The translations under genes were made by a program, and so were the position numbers. From Limnothrix sp. CACIAM 69d (GTDB taxonomy: Bacteria > Cyanobacteriota > Cyanobacteriia > CACIAM-69d), in contig MKGP02000064.1 in the NCBI GenBank assembly GCA_001913845.2, positions 1 to 64,000 of the forward strand: 64,000 nucleotides of DNA, given 5' to 3'. Under the pieces are notes generated by a model. That model was not told the DNA's origin. It did no database searches and saw nothing but the letters and a program-made list of their open reading frames with translations. Numbering within the stretch: position 1 is the stretch's first letter; every line of letters starts with the position of its first letter. Shown here in pieces: positions 1 through 64,000 of this stretch.

Positions 1-204
1 GCCCAAATTGTTGTGGGGAGATGCATAGTTTGGGTCAAGCTTTATCGCCCGTTGGTAAGCGGTAATTGCCTCCTCATACCGCTTCAGATCGCGATACGCA
101 TTGCCCAAATTGTTGTGGGGAGATGCATAGTTTGGGTCAAGCTTTATCGCCCGTTGGTAAGCGGTAATTGCCTCCTCATACCGCTTCAGATCGCGATACG
201 CAGC
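1..204 (-). repeat. Two near-identical 102-bp TPR-coding repeats
   Basis: Bases 1-102 and 103-204 are the same 102-bp unit, differing only at its last two bases. Each encodes one 34-residue TPR. The next units to the right (from about 205) are clearly diverged. Identity at the nucleotide level, not just the protein level, points to recent duplication or gene conversion within the TPR array, which continues past the window edge. Confidence 0.9.
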
Positions 205-1530
205 GCCCAAATCATTGTGGGCATAGATATAGCTTGGGTCAACCTGGATTGCCCTTTGGTGAGATGTGATCGCCTCCTCATACCGCTTCAAATCGTGATA
301 CGCATTGCCCAATTCGTTATGAGAATAGAGATCGTTTAAGTCAATCTCGATTGCCCTTTGGTAAGAAGTGATCGCCTCCTCATAACGTCCAAGATGCAAT
401 AACGCATTGCCTCGATTCCTCCAAATATAGTGATAATTAGGCTTACGCTGAACAATACGAATAAAGCGATCAAGCGTCGTCCTGTACTGTCTTGAAACAG
501 AAAAAAGATGCTTATATTTCTGGAAGTTGATTTCCTGAAAAATCTTGTAGTAATTGGTAATATTCTGAAGGTGGTGAACCAAATAGCCAATTGCTGTTCT
601 GCACCATTTCAAGTCAAATATTAACTGCCTTCGATTTCTAAAAGTATATTCAAAGATATGGTGATACTTAGGTTCAAGTTGAATAGCCTTTTCATAGCTC
701 ATAACAGCTTCTTCATATCGGCCAAGACTAAGCAGCGCATTGCCTTGAAAAAAAGCAGCGGAATAATTGGTTGAGTCAAGATCAAGAACGCGAGCAAAAT
801 TGATAATTGCCAGACCATAATTTCCGGCAGATAAATTAAGTTTTCCCACTTGTAAATAGAGCTGACTCAGTTGACCAAAATCAGTCGCATTTTTAATGAG
901 ATCTTGCAGTGTCATCAGCTTACTGATACATTCCGATTCTGTCAGATTTTGATAACTATCTTCTGCCAACGATTCTTCGAGAATTTTTTGATCGATTTCT
1001 GATGGTTTTAGGGGAAATCGATAGACCCCCAAGCGCCAATCAAAAAAGTCTGGGGCGCGTTCGCTCAAATATTGAATCGTGGTGGGCCGACAGCAAATCA
1101 CAAAGGCACAGGGAAACCGATCGCGTAAGGTTTCCCGCGCCCAGTTCAGGTGCTGCAAAATCGGCGGCACACCCCGCCAATCGACACTGTAAATTTGCAC
1201 ATCGCTCCAGCCCGCCTGCCGCTTTGTGTCTTCGTAGTCCAACAGGGCTTCATCCAAATCCCGCACAAACAACACATCAAATGCCGTCGTTTCTGCGAGG
1301 GCTTGCACCTGATCCAGCAGCGTCGTAGCCTTGCGATCGAGCACCAATTGAGCAAACCGTTTTTCGGGAATTTCCCGCCGCAAGCGATCGAACAGTTCCT
1401 CATCCTTGTTGCGATCGCACACTATGAAATGCAGCTCAAACCCCGTTTGCCGCTGAAGCGATCGCCGCAAATTCTGATAGATTTCCTCCGGTGTTTCCGG
1501 TGGCAAATCCTCCTCATCATCCCAATCCAT
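1..1530 (-). CDS. TPR protein with N-terminal STAND-associated-like domain (partial, cut by window edge)
   Basis: The gene reads leftwards and is open to base 1, so at least 510 residues are present and the C-terminus lies outside the window. The first 170 or so residues form a globular domain with no Walker A motif. It ends in a segment like RAPDFFDWRLGVYRFP, which I recall from cyanobacterial TPR proteins paired with P-loop ATPases. Several TPR units of 34 residues follow (pattern LGNAYRDLKRYEEAITAYQRAIKLDP). The chosen start is the ATG at 1530; a GTG lies one codon upstream. It begins 56 bases after the ATPase gene stop, on the same strand, so the two are probably co-transcribed. TPRs suggest a protein-binding scaffold; the ligand or target cannot be told. 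Confidence 0.75.
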   Translation of the reverse strand, partial: MDWDDEEDLPPETPEEIYQNLRRSLQRQTGFELHFIVCDRNKDEELFDRLRREIPEKRFAQLVLDRKATTLLDQVQALAETTAFDVLFVRDLDEALLDYEDTKRQAGWSDVQIYSVDWRGVPPILQHLNWARETLRDRFPCAFVICCRPTTIQYLSERAPDFFDWRLGVYRFPLKPSEIDQKILEESLAEDSYQNLTESECISKLMTLQDLIKNATDFGQLSQLYLQVGKLNLSAGNYGLAIINFARVLDLDSTNYSAAFFQGNALLSLGRYEEAVMSYEKAIQLEPKYHHIFEYTFRNRRQLIFDLKWCRTAIGYLVHHLQNITNYYKIFQEINFQKYKHLFSVSRQYRTTLDRFIRIVQRKPNYHYIWRNRGNALLHLGRYEEAITSYQRAIEIDLNDLYSHNELGNAYHDLKRYEEAITSHQRAIQVDPSYIYAHNDLGAAYRDLKRYEEAITAYQRAIKLDPNYASPHNNLGNAYRDLKRYEEAITAYQRAIKLDPNYASPHNNLG

Positions 1531-1586
1531 CACCCATTCCCTCCCATCTAACCCAGCAGCCCGCACCACCAACCCAGACAGATGGC

Positions 1587-2975
1587 TCAAGCCCCTTGCC
1601 CCCGCGAGTTTGATGCTTGAAACGCATCCCAACGCTGCTTAAATTCCTTGGAACTCCGAATCAACGGATGCACCGCCGCCCAGGTGATTTTGTCTTCGGT
1701 TTCCTCGTCCCATTCGCGATATTCCAACACACACAATCGAAACAACAAATTGCGACAGCGATCTTCACATTCGTTGCGGCTGTCCTTCGTTTGCTCAACC
1801 GCCATCAACGCTTCCCAATCCTCAAACCGAATCGCATCCAGATAGGTTTCTCGCGCCTCCGCGATCGCCCGTTGCACCGTTTTCACCCCGATCGGTAATG
1901 TATCCACCCGCTTCAAGGATTCTTGCACCAATCGCATTAACTCGCGCATGTGGCCACCGCTGGCCAAACACAATCGCTTCACGGCTTCTTCTTCTGCAAA
2001 AATATCGGGAACCAGCGATCGAGTGGGAGCCGCTTTAGCCACTCGCCGCGCCAATACATCGCGCAACTTCCCATAGCCATCATCGAGCATTTGATGATCT
2101 CGATCGGCGATTGCCACCATCGGCAATCGTTCTACTTCGCCATATTCATCCCGTAAGCGCGACGCACTGGCGGAAAATACGAAGGACACGGGTGCTGTAT
2201 AGATCGTGTGGCAATTGAGGGCTTTGAGAGAATCAGCACGGTCAAGAAAAATTTCATCATGATTCGTGCGGCCATCAGGGCGATCAATCGGCGAGATTCG
2301 ATCCAAGTTGTCCGCCATTACCACCAAATCTCGTTTACCAGGCGGTAATTGTGTCCGTGCATTCTCTAGCAAATCATTGAGCGCAGTTTCTAAACTTTCT
2401 GTTTGATCACGCATCAATTTCCGCACTTGATCACGCTTTTGGGGTTCCAACCGTACCGCTGTGGTTAACTTAACAAACTGACTAAGTTGTAACTCTACAT
2501 TGGTCTTCAGATCTTCAATTTTGATATCTGCCGAGAGGATCGTTTTTAGCTCATCAACAGACTTAGCTAGCCATTGAGCGATTGGTCGGGAGTCAAGTCC
2601 CTCTAGGCTCTTGAGTCCATCAATAATGTTGCGTGCACAGGCCAGCAAAATATCCGAATATTCTGTATCTCTGAGATTTAAATCACCTGCATCGTCCGTC
2701 GCTGCTGCGAAATACACCACAAAAAAGCCGCGCTCTTCTAGCCACTGTTTCAGCTTTTTCAGTTCCGTGGATTTGCCGCCGCCGCGATGGCCGGAATAGA
2801 TTTGGCAGGTTTTGCGCTGGGCATCAGTGATCGTCCGGCCCAAGTCCACGATGATGTCATCATCACCCCGCACCGAGGTGCAATCCACATAGGCTGGATC
2901 GCCCGGTTCCAGTGGTTGTGAGGGATCAAATTCATGCTTAAGCTGGACGATGATCGAAGATCCTGGGCTAGACAT
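1587..2975 (-). CDS. P-loop ATPase (AAA/STAND-like) partnered with TPR protein
   Basis: An ATPase of about 462 residues with a clear Walker A GHRGGGKS, about 62 residues into the protein from the ATG start used here. A probable Walker B (DLVVMADNLD) lies about 154 residues further on. The reading frame extends 13 codons upstream to a TTG at 3014, but the ATG at 2975 is the more likely start. The region after Walker B reads like an AAA+ lid with the helical segment ASGGHMRELMRLV. The gene lies between the efflux pump gene (stop 3026) and the TPR gene (start 1530), all on one strand. The tight pairing with the TPR gene suggests the two work together as an NTP-driven sensor or scaffold; that is inference. 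I do not recognise a named family beyond P-loop NTPase. Confidence 0.75.
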   Translation of the reverse strand: MSSPGSSIIVQLKHEFDPSQPLEPGDPAYVDCTSVRGDDDIIVDLGRTITDAQRKTCQIYSGHRGGGKSTELKKLKQWLEERGFFVVYFAAATDDAGDLNLRDTEYSDILLACARNIIDGLKSLEGLDSRPIAQWLAKSVDELKTILSADIKIEDLKTNVELQLSQFVKLTTAVRLEPQKRDQVRKLMRDQTESLETALNDLLENARTQLPPGKRDLVVMADNLDRISPIDRPDGRTNHDEIFLDRADSLKALNCHTIYTAPVSFVFSASASRLRDEYGEVERLPMVAIADRDHQMLDDGYGKLRDVLARRVAKAAPTRSLVPDIFAEEEAVKRLCLASGGHMRELMRLVQESLKRVDTLPIGVKTVQRAIAEARETYLDAIRFEDWEALMAVEQTKDSRNECEDRCRNLLFRLCVLEYREWDEETEDKITWAAVHPLIRSSKEFKQRWDAFQASNSRGQGA

Positions 2976-3025
2976 GTCAACGGCTACCAATGTTCTCGCC
3001 CCGATTGTAGCCAAGTCGATCGCCC

Positions 3026-4612
3026 TTAGTGGCCGCCGGTTGGGGTTTGGCCCTTGCGACCCTTACCCAGCAACAACAACAACGGCAACGAAACCAAAAA
3101 CACTACCCCCACCACCCAAAACGTGTCAGCAAACGACAGAATCGACGATTGCAAACTGAGAGTGCGATCGAGCGAGGCGATCGCCTGTTGGTGCGCCGTG
3201 GTGGGATCCATGCCGCGCCCCACAAAAGCGCTGTTCAGAGCATCCAGCCGCCCTTGGGTTTCGGGACTGTAGGGGCTGAGATGCTCACTCAACACACTGC
3301 GGTGAAAGGCATTGCGTTGATCCAGCAGCGTCGTCAAAATCGCGATGCCAATGCTGCCGCCCAATTGCCGCGTCAGGTTATAAAACCCCGACCCGGCGGG
3401 AATATCAGCCGGGGGCAACGAACCGAGGGTCGCCAAACTGAGGGGCAAAAACATCATCACCGTGCCCACGCCCCGAAAAATCAGCGGATAAAACAGTGAG
3501 TCACTGCTGGAGTCGGGGTTCAGGGTCGCCAGGGAAAACATCACGCCGCTGGTCATGACGCTGCCCGCCGCGATCGCCCAGCGGGGATCGATGAAACTGC
3601 TCACTTTACCCAGGAGCATCATCGTGGCGGCGGAGGCCAGCGCCCCCGGCAACAACAACAGCCCCGTTTGCTGGGCGGTGTAGTGCAACACGCTCTGGGC
3701 AAAAATCGGCACGGCAAACAACGTGCCATATAGGCCCATGCCCACCACGGCGGAATAGATGCTGCCGGCCGCGAGCGATCGATGGCGCAGCACGCGCAAG
3801 TCCACGGCCGGGTGGCGCACGGTCAGCTCCCGCCAAATGAACAGGGCTAGCCCAACGGTCGCAGCGATCGCCAGGGCGATGATCGTGGGCGATTCAAACC
3901 AGTTGTCCTGCTCCCCTTCTTCCAGGAAGGTTTGCAAGCTGCCCACGGCGATCGTCAGCAAAGCAATGCCCCACCAATCGACTGATCGCCGCTGGCCGGA
4001 GCGATCGTGCGGCCGATCAGCCGGCAAAAACAGCAGGGCCATCACCACCGCCGCGATGCCGAAGGGAATATTAATGAAGAAAATCCAGCGCCACCCGAGG
4101 GTATCGGTCAGATAGCCGCCGAGGGTGGGGCCGATCGCCGGCCCCGTAATCACGCCGACTCCGAAGACTGCTTGGGCTAAACCCTGCTCGGCCGGCGGAA
4201 AGCTCTGGAACAAAATCGATTGGGCCTTGGCCAGCAAGCCGCCGCCCAGCAACCCTTGCAAGATGCGGGCGGCCACTAGGGCAGGCAAACTGCCGGACAG
4301 TCCACAGAGAATGGAGGCGATCGTGAAGCCCGCCAGCGAGAGAACGAAATAGCGCTTTTGGCCAAAGGTTTCGCCCAGCCAAGCCGTTAGGGGAATCACG
4401 ATCACGTTGGCGATCGCGTAGCCGGTGACGACCCAGCCGATTTCGCTGAGGGTGGCTCCGACGCTGGATTGAATATCCGTGAGGGCAACGTTGACGATGC
4501 TGGTGTCGATCACTTCCAGGATTGCGCCCAGGGAAGCGGTGGCGGCGATCGCCCATTTCAGCCAACCAGTGGGATAGGCCGGGGCGATCGCGGGATGGGA
4601 TGTGGCGCTCAT
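3026..4612 (-). CDS. emrB: DHA2-family drug efflux permease (EmrB/QacA type)
   Basis: A 528-residue, 14-helix major facilitator of the DHA2 drug/H+ antiporter family, acting in the plasma membrane. The signature after helix 1 (LEVIDTSIVNVAL) and antiporter motif C in helix 5 (GVGVITGPAIGPTLGG) are both visible, and the length is normal for EmrB. It starts 12 bases after the stop of the EmrA-type adaptor gene, so the two are translated from one message and probably form a tripartite pump with an outer-membrane channel encoded elsewhere. The exported compound cannot be deduced. The symbol is by family resemblance. Confidence 0.92.
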   Translation of the reverse strand: MSATSHPAIAPAYPTGWLKWAIAATASLGAILEVIDTSIVNVALTDIQSSVGATLSEIGWVVTGYAIANVIVIPLTAWLGETFGQKRYFVLSLAGFTIASILCGLSGSLPALVAARILQGLLGGGLLAKAQSILFQSFPPAEQGLAQAVFGVGVITGPAIGPTLGGYLTDTLGWRWIFFINIPFGIAAVVMALLFLPADRPHDRSGQRRSVDWWGIALLTIAVGSLQTFLEEGEQDNWFESPTIIALAIAATVGLALFIWRELTVRHPAVDLRVLRHRSLAAGSIYSAVVGMGLYGTLFAVPIFAQSVLHYTAQQTGLLLLPGALASAATMMLLGKVSSFIDPRWAIAAGSVMTSGVMFSLATLNPDSSSDSLFYPLIFRGVGTVMMFLPLSLATLGSLPPADIPAGSGFYNLTRQLGGSIGIAILTTLLDQRNAFHRSVLSEHLSPYSPETQGRLDALNSAFVGRGMDPTTAHQQAIASLDRTLSLQSSILSFADTFWVVGVVFLVSLPLLLLLGKGRKGQTPTGGH

Positions 4613-4624
4613 GGGGCCTGGCTC

Positions 4625-6010
4625 CTAGCGCACCGCCACGCTGACATTGGCGGACATGCCCGGCGTGACCTGGGCTTCGTAGCCGCGCAAACTGTCAGGG
4701 TCGATCGCAATCCGCACGGGAATCCGCTGCACCACTTTCGTGAAGTTGCCCGTGGCGTTGTCCGGCGGCAGCAGGGCAAATTGTGCGCCGGAAGCGGGGG
4801 CGAGGCTTTCCACCCGGCCGCGGAACGGGTGATCGGGAAAGGCATCCAGCCGAATCTCAACCGCTTCGCCGGGATGCATCCGCTGCACTTGGGTTTCTTT
4901 GAAGTTGGCTTCGATCCAGAGCTGATCACCAACGATCGCCATTAGGGGCTGGCCCGCTTGTACCTGTGCGCCCACTTCCACGGATTTGCGGCCAATCCGG
5001 CCGCTGACGGGGGCGGCGATCGTCGTGTAGGACAACTGCAACTGGGCGGCGCGCAGGTCGGCGGCCTGGCGGGCAATTTGGGCCGTGGCGGCGGCGTAGC
5101 GATCGCGGTTCACCTGGGTTTGGTTGCCGGTGGCGCGGGCCTGTTGCAGATCCCCCTGGCGCGATTGGCGGGTGGCCTGGGCCCGATCGACCCCTTGGCG
5201 GGCCTGGGCCACGCGGGCGATCGCCTGTTGTACCTGTTGGCGGGCGGCGGCGGTTTGGGCCAGGGCCACATCGTAGGCGGCCTTGGCGGCATCCCGTTGC
5301 TGGGCGGCGATCGCCCCGTCCTGGTAGAGCGCATTGTAGCGATCGAAGTCCGCCTTCGCTTTGGTCAGGGCCGCTTGGGCTTGGGCCAAATTTGCCCGCG
5401 CCACCGGTACGCCTGCGCTGGCTTCATTCAAGGCCGCTTCAGCATTGGCGATCGCGGCGGTGGCATCGTTCAGGTCACCCCGCGCCGTGGTCAGTTGGGC
5501 GGCGGTGTTGGCTCCGGCCAGGGCGATCGAGGATTGGGCCGCCCGGGCATCCTGTTGCGCCGCCACCAAGGCCGCCTGGGATTGTTGCACCTTCACTTGA
5601 TAGTCCGTTGGATCGAGCCGCACCAGCACAGAACCCGCCGCCACATGCTGGTTTTCCTCGATCGCCACGGCCGTCACTGTGCCCGGCACGCGGCTGGCCA
5701 CTTGATAGAGATGGCCCGCCACTTGGGCGTTGTCGGTTTCCTCGTGGGTGGAGGCGTATTGCCAAAACTGCCAAGCCCAGCGACCACCTGCGATCGCCCC
5801 GGCGGCCACCAGCACCAAGACGATCACCAGCCCGATCGGATTGCGCTTTTTGGGAGCCGAATCGGTTATGGGGTCAGGGGTGGGGGCGATTGGCGCTTCG
5901 GCCGGCGGGGCGATCGGGCGATCGGATGGGGGAGCGGTGATCGGCTCCAGCGTGGTAACGGGCGGCTCAGAGCCATTGCGATCAATGTCATGCATCAACT
6001 GGGGTTTCAC
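4625..6010 (-). CDS. emrA: HlyD/EmrA-family membrane fusion protein
   Basis: A 461-residue periplasmic adaptor anchored by one N-terminal transmembrane helix (about residues 56-78, NPIGLVIVLVLVAAGA). The first 50 residues are Pro-rich and cytosolic. A lipoyl half-motif, a long Ala/Gln-rich alpha-helical hairpin (about residues 130-320) and the second lipoyl/barrel part (APVSGRIGRKSVEVGAQV) follow, as in EmrA. It links the downstream EmrB-like pump to an outer-membrane channel. The upstream 150-bp gap to the marR stop carries a copy of the candidate MarR operator, so the pump genes may have their own regulated promoter. Confidence 0.9.
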   Translation of the reverse strand: MKPQLMHDIDRNGSEPPVTTLEPITAPPSDRPIAPPAEAPIAPTPDPITDSAPKKRNPIGLVIVLVLVAAGAIAGGRWAWQFWQYASTHEETDNAQVAGHLYQVASRVPGTVTAVAIEENQHVAAGSVLVRLDPTDYQVKVQQSQAALVAAQQDARAAQSSIALAGANTAAQLTTARGDLNDATAAIANAEAALNEASAGVPVARANLAQAQAALTKAKADFDRYNALYQDGAIAAQQRDAAKAAYDVALAQTAAARQQVQQAIARVAQARQGVDRAQATRQSRQGDLQQARATGNQTQVNRDRYAAATAQIARQAADLRAAQLQLSYTTIAAPVSGRIGRKSVEVGAQVQAGQPLMAIVGDQLWIEANFKETQVQRMHPGEAVEIRLDAFPDHPFRGRVESLAPASGAQFALLPPDNATGNFTKVVQRIPVRIAIDPDSLRGYEAQVTPGMSANVSVAVR

Positions 6011-6038
6011 AATCTCTGACCTCCTCGGAATGTGGAAT

Positions 6039-6076
6039 CACGAAATGACGGATTATTACGGGTGTTTTTATTTCGT
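6039..6076. promoter_or_regulatory. Candidate MarR operator upstream of emrAB
   Basis: CACGAAAT (6039-6046) and TTTATTTCGT (6067-6076) form an inverted pair, centres 31 bp apart, just upstream of the emrA start. Both arms match the arms of the perfect inverted repeat in front of marR. The arms are in the opposite order to that site. Binding is inferred from shared sequence and position. Confidence 0.5.
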
Positions 6077-6160
6077 ATGCGTATTATTTGAGCGACTAAA
6101 CACCCCTTGGGTGGTGATCGACGTTGCCCAGGCGATCACTGGCTTCAACAACTCGGTGAA

Positions 6161-6637
6161 TCAGTCGAGCTGCGTCAGGTTGCCGATCGCCCGATCGACC
6201 AAATCGGACATCAGTTGGCGATCGGGTTCGGAAAATCCCTGGAGGGTTTCCTCGCGCATTTGCACCGCGATCGGCGGCAAAATTTCCTGCATTTGCCAGC
6301 CCAGATCCGTCAGCCAAATTCGCCAGACGCGCCGATCGTGGCAGTCACGTTCCCGCCGAATCAGGCCGCGCTCTTCCATGCGATCGAGTGCGCCGGTCAT
6401 GGTGCCGCCCACCTGCCGCAGCCGATCACCGATCGCACAGGTGGCCAGCCCGTCTTGTTCCCACAGGCAACAGAGCACCACCCAGTGAAACGGCGTGAGG
6501 CCGTGGGGTTCCAGCAGTTCCTGAAACCGCCGTCCCATCAGTTGCGACAACAGCCGAATCCGATAGCCCAGGCCATTGGGAGCCAAGACTTCTCGCCAAG
6601 GCGCAGTGGAAAGGGCCGATCGAGCAGTGGCGTTCAT
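6161..6637 (-). CDS. MarR-family transcriptional regulator
   Basis: A 158-residue winged-helix regulator of the MarR family. The central part has the family pattern: an HTH (residues about 60-90, ATCAIGDRLRQVGGTMTGAL) followed by a wing with the DRR element (RRERDCHDRRVWRIWLT). MarR proteins dimerise, bind pseudo-palindromes and release DNA when an aromatic or drug ligand binds. It is the first gene of the marR-emrA-emrB run, the classical arrangement for an autoregulated efflux operon. An 11-bp inverted repeat 20 bases upstream of its start supports autorepression. Confidence 0.9.
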   Translation of the reverse strand: MNATARSALSTAPWREVLAPNGLGYRIRLLSQLMGRRFQELLEPHGLTPFHWVVLCCLWEQDGLATCAIGDRLRQVGGTMTGALDRMEERGLIRRERDCHDRRVWRIWLTDLGWQMQEILPPIAVQMREETLQGFSEPDRQLMSDLVDRAIGNLTQLD

Positions 6638-6656
6638 GGGAAAACCGCAAACATGA

Positions 6657-6693
6657 TTTATTTCGTGTACTAACTATTTAAGCACGAAATAAA
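6657..6693. promoter_or_regulatory. Perfect 11-bp inverted repeat, candidate MarR operator
   Basis: TTTATTTCGTG at 6657-6667 and its exact reverse complement CACGAAATAAA at 6683-6693, separated by 15 bases, sit in the marR/Uma2 divergent region about 20 bases from the marR start. The centre-to-centre arm spacing is 23 bp. The same half-sites recur upstream of emrA (6039-6076). This is the expected layout for MarR autoregulation. Confidence 0.65.
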
Positions 6694-6823
6694 ATTCTGA
6701 GTATGACCCGATCGCCGTTGACCATCCGAGCCATGATGAGGTGCTTAGGATCAGGGACGATCGCCCCCGATCGCCCCTAAGCCTTGGCTACAATCCGATC
6801 AAGCTGCTCGATCGCCCTGACCT

Positions 6824-7411
6824 ATGCCGCCGATCCTTGCTGAAGCCCTAACCCTGCGACCGCTGCAAGTGCGCGATTATCAATGCCTGATTGATCAGGG
6901 TTGTTTTGGCCCGGAAGAACATATTGAATTGCTCAATGGTCAACTGATCCAAATGGCTGCTAAGGGAACCCGCTATGCCGCCGCTGTCAGTCGTTTGGCG
7001 CGGCTGCTGGGTCGGCAATTGGGCGAAACGGTGCTGATTCGGCTGCAAGACCCGATCGCCCTGAATGACCAGTCCCAACCGGAACCCGACCTGGCGATCG
7101 TCCTGCCCCATCCCCTCGACTATGCCGACCATCACCCCACCCCAGCGGAAATCCATTGGCTGATTGAAGTAGCGGACAGCACCCTCACCTACGACACCCA
7201 AACCAAGGCCCGTGCCTATGCCCAAGCGGGTTTAGGGGATTATTGGGTGCTGGATTTGCCGGGCGATCGGCTCTGGGTGTTCCGCAATCCGAATCAGGCG
7301 GGCTATGGACTGGTTATGCAGCTCGATCGCGCCCAATCGATCGCCCCGATCGCCTTTCCTAATTGCACTTGGCCTCTGGCGGACTTGCTGCCGATCGCCT
7401 CGGACTCTTGA
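6824..7411 (+). CDS. Uma2-family (DUF820) PD-(D/E)XK nuclease-fold protein
   Basis: A 195-residue member of the Uma2 family, abundant in cyanobacteria and predicted to have a restriction-endonuclease fold. The usual core elements are present: PEPDLAIVLP (first acidic residue), LIEVADSTLTYD (second acidic motif) and KARAYAQAGLGDYWVLDL (the helix with Lys and the following strand). It is divergent from marR. Uma2 proteins occur in large families and their substrates are not known. No partner gene is evident here. Confidence 0.9.
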   Translation: MPPILAEALTLRPLQVRDYQCLIDQGCFGPEEHIELLNGQLIQMAAKGTRYAAAVSRLARLLGRQLGETVLIRLQDPIALNDQSQPEPDLAIVLPHPLDYADHHPTPAEIHWLIEVADSTLTYDTQTKARAYAQAGLGDYWVLDLPGDRLWVFRNPNQAGYGLVMQLDRAQSIAPIAFPNCTWPLADLLPIASDS

Positions 7412-7467
7412 GCAACCTGGGCTAAGGGGCGTTAGGCTGGGCAAGAGCGCGGCCAAGGAACAGCAAC

Positions 7468-7803
7468 ATGGCATTGGAATCGATCGAACGGGCGGAAACG
7501 GTGGAGCGAGCGACCCTGCTGGCGGGGTTCCATGCCCTCGGCGATCCGATTCGGCTGGGGGCGATCGAACATTTGCGGCAGGGCGAATTGTGCGTGTGCG
7601 ACCTCTGCGAGCTGCTGGGGGTCAGCCAATCAAAGCTGTCGTTTCACCTGAAAGTGCTTCGGGAAGCGGGCTTGATTGAAGTGCGCCAGGACGGCCGCTG
7701 GAACTATTACCGGCTGAATCCGGCGGGCTTTGAGCGCTTAGAGCAATATTTAACGAGTTTTGCGGGGTTGGTGATTACGGGCGATCGCGCCTCCTGTGCC
7801 TAG
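7468..7803 (+). CDS. arsR: ArsR-family arsenic-responsive repressor
   Basis: A 111-residue ArsR/SmtB winged-helix repressor. Residues 42-47 read CVCDLC, the three-cysteine As(III)/Sb(III) sensor motif of the E. coli ArsR type, in the DNA-recognition region. The HTH follows (GVSQSKLSFHLKVLREAGLI). It begins 56 bases after the Uma2 gene and is followed by acr3 and arsC on the same strand, so it should repress the arsenic efflux genes until arsenite binds. The candidate operator lies not in front of arsR but between arsR and acr3 (7919-7953), as if acr3-arsC has a separate regulated promoter. Confidence 0.93.
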   Translation: MALESIERAETVERATLLAGFHALGDPIRLGAIEHLRQGELCVCDLCELLGVSQSKLSFHLKVLREAGLIEVRQDGRWNYYRLNPAGFERLEQYLTSFAGLVITGDRASCA

Positions 7804-7868
7804 CGATTCCGCCGCGCCTACCAACTAGCCGTGCCCGCCAACAAGGCTTGCCCCTTCGGTGGGACAGA

Positions 7869-7888
7869 CAAGGGGTTTAAACCCCTTG
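7869..7888. repeat. 20-bp perfect palindrome, dispersed family copy 1
   Basis: CAAGGGGTTTAAACCCCTTG is a perfect palindrome between arsR and acr3, identical to the copy at 17502. Related CTTAAG-centred copies occur across the window. Here it lies 65 bases after arsR and could end the arsR transcript, although no U-run follows. Confidence 0.85.
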
Positions 7889-7918
7889 CCCCTTGATCGG
7901 AGAGCTGGGGATTGTCAA

Positions 7919-7953
7919 ATCAATTTTTTTTGAATTCATCAATTTTTTTTGAA
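7919..7953 (+). promoter_or_regulatory. Direct-repeat candidate ArsR operator
   Basis: ATCAATTTTTTTTGAA occurs twice without change, at 7919-7934 and 7938-7953 (period 19 bp). Each copy is itself a short inverted repeat, TCAA-N6-TTGA, the style of ArsR/SmtB sites. It is placed 65 bases before the acr3 start, where a promoter would be expected. ArsR binding is inference. Confidence 0.6.
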
Positions 7954-8017
7954 ATATTCCTGGCACAATGGAGGCGATCGGGGGAAATCGATGCGCATTG
8001 CCCGATCGCGAGGTGCT

Positions 8018-9157
8018 ATGACCATCAATCCCAGTGCCAAGGCCCCGAAGGTGGGCGGCCAACTCAGTTTTTTTGAACGCTATCTGACCGTTTGGGTGCT
8101 GGTTTGCATCGGGGTCGGCATTCTGTTGGGGCGGTTGTTTCCCGATGTGGCGATCGCCCTGGATGCCTGGACGGTGCATCAGGTGTCAATCCCGATCGCG
8201 GTCTGCCTGTTTTTCATGATGTATCCCATCATGGTGAAAATCGATTTCACCCAAGCCAAACGGGCCATGCGATCGCCCAAGCCGGTATTGCTGACTTTGG
8301 TGGTGAATTGGGGGATCAAGCCCTTCACAATGATTGCGATCGCCCAGCTATTTCTAGGCCATTGGTTCCGCCCACTGATCCAAGGTTCTGAGCTATTACG
8401 CGGTGAATCCATTGCTCTCGCAGATTCCTACATTGCCGGGGCGATTCTGTTAGGCATTGCGCCCTGCACGGCCATGGTCTTGATGTGGGGCTACCTTTGC
8501 TATGGCAATCAGGGCCACACCCTGGTGATGGTGGCGGTGAATTCGCTGACCATGCTGCTGCTCTATGCGCCTTTGGGGCGGTGGCTTTTGGCGGCCAATG
8601 CTTTGGCGGTTCCTTGGGCTACGATCGCCCTATCGGTGTTGATCTATGTGGGCTTGCCCTTGGCCGCAGGCATCTATACGCGCCACTGGATTTTTAGATA
8701 CAAGGGAGCCGATTGGTTTGAGCAAAAATTTTTGCACTACCTCAGCCCGATCGCCACTTCAGCATTGTTATTAACCCTGATTTTGCTCTTTGCCTTTAAG
8801 GGAGAGCTAATCGTTAACAATCCGCTGCATATTTTCCTAATTGCCGTGCCGTTACTGATTCAAACCCTGGCGATTTTTGGGATCACCTATGCCTTAGCGA
8901 AACCCTTGAAATTGGTCTATGAAGATGCGGCTCCGGCGGCTTTAATTGGCGCGAGCAATCATTTTGAAGTGGCGATCGCCACGGCGGTGATGTTGTTTGG
9001 GTTGAATTCGGGGGCAGCCCTGGCGACGGTGGTGGGCGTGTTGATCGAAGTGCCGGTGATGTTGTTGCTGGTGGAATGCTGTCGGCGCACGGCCCACTGG
9101 TTCCCCCGATCGCCCGAAAAGGCCACCTTGCTCGATCCCCGTTGTGCGCGTCTTTAA
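8018..9157 (+). CDS. acr3: Arsenite efflux permease, ACR3 family
   Basis: A membrane protein of 379 residues from the ATG at 8018; frame-consistent ATGs at 7949 and 7991 would give unusually long N-termini. The sequence has ten hydrophobic segments. The N-terminal start [21 protein letters not shown] and the GIAPCTAMV motif with the conserved cysteine are ACR3 hallmarks. It exports arsenite from the cytoplasm, driven by the proton gradient. It follows arsR and the candidate operator and precedes arsC. In Synechocystis the equivalent genes lie with arsH, which is absent here. Confidence 0.93.
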
Positions 9158-9216
9158 GTTGTGTGTGTCTTTGAGTTGTTGAGATTGATGCGTTTTGAGA
9201 TTGGGAGGGCAATGGA

Positions 9217-9633
9217 ATGAAATCGGTGATGTTTGTTTGTCGGCGCAATTCTTGTCGATCGCAGATGGCGGAAGGCTGGGCGAAAACCCTGGGGGCGGGC
9301 AAAATTCGGGTGGTGAGTTCCGGTCTCGAAGCCAGCCGGGTGCATCCCACGGCGATCGCGGTGATGGCGGAAGCGGGAATTGAGATCAGCGACCAAACCT
9401 CCAACGCCCTGGCTGAATTTGCCCCCGAAGACTTCGACGGCGTGATTTCCCTCTGTGGCTGTGGGGTGAATTTGCCGGAAGCCTGGGTGCTGCGGGAACT
9501 ATTTGAGGATTGGCAACTGGACGATCCCGATGGCCAACCGATCGAGGTGTTTCGGCGGGTGCGCGACGAAATTCGCGATCGCGTCACGGCCTTGATCGAT
9601 CAGATCAGCCAAATTAGCCAAGTCAGTCCTTAA
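9217..9633 (+). CDS. arsC: Arsenate reductase, low-molecular-weight phosphatase type
   Basis: A 138-residue enzyme reducing arsenate to arsenite, which Acr3 then exports. The phosphate-binding loop CRRNSCR (Cys8 to Arg14, CX5R) and the redox pair Cys80/Cys82 in SLCGCGVNLP are at the same positions as in Synechocystis ArsC, a glutathione/glutaredoxin-dependent enzyme in this fold. The C-terminal part (LFEDWQLDDPDGQ, EVFRRVRDEI) also matches that type. It starts 59 bases after acr3, the last gene of the ars set. Confidence 0.93.
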   Translation: MKSVMFVCRRNSCRSQMAEGWAKTLGAGKIRVVSSGLEASRVHPTAIAVMAEAGIEISDQTSNALAEFAPEDFDGVISLCGCGVNLPEAWVLRELFEDWQLDDPDGQPIEVFRRVRDEIRDRVTALIDQISQISQVSP

Positions 9634-10682
9634 TTCAGTGGCACCAAGGCTTCAACCGCCGCCACCAAGCGCGATCGCACCGTGGGTAAGTTGGCGGCCG
9701 GATCCGTGAGCGCAATGACCGATCGGGCCGTTCCCAGCAGCATGGCGTTGAAGCCGCCCGCATCACCAGAGCCGCGAAAATCCGTGCGCAGCGCCACGAT
9801 CGGCAACTGACGCGCAAACGCATAGCCACATTCCCAACAGGTTCCCGAGTCCGCATCGGCCCCGTCCAACACGGCAATCACGGCATTAGCCTGATCCAGC
9901 CCCGATCGACAGCATTCAAAAATCGCCTGCGGATCACTGAGTCCCGCACATTCCACCTGGGGCAAAAAGACGGGATAGCCCAAGGTTTGCAGTTCCTCGG
10001 CGAGGGTTTGGTTCAGCCAGCGCTCTCCTAAGGAAAACAGTGGCCCAGCCCAATAAAGCCGCAAGGGGCGATCGGCCCTTGGGGCGGCCAAATGGGCGCG
10101 GCCGGTTTGCAAAATGGCGTGAAACGGCTCCATGAGGGTTGGTGGCATGGGCCCCAGGGCGGTCACCACCTGTTCAGCCCAGTCGAAATAGGCCTGGCGA
10201 CGGGCGATCGACCAGCGCTCCGGCGGCGACTGATCCACATCCCGCAAGTTGCAAATTTTGTCCGCCAGTTTCACCAGCTTGGCCCGATCGCTCAAGGTGG
10301 GTGCATGGTCAATTTGCAACTGCTTTCGCTCGGCCTGGGGCAATCGCTTATCGTCCGTCACCTCTTGCACCAGGGCGGCAATGTCGGGGCCGAAGTGGGC
10401 GACCAATTCGGCGGCGGTGGTGTCTGTGTCCTCGATCGTGTCATGGAGCAGGGCTGCCGCCAACACTTGAGGGTCTGTGATTTGGGCCTCATGCACCAGC
10501 ACCCGCAACAGGGCGATCGGGTGGTTGATATAGGGCGATCGCTCTCGATCCTTGCGCCGTTGGTGGCGATGCTTTGCGGCCGCAAAGGCCAAGGCCCGCG
10601 CTAACAAATCCAGTTGGGGCCAACCGTTGGGGAAATCGATCGGGCGATGGCTTTCCGATTCAGTGATCGGCTGAGGATCCAT
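9630..10682 (-). CDS. Fusion of MESH1/SpoT-like HD hydrolase and nucleoside 2-deoxyribosyltransferase-like domain
   Basis: A 350-residue two-domain protein. Residues about 25-195 match metazoan MESH1, a small (p)ppGpp/NADPH hydrolase. The HD metal and catalytic set falls at the same spacing: His54 in YINHP, His80-Asp81 in LLHDTIEDT, Glu84/Asp85, Asp141 and Asn145 in DKICNLRD. Residues about 207-350 resemble the NDT superfamily (LYWAGPLFSLGERWLNQ, VLDGADADSGTCWECGYAFA), with Glu284 as likely nucleophile. The usual MESH1 has no second domain. The 3-prime end overlaps the arsC stop by a few bases on the opposite strand. The substrate of either domain here is inferred from family only; linked hydrolysis and salvage of a nucleotide signal is a hypothesis. 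Confidence 0.88.
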   Translation of the reverse strand: MDPQPITESESHRPIDFPNGWPQLDLLARALAFAAAKHRHQRRKDRERSPYINHPIALLRVLVHEAQITDPQVLAAALLHDTIEDTDTTAAELVAHFGPDIAALVQEVTDDKRLPQAERKQLQIDHAPTLSDRAKLVKLADKICNLRDVDQSPPERWSIARRQAYFDWAEQVVTALGPMPPTLMEPFHAILQTGRAHLAAPRADRPLRLYWAGPLFSLGERWLNQTLAEELQTLGYPVFLPQVECAGLSDPQAIFECCRSGLDQANAVIAVLDGADADSGTCWECGYAFARQLPIVALRTDFRGSGDAGGFNAMLLGTARSVIALTDPAANLPTVRSRLVAAVEALVPLN

Positions 10683-10706
10683 AGAACTAAGGACAAAAAA
10701 CAGCGG

Positions 10707-11423
10707 TTAAACAGTGGGTGCAGCCGAAAGCGGGAGCGCCTCATCCCCCAAGCGCGATCGCAACAGTTGCCAAAGCCGTCGATCGGTGAAGTTTTCAATC
10801 ACCAACGAGGCCCCGGCTTGGGTCAGTTCCTCTGGCGCGTGGGTGGTGCTCAGGCCCACGGTGAAAATCCCTGCCGCCACCGCCGATCGCACCCCGGGAG
10901 GTGAATCCTCAAAGGCGATCGCCCCACTGGCCAGCAGGTTCAGCCGTTCCAGCCCCAACCGGTAGGGCGCGGGATCCGGTTTGCCGGGGGGTGCTTCTTC
11001 CGCCAGCACCACCGTTGCGAACCGTTCCCGCAGCCCCAAGGCCGTCAGCATGTGGATCGCGTTGTCCTTGGGCGCATTGGTCACCACCGCCATCGGCAGA
11101 TTGCAAGGTTCCAGGGCTTTCAGCAGCAAGGGCAACCCCAGCACTGGTTCCAGGTCGGGGGCCAACTGCCGAAACAGGGCTTCCTTGCGATCGCTCAGGG
11201 CTGCGCCCTCGGCCACGGAATAGCTGGGCAACAAATCCACCACAATTTGGGCGTTGGTGCGGCCGCTGATGATCTGTTCATAAATCGTGGGCGTAAGGTC
11301 ATAGCCCACTTCCGCCAAAACCAGTTCCCAGGCTCGGTAATGCAAGGGATTGGTTTCAGTTAAAGTGCCATCCAAATCGAATAGCAAGCCGAAGGAATTG
11401 GGCAACGAATCAGCGGACAACAT
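10707..11423 (-). CDS. HAD-superfamily sugar/glycerol phosphatase or phosphomutase-like
   Basis: A HAD hydrolase with a helical cap. Motif I is LLFDLDGTLTET (nucleophile Asp), motif II is VVTNAP, and motifs III/IV are GKPDPAPYRLGLERL and AFEDSPPGVRSA. The FEDSPPGV ending is typical of beta-phosphoglucomutase-like phosphatases. The ATG at 11423 is preferred over a start 15 codons earlier because the fold begins just after it. The gene is followed, 24 bases on, by the MESH1-NDT fusion on the same strand, so the two may share a transcript. The substrate is not determinable. Confidence 0.85.
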   Translation of the reverse strand: MLSADSLPNSFGLLFDLDGTLTETNPLHYRAWELVLAEVGYDLTPTIYEQIISGRTNAQIVVDLLPSYSVAEGAALSDRKEALFRQLAPDLEPVLGLPLLLKALEPCNLPMAVVTNAPKDNAIHMLTALGLRERFATVVLAEEAPPGKPDPAPYRLGLERLNLLASGAIAFEDSPPGVRSAVAAGIFTVGLSTTHAPEELTQAGASLVIENFTDRRLWQLLRSRLGDEALPLSAAPTV

Positions 11424-11495
11424 GGCAAAGGCGAGGGGCGAAGGGGAAGGGCGTATGATTCCAGCCAATGAATTTCAGTCAATTAGCTCAAGCCA

Positions 11496-11640
11496 GGTCA
11501 TGCAAATTGATTTACTCAAGCCAAGTCATTCCAGCCCAGTAATTTCAATTAATTCAAGTTGGCTTACTCAAGTTGGCTTACTCAAGCCAAGTCATTTCAA
11601 CCAATTAATTCAATCAATCAATTCAAGCCAATTTATCCAC
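11496..11640. repeat. Degenerate short repeats rich in TCAAGCCAA/TTGGCTTA
   Basis: Between the HAD and SUI1 genes the sequence is built from related words. CAAGTTGGCTTACT occurs twice in tandem at 11555-11582 (14-bp period). TTACTCAAGCCAAGTCATT occurs twice, near 11511 and 11578. Runs of AATTCAA/CAATCAATCAA follow. It is AT-rich, unlike its surroundings, and codes for nothing recognisable. Confidence 0.75.
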
Positions 11641-11992
11641 CACTGCGTTTGGCTTTATAGCCCTGTTCCACCAGTAACACCACCAGCCGATCGGCATAAT
11701 CCCCCTGAATCTCAAGGTTGTTGTCCTTGACTGTGCCGCCGGTTCCGCAGCGATTTTTCAGGGTTTTTAGCAGGGCTTGTAACGTCTCGGGCTTGTGCTG
11801 AAAACCGCTGATGACCGTGACGGTTTTGCCGCCGCGGCCTTTACGGGACAGTTGCACTTTCAGGTTTTGTTGATTAGGCGGCAGGTCAGGAACCGCCCGG
11901 GCGATCGCGTCTGGATTCACCGCATCGCCAAATTCCGAATAGACCACACGGCGATCGGGGCGATCGTCAGCAGCACGGCGGGGACTCGGCAT
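11633..11992 (-). CDS. yciH: SUI1/eIF1-like translation factor (YciH)
   Basis: A 119-residue protein of the SUI1 family, homologous to eukaryotic eIF1. The domain covers about residues 35-119, with the signature KVQLSRKGRGGKTVTVISGF and TLKNRCGTGGTVKDNNLEIQGDY. In bacteria the protein binds the 30S subunit and may influence initiation fidelity. The N-terminus carries a short Arg/Asp-rich extension. The ATG at 11992 is preferred to the TTG three codons upstream. It stands alone, divergent from the next gene. Confidence 0.93.
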   Translation of the reverse strand: MPSPRRAADDRPDRRVVYSEFGDAVNPDAIARAVPDLPPNQQNLKVQLSRKGRGGKTVTVISGFQHKPETLQALLKTLKNRCGTGGTVKDNNLEIQGDYADRLVVLLVEQGYKAKRSGG

Positions 11993-12149
11993 TGGTAGCA
12001 ACCATTCCTTTGCAGTTGGGATTCGTACATTATGATGAAACGACGTTAATCCATGCGGGTTTCATGGCCCTGAGTCGGGGTTTAGCGCCATTGCCCCGCC
12101 GCCGGCCCTGGCCCGCAGGTCGATCGCCCGTTTCGCCCGGAGGAGTTGC

Positions 12150-12593
12150 GTGAACGCCGCCGAACGTGCCCACTCGATCGCCCTAGCCAGCCAAATCGCG
12201 GCTGCGGTGAATTTGTTTCGCATCGCTTTTCCCGATGTGCGCGTGGATCTGAAACCTTGGCTCAATGATGCAGAAACCCGCGCCACCGTTGATCCAGACT
12301 CGATCGACATTGGGTTTCACTTTCCGGGCTACAGCCGCGCCTGTGCCTGTCGCAGTTTGCTGGTGCAAGTGCGCTTTTTTGCGGATCCGGTGGAAGACAC
12401 CCAACGGGCGATCGGTGTGGAAGTGGCGGGCTACGACCATCGAGGGCAACAGTGGCGCTTCTCCACGATCGAGGCCTGGCAGTTCGAGGGCGACAGCCAA
12501 CCCCGCGCCGAACCGGCCGATCGAATTAAGCATTACTGCCGCGAGGTGATGGAACTGTTCAACGGGCGATCGAGCAGCGATTCGGCTGCCTAA
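12150..12593 (+). CDS. Conserved hypothetical protein
   Basis: A soluble protein of 147 residues starting with GTG; an AGGAG Shine-Dalgarno at 12141-12145 fixes that start. I do not recognise a named domain. It contains a Cys pair (RACACRS, about residues 62-68), an alpha-helical N-terminus and an acidic centre, with no signal peptide or membrane segment. It stands alone between the divergent yciH and a convergent gene. It looks like a lineage-conserved cyanobacterial protein, but I cannot assign a role. Confidence 0.7.
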   Translation: MNAAERAHSIALASQIAAAVNLFRIAFPDVRVDLKPWLNDAETRATVDPDSIDIGFHFPGYSRACACRSLLVQVRFFADPVEDTQRAIGVEVAGYDHRGQQWRFSTIEAWQFEGDSQPRAEPADRIKHYCREVMELFNGRSSSDSAA

Positions 12594-12598
12594 GGATT

Positions 12599-12623
12599 GC
12601 GCGATCGTATTGCTCGATCGCGC
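12599..12623. terminator. HIP1-containing hairpin after the 12150 gene
   Basis: GCGCGATCG (12599-12607) and CGATCGCGC (12615-12623) form a 9-bp perfect stem with a 7-base loop, 6 bases after the stop codon. No U-run follows, so it may be a weak or processing-type terminator, or a chance pairing of two HIP1-like sites. Confidence 0.4.
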
Positions 12624-12682
12624 CCACTCAGGTGCAGCCAGTCGAACCGGGAGATGCGAGTCAATTACGAGCGTAAATTACC

Positions 12683-13345
12683 TTACTCCTGTCCCCAACC
12701 ATTAGGATTCAGGGTGTTATAGCCACTGATCAGTTTCCTTTGCCCCTTCAACTGATAATAATCATCTTCGTAGATTGAGAACATACAAAGGTCGATCGGG
12801 GTCACTTCCGAAGCATTAATCGACCCGATCGCCCCGCTGGCTTCCAGGGCCGCCGCCGCCAATTCTGAACAGAAGAACCGTGAAAAATCTTCCGCATTAC
12901 GGGTTAATTTCCCGGGAATAGGTAAATTGCTGGGCAAATCAAAGGCGGAGCGAATTGCCTGGGCAATGTCATAGGAACGGTGCTCATGATGGAGCAGAAA
13001 ATTATAAAAAGCTCGCAAATCCATGCGATCGCGCACGTCCTGTCTGAGGGGCAACCACCACATATCCCCTGGATAAAACTTCACCCGATCGCTCAACCGA
13101 TTGGCAATGACCCCGGCTCTCGTGCCGCTGGCCACGGTGGACTCCATCACCTGATTAAAGAATCCCTCTTGGGCCTCTCCATAGATAAAGAGTTTGGTTT
13201 GAAAAACGATGCCAATGTGGGTGATGTTCGATCGTGTGGCCATCTTAATCAGTGATGAGAATCCCACATTGCTCGAAAACGCAACAATATCGCCGGGATT
13301 CATGGCTTTCCGAACTGATTCGTAGGGGGCAGATTTCCAGGGCAT
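12683..13345 (-). CDS. Permuted papain-fold (NlpC/P60-YiiX-like) protein
   Basis: A protein of 220 residues. It has the layout of circularly permuted papain-like enzymes of the YiiX/LRAT group: PGDIVAFSSNVGFSSLIKMAT, then the catalytic-type His in ITHIGIVF, and far downstream the Cys in FFCSELAAAALEASG. Such proteins act on acyl or amide bonds of lipids or peptides. The ATG at 13345 has a good GGAG site 7 bases upstream, which is why the longer frame was not used. There is no signal peptide, so it is probably cytosolic. It stands alone; substrate unknown. Confidence 0.7.
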   Translation of the reverse strand: MPWKSAPYESVRKAMNPGDIVAFSSNVGFSSLIKMATRSNITHIGIVFQTKLFIYGEAQEGFFNQVMESTVASGTRAGVIANRLSDRVKFYPGDMWWLPLRQDVRDRMDLRAFYNFLLHHEHRSYDIAQAIRSAFDLPSNLPIPGKLTRNAEDFSRFFCSELAAAALEASGAIGSINASEVTPIDLCMFSIYEDDYYQLKGQRKLISGYNTLNPNGWGQE

Positions 13346-13642
13346 GAAACTTCTCCAAAGTCTTTGCTGAGATTGAATGGAATAGATAGATGAGAAAATT
13401 AGACAGTCAGGAGCCGCCAAAAAAAGGCTAAGGATGTGTTCTCATATAGCCTATGATGTGCATCCCATTGTTGGCGAATCCCTGAGCAAATCATCGGTAG
13501 CGTAGTCAGTAGCTCAATCGGTAGCTTCGTCAGTGGCCCAGACAAAAGCCCAAACAAGTTTTGAATGCATCATCTCGGGCGATCGCATCTTTAGACATCA
13601 TCATCGGCCCACGTCCTGGGCACAGTCGTTCCTTAACCCCCT

Positions 13643-14941
13643 ATGGCAGCCTGCTACGAACAACACGATTGGATCATTTTGGGCGGAACCGTGGCCGGAC
13701 GGCTGGCGGCGCAGCAGGCGACCCGATCGGGGTTGCGGGTGGCGCTGATTGAGCCGTTGGAGCCGGAAACGCGCCCTTGGGCTGAGTTACTGGTGAGTCA
13801 AGGAGCGGCCCTGGCGGCCGGAACGATCGATTGGCGATCGCTGCAACGCCAGGCCCAATGGCACGATCGCCTCTGGGGCGATCAACGGGCTGCCTTAGCG
13901 GCGAGCGGGGTGGACTGCCTGGTGGGCGATGGGTTGCTGATGCGACACCGGAATCAGTGGCGGGTGCAATTGGGCGATCGCCTGTTGGCGGGGCGGCGTT
14001 GCCTGTTGGCGTTGCCGGGCCGATCGACCGTGCCCCTGTGGACAGAGCAGGCCCCCGTAGCAGCCTACACCCCGGACACGATCGCCCAATTGGCTCATCG
14101 GGGGGTGCGGCCCGGCGAGCGTTGGTTAGTCACCGCCGACAGTCCCATGGCGATCGAGCTAGCCCAGGTGCTTCGGGGGTTGGGGGCCCAAGTGACCTTG
14201 GCGGCGGCGGGCGATCGGGTCTTGGGAGGGTTACCGGCGGCCGCGGCCGAATGGTTGCAAGCGGAACTGGAAGCCCAGGCGATCGAGGTGATTTTGCGGG
14301 CTGCTCCCCAACAATGCAAAGTGTTGGAGGGACAAACCTGGATTCAAGTTGGCGATCGGGCCCGGGAAGTGGATTGCTTGCTTACGGATGGCAACTATCA
14401 AGCCCTCTTGCCCAAAGGATTTGAGCAGCTTTGCCCCCGGGCGATCGGGATTGGCGATTGGCCCGCCAATGACCGGTTGCAACTGCCCCTCGCGCCAGAA
14501 CTGTATGGCTGTGGGGCCCTGCTGGGGGGGCACCCGATCGGGGCGATCGCCGCCACCGAAGCCCAACTCATCATCCGCAACAGCCTGCAAAACCCAATCC
14601 AACGCCCCCATTGCATTCGCTATGAACAGCAGCCTTGGGCCGTGCGGGGGCCGCTGCCCTTGGCTGTGGTGGGCGGTGGTGAAGGGCCAGAACTGCGCAG
14701 CACGGCCTTGACCCTAGCGGCTGGCCGTTGCCAAATCCAGCACGATCATCAGGGCCAATTGCAAGGGGCCCTGTTACTCGCGGCGGGGGCGATCGAAGCG
14801 ATCAGCACCGTTGCCGCCCTGATTGCCCGATCGGGAACCATTGCCGACCTGGCCCACCTGCCCGCCACCGAGTCTCCGGCGATCGACCTGCTGCGGCGCA
14901 CCGCTCAACAGGCCTGGATCGCCGATCGCTCCCGCCCGTAA
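13643..14941 (+). CDS. Divergent FAD/NAD(P)-dependent disulfide oxidoreductase-like protein
   Basis: A 432-residue flavoprotein-like protein with two Rossmann segments: DWIILGGTVAGRLAAQQATRS at the N-terminus (a degenerate FAD motif, GGTVAG) and WLVTADSPMAIELAQVLRGLGAQVTL around residues 155-180 (NAD(P) region). The overall layout follows mercuric reductase/dihydrolipoamide dehydrogenase relatives, but the CxxxxC redox pair after the first strand is absent and the C-terminal dimerisation domain is short. It probably does not perform thiol-disulfide exchange. It ends 7 bases from the convergent gcvH stop. Confidence 0.7.
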   Translation: MAACYEQHDWIILGGTVAGRLAAQQATRSGLRVALIEPLEPETRPWAELLVSQGAALAAGTIDWRSLQRQAQWHDRLWGDQRAALAASGVDCLVGDGLLMRHRNQWRVQLGDRLLAGRRCLLALPGRSTVPLWTEQAPVAAYTPDTIAQLAHRGVRPGERWLVTADSPMAIELAQVLRGLGAQVTLAAAGDRVLGGLPAAAAEWLQAELEAQAIEVILRAAPQQCKVLEGQTWIQVGDRAREVDCLLTDGNYQALLPKGFEQLCPRAIGIGDWPANDRLQLPLAPELYGCGALLGGHPIGAIAATEAQLIIRNSLQNPIQRPHCIRYEQQPWAVRGPLPLAVVGGGEGPELRSTALTLAAGRCQIQHDHQGQLQGALLLAAGAIEAISTVAALIARSGTIADLAHLPATESPAIDLLRRTAQQAWIADRSRP

Positions 14942-14947
14942 CGGGGC

Positions 14948-15340
14948 CTACTCCTGCCCAGACACCAAGCTGGCGTAGGTATCCGCAGTCATTGCCCGAT
15001 CCAGTTCTTGCGGATCGGTCATCTGAATTTTCATCAACCAGCCATCCCCGTAGGGATCCTCATTCACCAACTCTGGAGAGCTATCCACCTCGTCATTAAT
15101 TGCCACCACTTCCCCGGACACCATGGCATATAGCTCGCTGACGGCCTTCACGGATTCGATCGATCCCACCGATTCGCCGGCTTCAACCCTTTGTCCCACG
15201 GATGGCAGTTCCACAAACACCACATCGCCCAGTTGCTCGGCCGCAAAATTCGTGACCCCCATGGTGGCTTCATTGCCTTCAACTCGGACATATTCATGGG
15301 AATCGCTATATCTCAAATCATGGGGAAATTGGTTAGCCAT
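14948..15340 (-). CDS. gcvH: Glycine cleavage system H protein
   Basis: The 130-residue lipoyl carrier of the glycine cleavage system, which shuttles the aminomethyl group between the P, T and L proteins and so supports photorespiratory glycine use. The lipoylated Lys sits in SIESVKAVSELYAMVSGEV, and the family patterns GVTNFAAEQLGDVVFVELP and NEDPYGDGWLMKI are present. Length is normal. No gcvP or gcvT lies nearby, which is usual in cyanobacteria, and I see no glycine riboswitch upstream. Confidence 0.96.
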   Translation of the reverse strand: MANQFPHDLRYSDSHEYVRVEGNEATMGVTNFAAEQLGDVVFVELPSVGQRVEAGESVGSIESVKAVSELYAMVSGEVVAINDEVDSSPELVNEDPYGDGWLMKIQMTDPQELDRAMTADTYASLVSGQE

Positions 15341-15479
15341 TGCTTTGCCATTCCTTGGGATCGTTGGAACTAAAGACTAAAAATTGCGAATTGCGACCTT
15401 GATGGGCCATGAGCCACCGGTCACGAACTGAATGATGAATGACTGAATCGCGCGTGAGCGATCATGAATCACCCTTGGC

Positions 15480-15956
15480 CTATTGCACGGGCCCGGCGAT
15501 CGACTGCAACACAGACACCAACTCCGGCGGCCAGCGACGCATCACCCGCCCCGTGACCCGATCGACTGGCACCAAGGTGACACAGGCCGTGGCATAACAT
15601 TCCCCCGTCGCCGCCGATTCCACTTGATAGTCAAACATCAAGCGGACTCCCTCGATCGGCTCCAGGGCCACCTTCACCACCACCGCTTCGCCCATCCGTG
15701 CCGGGCGGTGATATTGAATCCCCAGGTCAACCACCGGCAGCTCGCAGCCCATCTCCACCAGTTGCTCATAGGCCAACCCGCGCGATCGTAAATATTCCAC
15801 CCGCGCCGACTCCATCCAAGACAGATAAGTGCCGTGCCACACCACCCCGGCATAGTCCGTGTGGTGGGGCTGAACCCGCGCCGGGTAAGCAAAACCCTGA
15901 AATTCCGTTGAATCTTGAGCCATCGGAGCTGAGGAGGCAGTTACAGAGGCATTCAT
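15480..15956 (-). CDS. Hotdog-fold acyl-CoA thioesterase (4HBT family)
   Basis: A protein of about 158 residues with the 4-hydroxybenzoyl-CoA thioesterase signature HHTDYAGVVWHGTYLSWMESARVEYL, whose Asp is the usual catalytic residue. A central helix and strands ending MFDYQVESAATGECYATA follow. Cyanobacterial relatives include the DHNA-CoA thioesterase of phylloquinone synthesis, but other acyl-CoA substrates are possible. The start is uncertain: ATG at 15956 is used, ATG at 15923 is equally reasonable, and none has a clear ribosome site. It stands alone. Confidence 0.8.
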   Translation of the reverse strand: MNASVTASSAPMAQDSTEFQGFAYPARVQPHHTDYAGVVWHGTYLSWMESARVEYLRSRGLAYEQLVEMGCELPVVDLGIQYHRPARMGEAVVVKVALEPIEGVRLMFDYQVESAATGECYATACVTLVPVDRVTGRVMRRWPPELVSVLQSIAGPVQ

Positions 15957-16025
15957 AGCGCACATTGCAAAGCACATTGCAAAATTGCAGAAGGATTTAA
16001 TCGGCCAAGGTTCAGGCCGGGCCAA

Positions 16026-16600
16026 TCCCCTTTGGTCGAGCCAGCGATCGCAGGGGGCGATCGAACCGGCGATCGCATTGATTAAACCAGGATGAAACCG
16101 GCGATCATCAGGCGATCATCATGGGGCCCGAAGTCATTCAGAACACAATCCTCTTGTTAGCAAATGAAGCAGACAGCTTTCGGGCCCACCATCCCCATTT
16201 AACACCTCCAGACCCGATCCCGTTGTAATTCTTTAAGGTTTTAATTTTTCCAGCAATTCTTGAAAAATGTAACTATTACAAGGGGTTCTGGCGGCAACTC
16301 AGGAATTCAGTGGTAGGCTTTAAATGAACTGTTGAAGCCTGTTGAATCAGCTCGTCAATGGTCAGCAAGTGGTGTGCCTACTGGGTTTGCGTCACCCCTG
16401 ACCCGGTTGATTCACACAGCAAAGAGACATCCTTAAATAATACCAACCCCTAGCAATACCCATTTCAGGATATTTACTTGATATCCAGTTGGTTAGTCTT
16501 AGGTTGGCGTTAGCGTTTTATCGATTTTCTCTGGATCAAATTTCAACATTGTTCTTGAATAGTTCTTGATCGGTCTAGCAACGCGACTCCTTCAGAAGCC
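16026..16600. other. Gene-free region upstream of the usp gene
   Basis: No coding region is supported in these 575 bases. It holds AT-rich DNA with two small inverted repeats: TGTAACTATTACA at 16268-16280 and GGATAT-N7-ATATCC at 16468-16486. Either could be a regulatory site for the usp gene that starts at 16601. The first resembles an NtcA half-pair but has the wrong spacing. Confidence 0.5.
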
Positions 16601-17443
16601 ATGATTAAAAAAATCTTGTTCGCTGACTCGGGCACGGGACAGTCAGAAGAAATGCTGAAATTTCTGATGGAGATCCCGGCGATCAAAGATGCCCATGTCA
16701 CTATTTTGCACGTGGTTCCTGGTCGGATTGGGTCTGAACAGATGGCCGAAAAGCTGGAAGCGGGCGGCAAGATGCTGGCCAAGGCGATCGAGTTTTTGGG
16801 TCTGCCGCCGGAACAGGTGTCGCCCATGTTGCAGCAGGGTGAACCCAAAGATTTGGTGCTGCGGGTGGCGGACAGTGTGGACGCGGACTTGATCGTGATG
16901 GGATCGCGGGGTCTGAAGCGGCTGCAATCGATTCTGGAAAACTCGGTGAGTCAGTATGTTTTCCAACTGTCGGGGCGGCCGATGTTGTTGGTGAAGGATG
17001 ATATCTACGTCAAGCGGATTAACCGCGTGATGGTGGCGATCGACAAGTCCGATGCATCTCAGCAGGCGCTGCAATTGGGACTGTTTTTGACGCGGGACAT
17101 CAAGGGCAGCCAGTTGATTTTGACCCATGTGGATGCCAAGCGGAAGCCGGATGAGGTGATCAGCGGCGAGAGCGATGAGGTGCTGGCTGGGGCGATCGCG
17201 GAGGCGAAAAAGTTTGGGGTTGGCTACAAGGCCATTTCAGCCGGGGGCCGGGCTGGGGAAACCATCTGTCGCCTGGCGGATGATAACAATGCGGATCTGT
17301 TGCTGTTGGGGTCGCCCGATCGCCGGCCGTCGGTGGCGAAGGGACTGCCGGATCTCGATCGCCTGCTGGGATCGTCTCTGTCGGACTATGTGCGGGTTTA
17401 TGCCAACTGTCCGGTGTTGCTGACGCGGATTCCGAGTGCGTAA
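16601..17443 (+). CDS. Universal stress protein with two UspA domains
   Basis: A 280-residue tandem Usp. Domain 1 spans about residues 1-137 (KKILFADSGTGQSEEML ... ADLIVMGSRGLKRLQSILENSVSQYV) and domain 2 about residues 140-280 (NRVMVAIDKSDASQQAL ... ADLLLLGSPDRRPSVAKGLPD). Domain 1 keeps the GX2GX9G(S/T)-like nucleotide-binding spacing; in domain 2 the motif is altered. Tandem Usps are common in cyanobacteria and linked to stress survival. The long upstream gap suggests its own regulated promoter. A perfect palindrome lies 58 bases after its stop. Confidence 0.92.
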   Translation: MIKKILFADSGTGQSEEMLKFLMEIPAIKDAHVTILHVVPGRIGSEQMAEKLEAGGKMLAKAIEFLGLPPEQVSPMLQQGEPKDLVLRVADSVDADLIVMGSRGLKRLQSILENSVSQYVFQLSGRPMLLVKDDIYVKRINRVMVAIDKSDASQQALQLGLFLTRDIKGSQLILTHVDAKRKPDEVISGESDEVLAGAIAEAKKFGVGYKAISAGGRAGETICRLADDNNADLLLLGSPDRRPSVAKGLPDLDRLLGSSLSDYVRVYANCPVLLTRIPSA

Positions 17444-17501
17444 GGTTTTCAGTTTGGGCGCTTGAGCTTAGGGCTTTGAGCGCGAGCCAAGCTTTCGGGG
17501 G

Positions 17502-17521
17502 CAAGGGGTTTAAACCCCTTG
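17502..17521. repeat. 20-bp perfect palindrome, copy 2 (between convergent genes)
   Basis: CAAGGGGTTTAAACCCCTTG, identical to the copy at 7869, lies between the ends of usp (17443) and the NADAR gene (17535). TCTGTTTG follows on the plus strand. The position between two convergent stops fits a bidirectional terminator. Confidence 0.85.
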
Positions 17522-17534
17522 TCTGTTTGTTGGT

Positions 17535-18005
17535 CTAGAGAAAACTGCGGCTCAAGGCCAGGTTCTCCCGCAGTTGATCGCGCGTTTCCATTAGCACCTT
17601 GCCTAGTTCGTTTTTTCCGGTGCGATCGGCTCCACATCCCCAGTAATAGTCCGTGGGCGAATCTTCAATGAGTTCTTCGCTGCCCGTGCTGAGCAACACT
17701 TGCGCCAATTCGGGATGGCTGGAAAACTTGACCCACACCCCCTGGGCCATGATCGATCGCTTCACCCGATCCCAGTCCGATCGCAACTGATGAGCCGGAT
17801 TGCGCCCCAAGGCGGCCGCTTCTGATGCAGTCAGCGCCGATCGAATTCGATCGATCACCGCCGCCGATTCCGTGCCCACAAACTTCTGTGCCTGATAGAA
17901 ATGTTCCACCGTTGGCCAGTCAACGCCATCAACAACAATCCAATGGGGTGAAAAGTTGGAAAAACACCCATAGGGCTCGCCAATTTTGTAGAAGTAAATG
18001 GTCAT
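17535..18005 (-). CDS. NADAR/YbiA-family N-glycosidase-like protein
   Basis: A protein of 156 residues from the ATG at 18005 (MTIYFYKIGEPYGCFSNFS). The family patterns are clear: GCFSNFSPHWIVVDGVDWPTVEHFYQAQKF at the start and DYYWGCGADRTGKNELGKVLMETRDQLR at the end. NADAR proteins act on ADP-ribose-linked or riboflavin-intermediate N-glycosidic bonds. YbiA hydrolyses early riboflavin intermediates, and other members remove ADP-ribose from nucleic acids. Here it stands alone between usp and murI, without a DarT-like ADP-ribosyltransferase beside it, so a housekeeping role seems more likely. Confidence 0.9.
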   Translation of the reverse strand: MTIYFYKIGEPYGCFSNFSPHWIVVDGVDWPTVEHFYQAQKFVGTESAAVIDRIRSALTASEAAALGRNPAHQLRSDWDRVKRSIMAQGVWVKFSSHPELAQVLLSTGSEELIEDSPTDYYWGCGADRTGKNELGKVLMETRDQLRENLALSRSFL

Positions 18006-18182
18006 GGGAGATCGATCGGGCAACGGCGGACGGCCCATCACCCCCGGCAAGCATTCCAGCCTGGGATCAATGGGCAGAGTATGGATGAGGCGATCGCTGT
18101 GTTCTCAAGATTTTTGGGAGCGCGCCTGTTGCTGATCATCGCACGGCATTGATCCCTGAGGGCAATTTCCCGATCGCCCGGC

Positions 18183-19058
18183 CTAAGCCGACAACGGCGA
18201 CTCGATCGGCAAGTAATCGCCTAAGGTTTCCGCCTCCAGCAGTTGCACCTGCTCCACCAACGGCGCACAGCCCAACCAGCGAGTTGCCAAACTGGCAAAG
18301 CGATCGGCCTCGCCCGTGACACAAAAGCGAGTGGGTTGCGGTTGATCCAAATGCTTCAGGTTGAGCAGTTCCAACTCTTGGGTCGCGGCAGCCACCACAT
18401 GGGCGGCCGGGTCGATCGTGACCACTCCCGGCGGCAGCAGCGGTTCAATCACCCCCGCCAGGTGTGGATAGTGGGTGCAACCATAAACCAATGTGTCGAT
18501 CGACTGTTCCAGCAACGGTTCCAGGTACTGTTGCGCGATCGCTCGGGTGTCGGGTTCGTGCAACCGCCCTTGCTCCACGATCGGCACAAATTCTGGACAG
18601 CCCACTTGCCAAACCTGCACCGTCGGTTCAATCTCCACCATGGCCCGGCGATAGGCATCGCTGGCGGCCGTGATCGGCGTGGCAATCACCCCCACCCGGG
18701 ATCCGCGATCGACCGCCACCCGAGCCGCCGGCAAAATCAAGCCCACAATGGGCAAATCAAACTCCGCTCGCACCACATCCAGCGCCAACGCCGAAGAGGT
18801 ATTGCAAGCCATCACAACCATCTTCACGCCCTGGCGTTCCATCCAGGAGAGGATTTCGCGTGAAAATTGGACAATTTCGGCGGGCGATCGTATCCCGTAG
18901 GGCAAGCGGGCCGTATCCGCCAAATACAGCAGCGACTCGTTGGGCAGTTGGCGATATAACTCCCGCAAAACCGTTAGGCCACCCACGCCACTGTCAAACA
19001 CGCCGATCGGCCGTCTACGGGCATCCCTCGCGATCGCTCCTGAAATTAGCCCCTTCAA
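18183..19058 (-). CDS. murI: Glutamate racemase
   Basis: A 291-residue enzyme that makes D-glutamate for peptidoglycan. The two catalytic cysteines are in VMACNTSSA and YGCTHYPHL, and the N-terminal IGVFDSGVGGLTVLREL is diagnostic. The gene has no ATG near the expected start. The TTG at 19058 is chosen because a GGAGG (19067-19071, minus strand) lies 8 bases before it; the TTG at 19073 would overlap that site. It is monocistronic. Confidence 0.95.
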   Translation of the reverse strand: MKGLISGAIARDARRRPIGVFDSGVGGLTVLRELYRQLPNESLLYLADTARLPYGIRSPAEIVQFSREILSWMERQGVKMVVMACNTSSALALDVVRAEFDLPIVGLILPAARVAVDRGSRVGVIATPITAASDAYRRAMVEIEPTVQVWQVGCPEFVPIVEQGRLHEPDTRAIAQQYLEPLLEQSIDTLVYGCTHYPHLAGVIEPLLPPGVVTIDPAAHVVAAATQELELLNLKHLDQPQPTRFCVTGEADRFASLATRWLGCAPLVEQVQLLEAETLGDYLPIESPLSA

Positions 19059-19421
19059 ACTCCAGACCTCCAATCCTCAAGGACAAGCAACTGCCTCACC
19101 AATCACAACCGCACCATTGAACCGCGCCATTAAACCGCACCATTCTGCAACTCCACATCTGGAACGGCATCCGAGATCAGGTTCAGGAAACCCTAGCTTC
19201 GGGAGATCCTAGCCTTCAGGAAACTCCGGCGATCTCGCATTCATCGCAGTACCAGTGGCAATGGATGGTGGGGAATGGATGAAGGCTGCAACAGCGATCG
19301 GGGCAAGTTCCCATCAATTACGCTACAGCTTGGCAGGGATGTCAACTCTGGAGCTGATCGGGCGCTAATGGTGGGTCAATCGCCGGTTCCGGTGAGGGCC
19401 CGCAGGCTTTGGCTCAGAGCA
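19059..19421. other. Gene-free region between murI and the cyclase gene
   Basis: About 360 bases with no supported gene. It holds the murI leader at the left end. Some short repeated words such as TTCAGGAAAC(C/T) occur near 19183 and 19213. I see no terminator with a U-run. Confidence 0.5.
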
Positions 19422-21014
19422 TCAGCGCGATCGGGCCCGCCGCCGTCCTCGGTAGCGTTTGCGCTTATGAATCACCTTGCCCTTAATTAATTGCCAGGTA
19501 TGTTCAGAAGGTGGAAAACCTGCCAAAACCGATCGCTGCAAATAGATATGAGTTGCGCGATCGGTCGGATTCATGCTGAGGCATTCCTCAAACAAAGAAG
19601 CGGCTTCTCGATATTGCCGACGATGGAATCGCAGCACACCTTCCTCAAATAAACTACTGGACGCGCGCTTGAGGGTTTGCAATTCAATCGGATCGGCATT
19701 TAGGACTTCATAAACCGCCACAGGTTGAGTTCTTCCGCGCACATACAGCCGATCGATAAACCGAATGCTGTACTTAGAGGGGTTATGCAGCGCTGCCAAC
19801 AGACGATGGGAAACCAAAATCGAAACACTATATTGCTTCGTTAATTCCTCTAGGCGAGAAGCCAAATTCACCGCATCTCCGATCGCGGTGGTTTCCATGC
19901 GGTGAACGCCCCCGATCGTGCCCAAAATCAGCGGCCCCGTATCCAAGCCAATGCCAATGCGAATGGCCGATCGCCCTGCCTTCAAACGCTCCTGGTTATA
20001 TTCACTCAGCGCCTTGAGCATCGAAATGGCCGCGTCAACTGCCAGGTCAGCATCCCCTTCAAACAGGGCCATAATGGCATCGCCAATGTACTTATCGATG
20101 AACCCATTATGTTGGGCGATCGCTCGCTCCATCCGACCCAAATAAGCATTCAAAAAACGCAAATTTTCCTGAGGGGACATGGTTTCCGAAAGGGTCGTAA
20201 AACCCCGAATATCGGCAAACATGACCGCCATGGTTCGTTCCGTATAGTCTCCCAGGCTCACTTCCGCCAGCGTTGACCGCTGCAACAATTGCAGAAATTG
20301 GGTGGGCACAAATCGCCCATCCAAACCATCCCAATCGGCCGGATCTTCCGGAATTGCTGCCAAATCTGTAATGTCAATCTCTGCCAAATCCGTTGATTCA
20401 GGATTGGCCTCGTCATTCATTTCTTCAATTTCTTGATCATCAGCTTCTTGATCATCCACTTCTTGATCATTTTGATCATTCACTTGCCCATGAACCAGTT
20501 CATTAATCGGTTCATTCAACCCTTGATGACGATTACTGGGACTATCTTCTCCCTGGTGATCATTAACAAATGCAGAGCCATCCGCTTCAAATTCAGAACT
20601 AATCTTGAAATTAGAATGAGGATGTTGATTGATATCGAAAGAATAATGAGAATGAGAATGGCGATTGGAAGAATGGCGATCGAAACGATTGGCCAGCAGC
20701 AAACGGGAATGGGAATCAGAATCCTGAGGAGAACAAGAATGGGCGATCGCTTGGGCGCAGGTTTGGCGGGCAATCCGCAACCCAATCACACTGGCTGCTG
20801 AGGCACTACAAAAAGCCACCACTGCGGTAGTGCTGACGGGGGGAACCATCTGGCTTAATTCTGGGGCAGCCTCCGCAAAACTCAGGAGTTGCCACCGCCA
20901 GGCAATGGCTCCACTGATGGCGGCCGCCAAGGCCGGCAAGGCAATGAATAACCATTCCCACGACCAATTGCGAAATCGCCCACTCAGGGCTTGATAGAAC
21001 TGAAGTGTTGACAT
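19422..21014 (-). CDS. Class III adenylate/guanylate cyclase, membrane-anchored
   Basis: A 530-residue protein. Residues 21-40 and about 60-80 are transmembrane. Residues 90-230 are a low-complexity linker, first His/Ser-rich and then very acidic. Residues 259-440 are the cyclase domain: metal-binding Asp268 (MFADIRGFT) and Asp312 (YIGDAIMALF), Lys308 and Thr376 for base recognition, Asn383 and Arg387 (GDAVNLASRLEE) for the transition state. The Lys/Thr pair marks class IIIb, usually adenylate cyclases, some of them bicarbonate-responsive. A C-terminal tail carries one TPR-like unit (EEGVLRFHRRQYREAASLFEECL). All catalytic residues are present, so it should be active. It stands alone. Confidence 0.9.
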   Translation of the reverse strand: MSTLQFYQALSGRFRNWSWEWLFIALPALAAAISGAIAWRWQLLSFAEAAPELSQMVPPVSTTAVVAFCSASAASVIGLRIARQTCAQAIAHSCSPQDSDSHSRLLLANRFDRHSSNRHSHSHYSFDINQHPHSNFKISSEFEADGSAFVNDHQGEDSPSNRHQGLNEPINELVHGQVNDQNDQEVDDQEADDQEIEEMNDEANPESTDLAEIDITDLAAIPEDPADWDGLDGRFVPTQFLQLLQRSTLAEVSLGDYTERTMAVMFADIRGFTTLSETMSPQENLRFLNAYLGRMERAIAQHNGFIDKYIGDAIMALFEGDADLAVDAAISMLKALSEYNQERLKAGRSAIRIGIGLDTGPLILGTIGGVHRMETTAIGDAVNLASRLEELTKQYSVSILVSHRLLAALHNPSKYSIRFIDRLYVRGRTQPVAVYEVLNADPIELQTLKRASSSLFEEGVLRFHRRQYREAASLFEECLSMNPTDRATHIYLQRSVLAGFPPSEHTWQLIKGKVIHKRKRYRGRRRARSR

Positions 21015-21438
21015 GACTCCCTGAGTGACAGTTTTGGCTCAGATGCTATTTGCATGATGCACACCTTAAGGTAAAAAAATCGGGAAGACGCGGGCAAAAA
21101 ACGTAGACTGTGGGCGCGAATAGCGCTGTGCTTACCGTAGCCTGATTCCAGGTCTCGTGCCAGGAGTAGTCGTGGATTGTTGTCCGATAGCAATTGCTCC
21201 AAGATCTCGCTTCGCATTGTTGGTCAATGGAGGACAGGGAAGCCCGTCATTCGAGAGAGCTTCATTGCCAATCCTAATTGCAAATTTTTACTTAAGTGCT
21301 GCTGTAAATTCTGATCAATTTCTATCCCGCTTGCTGAGGGTTGGCGGTGGAAATAGCGATAGCATTCTGGACTTTCGACTGAATTTTTGCTGAATTGCTG
21401 TTGAACTTCTCAAGTGCTGAGTTGCTGGGAGAAAAATC
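21015..21438. other. Divergent intergenic region, cyclase and lipoprotein genes
   Basis: These 424 bases between two divergently transcribed genes hold no supported gene and presumably both promoters. The right part repeats TGCTGAATTG/TTGCTG-type words near 21380-21425. I could not place a convincing -35/-10 pair. Confidence 0.45.
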
Positions 21439-22101
21439 GTGATGCGTGCAGTCTTGACCTTGCTTTTGTTGGGTGCTTGTTCAATGGGAGGGCCTGTGAC
21501 CGGAGCCGATCGCCCGCCGGTTGTGTCGATCGCTCCCCAATCGATCGCGCCGGTTGCCCAAGCCACGCCCACACCGCCCGCCCGCATCACCGAGACAATC
21601 ATGGTTGAAGGGGAGCCGGAGTCGATCGAGCTGGAGCGGTTTGCGCCCGATCAATTTCCGGTGGTGACCTATTTGGCTCGGGAAGATTTTGCCCCGATCC
21701 TGAATCGCCAAGGGGGCCACGCGATCGCCCGGTTTGTGGCCCAGGGGGGAGCAGTCCGCAACGAAGCGGCCTATGTCAGCGTGATTGTTCCGGAAACGCC
21801 CACCACGCCGGAACAGTTGTGGCAAAGCTATACGGGCCCCGGCGGCTGGTTGGCCACGAATCGGGCCAGCATTGTTCGATCGAGCGACGACCCCCAATTC
21901 AAGCGGTTTGGTTGGGTGAAGCGAGCGATCGCCTTCATGCGCACCGACAAAGGCGAGCCGATCGCCGGAGAGCTTTATCTAGGGGAAATGGCGGGTCGCC
22001 CCTTTGTGGTGCTCGTGCATTTGCCCATGGAATACCTGGAAGGCTATGGCCCTCGGGTGAGCTTGCTGCTGAAACATTTGGCAGTGCAACCAGTGCCTTA
22101 A
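21439..22101 (+). CDS. Predicted lipoprotein, unknown function
   Basis: About 220 residues, starting at GTG 21439 or the ATG directly after it. The N-terminus is a short lipoprotein signal (MRAVLTLLLLGACSMGG) with the lipobox LGAC, so the protein should be anchored to a membrane facing the periplasm. A Pro/Ala-rich linker follows, then a globular part with the pattern TYLAREDFAPILNRQGGHAIARF and VSVIVPETPTTPEQLW. I do not recognise the domain. It lies alone between the cyclase gene and the convergent trpE. Confidence 0.75.
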   Translation: MMRAVLTLLLLGACSMGGPVTGADRPPVVSIAPQSIAPVAQATPTPPARITETIMVEGEPESIELERFAPDQFPVVTYLAREDFAPILNRQGGHAIARFVAQGGAVRNEAAYVSVIVPETPTTPEQLWQSYTGPGGWLATNRASIVRSSDDPQFKRFGWVKRAIAFMRTDKGEPIAGELYLGEMAGRPFVVLVHLPMEYLEGYGPRVSLLLKHLAVQPVP

Positions 22102-22161
22102 TTCAGGCGCTGATTCAGGTGCTGTTGATTTTGGCCGTCCTGGGAATCGACTTCTGCTGAA

Positions 22162-23688
22162 TTAACCTTGCAAGCAACGCAAGGCCTCCAGCACGCCGCG
22201 TGCCTTATTTAAGGTTTCCTGGTATTCCTTTTCGGGATCCGAGTCCGCCACCAGGCCCGCGCCCGCTTGCACCGACACTTCGTGAGTGCCATCGGCACGG
22301 TTGCGCACCAAGGCCGTGCGCAGGGTGATGGCGGTGTTGAGTTGCCCCTCAAAGTCGTAGTAGCCATAGGCTCCGGAATAGGGGCCGCGCCGACAGCCTT
22401 CTAGGGCGTGAATGATCTCCATGGCCCGAATTTTGGGCGCACCGCTGACGGTTCCGGCGGGAAAGGTGGCAGCCAACACATCCCAAGCCGTGCGATCGCC
22501 CGCCACTTGCCCGATCGCGTTGCTCACGATGTGCATCACGTGGCTGTAGCGCTCGATCGTCATGAGTTGATTAACCGTGACCGTGCCGCTGTTGCAAACG
22601 CGCCCCAAATCATTGCGGCCCAAGTCCACCAACATCACGTGTTCGGCCACTTCTTTGGGATCCGCCAACAGATCCGCCGCCAGGGCTTCATCTTCGGCGT
22701 GGTTGGCTCCCCGGGGGCGCGTACCGGCGATCGGGCGAACGGTGGCTTGAATGGTTCCATCGACCTGGCGATCGGTCTTGACCATGATTTCCGGGCTGGA
22801 ACCAATTAATTGCCAATCACCGAATTGAAAATAGGCCATGTAGGGCGAAGGGTTCACCAACCGGAGCGATCGATAGATATCAAAAGGATCCCCTTCAAAA
22901 TCCGTGCTCAACCGTTGGGAAATCACCACCTGAAAAATATCGCCGGCCTTGATGTGTTCCTTGGCCTTGAGCACATTGGCGTGGAAGGCTTCGCGAGTGG
23001 TGTTGCTGCGCGGGTTCAGGGGCGGGCGATCGCTCTGGGTGGCCGGAGTCCAGCGCAGGAGTGATTCTTGGCGATCGATACTGCCTTGGAGGCGATCGAT
23101 CAATTCATCCACCCGCCCACAGGCCGCCTCATAGGCCTGGCGCAGTTCCACCGCCGGATCCCGCAAATCCGCATAGGCAATCACAAACACCTTACGCTTC
23201 ACCTGATCAAAAATCATCAGGCGATCGACCTGCATCCACAGCCCATCCGGCAAATCCGCTTCCGTGGGCCCATAGACCGGCACACGCGGCTCAATCCACT
23301 GGATCAGCTCATAGCCCCAAAAGCCAAACAGCCCACCAATTCCCGGGGGCAACTGTGGCAGCTTCACCGGTCGCACCGACTCCAAACAGCCGCTCAAAAT
23401 TTCAAACGGATTGCCCCGGTGCTCCACCACCGTCCCATCCCGGAACGTTTGCACCGCCAAATCTCCACGCGCTTCCAGCACCCACAGGGGGTCATAACCC
23501 AAAAGGCTATAGCGGCCAATATTTTCGCCCCCTTCCACCGACTCCAGCAAGAAGCTGTAGCGTTGGCCCTGGCAAGTGCGCAACCAGGCCGAAACCGGCG
23601 TGTCCAAATCCGCAACCCACTCGCGATAAACCGGGACGAAGTTTCCTTGGCGGGCGAGTTCCGAAAATTGGCTAAAGTCGGGCAACAT
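22162..23688 (-). CDS. trpE: Anthranilate synthase component I
   Basis: A 508-residue chorismate-using enzyme of tryptophan synthesis; it makes anthranilate with a TrpG amidotransferase encoded elsewhere. The N-terminal feedback site motif (FLLESVEGGENIGRYSLLG) suggests tryptophan inhibition. The catalytic domain has GTRPRGANHAEDEALAADLLADPKE, VDLGRNDLGRV and TFPAGTVSGAPKIRAMEI. Length is full. No other trp gene is adjacent, as is usual in cyanobacteria, where trp genes are scattered. Confidence 0.94.
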   Translation of the reverse strand: MLPDFSQFSELARQGNFVPVYREWVADLDTPVSAWLRTCQGQRYSFLLESVEGGENIGRYSLLGYDPLWVLEARGDLAVQTFRDGTVVEHRGNPFEILSGCLESVRPVKLPQLPPGIGGLFGFWGYELIQWIEPRVPVYGPTEADLPDGLWMQVDRLMIFDQVKRKVFVIAYADLRDPAVELRQAYEAACGRVDELIDRLQGSIDRQESLLRWTPATQSDRPPLNPRSNTTREAFHANVLKAKEHIKAGDIFQVVISQRLSTDFEGDPFDIYRSLRLVNPSPYMAYFQFGDWQLIGSSPEIMVKTDRQVDGTIQATVRPIAGTRPRGANHAEDEALAADLLADPKEVAEHVMLVDLGRNDLGRVCNSGTVTVNQLMTIERYSHVMHIVSNAIGQVAGDRTAWDVLAATFPAGTVSGAPKIRAMEIIHALEGCRRGPYSGAYGYYDFEGQLNTAITLRTALVRNRADGTHEVSVQAGAGLVADSDPEKEYQETLNKARGVLEALRCLQG

Positions 23689-24072
23689 GGGTCAGCAGCA
23701 GATGAGCAAGTCTCAAAATACTAGCAACCGTCTGGATTCCTTGCACCAAAACTTCTCTGATCGGGCGATCGCCTCATGGTGTCGATGTCCCAGCGCCGGA
23801 ATGCACCGGTCATTAGCCAGCCCAACGCAGACAGGCCCAAAACAAAAACGAGCCGCCCCAAAGCAAGGAAGCGGCCCGTTTATTGAGTCGATTTGGCAGT
23901 CTTGGAATCGGGGAAAATTCCCCAGCCCATGAACAAACACAGGGATCAAGCGGAGCTGTCAAGCAGAATTCTGAGCAAATTAGCGGTTTAAGTGCAGGAG
24001 TCAAAAACCGCCTTGCAATTCAAGCTCAACCCTTCGCCCATCCGAGCGCCCACCATGGGCAACCCCCAAAAC
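23689..24072. other. Intergenic region between trpE and psaD
   Basis: These 384 bases hold the trpE upstream region and the psaD terminator (23836-23881). No further gene is supported; the open frames here lack any recognisable protein. Confidence 0.55.
23836..23881 (-). terminator. Rho-independent terminator of psaD
   Basis: On the minus strand AAACGGGCCGC pairs with GCGGCTCGTTT (one mismatch, 11-bp stem, 23846-23881) and is followed by TTTTTGTTTTG. It lies about 190 bases after the psaD stop and points the right way for it. Confidence 0.75.
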
Positions 24073-24522
24073 CTACACTTCGTAGGTTTCTTTGCCGCTG
24101 AACTTGACCGTTGCGGGCTGAGGGTTTTCGCCAATGCGGCGATCCTTCTTGCCGTTGAAGTCGCGACCAGCATTCACCTTTTCGGGGAAGGTGCCATCGG
24201 CGGGGTGGATGAACTCCTGTTCGCCGTTGGGATAAATACGATAGACCTTATAGTCTTCGATTTTGGGCTTGAACTTGGTGCGCAGTTGCTTACCAAGGGC
24301 GATGCACTGCTCCTTGCGGGCCAAGAACAGCAGGTTTTCGCCTGCATTCATGACGGCAGCGCCACCGGTGGGCATTTCAAAAACTTGTTCTTTGGTACTG
24401 GTCCAGGTAATGGCGTATTTCTCTTCGACGTTAGCCTTCGAGAGCAAGCCACCCGTGCTACCGCCAAATTTCGGCGTTTGGCCCGTGAGGCCGCTGGTTT
24501 CAGGTGTAGGATTTTCGGACAT
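24073..24522 (-). CDS. psaD: Photosystem I reaction centre subunit II
   Basis: A 149-residue stromal-side subunit of photosystem I that docks ferredoxin and holds PsaC. Recognised throughout: [45 protein letters not shown] and [17 protein letters not shown]. It is a Lys-rich soluble protein of normal cyanobacterial length with an N-terminal Thr/Pro-rich segment. It is monocistronic with its own terminator. A candidate -10 (TAGGAT, minus strand, 24571-24576) and a 17-bp palindrome at 24612-24628 lie upstream. Confidence 0.97.
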
Positions 24523-24570
24523 CGCTTTTTGTCTCGCTAGTCTCTAAAAAGTCTTGCGAATTTACGGGAA

Positions 24571-24628
24571 ATCCTAGCACTGGCTTTGTGTTGAGCCATA
24601 CCCCCCCGGCCAGAACTGTTACAGTTCT
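24571..24628 (-). promoter_or_regulatory. psaD promoter region with palindrome
   Basis: On the minus strand a TAGGAT (24571-24576) fits a -10 box without a clear -35. The palindrome AGAACTGTAACAGTTCT (24612-24628, 8-bp arms around one base) is centred about 55 bases upstream of the start that box would give, a typical activator position. I do not see the paired HLR1 repeats of RpaB. Confidence 0.45.
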
Positions 24629-24933
24629 TTATTTGAGCCGATCGAGCTGAGAATGGCTGCTGCAAAGGATCTGCGGCGCGATCGCCCCGGTTTCCGAGCG
24701 CTATGCTGAGGACGAAAACCCCTCTTTTCCCTGAAGCTAACCCGATCGCCCATCAGCGCCCAAGAGGGGGAAGCGCGATCGACCGGATGCCAGAATGGGG
24801 TGTGACCCCGGTGCAGGATCGGCGGCCGATCGGCTCAAAATCTAATCTGAAACTTTGATCTGTTTTTGAGCTGTATTGCGTTTCTGATCTGTTTGGTGTG
24901 TTTGGTGTGATCGCGACAGAGGCCCTGCAAATC

Positions 24934-25659
24934 ATGCAAATTCTGATTGTGGAAGATGACACGGAGATTGCGGAATTGTTGCGCGGCACGCTCGATCGCG
25001 AAGGGTTCACCTGTGGGGTTTGTCACGATGGCCAAGCGGCGATCGAGCAGTTTTATCGATCGCAGCCCGATTTAGTGATTTTGGATTGGATGATTCCGGG
25101 CATTGATGGCCTCGAAGTCTGTGCCCGCATCCGCCAAAAACCCGGCGACAAGGATCCTTATATTTTGATGTTGACGGCGCGGGGCGAAGAGTTCGATCGC
25201 GTTGTGGGCCTGTCAACCGGTGCAGATGACTATTTAGTGAAGCCCTTTAGCCCCCGCGAGATGGTGGCTCGGGTGCGGGCGCTGCTGCGTCGCAGTTTGC
25301 GCCAGGCCGGAACCGGGGGCGATCGGGACTTGACCCCCACCTACGCCACCCACCATTTCAGCCTCGACAGCGATCGGCGCGTGGCCCGTCGCCACCTGCC
25401 CGATCACGATTCCGAAGATCTGGACCTCACCACTTTGGAGTTCAATCTGCTGGCCACCTTCCTCAGCTATCCGGGCCGGGTTTGGAGCCGCAGCCAATTG
25501 ATCGACAAACTTTGGGGCGATGACTTTTTTGGCGATGAGCGTGTGGTGGACACCCATGTGGCCCGCCTGCGCAAGAAAATTGAACCGGATCCCGGGAATC
25601 CCCAATTTTTGAAAACGGTGATTGGGGCCGGCTATAAGTTTGAAGATCCTGGGAATTGA
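24934..25659 (+). CDS. OmpR/PhoB-family response regulator
   Basis: A two-domain regulator of about 241 residues. The receiver domain (1-120) has the acidic pair in VEDDTEIAELL, the phospho-acceptor Asp in LVILDWMIPGIDG, the Thr in LMLTARGEE and the Lys in DDYLVKPFSPREMVARV. A winged-helix DNA-binding domain follows (LTTLEFNLLATFLSYPGRVWSR, RVVDTHVARLRKKIE). The start is ATG at 24934, where the receiver begins. No histidine kinase gene is adjacent, so it is an orphan here. The linker holds an insert rich in Asp, Arg and His. Confidence 0.93.
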   Translation: MQILIVEDDTEIAELLRGTLDREGFTCGVCHDGQAAIEQFYRSQPDLVILDWMIPGIDGLEVCARIRQKPGDKDPYILMLTARGEEFDRVVGLSTGADDYLVKPFSPREMVARVRALLRRSLRQAGTGGDRDLTPTYATHHFSLDSDRRVARRHLPDHDSEDLDLTTLEFNLLATFLSYPGRVWSRSQLIDKLWGDDFFGDERVVDTHVARLRKKIEPDPGNPQFLKTVIGAGYKFEDPGN

Positions 25660-25725
25660 TCTCGAACTCACCCCAGAGTTCCCTAGCGTGCCAAAACCAT
25701 TGGCCCAAGGCAATTCGCCTAGCCA

Positions 25726-25809
25726 GTAGGTTGGATTGTGGCACGAAACCCGGCAACCGTGAGGCTTGTGATGATCGCGTTGGGTTTCGCAAAGCTCAAC
25801 CCAACCTAC
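25726..25809. repeat. Inverted-repeat element (MITE-like), GTAGGTTGG family
   Basis: GTAGGTTGGATTGTGGCACG plus following bases (25726-25754) and the right arm ending CCCAACCTAC (25779-25809) form an imperfect inverted repeat of about 29 bp per arm around a 24-base centre. Elements with GTAGGTTGGGTT and CGAAACCCAAC arms are, as I recall, scattered through many cyanobacterial genomes. It lies between the response regulator gene and tRNA-Asp. Confidence 0.75.
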
Positions 25810-26038
25810 CGAAGCAGCGGGCGATTGATTGTTTCGTTAGCCAATTAGCAATCTTGGAGAGAAATTCAAGATCGTGATTGATGCGAGAGGTCTAATGGTC
25901 GATCGCACAGGATCGACCTGCCTGGTTGCGGCTGAAGCAATAGAGGCAACATCAGTGACGATGTAGGTTCAGTTCGGGTTCAAAGCCGACTCAGGGCTGA
26001 CGCTCTTCGCTTTTTACTCTTGAACTTTGTTCTTTGAA

Positions 26039-26112
26039 CGGGTCTGACGGGGCTCGAACCCGCAACTTCCGCCGTGACAGGGCGGTGCTCTAACCAATTG
26101 AACTACAGACCC
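26039..26112 (-). tRNA. tRNA-Asp(GTC)
   Basis: A 74-nt cloverleaf on the minus strand. The acceptor stem is GGGTCTG/CAGACCC with discriminator G. The D arm is GTTCAATTGGTTAGAGC. The anticodon stem is CCGCC/GGCGG with loop CTGTCAC, anticodon GTC. The T arm GCGGGTTCGAGCCCCGT has the TTCGA loop. CCA is not encoded. It faces away from carB. Confidence 0.97.
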
Positions 26113-26360
26113 AAATTGCTTTCCGGCTTTTGGAGCGCTTTTGTTTCGCGTCCTGCGCCTTCAGCGATATACATATTTGCGGATAAACCCGAATTTGTCA
26201 AACGTTTTTCTGAAATTTTCTAAAAAAATTTTCTGAGCGGTCTGCCAGCAGTCTTCCAGAAGATTTTCTAAAAAACTTTTTCGTCCCTTTGGCTGCCGAT
26301 CGCGGGCCGGGGTTAGGAACCCAAAGCAAAACCGGGCCGGAGAACAGTGCGCCCTAAACA
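26113..26360. other. Divergent region between tRNA-Asp and carB with a direct repeat
   Basis: No gene is supported on either strand upstream of carB. The 12-bp word TTTTCTAAAAAA occurs at 26216-26227 and again at 26264-26275, inside longer imperfect copies. It could be part of the leader or promoter region of either neighbour. Confidence 0.45.
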
Positions 26361-26388
26361 TTGACGGGACGATCGCACCTCGTACAAT
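26361..26388 (+). promoter_or_regulatory. Sigma-70 type promoter of carB
   Basis: TTGACG (26361-26366) and TACAAT (26383-26388) are 16 bp apart and match the vegetative consensus at 5 of 6 positions each. They lie 67 bases before the carB ATG, reading towards it. Confidence 0.65.
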
Positions 26389-26454
26389 AGGCAGGATCTC
26401 GGGCCGGGCGGCCCGACGGTCGATCGAAATCGCTAGTCCCCTGGGATTGCCCTT

Positions 26455-29754
<3,300 letters not shown>

Positions 29755-29827
29755 ACCAATTAGGGCGGGAAGAGTGTCAATCGTTAAACAGACAAGGGAC
29801 TTAGGGGGTGTCGTCATTTCCATCGCC

Positions 29828-29933
29828 GTAGGGGTTGGGTCTCCCAACCCTCATCCGAGCGATCGCCACAAACCCTTCCAATCCCGGAAACATCAGAGAT
29901 TGTGGGGGCTGGGCTGGGAAACCCCGCCCCTAC
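29828..29933. repeat. Inverted-repeat element (GTAGGGG arms) between convergent genes
   Basis: GTAGGGGTTGGGTCTCCCAA (from 29828) pairs imperfectly with the right arm ending CCCGCCCCTAC (to 29933); the arms are about 25 bp around a 55-base centre. It sits in the 297-bp gap between carB and the convergent Old Yellow Enzyme gene. A decayed copy of the CAAGGGG palindrome lies just left of it (29791-29810). Confidence 0.7.
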
Positions 29934-30051
29934 GACTGATCGGTTAGAAAAACGAGATCATCAGAGTCTTAGGCAATTTGACGGCAAGCCCTCAAGCCCT
30001 TTTTTTCAAGGTTTTCCTAGCCGATTTCAGCGCTATTGTGGCTGAAACTGC

Positions 30052-31149
30052 CTACGATGCTTGATAGGCGGGAAAATCCGCATAGCCCTTTTCATCAAAA
30101 GAGTACCAAGTCTCCATCGGCGCTTCCGGAGCCAGGGGCCAATCATGGGCAAACCGCTCAACTAAGTCCGGGTTGCTGATGAAAGGTCGCCCAAAAGCAA
30201 TCAAGTCTGCATTCCCCGACGCGATCGCCGCTTCTGCCGTTTCTTGGGTGTAGCCACAATTGCCCATCAAGGGGCCTGAAAACACCGATCGAAACTCGCT
30301 CAAGGTCATGGGTTCACCCAAATTATGGAACCCAAATGCCAGACCATCCATGACGTGCAAATAACCCAAGTTCAGTGCATTGAGTTGTTGCGCCACATAG
30401 GTAAAGAGTTCCCGATAATCCGGCGAACCCATATCGTTAAACACCCCATTGGGCGCAATCCGAACTCCCACTTGATCGGAGGGAAAAACCGTCAGCACCG
30501 CCGCCACAATTTCACCCAGAAACCGATAGCGATTTTCCAAACTGCCACCGTAGCGATCGGTGCGTTGGTTGGATTTGGATTGCAAGAATTGATCAATCAA
30601 ATAGCCGTTGGCCGCGTGAACTTCCACCCCATCAAAGCCCGCCGCCTTGGCTCGTTCGGCGGCCCGGCGATAGTCTTCCACCACTGCCGCCACCTCGTCA
30701 GTTTCCAGGGCGCGTGGGGTTTCGTAGGGGTGTTTGCCCGTGGGGGTGTGGATGTGGTCGTTGCTGATGGCGATCGCGGAGGCAGAAACCGGCAGCGACT
30801 CATCGGCGCGGAAACTGCTGTGGGAAGCGCGGCCACAGTGCCACAGTTGCAAGAAAATTTTGCTGTCCCGATCGTGTACTGCTTGGGTGACCTGTTTCCA
30901 GGCTTCCGTTTGAGCGTCGTTGTAAATACCGGGAGAATTTTGCCAGCCAATGCCCTGCTCAGAGACGACGGTGGCTTCGCTAATCAAGAGGCCAGCACTC
31001 GATCGCTGGGCATAATATTCCGCCATCAGGGTATTGGGCAGGCGCTCCACCCCTGCACGGGCGCGGGTTAGGGGAGCCAAAACCACGCGATTCTTGAAGG
31101 TTAAATCACCAAACGTGAAAGGACTTAGAAGCTGAGGAGATGAACTCAC
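30052..31149 (-). CDS. Old Yellow Enzyme family ene-reductase
   Basis: A 365-residue FMN-dependent TIM-barrel enzyme of the NemA/OYE class, reducing activated C=C bonds or nitro compounds with NAD(P)H. Family marks are FKNRVVLAPLTRARAG near the N-terminus, GFDGVEVHAANGYLIDQFLQ, RYGGSLENRYRFLGEIV and the FMN phosphate region DLIAFGRPFISNPDLVERF. Length is normal. Such enzymes are often stress-inducible. It stands alone, convergent with carB. Confidence 0.94.
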   Translation of the reverse strand: MSSSPQLLSPFTFGDLTFKNRVVLAPLTRARAGVERLPNTLMAEYYAQRSSAGLLISEATVVSEQGIGWQNSPGIYNDAQTEAWKQVTQAVHDRDSKIFLQLWHCGRASHSSFRADESLPVSASAIAISNDHIHTPTGKHPYETPRALETDEVAAVVEDYRRAAERAKAAGFDGVEVHAANGYLIDQFLQSKSNQRTDRYGGSLENRYRFLGEIVAAVLTVFPSDQVGVRIAPNGVFNDMGSPDYRELFTYVAQQLNALNLGYLHVMDGLAFGFHNLGEPMTLSEFRSVFSGPLMGNCGYTQETAEAAIASGNADLIAFGRPFISNPDLVERFAHDWPLAPEAPMETWYSFDEKGYADFPAYQAS

Positions 31150-31460
31150 AGAACGATTCCCAATGAATGGCAGGGTTAATAGTCGCGACTTTCAATCTAG
31201 CAAATTCATTAGGACTTGGGACTCAACTGGCAGATTAACTTGCGTTTAAGCGTTTGTCTCTAAGTAATTGTCCCTATAGATTTTTTGGCAATAACTTGAC
31301 CCGGAAAAATAGCTCACCAATCGCATCAACATGAACAATAATTCAAGATGTCTTTATTGAAATCAAGACAGAAACTTAGTGGAAGATTTCGGTCAAAAAT
31401 TTCAGTCAAAAATTTCAGTCAAAAACTTAAAAATATTCTGGATCAAATTTCAGGAAGCAA
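31150..31460. other. Gene-free region with a 13-bp tandem repeat
   Basis: AT-rich DNA between the ene-reductase and mechanosensitive channel genes. ATTTC(G/A)GTCAAAA is repeated three times exactly head to tail at 31386-31424, close to the stop of the channel gene. No gene is supported. Confidence 0.7.
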
Positions 31461-32876
31461 TTAAACAGACCAATGACTAACCCATTGGCGAAGTTGGTTT
31501 TGAAATCTAGCCATTAGGCTTTTCGGTTCCGAATCTTCCAATAAACCCGCCGTTTCTAAATGGTGGCGATAACTTTCCAACACATCTTGCCGATCGCCCA
31601 TGGCTTGTGAAATCACCTCCAGCAAATGGGGATGGTTATTCAGGAGCAGTTGAAACCCATCACGGTGAATCAAGAAAAGTTCAGTGGGTTCCGCCGCTCG
31701 CATGGTGGTGGGGTAAGGCACATTCAACATCAGTGGCAATTCACCAAAAAATTCACCCTCTGCGAAGGAAAACAACCGACGGCTAATGCGTTGATTTTCA
31801 AAAATGGCTTCGATCGCCCCCTTCAAGACAATGCAAAATTCATGGGCCCCATCCCCTTGCTGATAAAGAATTTCGGCCGTTGTTAACCGCCGCCGGTAGC
31901 CTAATTGGATTAGAAACTCAATTTCCAGAGGGGTGAAACTTTGGAAGTAACTGATCGATCGCAGCAGGTCTTTGAGGGGTTCGGTGGGAACAGTTGCAGA
32001 AGCGATCATCCCGGCCTCGGCCGCTGAGGGTTCCGACTCGGCCGCAACCCAATGAGGAAGGGTTGGTGCAAGCTGGATCTGATGTTGCCGCAAACCATAG
32101 GCGATCGCAAAGTGGAGCGCACTGCGAATGCCAGCCCGTTGATCAACCCGATCGACCCAGGCCCAAAGTTCCAAACTGATGCTGCCTTCTTGAAAGCCTT
32201 GAAACATTACCTTGGGTGGAGGCGATCGCAAAATGTGCGAGTGAGTAAAAGCCGCCGCCAGCAAAATCTCTGTCACGACTGAAAGATCGCTAGTCGGAAC
32301 CACTTTCAAAGGAATTTCAATCCGGCTTTGGCAATCTTGATAGCTCCAATTTTCAACCATTCGGTTGGTTAATTCACTGTTGGGCACAATCAATTCTGAC
32401 CCGCGAAAGGTGCGAATCACAGTTGAACGAATGGAAATATCTTGGATATAGCCCAGCTTGTTATTAAATTCAATTAGGTCTCCAACCTTGAGTTTCCGTT
32501 CACCCAACAGGGTCAATCCACTGGCCCAATTTTTGGTTAGTTCCTTCAGCCCCAAACCAATGCCAACCCCTAGGCCACTGACCACCAACGCAAAGGATTC
32601 CAATTGTAATCCCATGGCTTGGAGTACCAGCACATAACCCAAAGCGCCCATGCTCCAGCTAAACAAAATGGCGACCGCTCCACGGGTTCCTTCGCTCATG
32701 CCCAAGCGTTTCAGGATGATGTTTTTCAGCAGTTGGCGCAGGCCTTTGGTGAATAGACTCACCAGCATCAGCAGCAACGCCACTTGAAGCATCCACCCGA
32801 TCGTGATTGGGGTGGTTCCCAATCTAAAAAGGGGCGCTTGTGTAATTTGCGACCAAGCAACTTGTAAAGCAGCCAT
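31461..32876 (-). CDS. MscS-type mechanosensitive channel with C-terminal cNMP-binding-like domain
   Basis: A 471-residue protein. Three hydrophobic segments in the first 125 residues end in the pore-lining helix (SGLGVGIGLGLKELTKNWASGLTLL). The MscS beta domain follows (GERKLKVGDLIEFNNKLGYIQDISIRSTVIRTFRGSELIVPNSEL). Residues about 315-440 form a cNMP-binding fold (LYQQGDGAHEFCIVLKGAIEA, GEFFGELPLMLNVP). The phosphate-binding cassette reads FGELPLMLNVPYPTTM and lacks the Arg of the canonical PRxAT, so cyclic nucleotide binding is doubtful. The channel would release osmolytes across the plasma membrane under tension. Confidence 0.9.
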   Translation of the reverse strand: MAALQVAWSQITQAPLFRLGTTPITIGWMLQVALLLMLVSLFTKGLRQLLKNIILKRLGMSEGTRGAVAILFSWSMGALGYVLVLQAMGLQLESFALVVSGLGVGIGLGLKELTKNWASGLTLLGERKLKVGDLIEFNNKLGYIQDISIRSTVIRTFRGSELIVPNSELTNRMVENWSYQDCQSRIEIPLKVVPTSDLSVVTEILLAAAFTHSHILRSPPPKVMFQGFQEGSISLELWAWVDRVDQRAGIRSALHFAIAYGLRQHQIQLAPTLPHWVAAESEPSAAEAGMIASATVPTEPLKDLLRSISYFQSFTPLEIEFLIQLGYRRRLTTAEILYQQGDGAHEFCIVLKGAIEAIFENQRISRRLFSFAEGEFFGELPLMLNVPYPTTMRAAEPTELFLIHRDGFQLLLNNHPHLLEVISQAMGDRQDVLESYRHHLETAGLLEDSEPKSLMARFQNQLRQWVSHWSV

Positions 32877-33001
32877 GGAAACGTTCCCGATCGGGATGGG
32901 GTTGGAAAAGCAGCCAAATTCAGCATTCAGGAAGCATCGTTCAAGAAGGGTTTTTCAAACCAAATTCTTCACAAGAACCCTTTCTAAAAAACTGCAACCC
33001 C

Positions 33002-34744
33002 TTATTCACGAAACTGGCGAGCATAGTAGGCGGCATAACGACCGTTTTGGGCCAGCAGTTGATCATGGCTGCCCGATTCGACAATTTGCCCTTTTTCGAT
33101 CACTAAAATTCGATCGGCTCCGCGCACGGTGGCCAGGCGATGGGCAATGGTTAGGGTAGTGCGATCGCGCCGGAGTCGATCGAGCGCTTCTTGCACCAGG
33201 CTTTCGGATTCTGAATCGAGGGCGCTGGTGGCCTCGTCCAAAATCAGAACTTTTGGATCTCGCAACACGGCCCGGGCGATCGCAATTCGCTGGCGCTGGC
33301 CGCCGGACAGGTTGGCTCCCCGTTCGCCCACCCAGGTGTTGTAGCCCTCGGAGAGCTGGCTGATGAAGTCGTGGGCGTTGGCAATTTGAGCGGCTTGTTC
33401 GATGGCGCTGCGGCTGGCTTTGGGGTTCCCGAGGGCGATGTTTTGGGCGATCGAGCCGGAAAAGAGGATCGTTTCTTGGGGCACGATCGCAATCTGTTGG
33501 CGCAGGCTGTTGAGGGTCACGTCCCGTAGATCAATGCCATCAATGCAAACCTGTCCCCCTTGGGGATCATAAAACCGCAGCAACAGATTGACGATCGTGC
33601 TTTTGCCCGCGCCGGAAGCCCCCACCAGGGCGATCGCCTCACCGGGCCGCACGGTCAAATCCAACCCTTGCAGCACCGGCTCCGCCGCCCCCGGATAGGC
33701 AAACTCGATCGCGCGGAATTCCACCCGGCCGGTGATGGCGGGCAGGGGTTGCGCCCCGGGGCGATCGCGCACCGTCGGCGGCACGGCCAGCAGCTCAAAC
33801 AGCCGATCGACCGAGGCTTCACTTTCCTTGAATTCGTTGTAGTTGCTGGTGGTGATCGAAATAGGGTCAATCAACAGGGCCACAGCGGTCACGTAGCTAA
33901 TGAACCCCGCGCCGGTTAAGTTGCCTTGGCCAATTTGCCAGCTTCCCAACCAAAACAACACCAACACGCTCATGGCTTCCAAAAAGCCCACAATCACAAA
34001 CTGCGCCGCCTTGGCTTGGGCCGCTTGCAGCTTGGCGTGTCGGGCCGCTTCGGCCTCTTGCTGGAACCGATCGAGTTCCGTGCGTTCGGCCCCAAAGGCT
34101 TGCACCAACCGAATTCCCGCCAGAATTTCCGCAATTGTGGCCGCCAAACCCGCAATTCGATCCTGGCTGCGGCGAGCAAAGCTCAGCAGGCGATCCCCAA
34201 ACCAAGCAATCAAAACCGCAATCAAGGGCGCGATCGCAAAGGTAGCCAAGGTCAACTGCCAGTTGAGATAGATCATGTATCCCAACACCACCACCAATTG
34301 CAGCACGCAGGGCACAAATTGGTGAAACACCTTGCCCACCGCGTCTCCCACTCGATCGACATCGCCCGTGAGTCGATAGGCCAGGTCACCCGTTTGCGAT
34401 CGCTCAAAATAGTCCAGGCTCAGAGTTTGCAAATGCCCATAAAGCCGCACCCGCAGGGTCATGGCCACCCGCAAAGCCGCCTTGGCCATCAGGGTATCTT
34501 GGCCATACTGAAACGCACCGCGCACCAGAAAAACCAGGGCCGCTAAGCCGGCCAATTGCAGAATTTTGTCTGGCTGACCCGTACCGATCGGCTCGGCCAA
34601 CTGGCCCGGCAACCAGGCCAACACCGGCCAAAAGGCCGTGAACCCCACCGTGCAGGCCAATGCCAGGGCGATCGTCCTGGCCTCCGCGCGCACGAAGGGC
34701 CACAGTTGCCAATAGTGCGATCGCCCTTTGCCGGTTCGGGACAT
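33002..34744 (-). CDS. ABC exporter, MsbA-like half transporter
   Basis: A 580-residue fusion of a six-helix transmembrane domain (about 1-310) and an ATPase domain. Walker A is GASGAGKST and the signature is LSGGQRQRIAIARAVL. Walker B is VLILDEATSALDSES, with H-loop AHRLATV. It forms a homodimer in the plasma membrane and exports lipids or hydrophobic compounds; the substrate cannot be deduced. The length and layout fit MsbA/LmrA relatives. It is monocistronic. Confidence 0.93.
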   Translation of the reverse strand: MSRTGKGRSHYWQLWPFVRAEARTIALALACTVGFTAFWPVLAWLPGQLAEPIGTGQPDKILQLAGLAALVFLVRGAFQYGQDTLMAKAALRVAMTLRVRLYGHLQTLSLDYFERSQTGDLAYRLTGDVDRVGDAVGKVFHQFVPCVLQLVVVLGYMIYLNWQLTLATFAIAPLIAVLIAWFGDRLLSFARRSQDRIAGLAATIAEILAGIRLVQAFGAERTELDRFQQEAEAARHAKLQAAQAKAAQFVIVGFLEAMSVLVLFWLGSWQIGQGNLTGAGFISYVTAVALLIDPISITTSNYNEFKESEASVDRLFELLAVPPTVRDRPGAQPLPAITGRVEFRAIEFAYPGAAEPVLQGLDLTVRPGEAIALVGASGAGKSTIVNLLLRFYDPQGGQVCIDGIDLRDVTLNSLRQQIAIVPQETILFSGSIAQNIALGNPKASRSAIEQAAQIANAHDFISQLSEGYNTWVGERGANLSGGQRQRIAIARAVLRDPKVLILDEATSALDSESESLVQEALDRLRRDRTTLTIAHRLATVRGADRILVIEKGQIVESGSHDQLLAQNGRYAAYYARQFRE

Positions 34745-35366
34745 TGCTTACACCTGCTTTGTGGATAGAGCCAAAATGCTACCCGTTAATCACCCCCGAA
34801 TCCCGATCGGGTCCCAATCTCCTCCTTGGCCGATCCCCGCGATCGTCAGAATTGAAAACCAGAATCGAAAACTAACTGAAAGGGGTTCGAGCCTGTCGTT
34901 ATTCCCCAGGATCCGGTGAAAACGGTTGATCTTCCATACCCAAACCACCCTAGACAAGGGGCTTCAGCCCCTTGCTCCCACGATCTGACAACCATGGAAT
35001 CAGGGCTTCAGGCAATTTGACGATGCGCCCTAATCAACCGATCGGAAAAGGTCGATCGAGCCAGATCCGGTCAATTTTAAATGAATGACCTAAGCATGGT
35101 CTAAAAAAGAAAAGAATGGTCTAGAAAATGGCGAATTTAAGCACTCCTTTGCAGCGAATCCCCCCATGGATCGTTAAAAAACATACCCATTCCTCCGAAG
35201 GATCCCCAAAGAGTTATGGTGTTAGCCGTCGTAGCCCTCGGGTGGGTGGTTTAAACTTGAAGCGTGCGACCATCCCGCGCGATCGCCCAATTTTGCCCCC
35301 GGATGCCGCTCGCTCCCTACAAACCCACTGCTTTGAACGCTGACACAGTAAACGCAGCCTGGCCCT
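34745..35366. other. Gene-free divergent region before the kinase pair
   Basis: About 620 bases with no supported gene between the ABC transporter and the kinase-like genes. It contains a copy of the dispersed palindrome at 34955-34974, then AGGCAATTTGACG (near 35011), a word shared with the carB-side intergenic region near 29972. Promoters for both genes must lie here but no strong -35/-10 pair stands out. Confidence 0.5.
34955..34974. repeat. Dispersed palindrome, copy 3
   Basis: CAAGGGGCTTCAGCCCCTTG, 9-bp arms with a two-base centre. It lies upstream of both divergent genes, not at a transcript end. Confidence 0.8.
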
Positions 35367-37400
35367 ATGGTGACGCTCTCAGTCGGTCAACTTCTCGACC
35401 GACGCTATCGGATCGTAGAAATCCTGTCGTCCGGAGCGTTCGGGCAAACTTACCTGGCTGCGGACTTGCGCCGACCGGGCCTGCCCCACTGCATCGTGCG
35501 GCAATTCCAATTCCCCAGTAAGAATTCCAAAGCACTGCAAGTGGTGCAGTTGCTGTTTAAGAAAAAAGCAGAAACCCTCGAAAAGCTGGGCACTCACGAT
35601 CGAATCCCGCAGCTTTTGGCCTGCTTTGAGCAGGAGGGACAACTTTTTTTCATTGAAGAACTGATCCAGGGGCAAACCATCGCCGAGGAGCTGAAGGCCA
35701 ATCAGCCCCAGCCGGAAGAGTATGTGGTGCGATTCCTGCAAGATACGCTGGAAGTGCTGGATTTCGTCCACAAAAACGGGGTCATTCACCGCAATTTGCG
35801 GCCCGAAACCCTGATTCGCCGCACGATCGATGGGCGAATTGTCCCGATCGAATTTGGCTTGATTCAAGAAATTGCCAATCCCTCAGCCCGGGCTGATGCG
35901 ATCACGCCGCCCCCTTCGCCGGATTCGGTGGTTTACATGTCGCCGGAACAGTTGCAGGGAAACCCGCTCTACAACAGCGATCTCTACGCGGTAGGGATGA
36001 TTTGCGTCCAAGCCCTGACCGGGTTGCCGCCCAATGCCCTGCCCAAACCCAAAGACAACAATGGCGATCGCCCGCCCCATCTGGATTGGCCCAACCACGG
36101 GCAAATTAACCCCGGACTGATTTCCCTCATTGAGCGGCTGATTTCTCCCTACTTCGATCGCCGCTATCAGTCGGCCGCCGATGCCCTGCGGGATTTGCAG
36201 GAACTCTATGGCCTGTCCATGGGCAGCGGGGTGAATCTCAGCGGCGCGGGCATGAGCGGCCTGCGGGCCCGCCTGGCCAGCAGCAGCCAAAGCTCTCCCG
36301 CCCACAGCGAGGCCCAGGAAGCGGCCAAACGCCGTTGGCCCGATCGCCGGTTGTGGTTGGGGGTGGCGATCGCGGTGGTGGGCTTGGGGTTTGGGGCCTT
36401 GTTGTTGGCGGGGCCCCTGCGATCGCGCTATTGGGTCGATCGCGGCAGTGACCAACTCAAGGCCGAAAACTTGGAAGAGGCGATCGCCAACTACAGCCAA
36501 GCCCTCCAGGTGGATGCCAACAATGCGGAAGCGCTCTACCGACGGGGAGCCGCCTATGAGGAAATTGGGGACTATCAAAAGGCGATCGCGGATTTAGATC
36601 GGGCCATTCGCCTACGGCCCAAACATGCCCCCAGCTATTTCCAACGGGCCAACGCCCGCTACCGTCTCAGCGATGCCCGTGCCGCGATCGAGGACTACGA
36701 TCGGGCCCTGACCTACGACCCCAACTTGGTGCAGGCTTACCTGAACCGGGGCAACGTTCGGGGCGACATTGGCGACGACAAAGGAGCGATCGAGGACTAC
36801 AACCGTGTGATTGCGGCCAAGGGAGTGCCGGCCCGCCTCCTGGCCCCCGCCTATCTGAATCGGGGCCTGTCGCGATCGAACCTGGATGACCAACAGGGGG
36901 CGATTGACGATGCCACCAAAGCGATTCAGCTCAACCCCAGCTATGCCCTTGCCTATCAAAACCGCGGCCTAGCCCATCGGCGGGCCGGCAACCTCCAGGC
37001 CGCCCTTCAGGATTTCAACATTGCGATCCAACTACAACCAGACGACCCAGACCCCTACTACAATCGGGGGCTAACCCGTTGGGATTTAGGCGAAGTGGAA
37101 GGCACAATCGAAGACTTCAACAAGGCGATCGAACTGCGGCCAGAACATGCCCTGGTTTATTACGATCGGGGCGTGGCCCGGCTCAAGCAGGGTGACCAAA
37201 CCGGCGCACTCACCGACTTCCAACAGTCGGCCAAGCTGTGCATCGACGAAGGCCGTTTGGGTTGTTACCGTGATGCCCAGTACCAAATCCAACAGATCCA
37301 AGCGGGCAAACTGCCTACCGATCTCAAATTGTCCAATGAGGAAGAACCCGAAGCCCCACCGCCCGAACCCAGCCCCGCCGCCAGCCCTCCGCCCTCCTAG
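35367..37400 (+). CDS. Pseudokinase-TPR protein (Ser/Thr kinase fold, catalytic residues lost)
   Basis: A 677-residue protein: kinase fold at residues about 15-285, one transmembrane helix about 325-350 (LWLGVAIAVVGLGFGALLLAGP), then about eight TPR units (360-650) and a Pro/Glu tail. The ATP-anchoring Lys is replaced by Arg45 (HCIVRQF). The catalytic loop is HRNLRPETL (Asp to Asn143, Lys to Arg145, Asn to Thr148), and DFG is EFG (Glu162). Phosphotransfer is therefore very unlikely. The downstream gene is a close paralogue with an intact site. The likely role is a membrane-bound scaffold or regulator of that kinase. Confidence 0.9.
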   Translation: MVTLSVGQLLDRRYRIVEILSSGAFGQTYLAADLRRPGLPHCIVRQFQFPSKNSKALQVVQLLFKKKAETLEKLGTHDRIPQLLACFEQEGQLFFIEELIQGQTIAEELKANQPQPEEYVVRFLQDTLEVLDFVHKNGVIHRNLRPETLIRRTIDGRIVPIEFGLIQEIANPSARADAITPPPSPDSVVYMSPEQLQGNPLYNSDLYAVGMICVQALTGLPPNALPKPKDNNGDRPPHLDWPNHGQINPGLISLIERLISPYFDRRYQSAADALRDLQELYGLSMGSGVNLSGAGMSGLRARLASSSQSSPAHSEAQEAAKRRWPDRRLWLGVAIAVVGLGFGALLLAGPLRSRYWVDRGSDQLKAENLEEAIANYSQALQVDANNAEALYRRGAAYEEIGDYQKAIADLDRAIRLRPKHAPSYFQRANARYRLSDARAAIEDYDRALTYDPNLVQAYLNRGNVRGDIGDDKGAIEDYNRVIAAKGVPARLLAPAYLNRGLSRSNLDDQQGAIDDATKAIQLNPSYALAYQNRGLAHRRAGNLQAALQDFNIAIQLQPDDPDPYYNRGLTRWDLGEVEGTIEDFNKAIELRPEHALVYYDRGVARLKQGDQTGALTDFQQSAKLCIDEGRLGCYRDAQYQIQQIQAGKLPTDLKLSNEEEPEAPPPEPSPAASPPPS

Positions 37401-37480
37401 TCACGCGGCAGGCTTGCTTTCATCGGTCAAGCCATAGATTAAGTTAAATGACTGTTATCGTTACTCGATCGTTAGGCAGC

Positions 37481-37560
37481 AAAGGGCTTCAGCCCCCTGG
37501 GATTGCGACTGACTCCGCAATCTGCGCCCAACGCATTCAACCTATCGCGCGACTAGGCGC
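37481..37560. repeat. Degenerate palindrome with conserved right flank, copy 4
   Basis: AAAGGGCTTCAGCCCCCTGG is a damaged copy. The following 60 bases (GCGACTGACTCCGCAATC ... TCGCGCGACTAGG) match the flank of the copy at 56038 over the same span, so the mobile or duplicated unit is longer than the palindrome. Confidence 0.7.
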
Positions 37561-37661
37561 GGCCATCCATTCACCTGCTGGGGTCTGTCCCACGCTCTAA
37601 CGCCCCAGACCTCGTTTCTGGATTATTGAACCTGTTGTTTTTGCCCCATCCCTAACCGAAC

Positions 37662-39698
37662 TTGGCCCCCAACACCCCACCTTCTCCTCCACCTCCGGGC
37701 GATCGACCTCCCAAATCATCCTTAGGCAAGGATCCTATTACCATCGGCCAACTGCTGGATAAGCGCTATCGCATCTTGCAAGTGCTTGGCTCCGGAGCCT
37801 TTGGCAAAACCTACCTGGCTGCGGATCTTCGCCGGCCGGGCTATCCCCAATGTGTGGTGAAGCAACTGCGCCTGTTGCGTCCCAACCCGACCGCCGCCAA
37901 AAACGCCCACCGCCTCTTTCAACGGGAAGCGGAAATGTTGCAACGGTTGGGAACCCATCCCCAAATTCCCCGCCTGTTGGCTTTTTTTGAAGAAAACGAG
38001 CAGTTTTATCTCGTCAAGGAATTTGCACCGGGTCACCCCCTCTCGCGGGAGTTGGTGGTGGGGGAACCGCTTCCGGAGCAACGGGTGATTTCCATGGTGG
38101 CGGAAATTCTGGAAATTTTGTCCTTTGTCCATGGCAACCGGGTGATTCACCGGGACATCAAACCCGCCAACTTGATCCGCCGCAGCGCTGACGGCCGGTT
38201 GGTGTTGATTGACTTTGGTTCCGTGAAGGAAATTCTGCAAACCGATGGGGAATCGGCCGCCGCCCGCACGATCGCGGCGGGTACTCCGGCCTACATGCCG
38301 ATCGAGCAGTTTTATGGCAATCCCCAGTTCAACAGCGATATCTACGCTGTCGGGGCGATCGCGATTCAGGCCTTAGGGGGCTTTTCTTCGGAGGAATTAC
38401 AGGCCCTGCGCGGATCCCAGGAACCGGTGAGCGGCCGTTTGAATTGGCGAGCCAGCATTTCCGTCAGCACGGTGTTTGGAACCGTCCTCGATAAGATGGT
38501 GCATCCTTCCTATCAACAGCGCTACGCCAGCGCCGAGGAAGTGTTGATGGATCTGTTGCCGTTGATGGGCGGGAATGTTGGTGAGTCCACCACCACCGCC
38601 GCCGAGGAAGAACTAGGCAACTCCATTCCCTGGGCTGAATGGTGGCGACGTTGGTGGCCTTGGGGGTTGGGGTTGTTGGGCACGGTGGTGGGGCTGGCGA
38701 CCCTGTGGCAGTCGGGATTGCCCCAGGTGGCCATTGCCCAGATGATTTTGTCGCGCTGGTCTCAAGTGCCTACGGGATTGGTGATGAATCAAAATGCGTC
38801 CCCCTCGGATTTGGTGGGAATTGCGCGAATGTTGGAGGGAAAAACCCCGGCTCCCGATCGCACCTGGGACTACAGCAAGGCCATTCACGATGCAACCCAA
38901 GCGCTGGTTTGGTCCGCCAGCAGTTCCGCCTATTTTCTGCGTGGCGTGGCCTACTACAACAGCGGCAACTGGAATGCGGCCTTGGCCGACTTAAACCAAG
39001 CCTTGCAGCTCGAAGCCGGTGACGCGATCGCCCGTACCTATCTGGCGGCCACGCAAGATCGCCTGGGCGATTTGCAAAGCGCCCTGGCCAGCTACGATCG
39101 AGCCATTCAAGACAACGGCAAGTTGAGTGCGGCTTACCTGGGGCGCGGCTTTGTGCGGTTGGAACTGAGCGATGCGAAAGGGGCGATCGCGGACTTTGAC
39201 AAAGTGCTGTCTCAGCAGTCCAGTTGGTCGGCGGCTTACCGTGGCCGGGCCCTGGCCAAAATGCTGGCGGGCGACTCCGAAGGGGCGATCACCGACAGTT
39301 CCCAAGCCATTCGGCTCGATCCCAACAACGCCAGGGCCTATCAGGTACGGGGACGCACCCACTTTGCCAGCGGCAATCTGCCCTCAGCCCTGGCCGATTT
39401 GACGGTGGCTATTCGCTTAGACAGCAAAGATCCAGAAAGCTACTACTACCGCGCCCTCACTCGCCAGGCCCTGGGGGAACCCCAAGGCACTCTCAGCGAT
39501 CTGAACCAGGCGATCGCCCTAGACGATCGCTATGCCATGGCCTACCAACAGCGGGGATTGGTGCAGGTGGGTTTGGGCAATCGGGCCCCGGCAGCGGCGG
39601 ATTTTCGGCAGGCGGCCAAGCTCTGTCTCGATCGGGGGCAACTGGATTGTTATGACGCGGCCCGCCGTGAGCTAGAGAAATTGCAGGCGATGCCTTAA
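37662..39698 (+). CDS. Membrane Ser/Thr protein kinase with TPR domain
   Basis: A 678-residue protein built like the upstream gene: kinase domain (about 30-300), one transmembrane helix (about 328-350) and TPR repeats (about 420-670). Here the catalytic set is complete: glycine loop LGSGAFGKTYLA, Lys67 (VVKQL), Glu89, HRDIKPANL with Asp165 and Asn170, and DFG Asp184. It should phosphorylate Ser/Thr at the inner face of the membrane, with TPRs on the other side or in a complex. The start is TTG at 37662; no ATG lies near the domain start. It follows the pseudokinase by 261 bases. Confidence 0.9.
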   Translation: MAPNTPPSPPPPGDRPPKSSLGKDPITIGQLLDKRYRILQVLGSGAFGKTYLAADLRRPGYPQCVVKQLRLLRPNPTAAKNAHRLFQREAEMLQRLGTHPQIPRLLAFFEENEQFYLVKEFAPGHPLSRELVVGEPLPEQRVISMVAEILEILSFVHGNRVIHRDIKPANLIRRSADGRLVLIDFGSVKEILQTDGESAAARTIAAGTPAYMPIEQFYGNPQFNSDIYAVGAIAIQALGGFSSEELQALRGSQEPVSGRLNWRASISVSTVFGTVLDKMVHPSYQQRYASAEEVLMDLLPLMGGNVGESTTTAAEEELGNSIPWAEWWRRWWPWGLGLLGTVVGLATLWQSGLPQVAIAQMILSRWSQVPTGLVMNQNASPSDLVGIARMLEGKTPAPDRTWDYSKAIHDATQALVWSASSSAYFLRGVAYYNSGNWNAALADLNQALQLEAGDAIARTYLAATQDRLGDLQSALASYDRAIQDNGKLSAAYLGRGFVRLELSDAKGAIADFDKVLSQQSSWSAAYRGRALAKMLAGDSEGAITDSSQAIRLDPNNARAYQVRGRTHFASGNLPSALADLTVAIRLDSKDPESYYYRALTRQALGEPQGTLSDLNQAIALDDRYAMAYQQRGLVQVGLGNRAPAAADFRQAAKLCLDRGQLDCYDAARRELEKLQAMP

Positions 39699-39737
39699 GG
39701 ACTGTTCTCTAGGTTATTCTCCACCCCCCATACCCTC

Positions 39738-40394
39738 ATGCTGTCGATCGGGAAAATCATCGGTAACCCATGGCTCGGGAAAGTCGCCAGACGCATCCAG
39801 CAAACCGGACTAACCGGCGCAATGGCGGGCCTGTTGGTGGGTTGCCAATCGCCCCCATCGCCTCCGCTGTCTTCGTCATCCGCGCCGACCGGTTCGCCCC
39901 CGGTGCAACCCCTAACGCGCATTACCCAATCCGGCGGCATTGCCATCACGCCCGATCGCCTGGCCGTCAGCACAGGTCAGGTCATCTTGGTGCCAGCCTA
40001 CTCCCATGTGTATTACGGCGATCGGCAGGATGAATTTCTGCTGAGCGTCACCCTCAGTATTCGCAACACCAGCCTCACGGAATCGATTGTGGTGCGATCG
40101 GTGCGGTACTACAACTCCCAAGGCAAGTTGATTAAACAATATGCCAGCAGCGCCTTGAAGCTGCCGCCCTTAGCGAGTACGGAATTTTTCATTCCCCAAA
40201 CCGATCGCAGCGGTGGTTCCAGCGCCAGTTTTGTGGTGGAGTGGGTCGCGCAGCAAAAACAGGTCACGGCCCCGATCGTGGAAGCGATTATGCTCAGCAC
40301 CAGTTTCCAACAGGGCGTTTCGTTCACCAGTCCCGGCCGCGTGATTCAAGAACTCTCGACCTCATCATCCGCCCGATCGCCCAATTCGCAGTGA
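39738..40394 (+). CDS. DUF3124 lipoprotein
   Basis: 218 residues with a hydrophobic N-terminus ending in a lipobox (MAGLLVGCQSPPSPP), so a periplasm-facing lipoprotein. A Pro/Ser-rich spacer follows, then the DUF3124 domain (VILVPAYSHVYYGD, TLSIRNTSLTESIVVRSVRYYNSQGKLI, FFIPQTDRSGGSSASFVVEW). The fold looks like a beta sandwich; no function is known. It starts 40 bases after the kinase gene, on the same strand, and may share its transcript. Confidence 0.85.
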   Translation: MLSIGKIIGNPWLGKVARRIQQTGLTGAMAGLLVGCQSPPSPPLSSSSAPTGSPPVQPLTRITQSGGIAITPDRLAVSTGQVILVPAYSHVYYGDRQDEFLLSVTLSIRNTSLTESIVVRSVRYYNSQGKLIKQYASSALKLPPLASTEFFIPQTDRSGGSSASFVVEWVAQQKQVTAPIVEAIMLSTSFQQGVSFTSPGRVIQELSTSSSARSPNSQ

Positions 40395-40491
40395 TTGCGC
40401 TGGGGCTGAACTCGTCGAACCATGGGATGGTTTGGCGATCAAAATCATGCTTCAGCAACCCTGCGGCGGCCGCCGAAGCCAGGGCTGAGAA

Positions 40492-41538
40492 TTACGGAGA
40501 TCCTAAAGATTGCAGGGAAATGAACGCGATCGCCATGCCTAAATCCTCGTCATCGGTGGCCAACAACAGGCGAGTGGCGTTCGGCTCCGGAGCCAGGGCG
40601 ATCGCTTCGATTTTGTGGTTGCCCGCTTGGATCAGATTTTGCGGGCGATCGACCGGCTGCCAAACCCATTGGCCCTCAACCCAAGTCAGCGACCCCACCC
40701 AATACAGGGCCGACTGAAAAGGGCCCTGATCGCCGCCATCAATGGTGGCCACACCCAACAGGCGACCATCGGCTAAATACACCAAATCCGAGAGCGATCG
40801 CTGGGTGGCCAAATCCAGGGGGCCGGTCACGGGGGCGCTGCCTTGTAGCTCGATCGCGTTGGTGGCCGGGTCAAACCAACCCCAATGGAGAGTGGCGGGG
40901 CGGCCCTGGCCACCGCGATCGGCAAACAGGATCACCAGTCGATCGCCCCAGCGCACAATCCGCAGGGCTTCGAGATCGCGATTGGGTTCCGGAGTGGGGG
41001 GCAAGTTAAAAACCGCCCGAACAGTTAATTCACCGGCCAGCGATCGGGGGTCTGGATTCAGGAAAACCTCGGCGATCGAGGAACCGCTCTCCACCGCCGA
41101 CAACCGATAGGCCCGTCCGTGACCGGTCACGGCTAGATAGTCCCCGGTTCCAGGAATGGTGCTGATGGCTTCGAGGTCGATCGGCAGCTCGGCATCGAGG
41201 GGCCAAACCAGGGACGATCGCCCCCGGGGTGGTTGATCGCCCCATTGCACCTGACTGAGCCGATAAAGCGCCGTGCGGGCCCGATCGCCCTTGGTGTCAT
41301 GCACCGCCAAAAAAAAATCGTGATCGCCATCGGGCCCCTGCCAGGCCAGGCCACTGATACCCGAGAAGCGATCGGCCCCGAGTTCTGTCCAGCGCAGGAG
41401 CAGAGGACTGCGGGCCCACAGGGGGGCATTGACCAGGCCGATCGCCCCCAAGGTCACCAGCAACAGCAGCACCCATCGGTGAATTCGGCGCACAAGGGTT
41501 TGGAGTCGAGAACGGAGCGGCGTGAGATCAGGCAGCAT
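40492..41538 (-). CDS. Exported or membrane-anchored propeller-like protein
   Basis: 348 residues with one N-terminal hydrophobic helix (WVLLLLVTLGAIGLVNAPLWA, about residues 22-42) as signal or anchor. The rest is repetitive beta structure with blocks such as LPIDLEAISTIPGTGDYLAVTGHGRAYRL and NRDLEALRIVRWGDRLVILFADRGG. That resembles esterase-like-activity-of-phytase and other calcium-binding propeller families, but the match is by impression only. Catalytic residues are not identifiable. It lies downstream of the suf genes but is separated by a palindrome. Confidence 0.65.
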   Translation of the reverse strand: MLPDLTPLRSRLQTLVRRIHRWVLLLLVTLGAIGLVNAPLWARSPLLLRWTELGADRFSGISGLAWQGPDGDHDFFLAVHDTKGDRARTALYRLSQVQWGDQPPRGRSSLVWPLDAELPIDLEAISTIPGTGDYLAVTGHGRAYRLSAVESGSSIAEVFLNPDPRSLAGELTVRAVFNLPPTPEPNRDLEALRIVRWGDRLVILFADRGGQGRPATLHWGWFDPATNAIELQGSAPVTGPLDLATQRSLSDLVYLADGRLLGVATIDGGDQGPFQSALYWVGSLTWVEGQWVWQPVDRPQNLIQAGNHKIEAIALAPEPNATRLLLATDDEDLGMAIAFISLQSLGSP

Positions 41539-41670
41539 CGGCGCAAAATCGACAGCGATCGATCAACTGGGGAGCGGCTTCCCTAGTTTGACCGATGGGC
41601 TGAAGCGGTTGCCAGCTTAGAGGATGCTTAAAAAGTATTCTTTGGCGCGGGCAAGCACCAAGAGTCGTGA

Positions 41671-41696
41671 AGACAGGGGGCTTAAGCCCCTTGTCT
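41671..41696. repeat. Dispersed palindrome, copy 5 (26 bp, after sufS)
   Basis: AGACAGGGGGCTTAAGCCCC with TTGTCT following is a 26-bp palindrome with one mismatch, 53 bases after the sufS stop. It probably ends the suf transcript. Confidence 0.8.
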
Positions 41697-41749
41697 AAGT
41701 CGATCACTGGGGCGTACAGAGTAGCAATTTTGGTTTTTCAGACATCCTC

Positions 41750-43054
41750 TTAGGCGACGGACTGGAAAAAGTCGATCGTGGCGCGTAGAGCTTGGGCAAA
41801 CCGGTCAATTTCTTCGATCGTGTTGTAGAAATACAGGCTGGCGCGGGCGGTGGAAGCAATGTTCAGGGACTTGTGCAGGGGTTGGGTGCAGTGGTGACCC
41901 GATCGAATGGCGATTCCCTCTTGATCCAAAAAGGAGGAGAGATCGTGGGCATGAATCCCATCCACGGTAAAGGCTGCCAGAGCCGCCCGGCCGGAACCAT
42001 CCGCTTGGGGACGGGGGCCATAGATACGCACTTCGGGAATGGCTCCGAGGCGATCGAACAGGTGGCGGGTTAATTCCGCTTCATAGTGATGAATGGCATC
42101 CATCCCGATCGCGCTGAGGTAATCGATCGCCGCGCCCAGGGCGATCGCCTCGCCAATGGCCGGTGTGCCCGCTTCCAACTTGTGGGGCAAGTCCGCATAG
42201 GTCGATCGCTCCAAGTCCACCTCGGCGATCATTTCCCCACCCCCCAAAAAGGGCGGCATCGATCGCAGCAGTTCCAACTTGCCGTAAAGGAAGCCAATGC
42301 CCGTGGGGGCGCACATTTTGTGACCCGAAGCCACCAGCCAATCACAATCCAGCGCTTGCACATCTAGGGCCAAGTGGGGCGCACTTTGGCAAGCATCAAG
42401 CAAGACTTTGGCTCCCACCGATCGGGCGGCGGCCACCACCTCGGCCACGGGCAAAACACAGCCCAAGGTGTTTGACACATGCACCAGAGAGACCAGTTTG
42501 GTGCGATCGGACATCAGCGATCGCAACTGCTCCAAATCCAAGGATTCCGTAGCATCCAAGCCCACAAATTTCAGCACTGCCCCCGTGCGCTGAGCCACCA
42601 ATTGCCAGGGCACTAAATTGCTGTGGTGTTCTACCACGGACAGGATAATTTCATCGCCCGGTTGCAGTTGGCTCATGCCCCAACTGTAGGCCACCACATT
42701 GATCGCTTCGCTGGCATTGCGTGTGAACACAATTTCCTGAAACGATCGGGCATTCACAAACTTAGCCACCTTTTCCCGCGCCGCCTCATAGGCATCCGTG
42801 GCCCGCATACTCAGGGTGTGAACCCCGCGATGCACATTGGCGTTGTCCCACTCGTAATAGTGCCGCAAGGCATCAATCACCTGTCGGGGCTTTTGGGAGG
42901 TGGCAGCATTGTCCAAATACACCAGCGGTTGATCATGCACCCGCTGATCCAGGATTGGGAAATCGGGGCGCACCTGTTGGGCGATCGATCGGGGTAAGGC
43001 GAGGGTCATGGCACAGGGGGCAGAACAAGAGGGTGAAGTAGACCTGATGACCAA
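41750..43054 (-). CDS. sufS: Cysteine desulfurase SufS
   Basis: A PLP enzyme of about 434 residues that takes sulfur from cysteine for Fe-S assembly. The PLP-binding Lys is in [18 protein letters not shown], and the persulfide Cys in [15 protein letters not shown], as in group II desulfurases. The first 18 residues before [14 protein letters not shown] may not belong; an ATG there (near 43003) is the alternative start. It is the last gene of sufBCDS, 79 bases after sufD. Confidence 0.95.
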
Positions 43055-43133
43055 CCGGGAACCAGGGCGATTGGCTCGCGATCAACCGGTATCGATGGCG
43101 ATTGATGAATGGTGAATGGCGATTAATGAGGCT

Positions 43134-44531
43134 CTAGCTTGAGCTGCCTGGATTAATCCGTTGGGCAATTTGGCTAGCCAAGGTCGATCGCAACGAGGCG
43201 ATCGGGAGGCGATCCAAAATTTCCCCGGCAAACCCATCCAGCAAGAGCGATCGAGCCGTGGCCAAATCCAAGCCGCGACTACGACAGTAAAACAGCTCCG
43301 TTTCCTCCAGTTGGCTGACCGTGGAACCGTGAGAACACTTCACATCATCCGCAATGATTTCCAGTTGCGGCTTGGTGTCCACCCGCGCCTTGGGCGACAG
43401 CAACAAATTGCGGTTGAGCTGGGCGGCGTTGGTTTGTTGCGCATCGTGATCCACAAAAACCCGTCCATTGAAGACCGTGTGGCCCCGATCGTCCGCAATG
43501 CACTTGTGCAACTGGTCGGCGGTTCCGTGGGGATGGCTCAACACCAGGGAGCTATGGGTGTCCGTTAACTGCTCGCCCGTGGCCACTGACAAACCGTTCA
43601 AGATGGTTTCAGTACCGGGGCCCGTTTGGGCAATGTCGATCGAGTGACGGGCGATCGATGCACCCTGGCTGATGGTGGTCAGGGTGTAGTGACTGTTCCA
43701 GTCCTGGGAAATGGCGGTTTTGCCAATGTGGATCGCCTGTTCACCTTCCCGTTGCAGTCGCACATGGTGCAGGGTGGCGCAATTTCCCAGCACCACTTCC
43801 ATCACGCTGTTGGTGCAGTAGCCGCCTTGCCCGATCGCCACATAGTCTTCAATCAGGGTGCAGTGGCTGTCGCCGGCCTTGGCCAACACCAAGCAACGGG
43901 GTTGACTGATTGCCGGTTGATCCGCCGTGGCCACATACAGCAGGTGAATGGGTTTGGCCACCTGCACGCGGCGTTCTAGCTCAATCACCACACCATCGTT
44001 CAGACCAGCCGTATTCAGCACCGAGAAGGCATCCTGGCTGCCTTGTTGGCCCAGGTGGCTCGCCAGGCGCTCCCGATCGGTCACGGCCATCAGCGAGCCG
44101 ATCGTCACGCCCTCGGGTAATCCAGCCAAATTCGACAGTTCCGGCGCAAACCGACCGTTCACCACCACCACGCGCACGGGCGCTTCGGGAATGGCAAACG
44201 CCGCGATCGCCGCCGGTTCAAGGGTGGTCAGCGCCGGGGCCCGCAATGTGATCGCCAACATGGGCGATAGATCCGTAAACCGCCAATCTTCATCTCGCGT
44301 CGAAGGCAACGCCATTTCCTGCGCCACGGCCTGGGCCTGCGATCGCAGCCGCTGCACCAATTCCCAATCGGTTGCCGGAGTTGCCGCCGTCACCGTGGAC
44401 AGCAAGCCCGCGTAATAGGTCGATCGCTGGGCCGCTTTGCCGGGTGCGCGATCGCCCGGCGTTGAGTTCGCCGTCAGTGCGTCCAAATCTGCCTTGTTCA
44501 AGTCCGTTAAACCACTCAAATCCACGCCCAT
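43134..44531 (-). CDS. sufD: Fe-S cluster assembly protein SufD
   Basis: A 465-residue beta-helix scaffold subunit that binds SufB and SufC. The conserved C-terminal core (DDRGHTVFNGRVFVDHDAQQTNAAQLNRNLLLSPKAR, then KCSHGSTVSQLEETELFYCRSRGLD) is clear. It starts 2 bases after the sufC stop, so the two are translationally coupled. Confidence 0.95.
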   Translation of the reverse strand: MGVDLSGLTDLNKADLDALTANSTPGDRAPGKAAQRSTYYAGLLSTVTAATPATDWELVQRLRSQAQAVAQEMALPSTRDEDWRFTDLSPMLAITLRAPALTTLEPAAIAAFAIPEAPVRVVVVNGRFAPELSNLAGLPEGVTIGSLMAVTDRERLASHLGQQGSQDAFSVLNTAGLNDGVVIELERRVQVAKPIHLLYVATADQPAISQPRCLVLAKAGDSHCTLIEDYVAIGQGGYCTNSVMEVVLGNCATLHHVRLQREGEQAIHIGKTAISQDWNSHYTLTTISQGASIARHSIDIAQTGPGTETILNGLSVATGEQLTDTHSSLVLSHPHGTADQLHKCIADDRGHTVFNGRVFVDHDAQQTNAAQLNRNLLLSPKARVDTKPQLEIIADDVKCSHGSTVSQLEETELFYCRSRGLDLATARSLLLDGFAGEILDRLPIASLRSTLASQIAQRINPGSSS

Positions 44532-44533
44532 GG

Positions 44534-45316
44534 TTACACCCCCACTGGCTGCAACTCATCTACCCAGTCGTAGCCCTTAGCTTCCAACTCCAGCGCCAAT
44601 TCCTTATCGCCCGTCATCACGATTTTGCCGTCGTACATGACATGGACATAATCCGGAATGATGTAGTCCAGCAGCCGTTGGTAGTGGGTAATCACCAGCA
44701 TCGCATTCTTTTCGTTTGCCAGTTGATTCACCCCCTCGGCCACAATCCGCAGGGCATCAATATCCAATCCGGAATCCGTTTCATCCAGCACGGCCAAGGT
44801 GGGTTCGAGCAGCGCCATTTGCAGGATTTCGTTGCGCTTTTTCTCACCACCCGAGAAGCCTTGATTCACGCTGCGATCGAGGAAAGACGCATCCATCTGC
44901 ACCACTTGCAGGCGATCGCGCACCACATCCTCAAAATCAAAGGGATCCACTTCCTCTAACCCTTGGTGTTTGCGGCGGGCATTGTAGGACGCACGCAGAA
45001 AATCCAGGTTGGAAACCCCGGGAATTTCGACCGGATATTGGAAGGCCAGAAACACCCCCGATCGGGCCCGTTCTTCCGCCTCCAATTCCAAGAGGTTTTG
45101 CCCTTCAAAGACCACCTCGCCACCGGTCACCTCATAGGCCGGATGTCCTGCCAAAATTTTGGAAAATGTACTTTTTCCAGAGCCATTGCGACCCATAATC
45201 GCGTGAATTTCGCCGGCCTTAATTTCCAGTTTCAAGCCCTTTAAAATCGGCGTGTCATTCACATTGGCGGTGAGATTTTTGACCGAAAGGACGGTCGGTG
45301 CATTATCAACAATCAT
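44534..45316 (-). CDS. sufC: Fe-S cluster assembly ATPase SufC
   Basis: A 260-residue ABC-type ATPase of the SUF system. Walker A is GRNGSGKST, the signature [19 protein letters not shown] is SufC-specific, and Walker B is [16 protein letters not shown]. It works in the SufBC2D complex. The preceding gap to sufB (117 bases) holds a perfect 26-bp palindrome and a 13-bp tandem repeat, unusual inside an operon. Confidence 0.96.
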
Positions 45317-45351
45317 CGTGGCCCTTTAACCCTAAAAAAACACGCTGCCAA

Positions 45352-45409
45352 TTCAACAAACTAGTTCAACAAACTAGTTCAACAAACAAGGGGCTTAAGC
45401 CCCTTGTTT
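45352..45409. repeat. 13-bp tandem repeat plus perfect 26-bp palindrome inside sufB-sufC gap
   Basis: TTCAACAAACTAG is repeated about 2.8 times (45352-45388), running into a perfect 26-bp palindrome, AAACAAGGGGCTTAAGCCCC followed by TTGTTT (45384-45409). It would form a strong hairpin with a U-tract in the mRNA between sufB and sufC and could reduce or adjust downstream expression. Confidence 0.85.
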
Positions 45410-45433
45410 TCAATCCCGATCGACCCAGCGTCG

Positions 45434-46870
45434 TTAGCCCACCGAGCCTTCCAACTTCAGGCTTAGGAGCTTGTCGGCTTCCACCGCAAATTCCATCGGC
45501 AACTGGTTAAACACATCCTTACAGAAGCCCGAAATCATCATTGAAACGGCATCTTCGGCGGAAATGCCCCGTTGCGCCAAATAGAACAGTTGGTCTTCAC
45601 CAATCTTGGATGTGGTGGCTTCGTGCTCCACCCTGGCCAACTCGTTTTGCACCTGAATGTAGGGATAGGTGTTGGCTTGGGCATTGCTACCAATCAGCAT
45701 CGAATCGCATTGGGAATAGTTGCGCGCCCCATCGGCATTGGGGCCCACTTTCACCAAGCCGCGATAGCTGTTTTTAGACTTACCCGCCGAAATGCCCTTG
45801 GAGACGATCGTGCTGCGGGTGTTTTTGCCGATATGCACCATCTTCGTGCCGGTGTCGGCCTGTTGACAGTTATTGGTGAGGGCAACGGAGTAGAACTCCC
45901 CGATCGAGTTATCACCCACCAACACGCAACTGGGATATTTCCAAGTAATGGCTGATCCCGTTTCCACCTGTGTCCAAGAAATCTTGGAATTCTTGCCTTT
46001 ACAGAGACCGCGCTTGGTCACGAAGTTATAGATTCCGCCCTTCCCATTCGCATCCCCGGCATACCAGTTTTGCACCGTGGAATATTTGATGCTGGCATTG
46101 TCCAGGGCCACCAATTCCACCACCGCCGCATGGAGCTGGTTGCTGTCATACATGGGAGCCGTGCAACCTTCCAAATAGCTGACGGAGCTGCCTTCTTCGG
46201 CCACGATCAATGTCCGCTCAAACTGACCGGAATCCCCGTTGTTGATGCGGAAGTAGGTGGACAATTCCATGGGGCATTCAACGCCCTTGGGAATATAAAC
46301 AAAGGAGCCATCGCTAAAAACAGCGGAGTTGAGGGCCGCAAAGTAGTTATCTGCGATCGGGACAACGCTGCCCAAATATTTTTTAACCAGCTCCGGATGT
46401 TCCTTCAGGGCCTCGGAAATGGAACAGAAAATTACCCCATGTTCTGCGAGCTTTTCGCGAAACGTGGTGGCCACGGAAACGCTGTCAAAGATGGCATCCA
46501 CCGCCACATTCGCCAACCGCTTTTGCTCCGAAAGGGGAATTCCCAATTTCTCGAAGGTTTCGAGCAGGGTGGGATCAACTTCATCAAGGCTCTGCTTCTT
46601 TTGCGTTTGCTTCGGAGCGGAGTAGTAAATGATGTCTTGGTAGTTGATCGCGGGATAGTTCACATCGGGCCAGGTCGGCTCCGTCATTTTCAGCCACTGG
46701 CGGTAGGCCCGCAGCCGAAATTCCAGCATGAACTCTGGCTCGTTTTTCTTAGCCGAAATGGCGTAGATGGTCTCTTCGCTAAGACCCCGAGGCAGGGTAT
46801 CTGACTCGATGTCGGTGACGAAGCCGTACTTATAGGGTTGGTTAACGAGGGTGCTGACGGATGCGCTCAT
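45434..46870 (-). CDS. sufB: Fe-S cluster assembly scaffold SufB
   Basis: A 478-residue scaffold on which Fe-S clusters are built. The start is ATG at 46870 ([24 protein letters not shown]), the normal beginning of cyanobacterial SufB; the frame runs on upstream but that part is not protein-like. Conserved blocks include [39 protein letters not shown] and [22 protein letters not shown]. It follows ftrC by 134 bases on the same strand. Confidence 0.96.
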
Positions 46871-47004
46871 GGCTCGTGGGGGCTGGCGTTCTTCTCGGGG
46901 GGGCGGGGGCCATCGGCGGAATGGACGATCGCACCTTTGGCTACCGGGGCGATCGCACGGATTGTAACGACTCACCGCGCGCAAAATCGCGGGAGTTGGC
47001 AGCG

Positions 47005-47352
47005 CTAGCGCATGTTCAGGATTTCATCGAGGCCGATTTCCTGCTGCTCGCCCCGGAAGTCATTGTCAGGGGTTAGAAACAACATGCAGTGACATTCATA
47101 GCGCTCACGCATGGGCACGCAAGGACAATTCCAATAGGCAGCGGCCACTTCGGCTTCCTTGTCTTCGTAGTGCCGACAGGGGCAAAGGGGCGAGCCGAGT
47201 TCGTCCTTGTGGCGGGCGAGACCTTCGATCACGACAGCGGTCACACCCGGATCAGCGCAAAAGTAAGTGCCGGTACGTTTGGCATAGCTTTCAGCGAACT
47301 TCCGAACCGCATCAAGGCTCTTTTCACTGGCGTGGGTCGTTGCATTGTCCAT
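47005..47352 (-). CDS. ftrC: Ferredoxin-thioredoxin reductase catalytic subunit
   Basis: A 115-residue 4Fe-4S protein that passes electrons from ferredoxin to thioredoxin in the light-dependent redox control of carbon metabolism. The cluster and disulfide cysteines appear as [31 protein letters not shown]. It lies directly upstream of sufB and is the first gene after the SufR boxes, so it is probably controlled by SufR with the suf genes. The partner subunit (ftrV) is not in the window. Confidence 0.96.
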
Positions 47353-47410
47353 GTCGGCGGGTCTCTAGAAATTAACGGTGGGGTTTGTATAATGACCTTG
47401 ATTGCTAAAA

Positions 47411-47463
47411 CAACTTGATTGTTGCGTAATCGTTTTTAGCGTACTTTAGCAACGCAAAAGTTG
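47411..47463. promoter_or_regulatory. Two SufR operators (CAAC-N6-GTTG)
   Basis: CAACTTGATTGTTG at 47411-47424 and CAACGCAAAAGTTG at 47450-47463 both match CAAC-N6-GTTG, the SufR site known from Synechocystis. They lie between the divergent ftrC (start 47352) and sufR (start 47603), centres 39 bp apart, nearer ftrC. Confidence 0.85.
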
Positions 47464-47602
47464 TCAAAGCCTGAGCGATCGAGGCCAGAATATAACAATA
47501 GGCTGTTTTCTTAACCGGTTGTTTTGAACGGGCCGATTCACGGTCGATCGACTGGCTGCCGCTACCGAATGCTGCCCAATCCACGATCCACGGTCTGAGC
47601 GA

Positions 47603-48283
47603 ATGAGTGCTCTTCAGCAAGCGTCCACGAAGCATGACATTTTGAAATACCTCCTCCAGCAGGGCGAGGCCACGGCCCAACGGTTGGCGGAGGCGCTGGG
47701 CATCAGCCCACAGGCCACCCGTCGCCACCTGAAGGATCTCGAAAGCGAGGGGCTGATTTTGCACGAGGCAGCCAGGGGCGGCACGGGTCGTCCCCAGCAC
47801 CTTTACCGGTTAAGTCCGGCGGGGCGATCGCAGTTTCCCGACAACTACGATGAATTTGCCGTGGATTTGCTCCACACCCTGACCGAAACGATCGGGAATG
47901 ACCAGGTGCAGTCCCTGTTGCGACAACAGTGGGTGCGCAAGGCGTTGGACTACCGACGACATCTGGGCGCGGGGAATTTGCGCGATCGGGTGGCTCGGTT
48001 GGTGGACTTGCGCCGCGCCGAGGGCTACATGGCCGAGTGGGAAGCGATCGAGCCGGAAGCTGAGGGCAAACCACGATACTTGCTGGTGGAGCATAACTGC
48101 GCCATTTCCACCGTGGCTGAGTCCTATCCCGGCGTTTGTGCCCATGAATTGGAAATGTTTGCGATCGCCCTCCAGGGCTGCAAGGTGGAGCGCACCCACT
48201 GGATTGTGGGCGGTGAGCACCGTTGTGGCTACTCCATCCAAGAGTCGGAAGCCACCCCCACCCCCGCAACCCGCGCCAACTAG
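47603..48283 (+). CDS. sufR: Fe-S-sensing repressor SufR
   Basis: A 226-residue regulator: winged helix at about 10-75 (TAQRLAEALGISPQATRRHLKDLESEG) and a C-terminal sensor with Cys166, Cys179, Cys193 and Cys208, spaced CX12CX13CX14C as in cyanobacterial SufR. The cluster-bound dimer represses suf; cluster loss relieves it. It is divergent from ftrC-sufBCDS with its operators in between, and presumably autoregulates. Confidence 0.96.
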   Translation: MSALQQASTKHDILKYLLQQGEATAQRLAEALGISPQATRRHLKDLESEGLILHEAARGGTGRPQHLYRLSPAGRSQFPDNYDEFAVDLLHTLTETIGNDQVQSLLRQQWVRKALDYRRHLGAGNLRDRVARLVDLRRAEGYMAEWEAIEPEAEGKPRYLLVEHNCAISTVAESYPGVCAHELEMFAIALQGCKVERTHWIVGGEHRCGYSIQESEATPTPATRAN

Positions 48284-48533
48284 GCTTGCCCCCACCCGGC
48301 CCCACAACCATAGGGGCGCAATAAAGGTGCAAGCGATCGGGTCAGAAATCGGGCTAAGGTTAACTAGCGGGGGGTTGCCGATTGCAGCGCGCCTATTCAA
48401 CTCCGCCTGTTAATTCCACCCATTCCAGCCCGCCCATTGCCTCTCGGGTGCTGTCTCCCAAACCTGGGTGAACCGAGCCGAGCGATCGCGATGGAAACCG
48501 TCCGCCTCGATGCCTATGCCGCTGAACAATCCG

Positions 48534-48788
48534 ATGAATCCTCAGGGTTTGGAGTTTTTGACCCCCGAAGAGTCTGCAAAGGTCGATGCGGCTCTGTTGT
48601 CTCAGCCCGAAAAGTTTTTAACGCGGTTGACCCTCTCGTCTTTGAAACTGCTGCGCTACATTGCCGAGGACGAGGGCGTGGCGATCGAAGCGTTAACCCA
48701 TGATCAGGTGATTGCTTGGTTTGAGCGTGATGCAAAGCGCAAGCGCGAGCAGGGAATTGATGCGACAGTGCTGAAGTGGGATGTTTAG
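48534..48788 (+). CDS. Small conserved hypothetical protein
   Basis: A soluble protein of about 84 residues (MNPQGLEFLTPEESAKVDAA) with helical character, an acidic middle and a basic segment (RDAKRKREQG) before the end. I do not recognise the family. The chosen ATG is an estimate; the frame extends about 22 codons upstream. A hairpin terminator follows 9 bases after the stop, which supports it as a real expressed gene. Confidence 0.65.
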   Translation: MNPQGLEFLTPEESAKVDAALLSQPEKFLTRLTLSSLKLLRYIAEDEGVAIEALTHDQVIAWFERDAKRKREQGIDATVLKWDV

Positions 48789-48796
48789 ATCGGTTT

Positions 48797-48824
48797 ACAG
48801 ACCTGTTTTGGCGGGTCTGTTTTT
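48797..48824 (+). terminator. Rho-independent terminator after the 48534 gene
   Basis: ACAGACC (48797-48803) pairs with GGTCTGT (48814-48820), followed by TTTT. Loop of 10 bases. Well placed 9 bases after the stop. Confidence 0.8.
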
Positions 48825-48952
48825 GATAGATTTTGGGTCTAATTTCCTTTTGAATTGCCTTTCAATTTCCCTTTGAGCTTCCAGTTCACGTTCAATTTAA
48901 GTTCAATTTCCAACGCTAATCCCAACTCTAATTCCCGATTTACACCACCACC

Positions 48953-49390
48953 ATGCTTGACTGGCTGCACACCCTTCTGGGTCACGATCATCACGCCCTG
49001 TCCCAATCGATCCAAGCAAGTTGGCAGTTTGGGTTTTCTGCCTTGCAAACCAGCCCTGCCAGTGAATTTTCACGGGGCTATTGTGTCCAAATTTGTGCCT
49101 TTTTGGTGCCGGCTAACTTATTGGCAACCATTCAAGCGTTGGTGATGATGGTGATCGATCGCCCCCTGCGCGATCGCTTGGTGATTGGTTTGGTTGGTAG
49201 TCTCTACGCCACCTTGATGGTGTTGCATGTGGCGACCTGGTTTGCGGTGGGCGTGGTGATGGCTCCGACCTATGTGTTGCTGTCGTTGGCGGTGGTTTGT
49301 TTGGTGATGAATGGGGCAATCATTGGAAAAGCGGTTCGATCGAGATCAAACTTGAGCAGCTCCGTCGCCGCTTCGGCCCCAGCCCTCTAG
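48953..49390 (+). CDS. Small integral membrane protein, unknown function
   Basis: 145 residues with about three hydrophobic segments (LVPANLLATIQALVMMV, LVIGLVGSLYATLMVLHVATWFAVGVV, APTYVLLSLAVVCLVMNGAII) and a hydrophilic N-terminus with His residues (LLGHDHHALS). The C-terminus is a short Ser/Ala tail. I do not recognise the family. Its end lies 157 bases from a palindrome that separates it from the convergent petL. Confidence 0.65.
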   Translation: MLDWLHTLLGHDHHALSQSIQASWQFGFSALQTSPASEFSRGYCVQICAFLVPANLLATIQALVMMVIDRPLRDRLVIGLVGSLYATLMVLHVATWFAVGVVMAPTYVLLSLAVVCLVMNGAIIGKAVRSRSNLSSSVAASAPAL

Positions 49391-49547
49391 AACTGCACCC
49401 TTAAGACTGCTAGGACTGAACCAATCAAACTGCACCAATCGATACCCATCGATAAAAACCAGAAGAGATGCCTTTTGAATAGGCACAAGTTCAAACCGAT
49501 CACCAGATCAACTCAAAAAAGCTCAAAAGTTCAACCCAAAAAGCAGA

Positions 49548-49567
49548 CAAGGGGCTTAAGCCCCTTG
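49548..49567. repeat. Dispersed palindrome, copy 7 (between convergent genes)
   Basis: CAAGGGGCTTAAGCCCCTTG, a perfect palindrome between the membrane protein gene and petL, both ending towards it. Probably a shared terminator. Confidence 0.8.
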
Positions 49568-49670
49568 CCCCCGTCATCTTGTCAGCCCACAATCTTGCTG
49601 TGGAAGAATCAGGGCTGTCACCCATTCGATTAACCCAGATCCGCTCGATCTAGATTAAACCGAGACAAAT

Positions 49671-49766
49671 CTAGATCAGCTTGATGGCCCGCAGGGTGAA
49701 CATCATGCCCGCTGCCACGCCCAACATGCCACCAAAGAAGATGAAATAAGTAATTACGCCAGACAT
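49671..49766 (-). CDS. petL: Cytochrome b6f subunit PetL
   Basis: A 31-residue single-helix protein beginning MSGVITYFIFFGGML and ending LRAIKLI. The ending and length match the cyanobacterial PetL of the cytochrome b6f complex (the Mastigocladus protein ends IKSIKLI). A GGGAGG ribosome site lies 10 bases before the ATG on the minus strand. PetL is peripheral in the b6f dimer of the thylakoid membrane and adds stability. Too short for standard gene calling, so easily missed. Confidence 0.85.
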   Translation of the reverse strand: MSGVITYFIFFGGMLGVAAGMMFTLRAIKLI

Positions 49767-49897
49767 GGGCCAAGCCTCCCAATGGATTCTGAAAAATGGG
49801 TTAGTCCCTAACCATTGAACCATCCCGCGCTAAAATACGGCCCGCTCTGGTTTTTTGCCATTCGTTCACTGTTGCTGGCGCAATTGCGCTTTGGGTT

Positions 49898-50998
49898 ATG
49901 GCCGCTACGATTCGCGTAAATTTACCCCAAAATGCCTACGACATCGCGATCGGGGCGGGCTTGCTCGATCATGTGGGCGATTGGATGCGCGAGCGATCGA
50001 CCCAAACCAATCCCAAGGTTTTGCTGGTCTCAAACCCGCAAATCTTCAGACGCTATGGCGATCGGGTGATCACGTCCCTGCGGGCCGCGGGCTACCAAGT
50101 CCAAAGCTGCATTTTGCCCGCTGGCGAGCGGTACAAAACCCCCAACTCGCTCCAGAAAATTTACGATGCGGCTCTCGATTTCCGTTTGGAGCGATCGAGC
50201 GTCATGTTGGCGCTGGGCGGCGGAGTGATTGGCGACATGACCGGATTTGCGGCTGCCTCTTGGTTGCGGGGCATTGCCTTTGTGCAAGTGCCCACCTCAC
50301 TGCTGGCCATGGTGGATGCCGCGATCGGGGGCAAAACTGGCATTAACCATCCCCGAGGCAAAAATCTGATTGGGGCGTTTCACCAACCGAGGCTGGTGTT
50401 GATTGATCCCGAGGTGTTGGCCACCCTGCCGGTGCGGGAACTGCGGGCGGGCATGGCGGAGGTGATTAAGTACGGCATTATCTGGGATCCAGACCTGTTC
50501 GATCGGCTGGAAGCGGCCCCGCGCCTCGATCGATTTGCCGCCATTCAACCCCTGTTGGGCGAAATTTTGCAGCGATCCTGTCAAGCCAAGGCCGATGTGG
50601 TGGCCCAAGACGAAAAGGAAGGGGGCTTGCGGGCCATCCTCAACTATGGCCACACGATCGGCCATGCGATCGAGTCATTAACCAACTACCGCTTGGTGAA
50701 CCATGGGGAAGCTGTGGCGATCGGGATGGTGGCGGCGGCCGAGTTGGCGGCCAAAATGAACCTTTGGGATGGGGAAAACTGCGCCCGCCAACTGGCGGTG
50801 ATTCAAAAAACGGCCCTGCCCGATCGCGTGCCGGCCAGCCTCGATCCGGAAGCGATCGCGGATTCCCTGCTGTTAGATAAAAAAGTCAAAGACGGCAAAG
50901 TTCGCTTCATTTTGCCCACTCGGATCGGAACCGTTGAAATGGTTGATCAAGTCCCCGCCGATGTGTTGTATCCAGTGCTTCGGGCCTTACAAGGCTGA
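49898..50998 (+). CDS. aroB: 3-Dehydroquinate synthase
   Basis: A 366-residue NAD- and metal-dependent enzyme of the shikimate pathway. The NAD site ([16 protein letters not shown]), [19 protein letters not shown], the Glu/Lys region [12 protein letters not shown] and the metal His motif ([22 protein letters not shown]) are all present. Length is full. It begins 131 bases after the divergent petL. Confidence 0.96.
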
Positions 50999-51127
50999 TG
51001 GTGGGGTCACTGAGCGTCGGTCTTGGGCTGAATGCTGGCTTTTCCCGGGTTCGGTCAGTGTTCGGCCAAATGTAGTAGACTCTGCCTGACGCGGGTTCTC
51101 GTTGCATTCTGAAACGTTGGTAGCCCC

Positions 51128-52177
51128 ATGTTCCCGTATTTGTTTCATTTCATTGCGTTTCTGGCGGCGGCGGCCATTGTGATGTGGACAACGCCGATCG
51201 TCCGGGCTGCGGGCCTCAAAACTGGGCGCTTTGACCTCCCCAACGAGCGTAAAATGCACGATCGCCCCATGGTTCGGCTGGGGGGAATTTCGATCTTTTG
51301 CGGCGCGATCGCAGCCCTTGGCCTGGTGTGGTGGCTGGGCGGCTTTGAAACCGCCAGTTCCCACAAAATCAATGAAATTATTGGCGTTTTAGGGGGCGGA
51401 ATCGCCTTTTTTGCGATCGGGCTGGCGGATGACCTGTATGGCCTTTCTCCCTTCACACGCCTGGCCATCCAAACCGCCGTCGCCACCGTCTGTTGGCATG
51501 TGGGCGTTAGCATCGACTTTCTCACAATTCCTGGCTTGGGCCTGGTGCAATTGGGCTGGCTGAGCTTGCCCATCACCGTTCTCTGGTTAGTGGGCATGGT
51601 GAACGCCATCAACTGGATTGACGGTCTGGATGGGTTGGCGGCCGGCGTTTCCGGCATTTCCGCCACCGTCATGATGTTTGTGGCTCTGTTTATGAACCAG
51701 CCGGCCGTGGGCCTGATTGCCGCAGCCTTGGCGGGCGCAGCCCTCGGATTTTTGCGCTACAACTTCAACCCTGCCCAAATCTTTATGGGAGACGGGGGAG
51801 CCTACTTTATGGGCTTTGTGCTGGCAGGGGTTGGGGCGATCGGCCTGGTGAAGGTGACCGCCGTCACTTCTGTACTGCTGCCTTACCTGATCCTGGCGGT
51901 TCCGTTGCTGGATATGTCGGCGGTCATTCTCGATCGCCTGCGCAACGGCAAGCTGCCTTGGATTGCCGACAAGCGACACCTACACCACCGCCTTTTGGAT
52001 GCCGGCCTGTCCCATCGGGCGGCCGTTTTGTTTATTTATGCCCTGACCCTGTGGGTGGGAACCCTGGCTCTGGCTTTTTCCGGAATGCCCAGCGGTCTTG
52101 GCTATGCCCTCGCGGCCACCGCCGTTTTGAGCTACATGGGCTGGCAGGTTTGGCGACAGGCCAAAAACCCCTCCTAG
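51128..52177 (+). CDS. Polyprenyl-phosphate GlcNAc/sugar-1-phosphate transferase (WecA/TagO family)
   Basis: A 349-residue, ~10-helix membrane enzyme that transfers a sugar phosphate from a UDP-sugar to undecaprenyl phosphate, starting a surface polysaccharide. Family marks are the early FDLPNERKMHDRPMVRLGG, the Asp-rich DDLYGLSPFTRL, NAINWIDGLDGLAAG, IFMGDGGAYFMGF and the His-rich KRHLHHRLLDAGL. The His-rich motif places it in the WecA/TagO group, not MraY. It follows aroB by 130 bases, with the GUN4-like gene 10 bases downstream. Confidence 0.93.
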   Translation: MFPYLFHFIAFLAAAAIVMWTTPIVRAAGLKTGRFDLPNERKMHDRPMVRLGGISIFCGAIAALGLVWWLGGFETASSHKINEIIGVLGGGIAFFAIGLADDLYGLSPFTRLAIQTAVATVCWHVGVSIDFLTIPGLGLVQLGWLSLPITVLWLVGMVNAINWIDGLDGLAAGVSGISATVMMFVALFMNQPAVGLIAAALAGAALGFLRYNFNPAQIFMGDGGAYFMGFVLAGVGAIGLVKVTAVTSVLLPYLILAVPLLDMSAVILDRLRNGKLPWIADKRHLHHRLLDAGLSHRAAVLFIYALTLWVGTLALAFSGMPSGLGYALAATAVLSYMGWQVWRQAKNPS

Positions 52178-52187
52178 GGCCAACTGA

Positions 52188-52937
52188 ATGGATCCGATCG
52201 CCCTACTGATTAGCCTGGGGCTGGGCGGGGCGATCGGCTGGTGGGGGCGTGCTGCTTGGCGATCGCCCAAACCCGATTTATCGCCCTCCTTGGATCAGCT
52301 TCAGCATTACCTGTGGCAGTGGCACGATCGCCATGCCCAATCCTTAGATCTGTTACTTGATCGACAGGTAACCCTAGAACAGCACTTGCAAACCTTGGGC
52401 GATCGGTTAGGGGCGATCGAGCAACAGCTCAACACCTTGCCCGCCTTCCCGATCGACCCCGAACCCGTCCCCCTGGCCTCAGCGATCGGGTTCGATTACC
52501 TGCCCCTCAATGACTTGCTTGGCAATGGACAATGGCAAGCCGCTGACCAAGCCACCCGAGACTACTTGCTAGCGGCCTTGGGCAAATCAACCCGGGATTC
52601 CCTCACCCCCGAAGACTTCCAGAGCCTCCCGCTCACGGACTTAGCCACCATCGACCATCTTTGGACCTATTGGAGCGGTGGTCGATTTGGTTGGACAGCC
52701 CAGCAAGCCACCTGGCAAGCGGCCCAAGGCGACTATGGGCAATTTTGCGATCGGGTTGGTTGGCGCAAAGGTGAATCCTGGTGCTATGCTGACGAACTTT
52801 CCTTCCGCAACGATGCGCCCATCGGCCATTTACCCACCATTGTTTGGACAAAACGCGCCTGCTACGGTCTAGGATCGGTTCCCGTGTCGAGCCTGTTGGC
52901 CGCCTTGCTCGATCGGTCAGCTCAGACCGATTGCTAA
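52188..52937 (+). CDS. Membrane-anchored GUN4-domain protein
   Basis: 249 residues. The first 25 are hydrophobic (ALLISLGLGGAIGWWG), then a helical linker. The last 140 or so form a GUN4 domain (FDYLPLNDLLGNGQWQAADQATRDYLL, DLATIDHLWTYWSGGRFGWTAQQATW). GUN4 binds protoporphyrin and stimulates Mg-chelatase; this version with an N-terminal anchor is one of several GUN4 paralogues found in cyanobacteria and need not be the chlorophyll one. It starts 10 bases after the sugar-transferase gene, so it is likely co-transcribed with it. Confidence 0.88.
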   Translation: MDPIALLISLGLGGAIGWWGRAAWRSPKPDLSPSLDQLQHYLWQWHDRHAQSLDLLLDRQVTLEQHLQTLGDRLGAIEQQLNTLPAFPIDPEPVPLASAIGFDYLPLNDLLGNGQWQAADQATRDYLLAALGKSTRDSLTPEDFQSLPLTDLATIDHLWTYWSGGRFGWTAQQATWQAAQGDYGQFCDRVGWRKGESWCYADELSFRNDAPIGHLPTIVWTKRACYGLGSVPVSSLLAALLDRSAQTDC

Positions 52938-53567
52938 AACCCGTCTGGGCCACGGCCAATTCCCCAAAAATGAAGAACGACGAACAATTCGCCCATTAAC
53001 CAACCCATCAACCAGCTCACCAATGCCATCCAAAATTTGATTGAAATCCCCAGAAAAAGCGATAAATAACTAATATTATTCAAATTTTCTGTATATAAAC
53101 TTTTGTAGTAAAACTGTAGTAAAACCATTAATCATCAGAACTGATTCGTGACTTATTCATGGGAAAAATTCAAAAAAATATCGACCTCTCACGACGCACT
53201 CAATTGCTCCTCTAGTGGTTGATCGGGACCTAAATTTTCTAGGTTAGCTTGCCAATCAGCTCAAGAATTGCGATCGCACATTGCCATTCCCAACTATCAA
53301 TGCTGCTTTGACAAATCTATAAAAATCACTAATTAGGAAATGAATGACCCTTCAGAGCCAAATCATGCTTGCTTTGCTCCCATCCAGCAGGGCAATCGAT
53401 CGTTAAAAATCTTGCAGAAAAAATCTTCACCCCAAGCTAATTTTTCAACGATCACGAATGATTCCTTTGTCGTAGATTAAAAAAGCGATCCGTGGGCAGG
53501 GCCACCGCCTCCCCACACCCTTAGCTCCCGGTTGGAGTGATTGTTCTTAAACTTCGCAACCAAATCC
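52938..53567. other. Gene-free AT-rich region
   Basis: About 630 bases with no supported gene between the GUN4-like gene and the antiporter gene. It is clearly AT-richer than the rest of the window and has few HIP1 sites. A word GTAGTAAAAC(T/C) is repeated near 53106 and 53117. Promoters of the antiporter gene presumably lie at the right end. Confidence 0.5.
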
Positions 53568-54977
53568 ATGTTCTTACAGGAAACCCTGGCAGCTTTCATC
53601 ACGCGGATGGATGGCATCGCTCTAAGTAATTTTGTTCCCCTGTTTGCGCCCCTGCTGGCCACCGCCGAAGCCGAAAACGCCCCGATCGTTTTGGCTGGCG
53701 TGCTCTTATCCCTAGTGATCATTTATTTGTCCAGCAAAATTGGCTCAGAGGTAGCCAAGCGGCTAGACTTTCCACCCGTTTTGGGTGAACTGGTTGCCGG
53801 GGTGATCGTTGGGGTGTCAGCACTGCACCTGATTGTGTTCCCAGAAGGGGGCTTGACGGCCAATGACTCGATCGTGATGCAGGCCCTCAGCCTGATTAAC
53901 ACCCTCACGCCCGAAGCCGTCACGGATATCTTTAGCTCCCAGAGCGAAGTCATTTCCGTGCTGGCGGAATTGGGCGTGATTGTGTTGCTGTTTGAAATCG
54001 GCCTGGAGTCTGACCTGCGGCAACTCAAAGAAGTGGGCATTCAGGCCACCGTTGTGGCCTGCGTGGGAGTTGCGGTTCCCTTCGTCGCGGGCACTGCGGG
54101 GCTGATGACCATTTTTGGTGTGCCCGCCATTCCTGCCATCTTTGCGGGCGCGGCCCTGACCGCCACCAGCATCGGGATTACCTCCAAAGTCCTGTCGGAG
54201 TTGAACCAACTCAAATCCAAGGAAGGACAAATCATCGTTGGCGCGGCGGTGATTGATGATGTGCTGGGGATCGTGGTGTTGGCCGTGGTGGCCAGCCTGG
54301 CCAAGACCGGCGAAATTGACACCGGCAACGTGATTTATTTGATTGTTAGCTCCACGGTGTTTCTGTTTGGCTCCATTCTCCTGGGTGGTGTATTTAACCA
54401 GTTTTTTGTGAAGACCGTTGAAGTGCTGAAAACACGCGGTAATGTCGTGATTCCGGCCTTTATTTTTGCTTTTTTCATGGCGTTTTTAGGCAACGCAATT
54501 CATTTGGAAGCCATCCTAGGAGCCTTCGCTGCCGGGTTGGTGTTGGATGAAAGCGATGCCCGCAATGAATTGGATGAGTTGGTGAAGCCGATCGCGGATT
54601 TGCTGGTGCCTATTTTCTTTGTGACGGTTGGGGCCCGCGCCGATTTGGGTGTGCTGAATCCGGCAGTTCCCGAAAACCGAGCCGGCCTGCTGATTGCCGT
54701 GTTCTTGGTGGCTGTGGCGATCGTAGGCAAGTTGGTGACCGGCTGGGCCGTGTTTGGGCAACCGGGCATTAACCGCCTGGCGATCGGGGTGGGTATGATT
54801 CCCCGGGGCGAAGTGGGTCTGGTGTTTGCGGGCATCGGTTCCGCCAGTGGTGTACTGAGCAAGCCCCTGGAAGTGTCAATCATCATCATGGTGATCTTGA
54901 CCACCTTCCTGGCTCCGCCGTTCTTGCGAGTGGCCTTTGGGCAGCAGGAATCGAGCACCAGCGAATCAACCCCCTAG
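53568..54977 (+). CDS. CPA2-family cation:proton antiporter
   Basis: A membrane protein of about 469 residues with 12-13 hydrophobic segments. The ATG at 53568 is preferred to the TTG nine codons earlier. Typical patterns are SEVAKRLDFPPVLGELVAGVIVG near helix 2, SQSEVISVLAELGVIVLLFEIGLESDLRQLK, and FAGAALTATSIGITSKVLSEL. DDVLGIVVLAVVA carries the ion-binding Asp pair. There is no RCK/TrkA domain at the C-terminus, so it is a bare exchanger (NapA/Kef type). A terminator follows at 55107. Confidence 0.93.
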   Translation: MFLQETLAAFITRMDGIALSNFVPLFAPLLATAEAENAPIVLAGVLLSLVIIYLSSKIGSEVAKRLDFPPVLGELVAGVIVGVSALHLIVFPEGGLTANDSIVMQALSLINTLTPEAVTDIFSSQSEVISVLAELGVIVLLFEIGLESDLRQLKEVGIQATVVACVGVAVPFVAGTAGLMTIFGVPAIPAIFAGAALTATSIGITSKVLSELNQLKSKEGQIIVGAAVIDDVLGIVVLAVVASLAKTGEIDTGNVIYLIVSSTVFLFGSILLGGVFNQFFVKTVEVLKTRGNVVIPAFIFAFFMAFLGNAIHLEAILGAFAAGLVLDESDARNELDELVKPIADLLVPIFFVTVGARADLGVLNPAVPENRAGLLIAVFLVAVAIVGKLVTGWAVFGQPGINRLAIGVGMIPRGEVGLVFAGIGSASGVLSKPLEVSIIIMVILTTFLAPPFLRVAFGQQESSTSESTP

Positions 54978-55106
54978 GGATTTTTCCAGCAATTTGCCCA
55001 GTTCTCAAAATTCTCTGGGCAACCATTGCCCCCGATCGCACCACGGATCACACCGCTGATCCCGATCGATTGCAATTGATTGCTCATCATCAAACTGGAT
55101 CACCGT

Positions 55107-55132
55107 CGGGGGCCTTGGCTCCCGATTTTTTT
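55107..55132 (+). terminator. Rho-independent terminator of the antiporter gene
   Basis: CGGGGGCC-TT-GGCTCCCG (55107-55124, one G-U pair) followed by ATTTTTTT. It lies 130 bases after the stop and 125 bases before the next gene. Confidence 0.75.
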
Positions 55133-55257
55133 GCTTGGTCTTGGCTTTTTTGTTGGCTTTTTGGGCCCATGATTGGGGCGATCGGGAACTGAGGAACCCC
55201 TCACTTTTCCCAAAATCTGGTAGATTCAGGCAGTCGAACAATGAGTCCTAAGCCGTT

Positions 55258-55995
55258 ATGACCTATTGCCTTGGCATTATTACCCAGGAAGGATTGGTGA
55301 TGGCCGCCGATTCGCGCACCAATGCCGGTGTTGATAATGTTTCTACCTATAAAAAGCTATTTGACTTTTCTTTGCCGGGCGATCGAGTCGTTGTTGTTTG
55401 CACCTCCGGGAATTTATCTCTCACCCAATCGGTTATTAGTCATCTTGAACAGGATTTAAAAAATCAAGCCAGCATCACGCTCCACTCCCTCACCAGCATG
55501 TACGACCTAGCCCATTATGTGGGTCAAACCCTCCGGAAAATTCACCAAGAACATGCCGAGTGGCTCCGCAAAGACAATGTGGATTTTTCGGGAAACTTGC
55601 TCTTGGGGGGGCAAATTCGCGACGAAGGCCCCCAGTTATTTTTGATTTATAACCAAGGCAATTTTATCCATGCCACGGTGGAAACCCCATTTCTGCAAAT
55701 TGGGGAAACTAAGTATGGAAAGCCCATTCTCGATCGCACCGTCAGCTTCAACACCCCCCTCAACTCAGCGGCTAAATGTGCGTTGCTTTCCCTAGACTCC
55801 ACCATGAAGTCCAATATTTCCGTTGGCCCCCCGATCAATATGGTGATGTATCGTAAAGACTCCTTTGAAATTCGCCATCGACTGCGGCTACCGGCGGGCG
55901 ATCCTTACCTAGCCAAAGTGGGGCAAGAATGGGCTGCTTCTTTGCGCAAGGCCTTTGATCAAATGCCCGATTTGGAGTGGGAATATACCAACTAA
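55258..55995 (+). CDS. Anbu-type proteasome-fold protease
   Basis: A 245-residue Ntn-hydrolase of the ancestral beta subunit (Anbu/proteasome-type) family. After the initiator Met the second residue is Thr (MTYCLGIITQEGLVMAADSRTNAG), the expected N-terminal nucleophile, followed by the proteasome-like ADSRTNAG. Related blocks include LLLGGQIRDEGPQLFLIYNQGNFI. In many bacteria Anbu lies with ATP-grasp, alpha-E and transglutaminase genes; none of those is next to it here. Its substrates and whether it needs an unfoldase are not visible. Confidence 0.85.
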   Translation: MTYCLGIITQEGLVMAADSRTNAGVDNVSTYKKLFDFSLPGDRVVVVCTSGNLSLTQSVISHLEQDLKNQASITLHSLTSMYDLAHYVGQTLRKIHQEHAEWLRKDNVDFSGNLLLGGQIRDEGPQLFLIYNQGNFIHATVETPFLQIGETKYGKPILDRTVSFNTPLNSAAKCALLSLDSTMKSNISVGPPINMVMYRKDSFEIRHRLRLPAGDPYLAKVGQEWAASLRKAFDQMPDLEWEYTN

Positions 55996-56037
55996 CCCAA
56001 CTCATCACAACTCATTCTCATCACAACTCATCGAAGA

Positions 56038-56116
56038 CAAGGGGCTTAAGCCCCTTGTGACCACGACTGGCTCCACAACTTTGACCCAATGTATTAAGCC
56101 TGTCGCGCTACTAGGT
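56038..56116. repeat. Dispersed palindrome with conserved right flank, copy 8
   Basis: CAAGGGGCTTAAGCCCCTTG (56038-56057) between the convergent Anbu and nitroreductase genes. The next 60 bases (CCACGACTGGCTCCACAAC ... TCGCGCTACTAGG) resemble those after copy 4. A short TCATCACAACTCAT repeat precedes it. Confidence 0.8.
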
Positions 56117-56120
56117 AAAG

Positions 56121-56732
56121 TTAAGCGCTGGGAAATTGGTTGCGAATCACCACCTCAGAAAGGGGCAATTGGCCACCCCGTTCCCGCGCCGGTTGCACGG
56201 CCTTACCTACCGTAATCATCATGCCAATTAGATGATCGGCCGGGAGCTGAATAATGTCAGCAACGACCTGGGGATCAAAACCAATCATCGGACAGGTATC
56301 GTAGCCCATGGCTTTGGCGGCCAACATCAAGGTTTGGGCCGCAATCCCACAGGAACGCATCGCTTCATCCCGTTGCAGGGTCTCGCTTCCCCCATAGAAC
56401 TGAATAATCATCGGCACCAATTGTTGGCGAACCGCTTCGGGGGCATTTTGCCAATAGCGTTCCGGTTGCTGTTGCCAGGCATTCAAATTTCCACACAACA
56501 ACACCAACAGGGACGCATCGGTCACTTGGGCTTGATTCCAAGAGGCGGCCCGAATCTGTTGGCGCAATTCGGGATCATCCACAATCACAAATCGCCAATT
56601 TTGAATATTGAACGATGTGGGCGACAGCAACACATGCTCCATCAGGGTCTGAATTTCCGCTTCAGACATTTGATGATTGGGGTCGTAATGTTTGACGGCG
56701 CGACGTTGTTGAATAGCGGTCAGGGTATCCAT
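56121..56732 (-). CDS. Nitroreductase-family flavoprotein
   Basis: A 203-residue FMN-dependent NAD(P)H oxidoreductase. The N-terminal MDTLTAIQQRRAVKHYDP, the PTSFNIQNWRFVIVDDPELR region and AKAMGYDTCPMIGFDP are typical. It would reduce nitro compounds or quinones; the physiological substrate is unknown. Length is normal. It stands alone. Confidence 0.92.
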   Translation of the reverse strand: MDTLTAIQQRRAVKHYDPNHQMSEAEIQTLMEHVLLSPTSFNIQNWRFVIVDDPELRQQIRAASWNQAQVTDASLLVLLCGNLNAWQQQPERYWQNAPEAVRQQLVPMIIQFYGGSETLQRDEAMRSCGIAAQTLMLAAKAMGYDTCPMIGFDPQVVADIIQLPADHLIGMMITVGKAVQPARERGGQLPLSEVVIRNQFPSA

Positions 56733-56932
56733 AAGCTGTCCTGAATGGGGTGAATCGACTCAATTTAAGGGAAAGCTGCGGGTCGCCAAGGCCATGGGCC
56801 GCCCCCTAGCGACTTTGGCCCAAGCTCAGGGTGGGGAAATCAAATCGGGGAACGAAGCCGACGAAAATTTCTCCTCACCCTGCGTTAAGTTTAGTAACAT
56901 TGCCCGCAACTGCGACGACTAGGAGAAACACC

Positions 56933-57400
56933 GTGAATCTGATTCCCGAAGACATTAAGCCCTATCTGAATTTGTTTCACCCGATTTTGATGTGGGTGTT
57001 GTTGGGTCTGACGGTTTATGCGCTGTATTTGGGAGTCCAGGCCCGTCGGACTCGGACGGCGGAGGCGGAGGTGCGCAAGGAGTTGATTAAGGGGAAGTTT
57101 GCCAATCGCCACTACCAAATCGGCTCGTTGATTTTGGCGCTGATGGTGTTGGGGACGATCGGGGGGATGGCAGCGACCTATATCAACAACAACAAGCTGT
57201 TTGTGGGGCCGCACCTGTTGGCGGGTTTGGGGATGACGGGGCTGATTGCTGTGTCGGCGGCCCTTTCACCGTTGATGCAAAAGGGGCAAGATTGGGCCCG
57301 CTATGCCCACATTGGTTTGAATGTGGCCATTGTGGGACTGTTTGGCTGGCAGGCGGTTTCGGGAATGGATATTTTCCAGCGCATTTTGCAGAATTTCTAG
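56933..57400 (+). CDS. DUF4079 membrane protein
   Basis: A protein of 155 residues with four hydrophobic segments. The start is the GTG at 56933, set by AGGAG at 56921-56925. The frame extends upstream without protein-like sequence. The start VNLIPEDIKPYLNLFHPILMWVLLG and HPILMW/RHYQIGSL motifs fit the DUF4079 family, common in cyanobacteria and plastids and of unknown function. A strong terminator follows. Confidence 0.85.
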   Translation: MNLIPEDIKPYLNLFHPILMWVLLGLTVYALYLGVQARRTRTAEAEVRKELIKGKFANRHYQIGSLILALMVLGTIGGMAATYINNNKLFVGPHLLAGLGMTGLIAVSAALSPLMQKGQDWARYAHIGLNVAIVGLFGWQAVSGMDIFQRILQNF

Positions 57401-57444
57401 GCGCAGGTTGCTGACCGAAAGCCTGATGGATCCTGTGTAGGTGG

Positions 57445-57469
57445 CCGGTGCGATCGCGCCGGTTTTTTT
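57445..57469 (+). terminator. Rho-independent terminator with HIP1 in its stem
   Basis: CCGGTGCG-AT-CGCGCCGG (57445-57462) is followed by seven T. The loop region contains a GCGATCGC. It ends the DUF4079 transcript and shows that the frame extending left from 57675 is not the start of the next protein. Confidence 0.85.
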
Positions 57470-57674
57470 GGGCCACGGCTCCGGAGCCGATCGAGACCGG
57501 GTGGCCACCAATTTGGAGGCCGGCTCCCCCCTGCCCGTCCGGGCGATCGCAACGTTACCATGGCCAAATTGGGCCCAAACTTGCGCCACCTGCGTTGAAG
57601 GGCGTTTAAGGGCGATCGCCTCGCCCGGGGCCGCAGCACCTTCATCCGTTGTTAATACAGCATCGATATCAACC

Positions 57675-59804
57675 ATGCCACAGACGTTTTATGTGAACCC
57701 GACCAGCGGTAATGACAGCGCTGATGGATCCCAGGGTGCGCCACTGAAGACCATTGCCGCGGCCCTGCGCAAAACCCAAGCGGGCGATCGGGTGCAATTG
57801 GCTGCGGGAACCTACAGCAGCACCAGCGGCGAAGAATTTCCGCTGACGGTTCCTTCGGGGGTGACCGTGGTGGGCAACGAAGGCACGAAGGGCAGCGGCA
57901 TTCTGGTGCGGGGCAGTGGTCGCTATGTTAGCCCCACCTTTGCGGGTCAAAATGTCCTTTTTCTATTGACGGATGATGCTCACCTGCGGGGGGTGACGGC
58001 GACTAATCCGGAAACTCGGGGAACGGCGGCTTGGGTGGAGTCGGCTCGCCCCACGATCGCCAACAATACCTTTGTGAACTCCAACCGGGAAGGGGTGTTC
58101 GTCAGCGGCTCCAGTGTGCCCCTGGTGGAAGGAAATTTGTTTGAAACCAACTCCGGTAATGGCTTGTCGATCGACCGGAACTCCAGCGGCACAATTCGTG
58201 GCAACACCTTCCGGAATACGGGATTTGGAATTGCGGTGGGGGGCAACGCCAGCCCCACCATCAGCGGCAATGTGATTACGGGGAACCGTAGCGGCGTGGT
58301 GGCTTCCCAAACGGCCCGCCCCATTTTGCGCAACAACACGATCGAGAACAACCGAGATGACGGCCTGACGGTCATTAATCAGGCGCTGCCGGACTTGGGC
58401 AGCGCTGGCCAGCCGGGCAACAATGTGTTTCGGGCGAACGGTAAGTACGACATCCAAAACGCGACCACGAACACGATTGTGGCCGTTGGAAACCAGGTTG
58501 GCACGGTGTTGGGATCTGTGTCCTCGTCTGGTTCGGTGTCGCCCTCGCCTACGCCTGTGCCGATTCCGTCGCCGGGCCCCTCACCGACCCCAACTCCCAC
58601 GCCGGTTCCCGTACCTACGCCGGTTCCTGTGCCCACCCCGATCGATGATCTGAAGGGCCATTGGGCAGAGGCCTTCATTCGGGCTTTGATCAGCCAGGGA
58701 GTAGTGAAGGGGTTTGAGGATGGCTCTTTCCGGCCCAACAACAAGTTGACGCGGGCGGAATATGCGGCGCTGGTGGTGAAGGCGTTCGATCGCCCCCTGG
58801 TCAAGCCTCCCATTGGTTTTAGTGATGTGCCGGCGGGTTTTTGGGCGATCGGGGCGATCGCCAAGGCCAGCCAGATGGGCTTCATTTCCGGTTTCCCCGA
58901 CAACAGCTTTCGCCCGGGCCAGAACTTGACCCGCACCCAAGCCCTGTTGTCGATTACCAATGGTTTGGGCCTGTCGGGTGGATCGCTGAATCTGCTGGGC
59001 AATTTTGCCGATCGCGCGCAAATCCCCAGCTATGCCACCAACCCGATCGCGACGGCCACCGCCAATCGCTTGGTGGTGAATTATCCCCAACTGAACGCCC
59101 TGCGTCCCCTAGAAGACATCACCCGCGCTGAAGTGGCCGCTTTGATTTATCAAGCACGGGTGTTGCTGAACCAAGCGTCGGCCCTCACATCGCCCTACAT
59201 CGTGCAGCCCGATACGAAGCTGCCGGCCTTTACGGACACGCGCAACCACTGGGCAGAGCCGTTCATTGAGGCCTTGGCCAATCGGGGGCTAATCGGGGGC
59301 TTCCCCGATGGATCCTTCCGGCCCGATGCCACCATGACCCGTGCTCAGTTTGCCAGCGCGATCGCCAAGGTCTTTAATCCACCGGCCGAGCGACCGGGCA
59401 AAACGTTTACGGACGTGAATTCCAGCTTCTGGGGCCATGCGGCGATCCAGCAGGCTTATCAAGCGGGCTTCATGTCTGGCACGTCGGAAACCACCTTCAG
59501 CCCCGATGCCACGTTGCAAAAGGTGCAAATTGCCGTGGCCCTGGCCAGTGGCTTGGATTGGCCGGACGGCACGGAGGCGGATTTGGCTTCCTTAAGCGAT
59601 CGAGAAGCGGTGGCCAAGTGGGCCCGGCCCAAGGTAGCTGCCGTTTTGAAGCGCAAGGCATTGGTCAGTTATCCCAGTGCCAATACCTTTGCTCCCGAGC
59701 GGTTTGCGACGCGGGCGGAGGTGGCGGCCATGTTGTATCAGGCCCTGCGCGATCGGGATGGATCTTTAACGGCCATTAATTCTCCCTACGTTCTTTCGGC
59801 TTAG
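57675..59804 (+). CDS. DUF1565 beta-helix protein with two SLH triplets
   Basis: A 709-residue protein from the ATG at 57675 (MPQTFYVNPTSGNDSADG). Residues about 1-280 are a right-handed parallel beta helix (DUF1565, PbH1-like turns such as GNLFETNSGNGLSIDRN). A Pro/Thr-rich linker (about 290-325) leads to six SLH-type repeats in two triplets (HWAEAFIRALISQGVVKGF and HWAEPFIEALANRGLIGGF start them). SLH domains bind cell-wall polymers. No signal peptide is visible at this start, although the SLH region implies an extracellular site. Confidence 0.88.
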   Translation: MPQTFYVNPTSGNDSADGSQGAPLKTIAAALRKTQAGDRVQLAAGTYSSTSGEEFPLTVPSGVTVVGNEGTKGSGILVRGSGRYVSPTFAGQNVLFLLTDDAHLRGVTATNPETRGTAAWVESARPTIANNTFVNSNREGVFVSGSSVPLVEGNLFETNSGNGLSIDRNSSGTIRGNTFRNTGFGIAVGGNASPTISGNVITGNRSGVVASQTARPILRNNTIENNRDDGLTVINQALPDLGSAGQPGNNVFRANGKYDIQNATTNTIVAVGNQVGTVLGSVSSSGSVSPSPTPVPIPSPGPSPTPTPTPVPVPTPVPVPTPIDDLKGHWAEAFIRALISQGVVKGFEDGSFRPNNKLTRAEYAALVVKAFDRPLVKPPIGFSDVPAGFWAIGAIAKASQMGFISGFPDNSFRPGQNLTRTQALLSITNGLGLSGGSLNLLGNFADRAQIPSYATNPIATATANRLVVNYPQLNALRPLEDITRAEVAALIYQARVLLNQASALTSPYIVQPDTKLPAFTDTRNHWAEPFIEALANRGLIGGFPDGSFRPDATMTRAQFASAIAKVFNPPAERPGKTFTDVNSSFWGHAAIQQAYQAGFMSGTSETTFSPDATLQKVQIAVALASGLDWPDGTEADLASLSDREAVAKWARPKVAAVLKRKALVSYPSANTFAPERFATRAEVAAMLYQALRDRDGSLTAINSPYVLSA

Positions 59805-59853
59805 GCCGATCGGGGGGGAGAGAAAGGGATTCTTGATCCCCCGCAACGCAGCA

Positions 59854-59905
59854 GCCCAGCAATCCAGCCCAGCAATCCAGCAAAGCAATCCAGCAAAGCA
59901 ACGTC
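59854..59905. repeat. 13-bp tandem repeat upstream of the FAD-SLH gene
   Basis: GCCCAGCAATCCA twice, then GCAAAGCAATCCA and GCAAAGCAACGTC, four head-to-tail 13-bp units ending at the start codon. It covers the place where a ribosome site would be. Confidence 0.8.
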
Positions 59906-59906
59906 G

Positions 59907-62696
59907 GTGAATCCTGCCATGACTCGGGACTATGACCTGATTGGTTACGGTGATGAAGTGCCAGGGGTTCTGGCCCTGGTGGCGGCGGCCCGGGAATCTC
60001 GGGCCCGATCGGGCGGTCAACCACTCAAAACCCTGCTGCTCACGGCCGGTGACACCAGCTATGGCGTGGGCGGCCACCTAATCCGAGGGCAACTGTGCTA
60101 CCTAGACCGCACCCACCTCTCTCCTAAGCTCCGGGAACAATATGGCATGGGTCTCTATGGCGATCCCGCCAGCCTCTATCAAGAGTTCTTGCAGCGATCG
60201 GGCGTGGTGGAAGTGGGCCTCGATTGGCGCAAGGGCGATCGGGCCCTGCGGGAAATGCTGCTGGAAGCGGGCGTGGATATTGTTGACCAGGCGAAAATCA
60301 GCCGCGTCCAAAAAACGGGCGATCGGCTCCTGTCCATCACCACCGACGATGGCGACACCTTCCAGGCCAAGCAGTTCATCGATTCCACCGTGAATGCGGG
60401 CCTCCTGCAAAGGGCCCGAGGCCTCACCGTCCGAGGCTTTGGCACCTTGGGGCTACCCGATTCGGCCCTGCCCGTCTCATTGATTTTCGAGACCCAGGGC
60501 CTCACCGTGGACTTCCTGCGCCGGGCCGAAGCAGGTTGGATCCAACGATTCTGTAATCCCAAGGATGCCGAAGCCCAAAAATATCTCTCGATCGCGGCCG
60601 GTGGTGATCCCAAGCGCGTGCAGTGGTTCATCTCCCGAATGCAAGATAGCGCCGGCCGACCGATGACCATGGTGGTTGGCCCCGACTACATCGATGTGCG
60701 CTGCCATGTGCTATCGGTGCTCTACCACGCCTATCGCGGCACTGCTTGGAATTTGGAGCAGACCAAGTTCATCCTCGACTCACCAAACATTGCCCTGCTG
60801 CCAGGCGGGCGCATGTCCTGGAACGCGCTGCTTTGTTTTGTGACCGCCAACGAAGCGGAAGCCTTGGCCCAAAATGCCGGTCTGCCCACCGCCCGGATGC
60901 AGCAGGAGGTGGATCACGTCGGTCGGTGGCTCAAGAGCTTTGGGCAGCAAATCACCGTGACCCCGGCCCATGAACTATATATCCGCTATGCCGGCAGCAT
61001 GGTGGATCCAATTCACCCGTTTTCCGGGGCCCAAATGCTGGCGGGCGGTTTGCCCACCCGTGAGGCCCTGGGCACCTTCTGCTACAAGTTCGATGTGCGG
61101 GGCGGCATCCCTGGCTTGGGCAAAAAAGCGCTGGCTAAAAATCACAAGAGTTTGCAATTCTTGGCGGAACCTGTGCCGGTGTTTAACTACGGCATTCGCC
61201 ACGCCATTTCTAAATCCGTGCCCAATGTGGCGGTGGTGAGTCCGGCTTCTGGTTATTTCGGCATTGCCCCGGCGGCCGGGCGGATTGTGGAGTTGAATGC
61301 GGGGGTGGGCCAAGGTTTGGGGATTGCGGCAGCGATCGCCATTCAAGGGGGGCGAAACCTGGCCGATGTGACCAACTCGGAAGTCAATCAAATTCTGAAA
61401 ACGCGGGGACAGTTACCGACCATCTACGGAATTGGGCAGGCCCTCTCCCAAAAGTTTGCAGATTTTGAAAAGGACATGTTTCCTGATCCGTTGCCGATGC
61501 CGCAGCCGGATCCGATCGATGATCTGTCCGATCACTGGGCAAAGGAATTCATTCAGATCCTGCGCGATCGCAAGGTCATGGGGGGCTATGAAGACGGCTC
61601 CTTCCGCCCCGACAACACCATCAGCCGGGCGGAGTTCTCGGCGGTGCTGGGTCGGGCGTTTGATTTGCCCCTGCGGCGGGCGGAGCGATCGTTTGTGGAT
61701 GTGCCCACTAACCATTGGGCCCATGGGGCGGTGCAAAAGGCTTGGCGCATGGGATTCTTAACGGGCTATCAGGGCGATCGCTTCTTGCCCAATGCGGAAA
61801 TTCGGCGCGGCGATGCCATGACCGCCCTGGTCAATGGTTTGGGGTTACCGGCGGGCGATCTGAAACTGCTGGGGCTATACCAAGACCGGGCCACCATTCC
61901 CCCCTACGCAACGGGGGCGATCGCCACGGCCACGGAGCGGCGCATGGTGGTGAACTATCCTCAAAAACGCCAGATTCGGGCCCAAGATCCCCTCACTCGG
62001 GGGGAGTTGGCTACCCTGATTCACCAGGCCCTGGCGGCGCGGGGGGCAGTTCCGCCGCTGAATTCCGAGCACATTGTGCAGCCGATCGACCCTAGCATCT
62101 TGCCCCTGTTTGCCGATTTGGAAGGGCATTGGGCCCGACATTTTGTGGAAGCCTTCGCGATCGAGGGTTGGATCAGCGGCTACAAAGACGGCAGCTTTCG
62201 CCCCAATGACCCCATGACCCGGGCCCAATTTGCCGTGCTGGTGACTGCCGCCATCAAGCCCCTGGCCCGGCGACCTGCCAAAGCATTTCGGGATGTACCC
62301 CGAGGCCACTGGGCCGATCGCGCCATTCAGCAGGCCTATGCGGCCGAGTTTCTTTCGGGTATGGGGGCCGATCAATTTCAGCCCGACGGCCCCCTCAAGC
62401 GACTGCAAGTGGCCGTGGCTCTGGTGAGTGGGTTGCAGTGGGCCGATGAAGCCGTGGCGGTGCTCAATAGCTTGAGCGATCGCGCCGCCATTCCCGCTTG
62501 GGCCCAACCCAAGGTAGCCACCGCCCTGCGTCGTCGGTTGTTGGTGAACTATCCCGATCCCCAACGGCTCGATCCCGATCGCACCGCAACCCGGGCGGAA
62601 GTTGTCGTCATGCTTTACCAAGCCCTGGTCGCCAGCGGCCGGCTCAAGCCCCTGAACTCCGACACGATCAGCCAACCTGCTCCCCTGCCCACTTGA
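59907..62696 (+). CDS. FAD-dependent oxidoreductase fused to two SLH triplets
   Basis: About 929 residues, starting at GTG 59907 or ATG 59919. Residues 5-530 are a flavoprotein of the FAD-dependent oxidoreductase (PF12831-like) type: YDLIGYGDEVPGVLALVAAAR (degenerate glycine motif), KTLLLTAGDTSYGVGGHLIRGQLCYLD and VAVVSPASGYFGIAPAAGRIVE. A short Pro linker (about 528-540) leads to six SLH repeats in two triplets, as in the gene before it. No signal peptide is visible. It may oxidise a compound at the cell wall; the substrate is unknown. Confidence 0.85.
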   Translation: MNPAMTRDYDLIGYGDEVPGVLALVAAARESRARSGGQPLKTLLLTAGDTSYGVGGHLIRGQLCYLDRTHLSPKLREQYGMGLYGDPASLYQEFLQRSGVVEVGLDWRKGDRALREMLLEAGVDIVDQAKISRVQKTGDRLLSITTDDGDTFQAKQFIDSTVNAGLLQRARGLTVRGFGTLGLPDSALPVSLIFETQGLTVDFLRRAEAGWIQRFCNPKDAEAQKYLSIAAGGDPKRVQWFISRMQDSAGRPMTMVVGPDYIDVRCHVLSVLYHAYRGTAWNLEQTKFILDSPNIALLPGGRMSWNALLCFVTANEAEALAQNAGLPTARMQQEVDHVGRWLKSFGQQITVTPAHELYIRYAGSMVDPIHPFSGAQMLAGGLPTREALGTFCYKFDVRGGIPGLGKKALAKNHKSLQFLAEPVPVFNYGIRHAISKSVPNVAVVSPASGYFGIAPAAGRIVELNAGVGQGLGIAAAIAIQGGRNLADVTNSEVNQILKTRGQLPTIYGIGQALSQKFADFEKDMFPDPLPMPQPDPIDDLSDHWAKEFIQILRDRKVMGGYEDGSFRPDNTISRAEFSAVLGRAFDLPLRRAERSFVDVPTNHWAHGAVQKAWRMGFLTGYQGDRFLPNAEIRRGDAMTALVNGLGLPAGDLKLLGLYQDRATIPPYATGAIATATERRMVVNYPQKRQIRAQDPLTRGELATLIHQALAARGAVPPLNSEHIVQPIDPSILPLFADLEGHWARHFVEAFAIEGWISGYKDGSFRPNDPMTRAQFAVLVTAAIKPLARRPAKAFRDVPRGHWADRAIQQAYAAEFLSGMGADQFQPDGPLKRLQVAVALVSGLQWADEAVAVLNSLSDRAAIPAWAQPKVATALRRRLLVNYPDPQRLDPDRTATRAEVVVMLYQALVASGRLKPLNSDTISQPAPLPT

Positions 62697-62770
62697 GATC
62701 TCATCGGCTCCCCCTTGGCAATTGGGGTGATTTTGGCAACATAGGGGTGCAAACCCGATCAAAATTCCCC

Positions 62771-63973
62771 ATGCCTTTCCAAGCCATTCCCCGCCGTCTC
62801 AAACTTTGGCGCGGCCAGCGGCGCTCCAAGCTATCGGATCTTGCTGCGCAAATCGTGCCGCCCGCCGTCTTTCCTTGGACTCAGGACGGAGCCGAAGACT
62901 TCTTTGCCGAAGAACCCGGCAGTACTCCGGGAACGTTGCGGATTGACCCCGATGCCGCTCCGTCGGAGTTAATCGCCATCGATTACAGTCGCACCCACTG
63001 GGAACGGCAACTTTTGGCCGCCCCCACTGACTGTGAACCCCTGCTCGACTCCGGGTCGGTCACTTGGTTGGATGTGCAAGGGCTGGGTTCCGAGGACGTG
63101 TTGCGCCAGTTGGGACAAGTGTTTCGCCTCCATGCCCTCACCTTGGAAGATATTGCCAATGTGCCCCAACGGCCCAAGGTGGAATTTGAGGACGATCGCA
63201 TCTTGGTGTTGGTGCATATGTTGTCACCCCGGGGCAAAGGTGGCGGTTATTTTACAGAACAAGTCAGCCTTTTATTGGGCAGTAATTATGTTGTGACCGT
63301 CCAAGAAGAATCGGAGCATGATGCCCTAGAACCCGTGCGAGAACGCCTGCGAACCGATCGGGGAATTATTCGACGGATGGGATCCGATTATTTGCTATGC
63401 GCCCTTTTGGACGCGATCGTGGATGGGTGCTATCCCGCCATGGATTATTACGCCCAGGAAATTGAACGATTGGAATGCGCCATTTTGTTTGAACCCGATC
63501 GCAAACTAATGCGCGAAATTTATATGATTGAGCGCGATTTGTTGACCCTGCGGCGTTGGATGGCTCCCCAAACCCACGCGATCGCCCTGTTGATGCGTGA
63601 ACAACATCCCCTGATCAGTCAAGACGTGCGGGCCTATTTGCAAGAGTGCTATGAACATGCAACGGATATTTTGGATGTGGTCACGCTCTATCAAGAATTG
63701 ACCGTGAACTTGATGAATTTGTACATGTCTGCTGTTAGCAACCGCATGAACGAAATCATGAAGGTGTTAACCATTGTTTCAGCAATTTTTATTCCCCTCA
63801 CCTTTTTGGCGGGGATCTATGGCATGAATTTCAACACTGAAACTTCGCCTTGGAACATGCCAGAATTGAATTGGCGTTATGGCTATCTTGCTTGTTGGTT
63901 GGTGATGATTGTCATTGCCTGTGGATTGGTGCTGTATTTTTGGCGAAGAGGCTGGTTCAAGAATTCTTTTTAG
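62771..63973 (+). CDS. corA: CorA-family magnesium transporter
   Basis: A protein of 400 residues from the ATG at 62771; the frame upstream overlaps the SLH gene and is not protein-like. Cytosolic domain first, with LTLEDIANVPQRPKVEFEDDRILV and HMLSPR. Two transmembrane helices follow at the C-terminus, with the GMN signature (AGIYGMNFNTE) and the final basic tail (YFWRRGWFKNSF). It forms a pentameric Mg2+ channel in the plasma membrane. The window ends 27 bases after the stop. Confidence 0.95.
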   Translation: MPFQAIPRRLKLWRGQRRSKLSDLAAQIVPPAVFPWTQDGAEDFFAEEPGSTPGTLRIDPDAAPSELIAIDYSRTHWERQLLAAPTDCEPLLDSGSVTWLDVQGLGSEDVLRQLGQVFRLHALTLEDIANVPQRPKVEFEDDRILVLVHMLSPRGKGGGYFTEQVSLLLGSNYVVTVQEESEHDALEPVRERLRTDRGIIRRMGSDYLLCALLDAIVDGCYPAMDYYAQEIERLECAILFEPDRKLMREIYMIERDLLTLRRWMAPQTHAIALLMREQHPLISQDVRAYLQECYEHATDILDVVTLYQELTVNLMNLYMSAVSNRMNEIMKVLTIVSAIFIPLTFLAGIYGMNFNTETSPWNMPELNWRYGYLACWLVMIVIACGLVLYFWRRGWFKNSF

Positions 63974-64000
63974 GACATTGGTGGGGGCTGTTGATTGTGG

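Follow-up and report, generated by a model that had tools for sequence, protein, structure and literature searches.

The window analysed here, a stretch of 64,000 nucleotides, carries on its reverse strand a gene at positions 9630–10682 (ATG start at 10682, stop codon at 9630–9632) that encodes a protein of 350 amino acids in a single continuous reading frame with no internal stops. Two Pfam families match this protein above their curated cut-offs: PF13328 (HD_4) at residues 30–161 (E = 1.8e-20) and PF05014 (Nuc_deoxyrib_tr) at residues 209–304 (E = 2.7e-17; 63.4 bits against a cut-off of 28.8). No NCBIfam model describes the protein as a whole, the top match being the hydrolase region of RelA/SpoT, which scores well under its cut-off. 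The AlphaFold model of the full-length protein consists of two confident domains (mean pLDDT 89.3). The open reading frame is a genuine two-domain protein, in which a MESH1-type domain is joined to a domain of the nucleoside 2-deoxyribosyltransferase (NDT) family. At its 3' end the gene overlaps by four bases, tail to tail, with arsC (9217–9633) on the opposite strand; arsC is part of an arsenic-resistance cluster at 7468–9633 that comprises arsR, acr3 (TIGR00832) and the glutaredoxin-type arsC (TIGR02689). Upstream, after a gap of 24 bp, lies a gene for a HAD-family (beta-phosphoglucomutase-like) phosphatase (PF13419; 10707–11468, reverse strand), and beyond it are found a gene for a translation-initiation-factor-like SUI1 protein of 122 amino acids (PF01253; 11633–12001) and an open reading frame without a Pfam family (12150–12593).

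MESH1-type enzymes remove phosphates at the 3' or 2' position of cofactors and of nucleotides that signal stress, and their physiological substrate is disputed, with (p)ppGpp, (p)ppApp, NADPH and, lately, CoA having been proposed. A bacterial MESH1-like enzyme cleaves pppGpp, ppGpp, pppApp and NADPH (PMC9765508), and CoA is reported as a MESH1-type substrate in a further paper (PMC13221220). In the window protein, the MESH1 or small alarmone hydrolase domain spans residues 22–199 (positions 10086–10619, reverse strand), as delimited by PF13328, phmmer, invariant columns, the model and a structural match. Residues 27–181 align to human MESH1 without a gap (phmmer, 188 bits, E = 2.3e-54), and identity to the human protein is 53–55% over about 175 residues. 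The preliminary description of this DNA had read a complete HD set at MESH1 spacing (H54, H80-D81 and D141, with intervals of 26 and 61 residues). All of these metal ligands were found, together with the catalytic pair E84/D85, which corresponds to the Glu-Asp of the HDTxED motif (E65 and D66 in human MESH1), and the MESH1 site is therefore intact. Ten MESH1 proteins from cyanobacteria and proteobacteria all share E84, D85, the metal ligands, W157, R161 and Y165.

The predicted structure, with pLDDT above 90 through most of this domain, has the all-helical MESH1 fold. The top PDB match for residues 20–196 is human MESH1 (9chy; Z = 29.1, 1.7 Å over 177 residues), while other small alarmone hydrolases come next in the ranking at Z 20–23 and 21–28% identity, indicating that the domain is MESH1-type in the narrow sense. 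Pfam detects no RelA_SpoT synthetase domain in the fusion protein. The metal ligands, the catalytic Glu/Asp and the gap-free core are common to the fusion, the human and Drosophila MESH1 enzymes (HDDC3; 3nr1, 5vxa, 9chy, 3nqw) and bacterial Mesh1. However, known MESH1 members are listed as single-domain hydrolases (PMC3153485), whereas here an NDT domain follows at the C-terminus, which places the protein outside the definition of small alarmone hydrolases used in that work (hydrolases without a further domain). A 2011 survey puts cyanobacterial members in Mesh1-L, whereas the domain of the fusion lies near the Mesh1 of animals and Burkholderia.

The NDT (PF05014) domain occupies residues 206–344 (positions 9651–10067, reverse strand), as judged from Pfam, profile alignment, conservation and the model. 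Its top PDB match (residues 204–347) is the NDT of Desulfotalea psychrophila (Z = 18.5, 2.0 Å over 132 residues), which is also the best match when the domain is modelled alone (pLDDT 89.2; Z = 17.3). A profile of 21 relatives retrieved 7m5h (E = 3e-21), 7o62 (9e-21) and CtNDT (1.5e-9) from the PDB; identity is 29–30% to 7o62 and about 22% to CtNDT. The preliminary description had been prepared to abandon its reading if the C-terminal half belonged to an unrelated Rossmann family; this is ruled out by Pfam, profile alignment and structural matches, and both of its family assignments hold, with PF13328 and PF05014 above their cut-offs and with structural matches to MESH1 and NDT. The fold is common to D. 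psychrophila NDT (7o62), the Chroococcidiopsis thermalis enzyme CtNDT (8pqp series) and the E. faecalis enzyme (7m5h), and the fusion also shares with these solved NDTs the nucleophilic Glu, the Tyr, the Asp/Asn that bind the 5'-OH, the base-protonating Asp, the N-x-M motif and a TDFR-like motif. It differs from them in being joined to a hydrolase and in carrying Cys258 in place of Asp62 of CtNDT (Asp72 of LlNDT).

The nucleophile of CtNDT is E88, which is oriented by Y7; the 5'-OH is bound by D82 and N118, D111 is the proposed base protonator, and D62 lies near the 2'- and 3'-OH of the sugar (PMC10913048). By alignment these residues map to Glu284, Tyr210, Asp278, Asn312, Asp307 and Cys258, respectively. 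The catalytic Tyr and the nucleophilic Glu of the family are thus both present, the codon of Glu284, the predicted covalent nucleophile from alignments and conservation, lying at 9831–9833 (reverse strand). The key residues of the domain, identified from Pfam, alignments and conservation in 109 NDT relatives, are Tyr210, Pro241, Asp278, Glu284, Asp307, Asn312 and Met314. Among these relatives, Tyr210, Pro241, Asp278, Gly280, Asp301, Asn312 and Met314 are invariant, and Glu284 is present in 107 of the 109.

DNPH1 and MilB cleave nucleoside 5'-monophosphates. Their structures match the NDT domain at Z 15–17, within about one Z unit of the NDTs themselves, so that fold alone is indecisive between nucleoside and nucleotide substrates. 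The 5' pocket is more informative: nucleoside enzymes bind the 5'-OH through Asp/Asn, whereas 5'-monophosphate N-hydrolases have an uncharged pocket for the 5'-phosphate (PMC10913048, PMC12884076). The fusion keeps the NDT-type pocket, Asp278 and Asn312 (invariant or nearly so in the 109 relatives), a pair that speaks for transferase-like substrates, nucleosides whose 5'-OH is free, and against 5'-phosphate hydrolases. The uncharged pocket of 5'-monophosphate N-glycosidases of the DNPH1/MilB type is absent.

The preliminary description had also seen an NDT active site in the C-terminal half. This stands for Glu284, but the canonical Tyr-Asp-Glu set is incomplete, as the active-site Asp (D72 in LlNDT, D62 in CtNDT; Asn in some NDTs) is missing in the fusion. 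Sequence alignments place Cys258 (codon at 9909–9911, reverse strand) at this position, 26 residues before Glu284, the same distance as that between D62 and E88 in CtNDT. In the 109 relatives the position is occupied by Cys (53), Asn (20), His (20), Asp (11) or Leu (5). A residue other than Asp is hence a trait of the whole NDT subfamily and not of the fusion, which reveals a large uncharacterised subfamily in which the conserved active-site Asp has given way to Cys, Asn or His. A clash between D62 of CtNDT and the 2'-OH has been blamed for its poor use of ribonucleosides (PMC10913048), and loss of the Asp could therefore relax the discrimination against ribonucleosides, a prediction made from sequence. 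By analogy, Tyr210 argues against such relaxed sugar specificity, since the residue is Phe in the archaeal N-ribosyltransferase of PMC7308715. With Cys258 in place of the conserved Asp, the domain may have changed or forfeited its NDT activity, although the D62N variant of CtNDT retains about 50% efficiency (PMC10913048). The subfamily offers a direct test of deoxyribose versus ribose specificity, a matter of relevance to the making of nucleoside drugs. In one genome of the sister genus g143 (G388), the standalone NDT relatives L051/L112 have the nucleophilic Glu replaced by Val and are probably inactive or regulatory.

Between the two domains lies a fast-evolving linker region (residues 182–205; positions 10068–10139, reverse strand), defined by dN/dS and by the secondary structure of the model, which overlaps the C-terminal helix of the MESH1 domain (181–199). 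Comparison of the window gene with its 96% identical homologue in genome G033 gave dN/dS values of 0.06 for the MESH1 domain, 0.09 for the NDT domain and 0.67 for the 24-residue linker region. More distant pairs give the same order, although less reliably, as their synonymous sites are near saturation. These low values indicate that both domains are maintained, each being kept by strong purifying selection, while the linker is free to evolve.

A search of cyanobacteria for PF05014 combined with HD domains, proposed in the preliminary description together with structure prediction, found the same architecture in four genomes of two genera, just as the prediction yielded two confident domains that match human MESH1 and D. 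psychrophila NDT. The fusion is present in all three genomes examined of the genus and in the one examined of its sister genus (homologues in G033, G386 and G133), with identities to the window protein of 96% and 70% within the genus and 56% in the sister genus. In the two genomes of a third genus of the family, the NDT domain is standalone, without the fusion. Beyond these four, overlapping samples of 386 genomes from the phylum and 390 from the class yielded no fusion. Of 188 NDT relatives confirmed in 85,000 species genomes, the 80 best included no fusion other than the two known records, and none was found on phages, plasmids or viral contigs. The carriers among the species genomes are Oscillatoriales cyanobacterium isolate PH2015_14S and Cyanobacteria bacterium MS008. 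Two candidates were rejected: a match on a Caballeronia plasmid (H1, residues 37–263) has a stop codon after the MESH1 domain, and a junction-spanning match in G394 (residues 168–337, with stops inside) comes from a standalone NDT gene whose upstream sequence resembles the fusion by chance.

The preliminary description had feared a frameshift artefact of a single genome. The recurrence of the fusion in four genomes and two genera, the intact frames and the purifying selection rule out an artefact of frameshift or assembly. The fusion is confirmed as real, selected and lineage-restricted, with two halves that both appear functional; Cys258 is a feature that looks unreported and opens the protein to testing. 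The four fusions form one clade in the MESH1 tree (93/80) and are united in a reduced NDT tree (88/77). Two independent fusions were considered, as an 82-row NDT tree places the long-branched G133 domain apart from the others, but the other two trees unite them. We therefore prefer a single origin before the two genera split as the simplest reading, without regarding it as proven or strongly supported. Outside cyanobacteria, the neighbours in the MESH1 tree are Burkholderia, Caballeronia, Methylocalor and viral-contig sequences.

No description of a MESH1-NDT fusion was found among open papers, subscription papers lying outside the reach of the search, and the pairing is new as far as the open literature shows. 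The general architecture, an NDT-like domain with a phosphohydrolase, is already known from DmtZ-DutZ of Z-DNA phages, in which an NDT-like domain is fused to a dUTPase-like domain (PMC12884076). As in the window protein, an NDT-family domain and a nucleotide phosphohydrolase are combined in one enzyme of the nucleotide pool. However, DmtZ is N-terminal and a 5'-monophosphate N-glycosidase, its partner is dUTPase-like rather than MESH1, and the reactions are sequential, with the phosphohydrolase product dAMP feeding the NDT-like domain (PMC12884076). Methanomicrobiales and relatives (L088–L137) also carry a C-terminal NDT domain of the same subfamily, here behind an N-terminal region resembling PF04463 (2-thiouracil desulfurase) and unrelated to MESH1; the third active-site position of these proteins is mostly Asn, His or Leu. 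All nine N-terminal regions scanned gave a PF04463 match, weak and under the curated cut-off (best E = 3e-4), and a desulfurase-like/NDT fusion is apparently widespread in this group. An in-frame fusion of MESH1 with a GlmS-like SIS isomerase region occurs, in turn, as a 573-residue protein of one cyanobacterial genome only (G398; L259:221-1939, reverse strand), with matches to PF13328 and two to SIS.

The order of HAD gene and fusion gene is kept in G033 and G133, hence in two genera (with a gap of 2 bp in G133), and the HAD gene is a probable operon partner of the fusion. In G386 the HAD orthologue is missing, and the fusion is preceded by a gene that resembles a cobalamin-biosynthesis gene on reading its sequence. 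A cyanobacteria-wide link of HAD to NDT or MESH1 was rejected, as most copies of this widespread HAD gene stand apart from both. The window genome encodes one long Rel, its only RelA/SpoT synthetase, and one PNP-family enzyme, and no small alarmone synthetase was found in it. The fusion is its only NDT and, besides the long Rel, its sole HD_4 protein of the alarmone-hydrolase type. Of the deoxynucleoside kinases, two families were sought in this genome, dNK and TK, and neither was found, leaving the classical salvage route for deoxynucleosides incomplete with respect to these kinases. In the class sample of 390 genomes, a MESH1-type gene occurs without an NDT of the subfamily in about 52, and the reverse holds for 18; separate genes for both co-occur in 2 genomes against 2.4 expected, which is not beyond chance.

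We consider it moderately likely that the fusion is a bifunctional nucleotide-recycling enzyme, in which alarmone or cofactor hydrolysis and nucleoside exchange or cleavage take place at separate sites. The residue-by-residue mapping of the CtNDT mechanism onto the NDT domain (PMC10913048) counts in favour of this reading, whereas Cys258, the chance-level co-occurrence of separate genes, the missing dNK and TK and the loss of HAD linkage in G386 count against it. From what is known of its family, the N-terminal domain would act as a Mn-dependent hydrolase that removes the 3'-pyrophosphate of (p)ppGpp or (p)ppApp and, more slowly, the 2'- or 3'-phosphate of NADPH or similar cofactors. For the C-terminal domain, the family likewise predicts a covalent (deoxy)ribosyl intermediate on Glu284, from which the sugar would be transferred to a second base or to water; Asp307 would donate a proton to the departing base, and Asn312 and Met314 would reach the site from the partner subunit of an obligate dimer. 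More tentatively, the fusion might tie the turnover of alarmones or cofactors to that of nucleosides through co-expression, with the HAD phosphatase joining the same operon in some members, and the NDT dimer might serve as a scaffold for the hydrolase. Rather than handing substrate directly from one to the other, the two sites probably operate in parallel. A natural fusion of MESH1 to a nucleoside enzyme provides an evolutionary hint on the disputed MESH1 substrate, and an accessible bacterial model in which to study it.

The chief rival to the bifunctional enzyme is inter-domain regulation or scaffolding by an NDT dimer, in which the NDT-like domain would mainly bind a nucleoside or base, or oligomerise, and thereby tune the MESH1 hydrolase while catalysing little itself. 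Cys258 at the place where the active-site Asp is expected, the lost nucleophile of L051/L112 and the obligate dimers of NDTs, which are a ready scaffold (PMC7308715), would all fit. However, the fusions keep Glu284, Tyr210, Asp307, Asn312 and Met314, and constraint on the NDT domain matches that on its MESH1 partner; we judge this explanation unlikely. Somewhat less probable again is that two unrelated housekeeping activities were joined by chance at a gene junction and retained neutrally. Such an accident agrees with the narrow distribution, with the co-occurrence of the standalone genes at chance level and with the joining of MESH1 to a GlmS-like SIS domain in another cyanobacterium, but not with a fusion that two genera have retained whole at identities as low as 56%, in which no fission was seen and constraint acts on both domains.

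The preliminary description had envisaged that one protein removes a phosphate and then acts on the nucleoside. The known MESH1 products (GDP/GTP, ADP/ATP, NADH and dephospho-CoA) still bear 5' phosphates and are thus not NDT substrates, given the 5'-OH pocket of Asp278 and Asn312; direct channelling with known MESH1 substrates is therefore unlikely, and the proposal fails as a direct one-step route. Nor is it favoured by the separate MESH1 and NDT genes, which co-occur no more than chance predicts. Chemistry would permit a one-step relay only for nucleoside 3'-phosphates, which some nucleases release with a free 5'-OH. The MESH1 domain would dephosphorylate these and the product nucleoside would pass straight to the NDT site, where Cys258 would admit ribonucleosides; we regard this as improbable, but if true it would give the MESH1 family a new activity, the scavenging of nucleic acids. 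A part in anti-phage defence (a role also floated in the preliminary description) or in a toxin-antitoxin system, for example as an antitoxin to toxins that make (p)ppApp or (p)ppGpp with an NDT domain directed at NAD or nucleotides, is very improbable: NDT and TIR domains share a fold (Z 14.5–16 to the SPARTA, SARM1 and TIR-1 structures) and MESH1-like enzymes of other bacteria counteract alarmone synthetases that are toxic (PMC9765508), but PADLOC gave no match for the fusion protein, for its homologue in G133 or for the neighbouring HAD protein, the neighbouring genes are for arsenic resistance and housekeeping with no defence genes adjoining, the long Rel as sole RelA/SpoT synthetase leaves no small toxic synthetase in the genome, and the 5'-OH pocket matches that of nucleoside enzymes.

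Standalone MESH1 genes show linkages of their own. In G395, from an unrelated family, a standalone MESH1 gene and a HAD orthologue are divergent and about 190 bp apart (L260:2464-3885), an independent HAD-MESH1 link. In G213, a MESH1 homologue (L053:6735-7273) matches as two pieces in different frames, which suggests that it is frameshifted, and a homologue of the window's open reading frame at 12150–12593 lies directly upstream of it.
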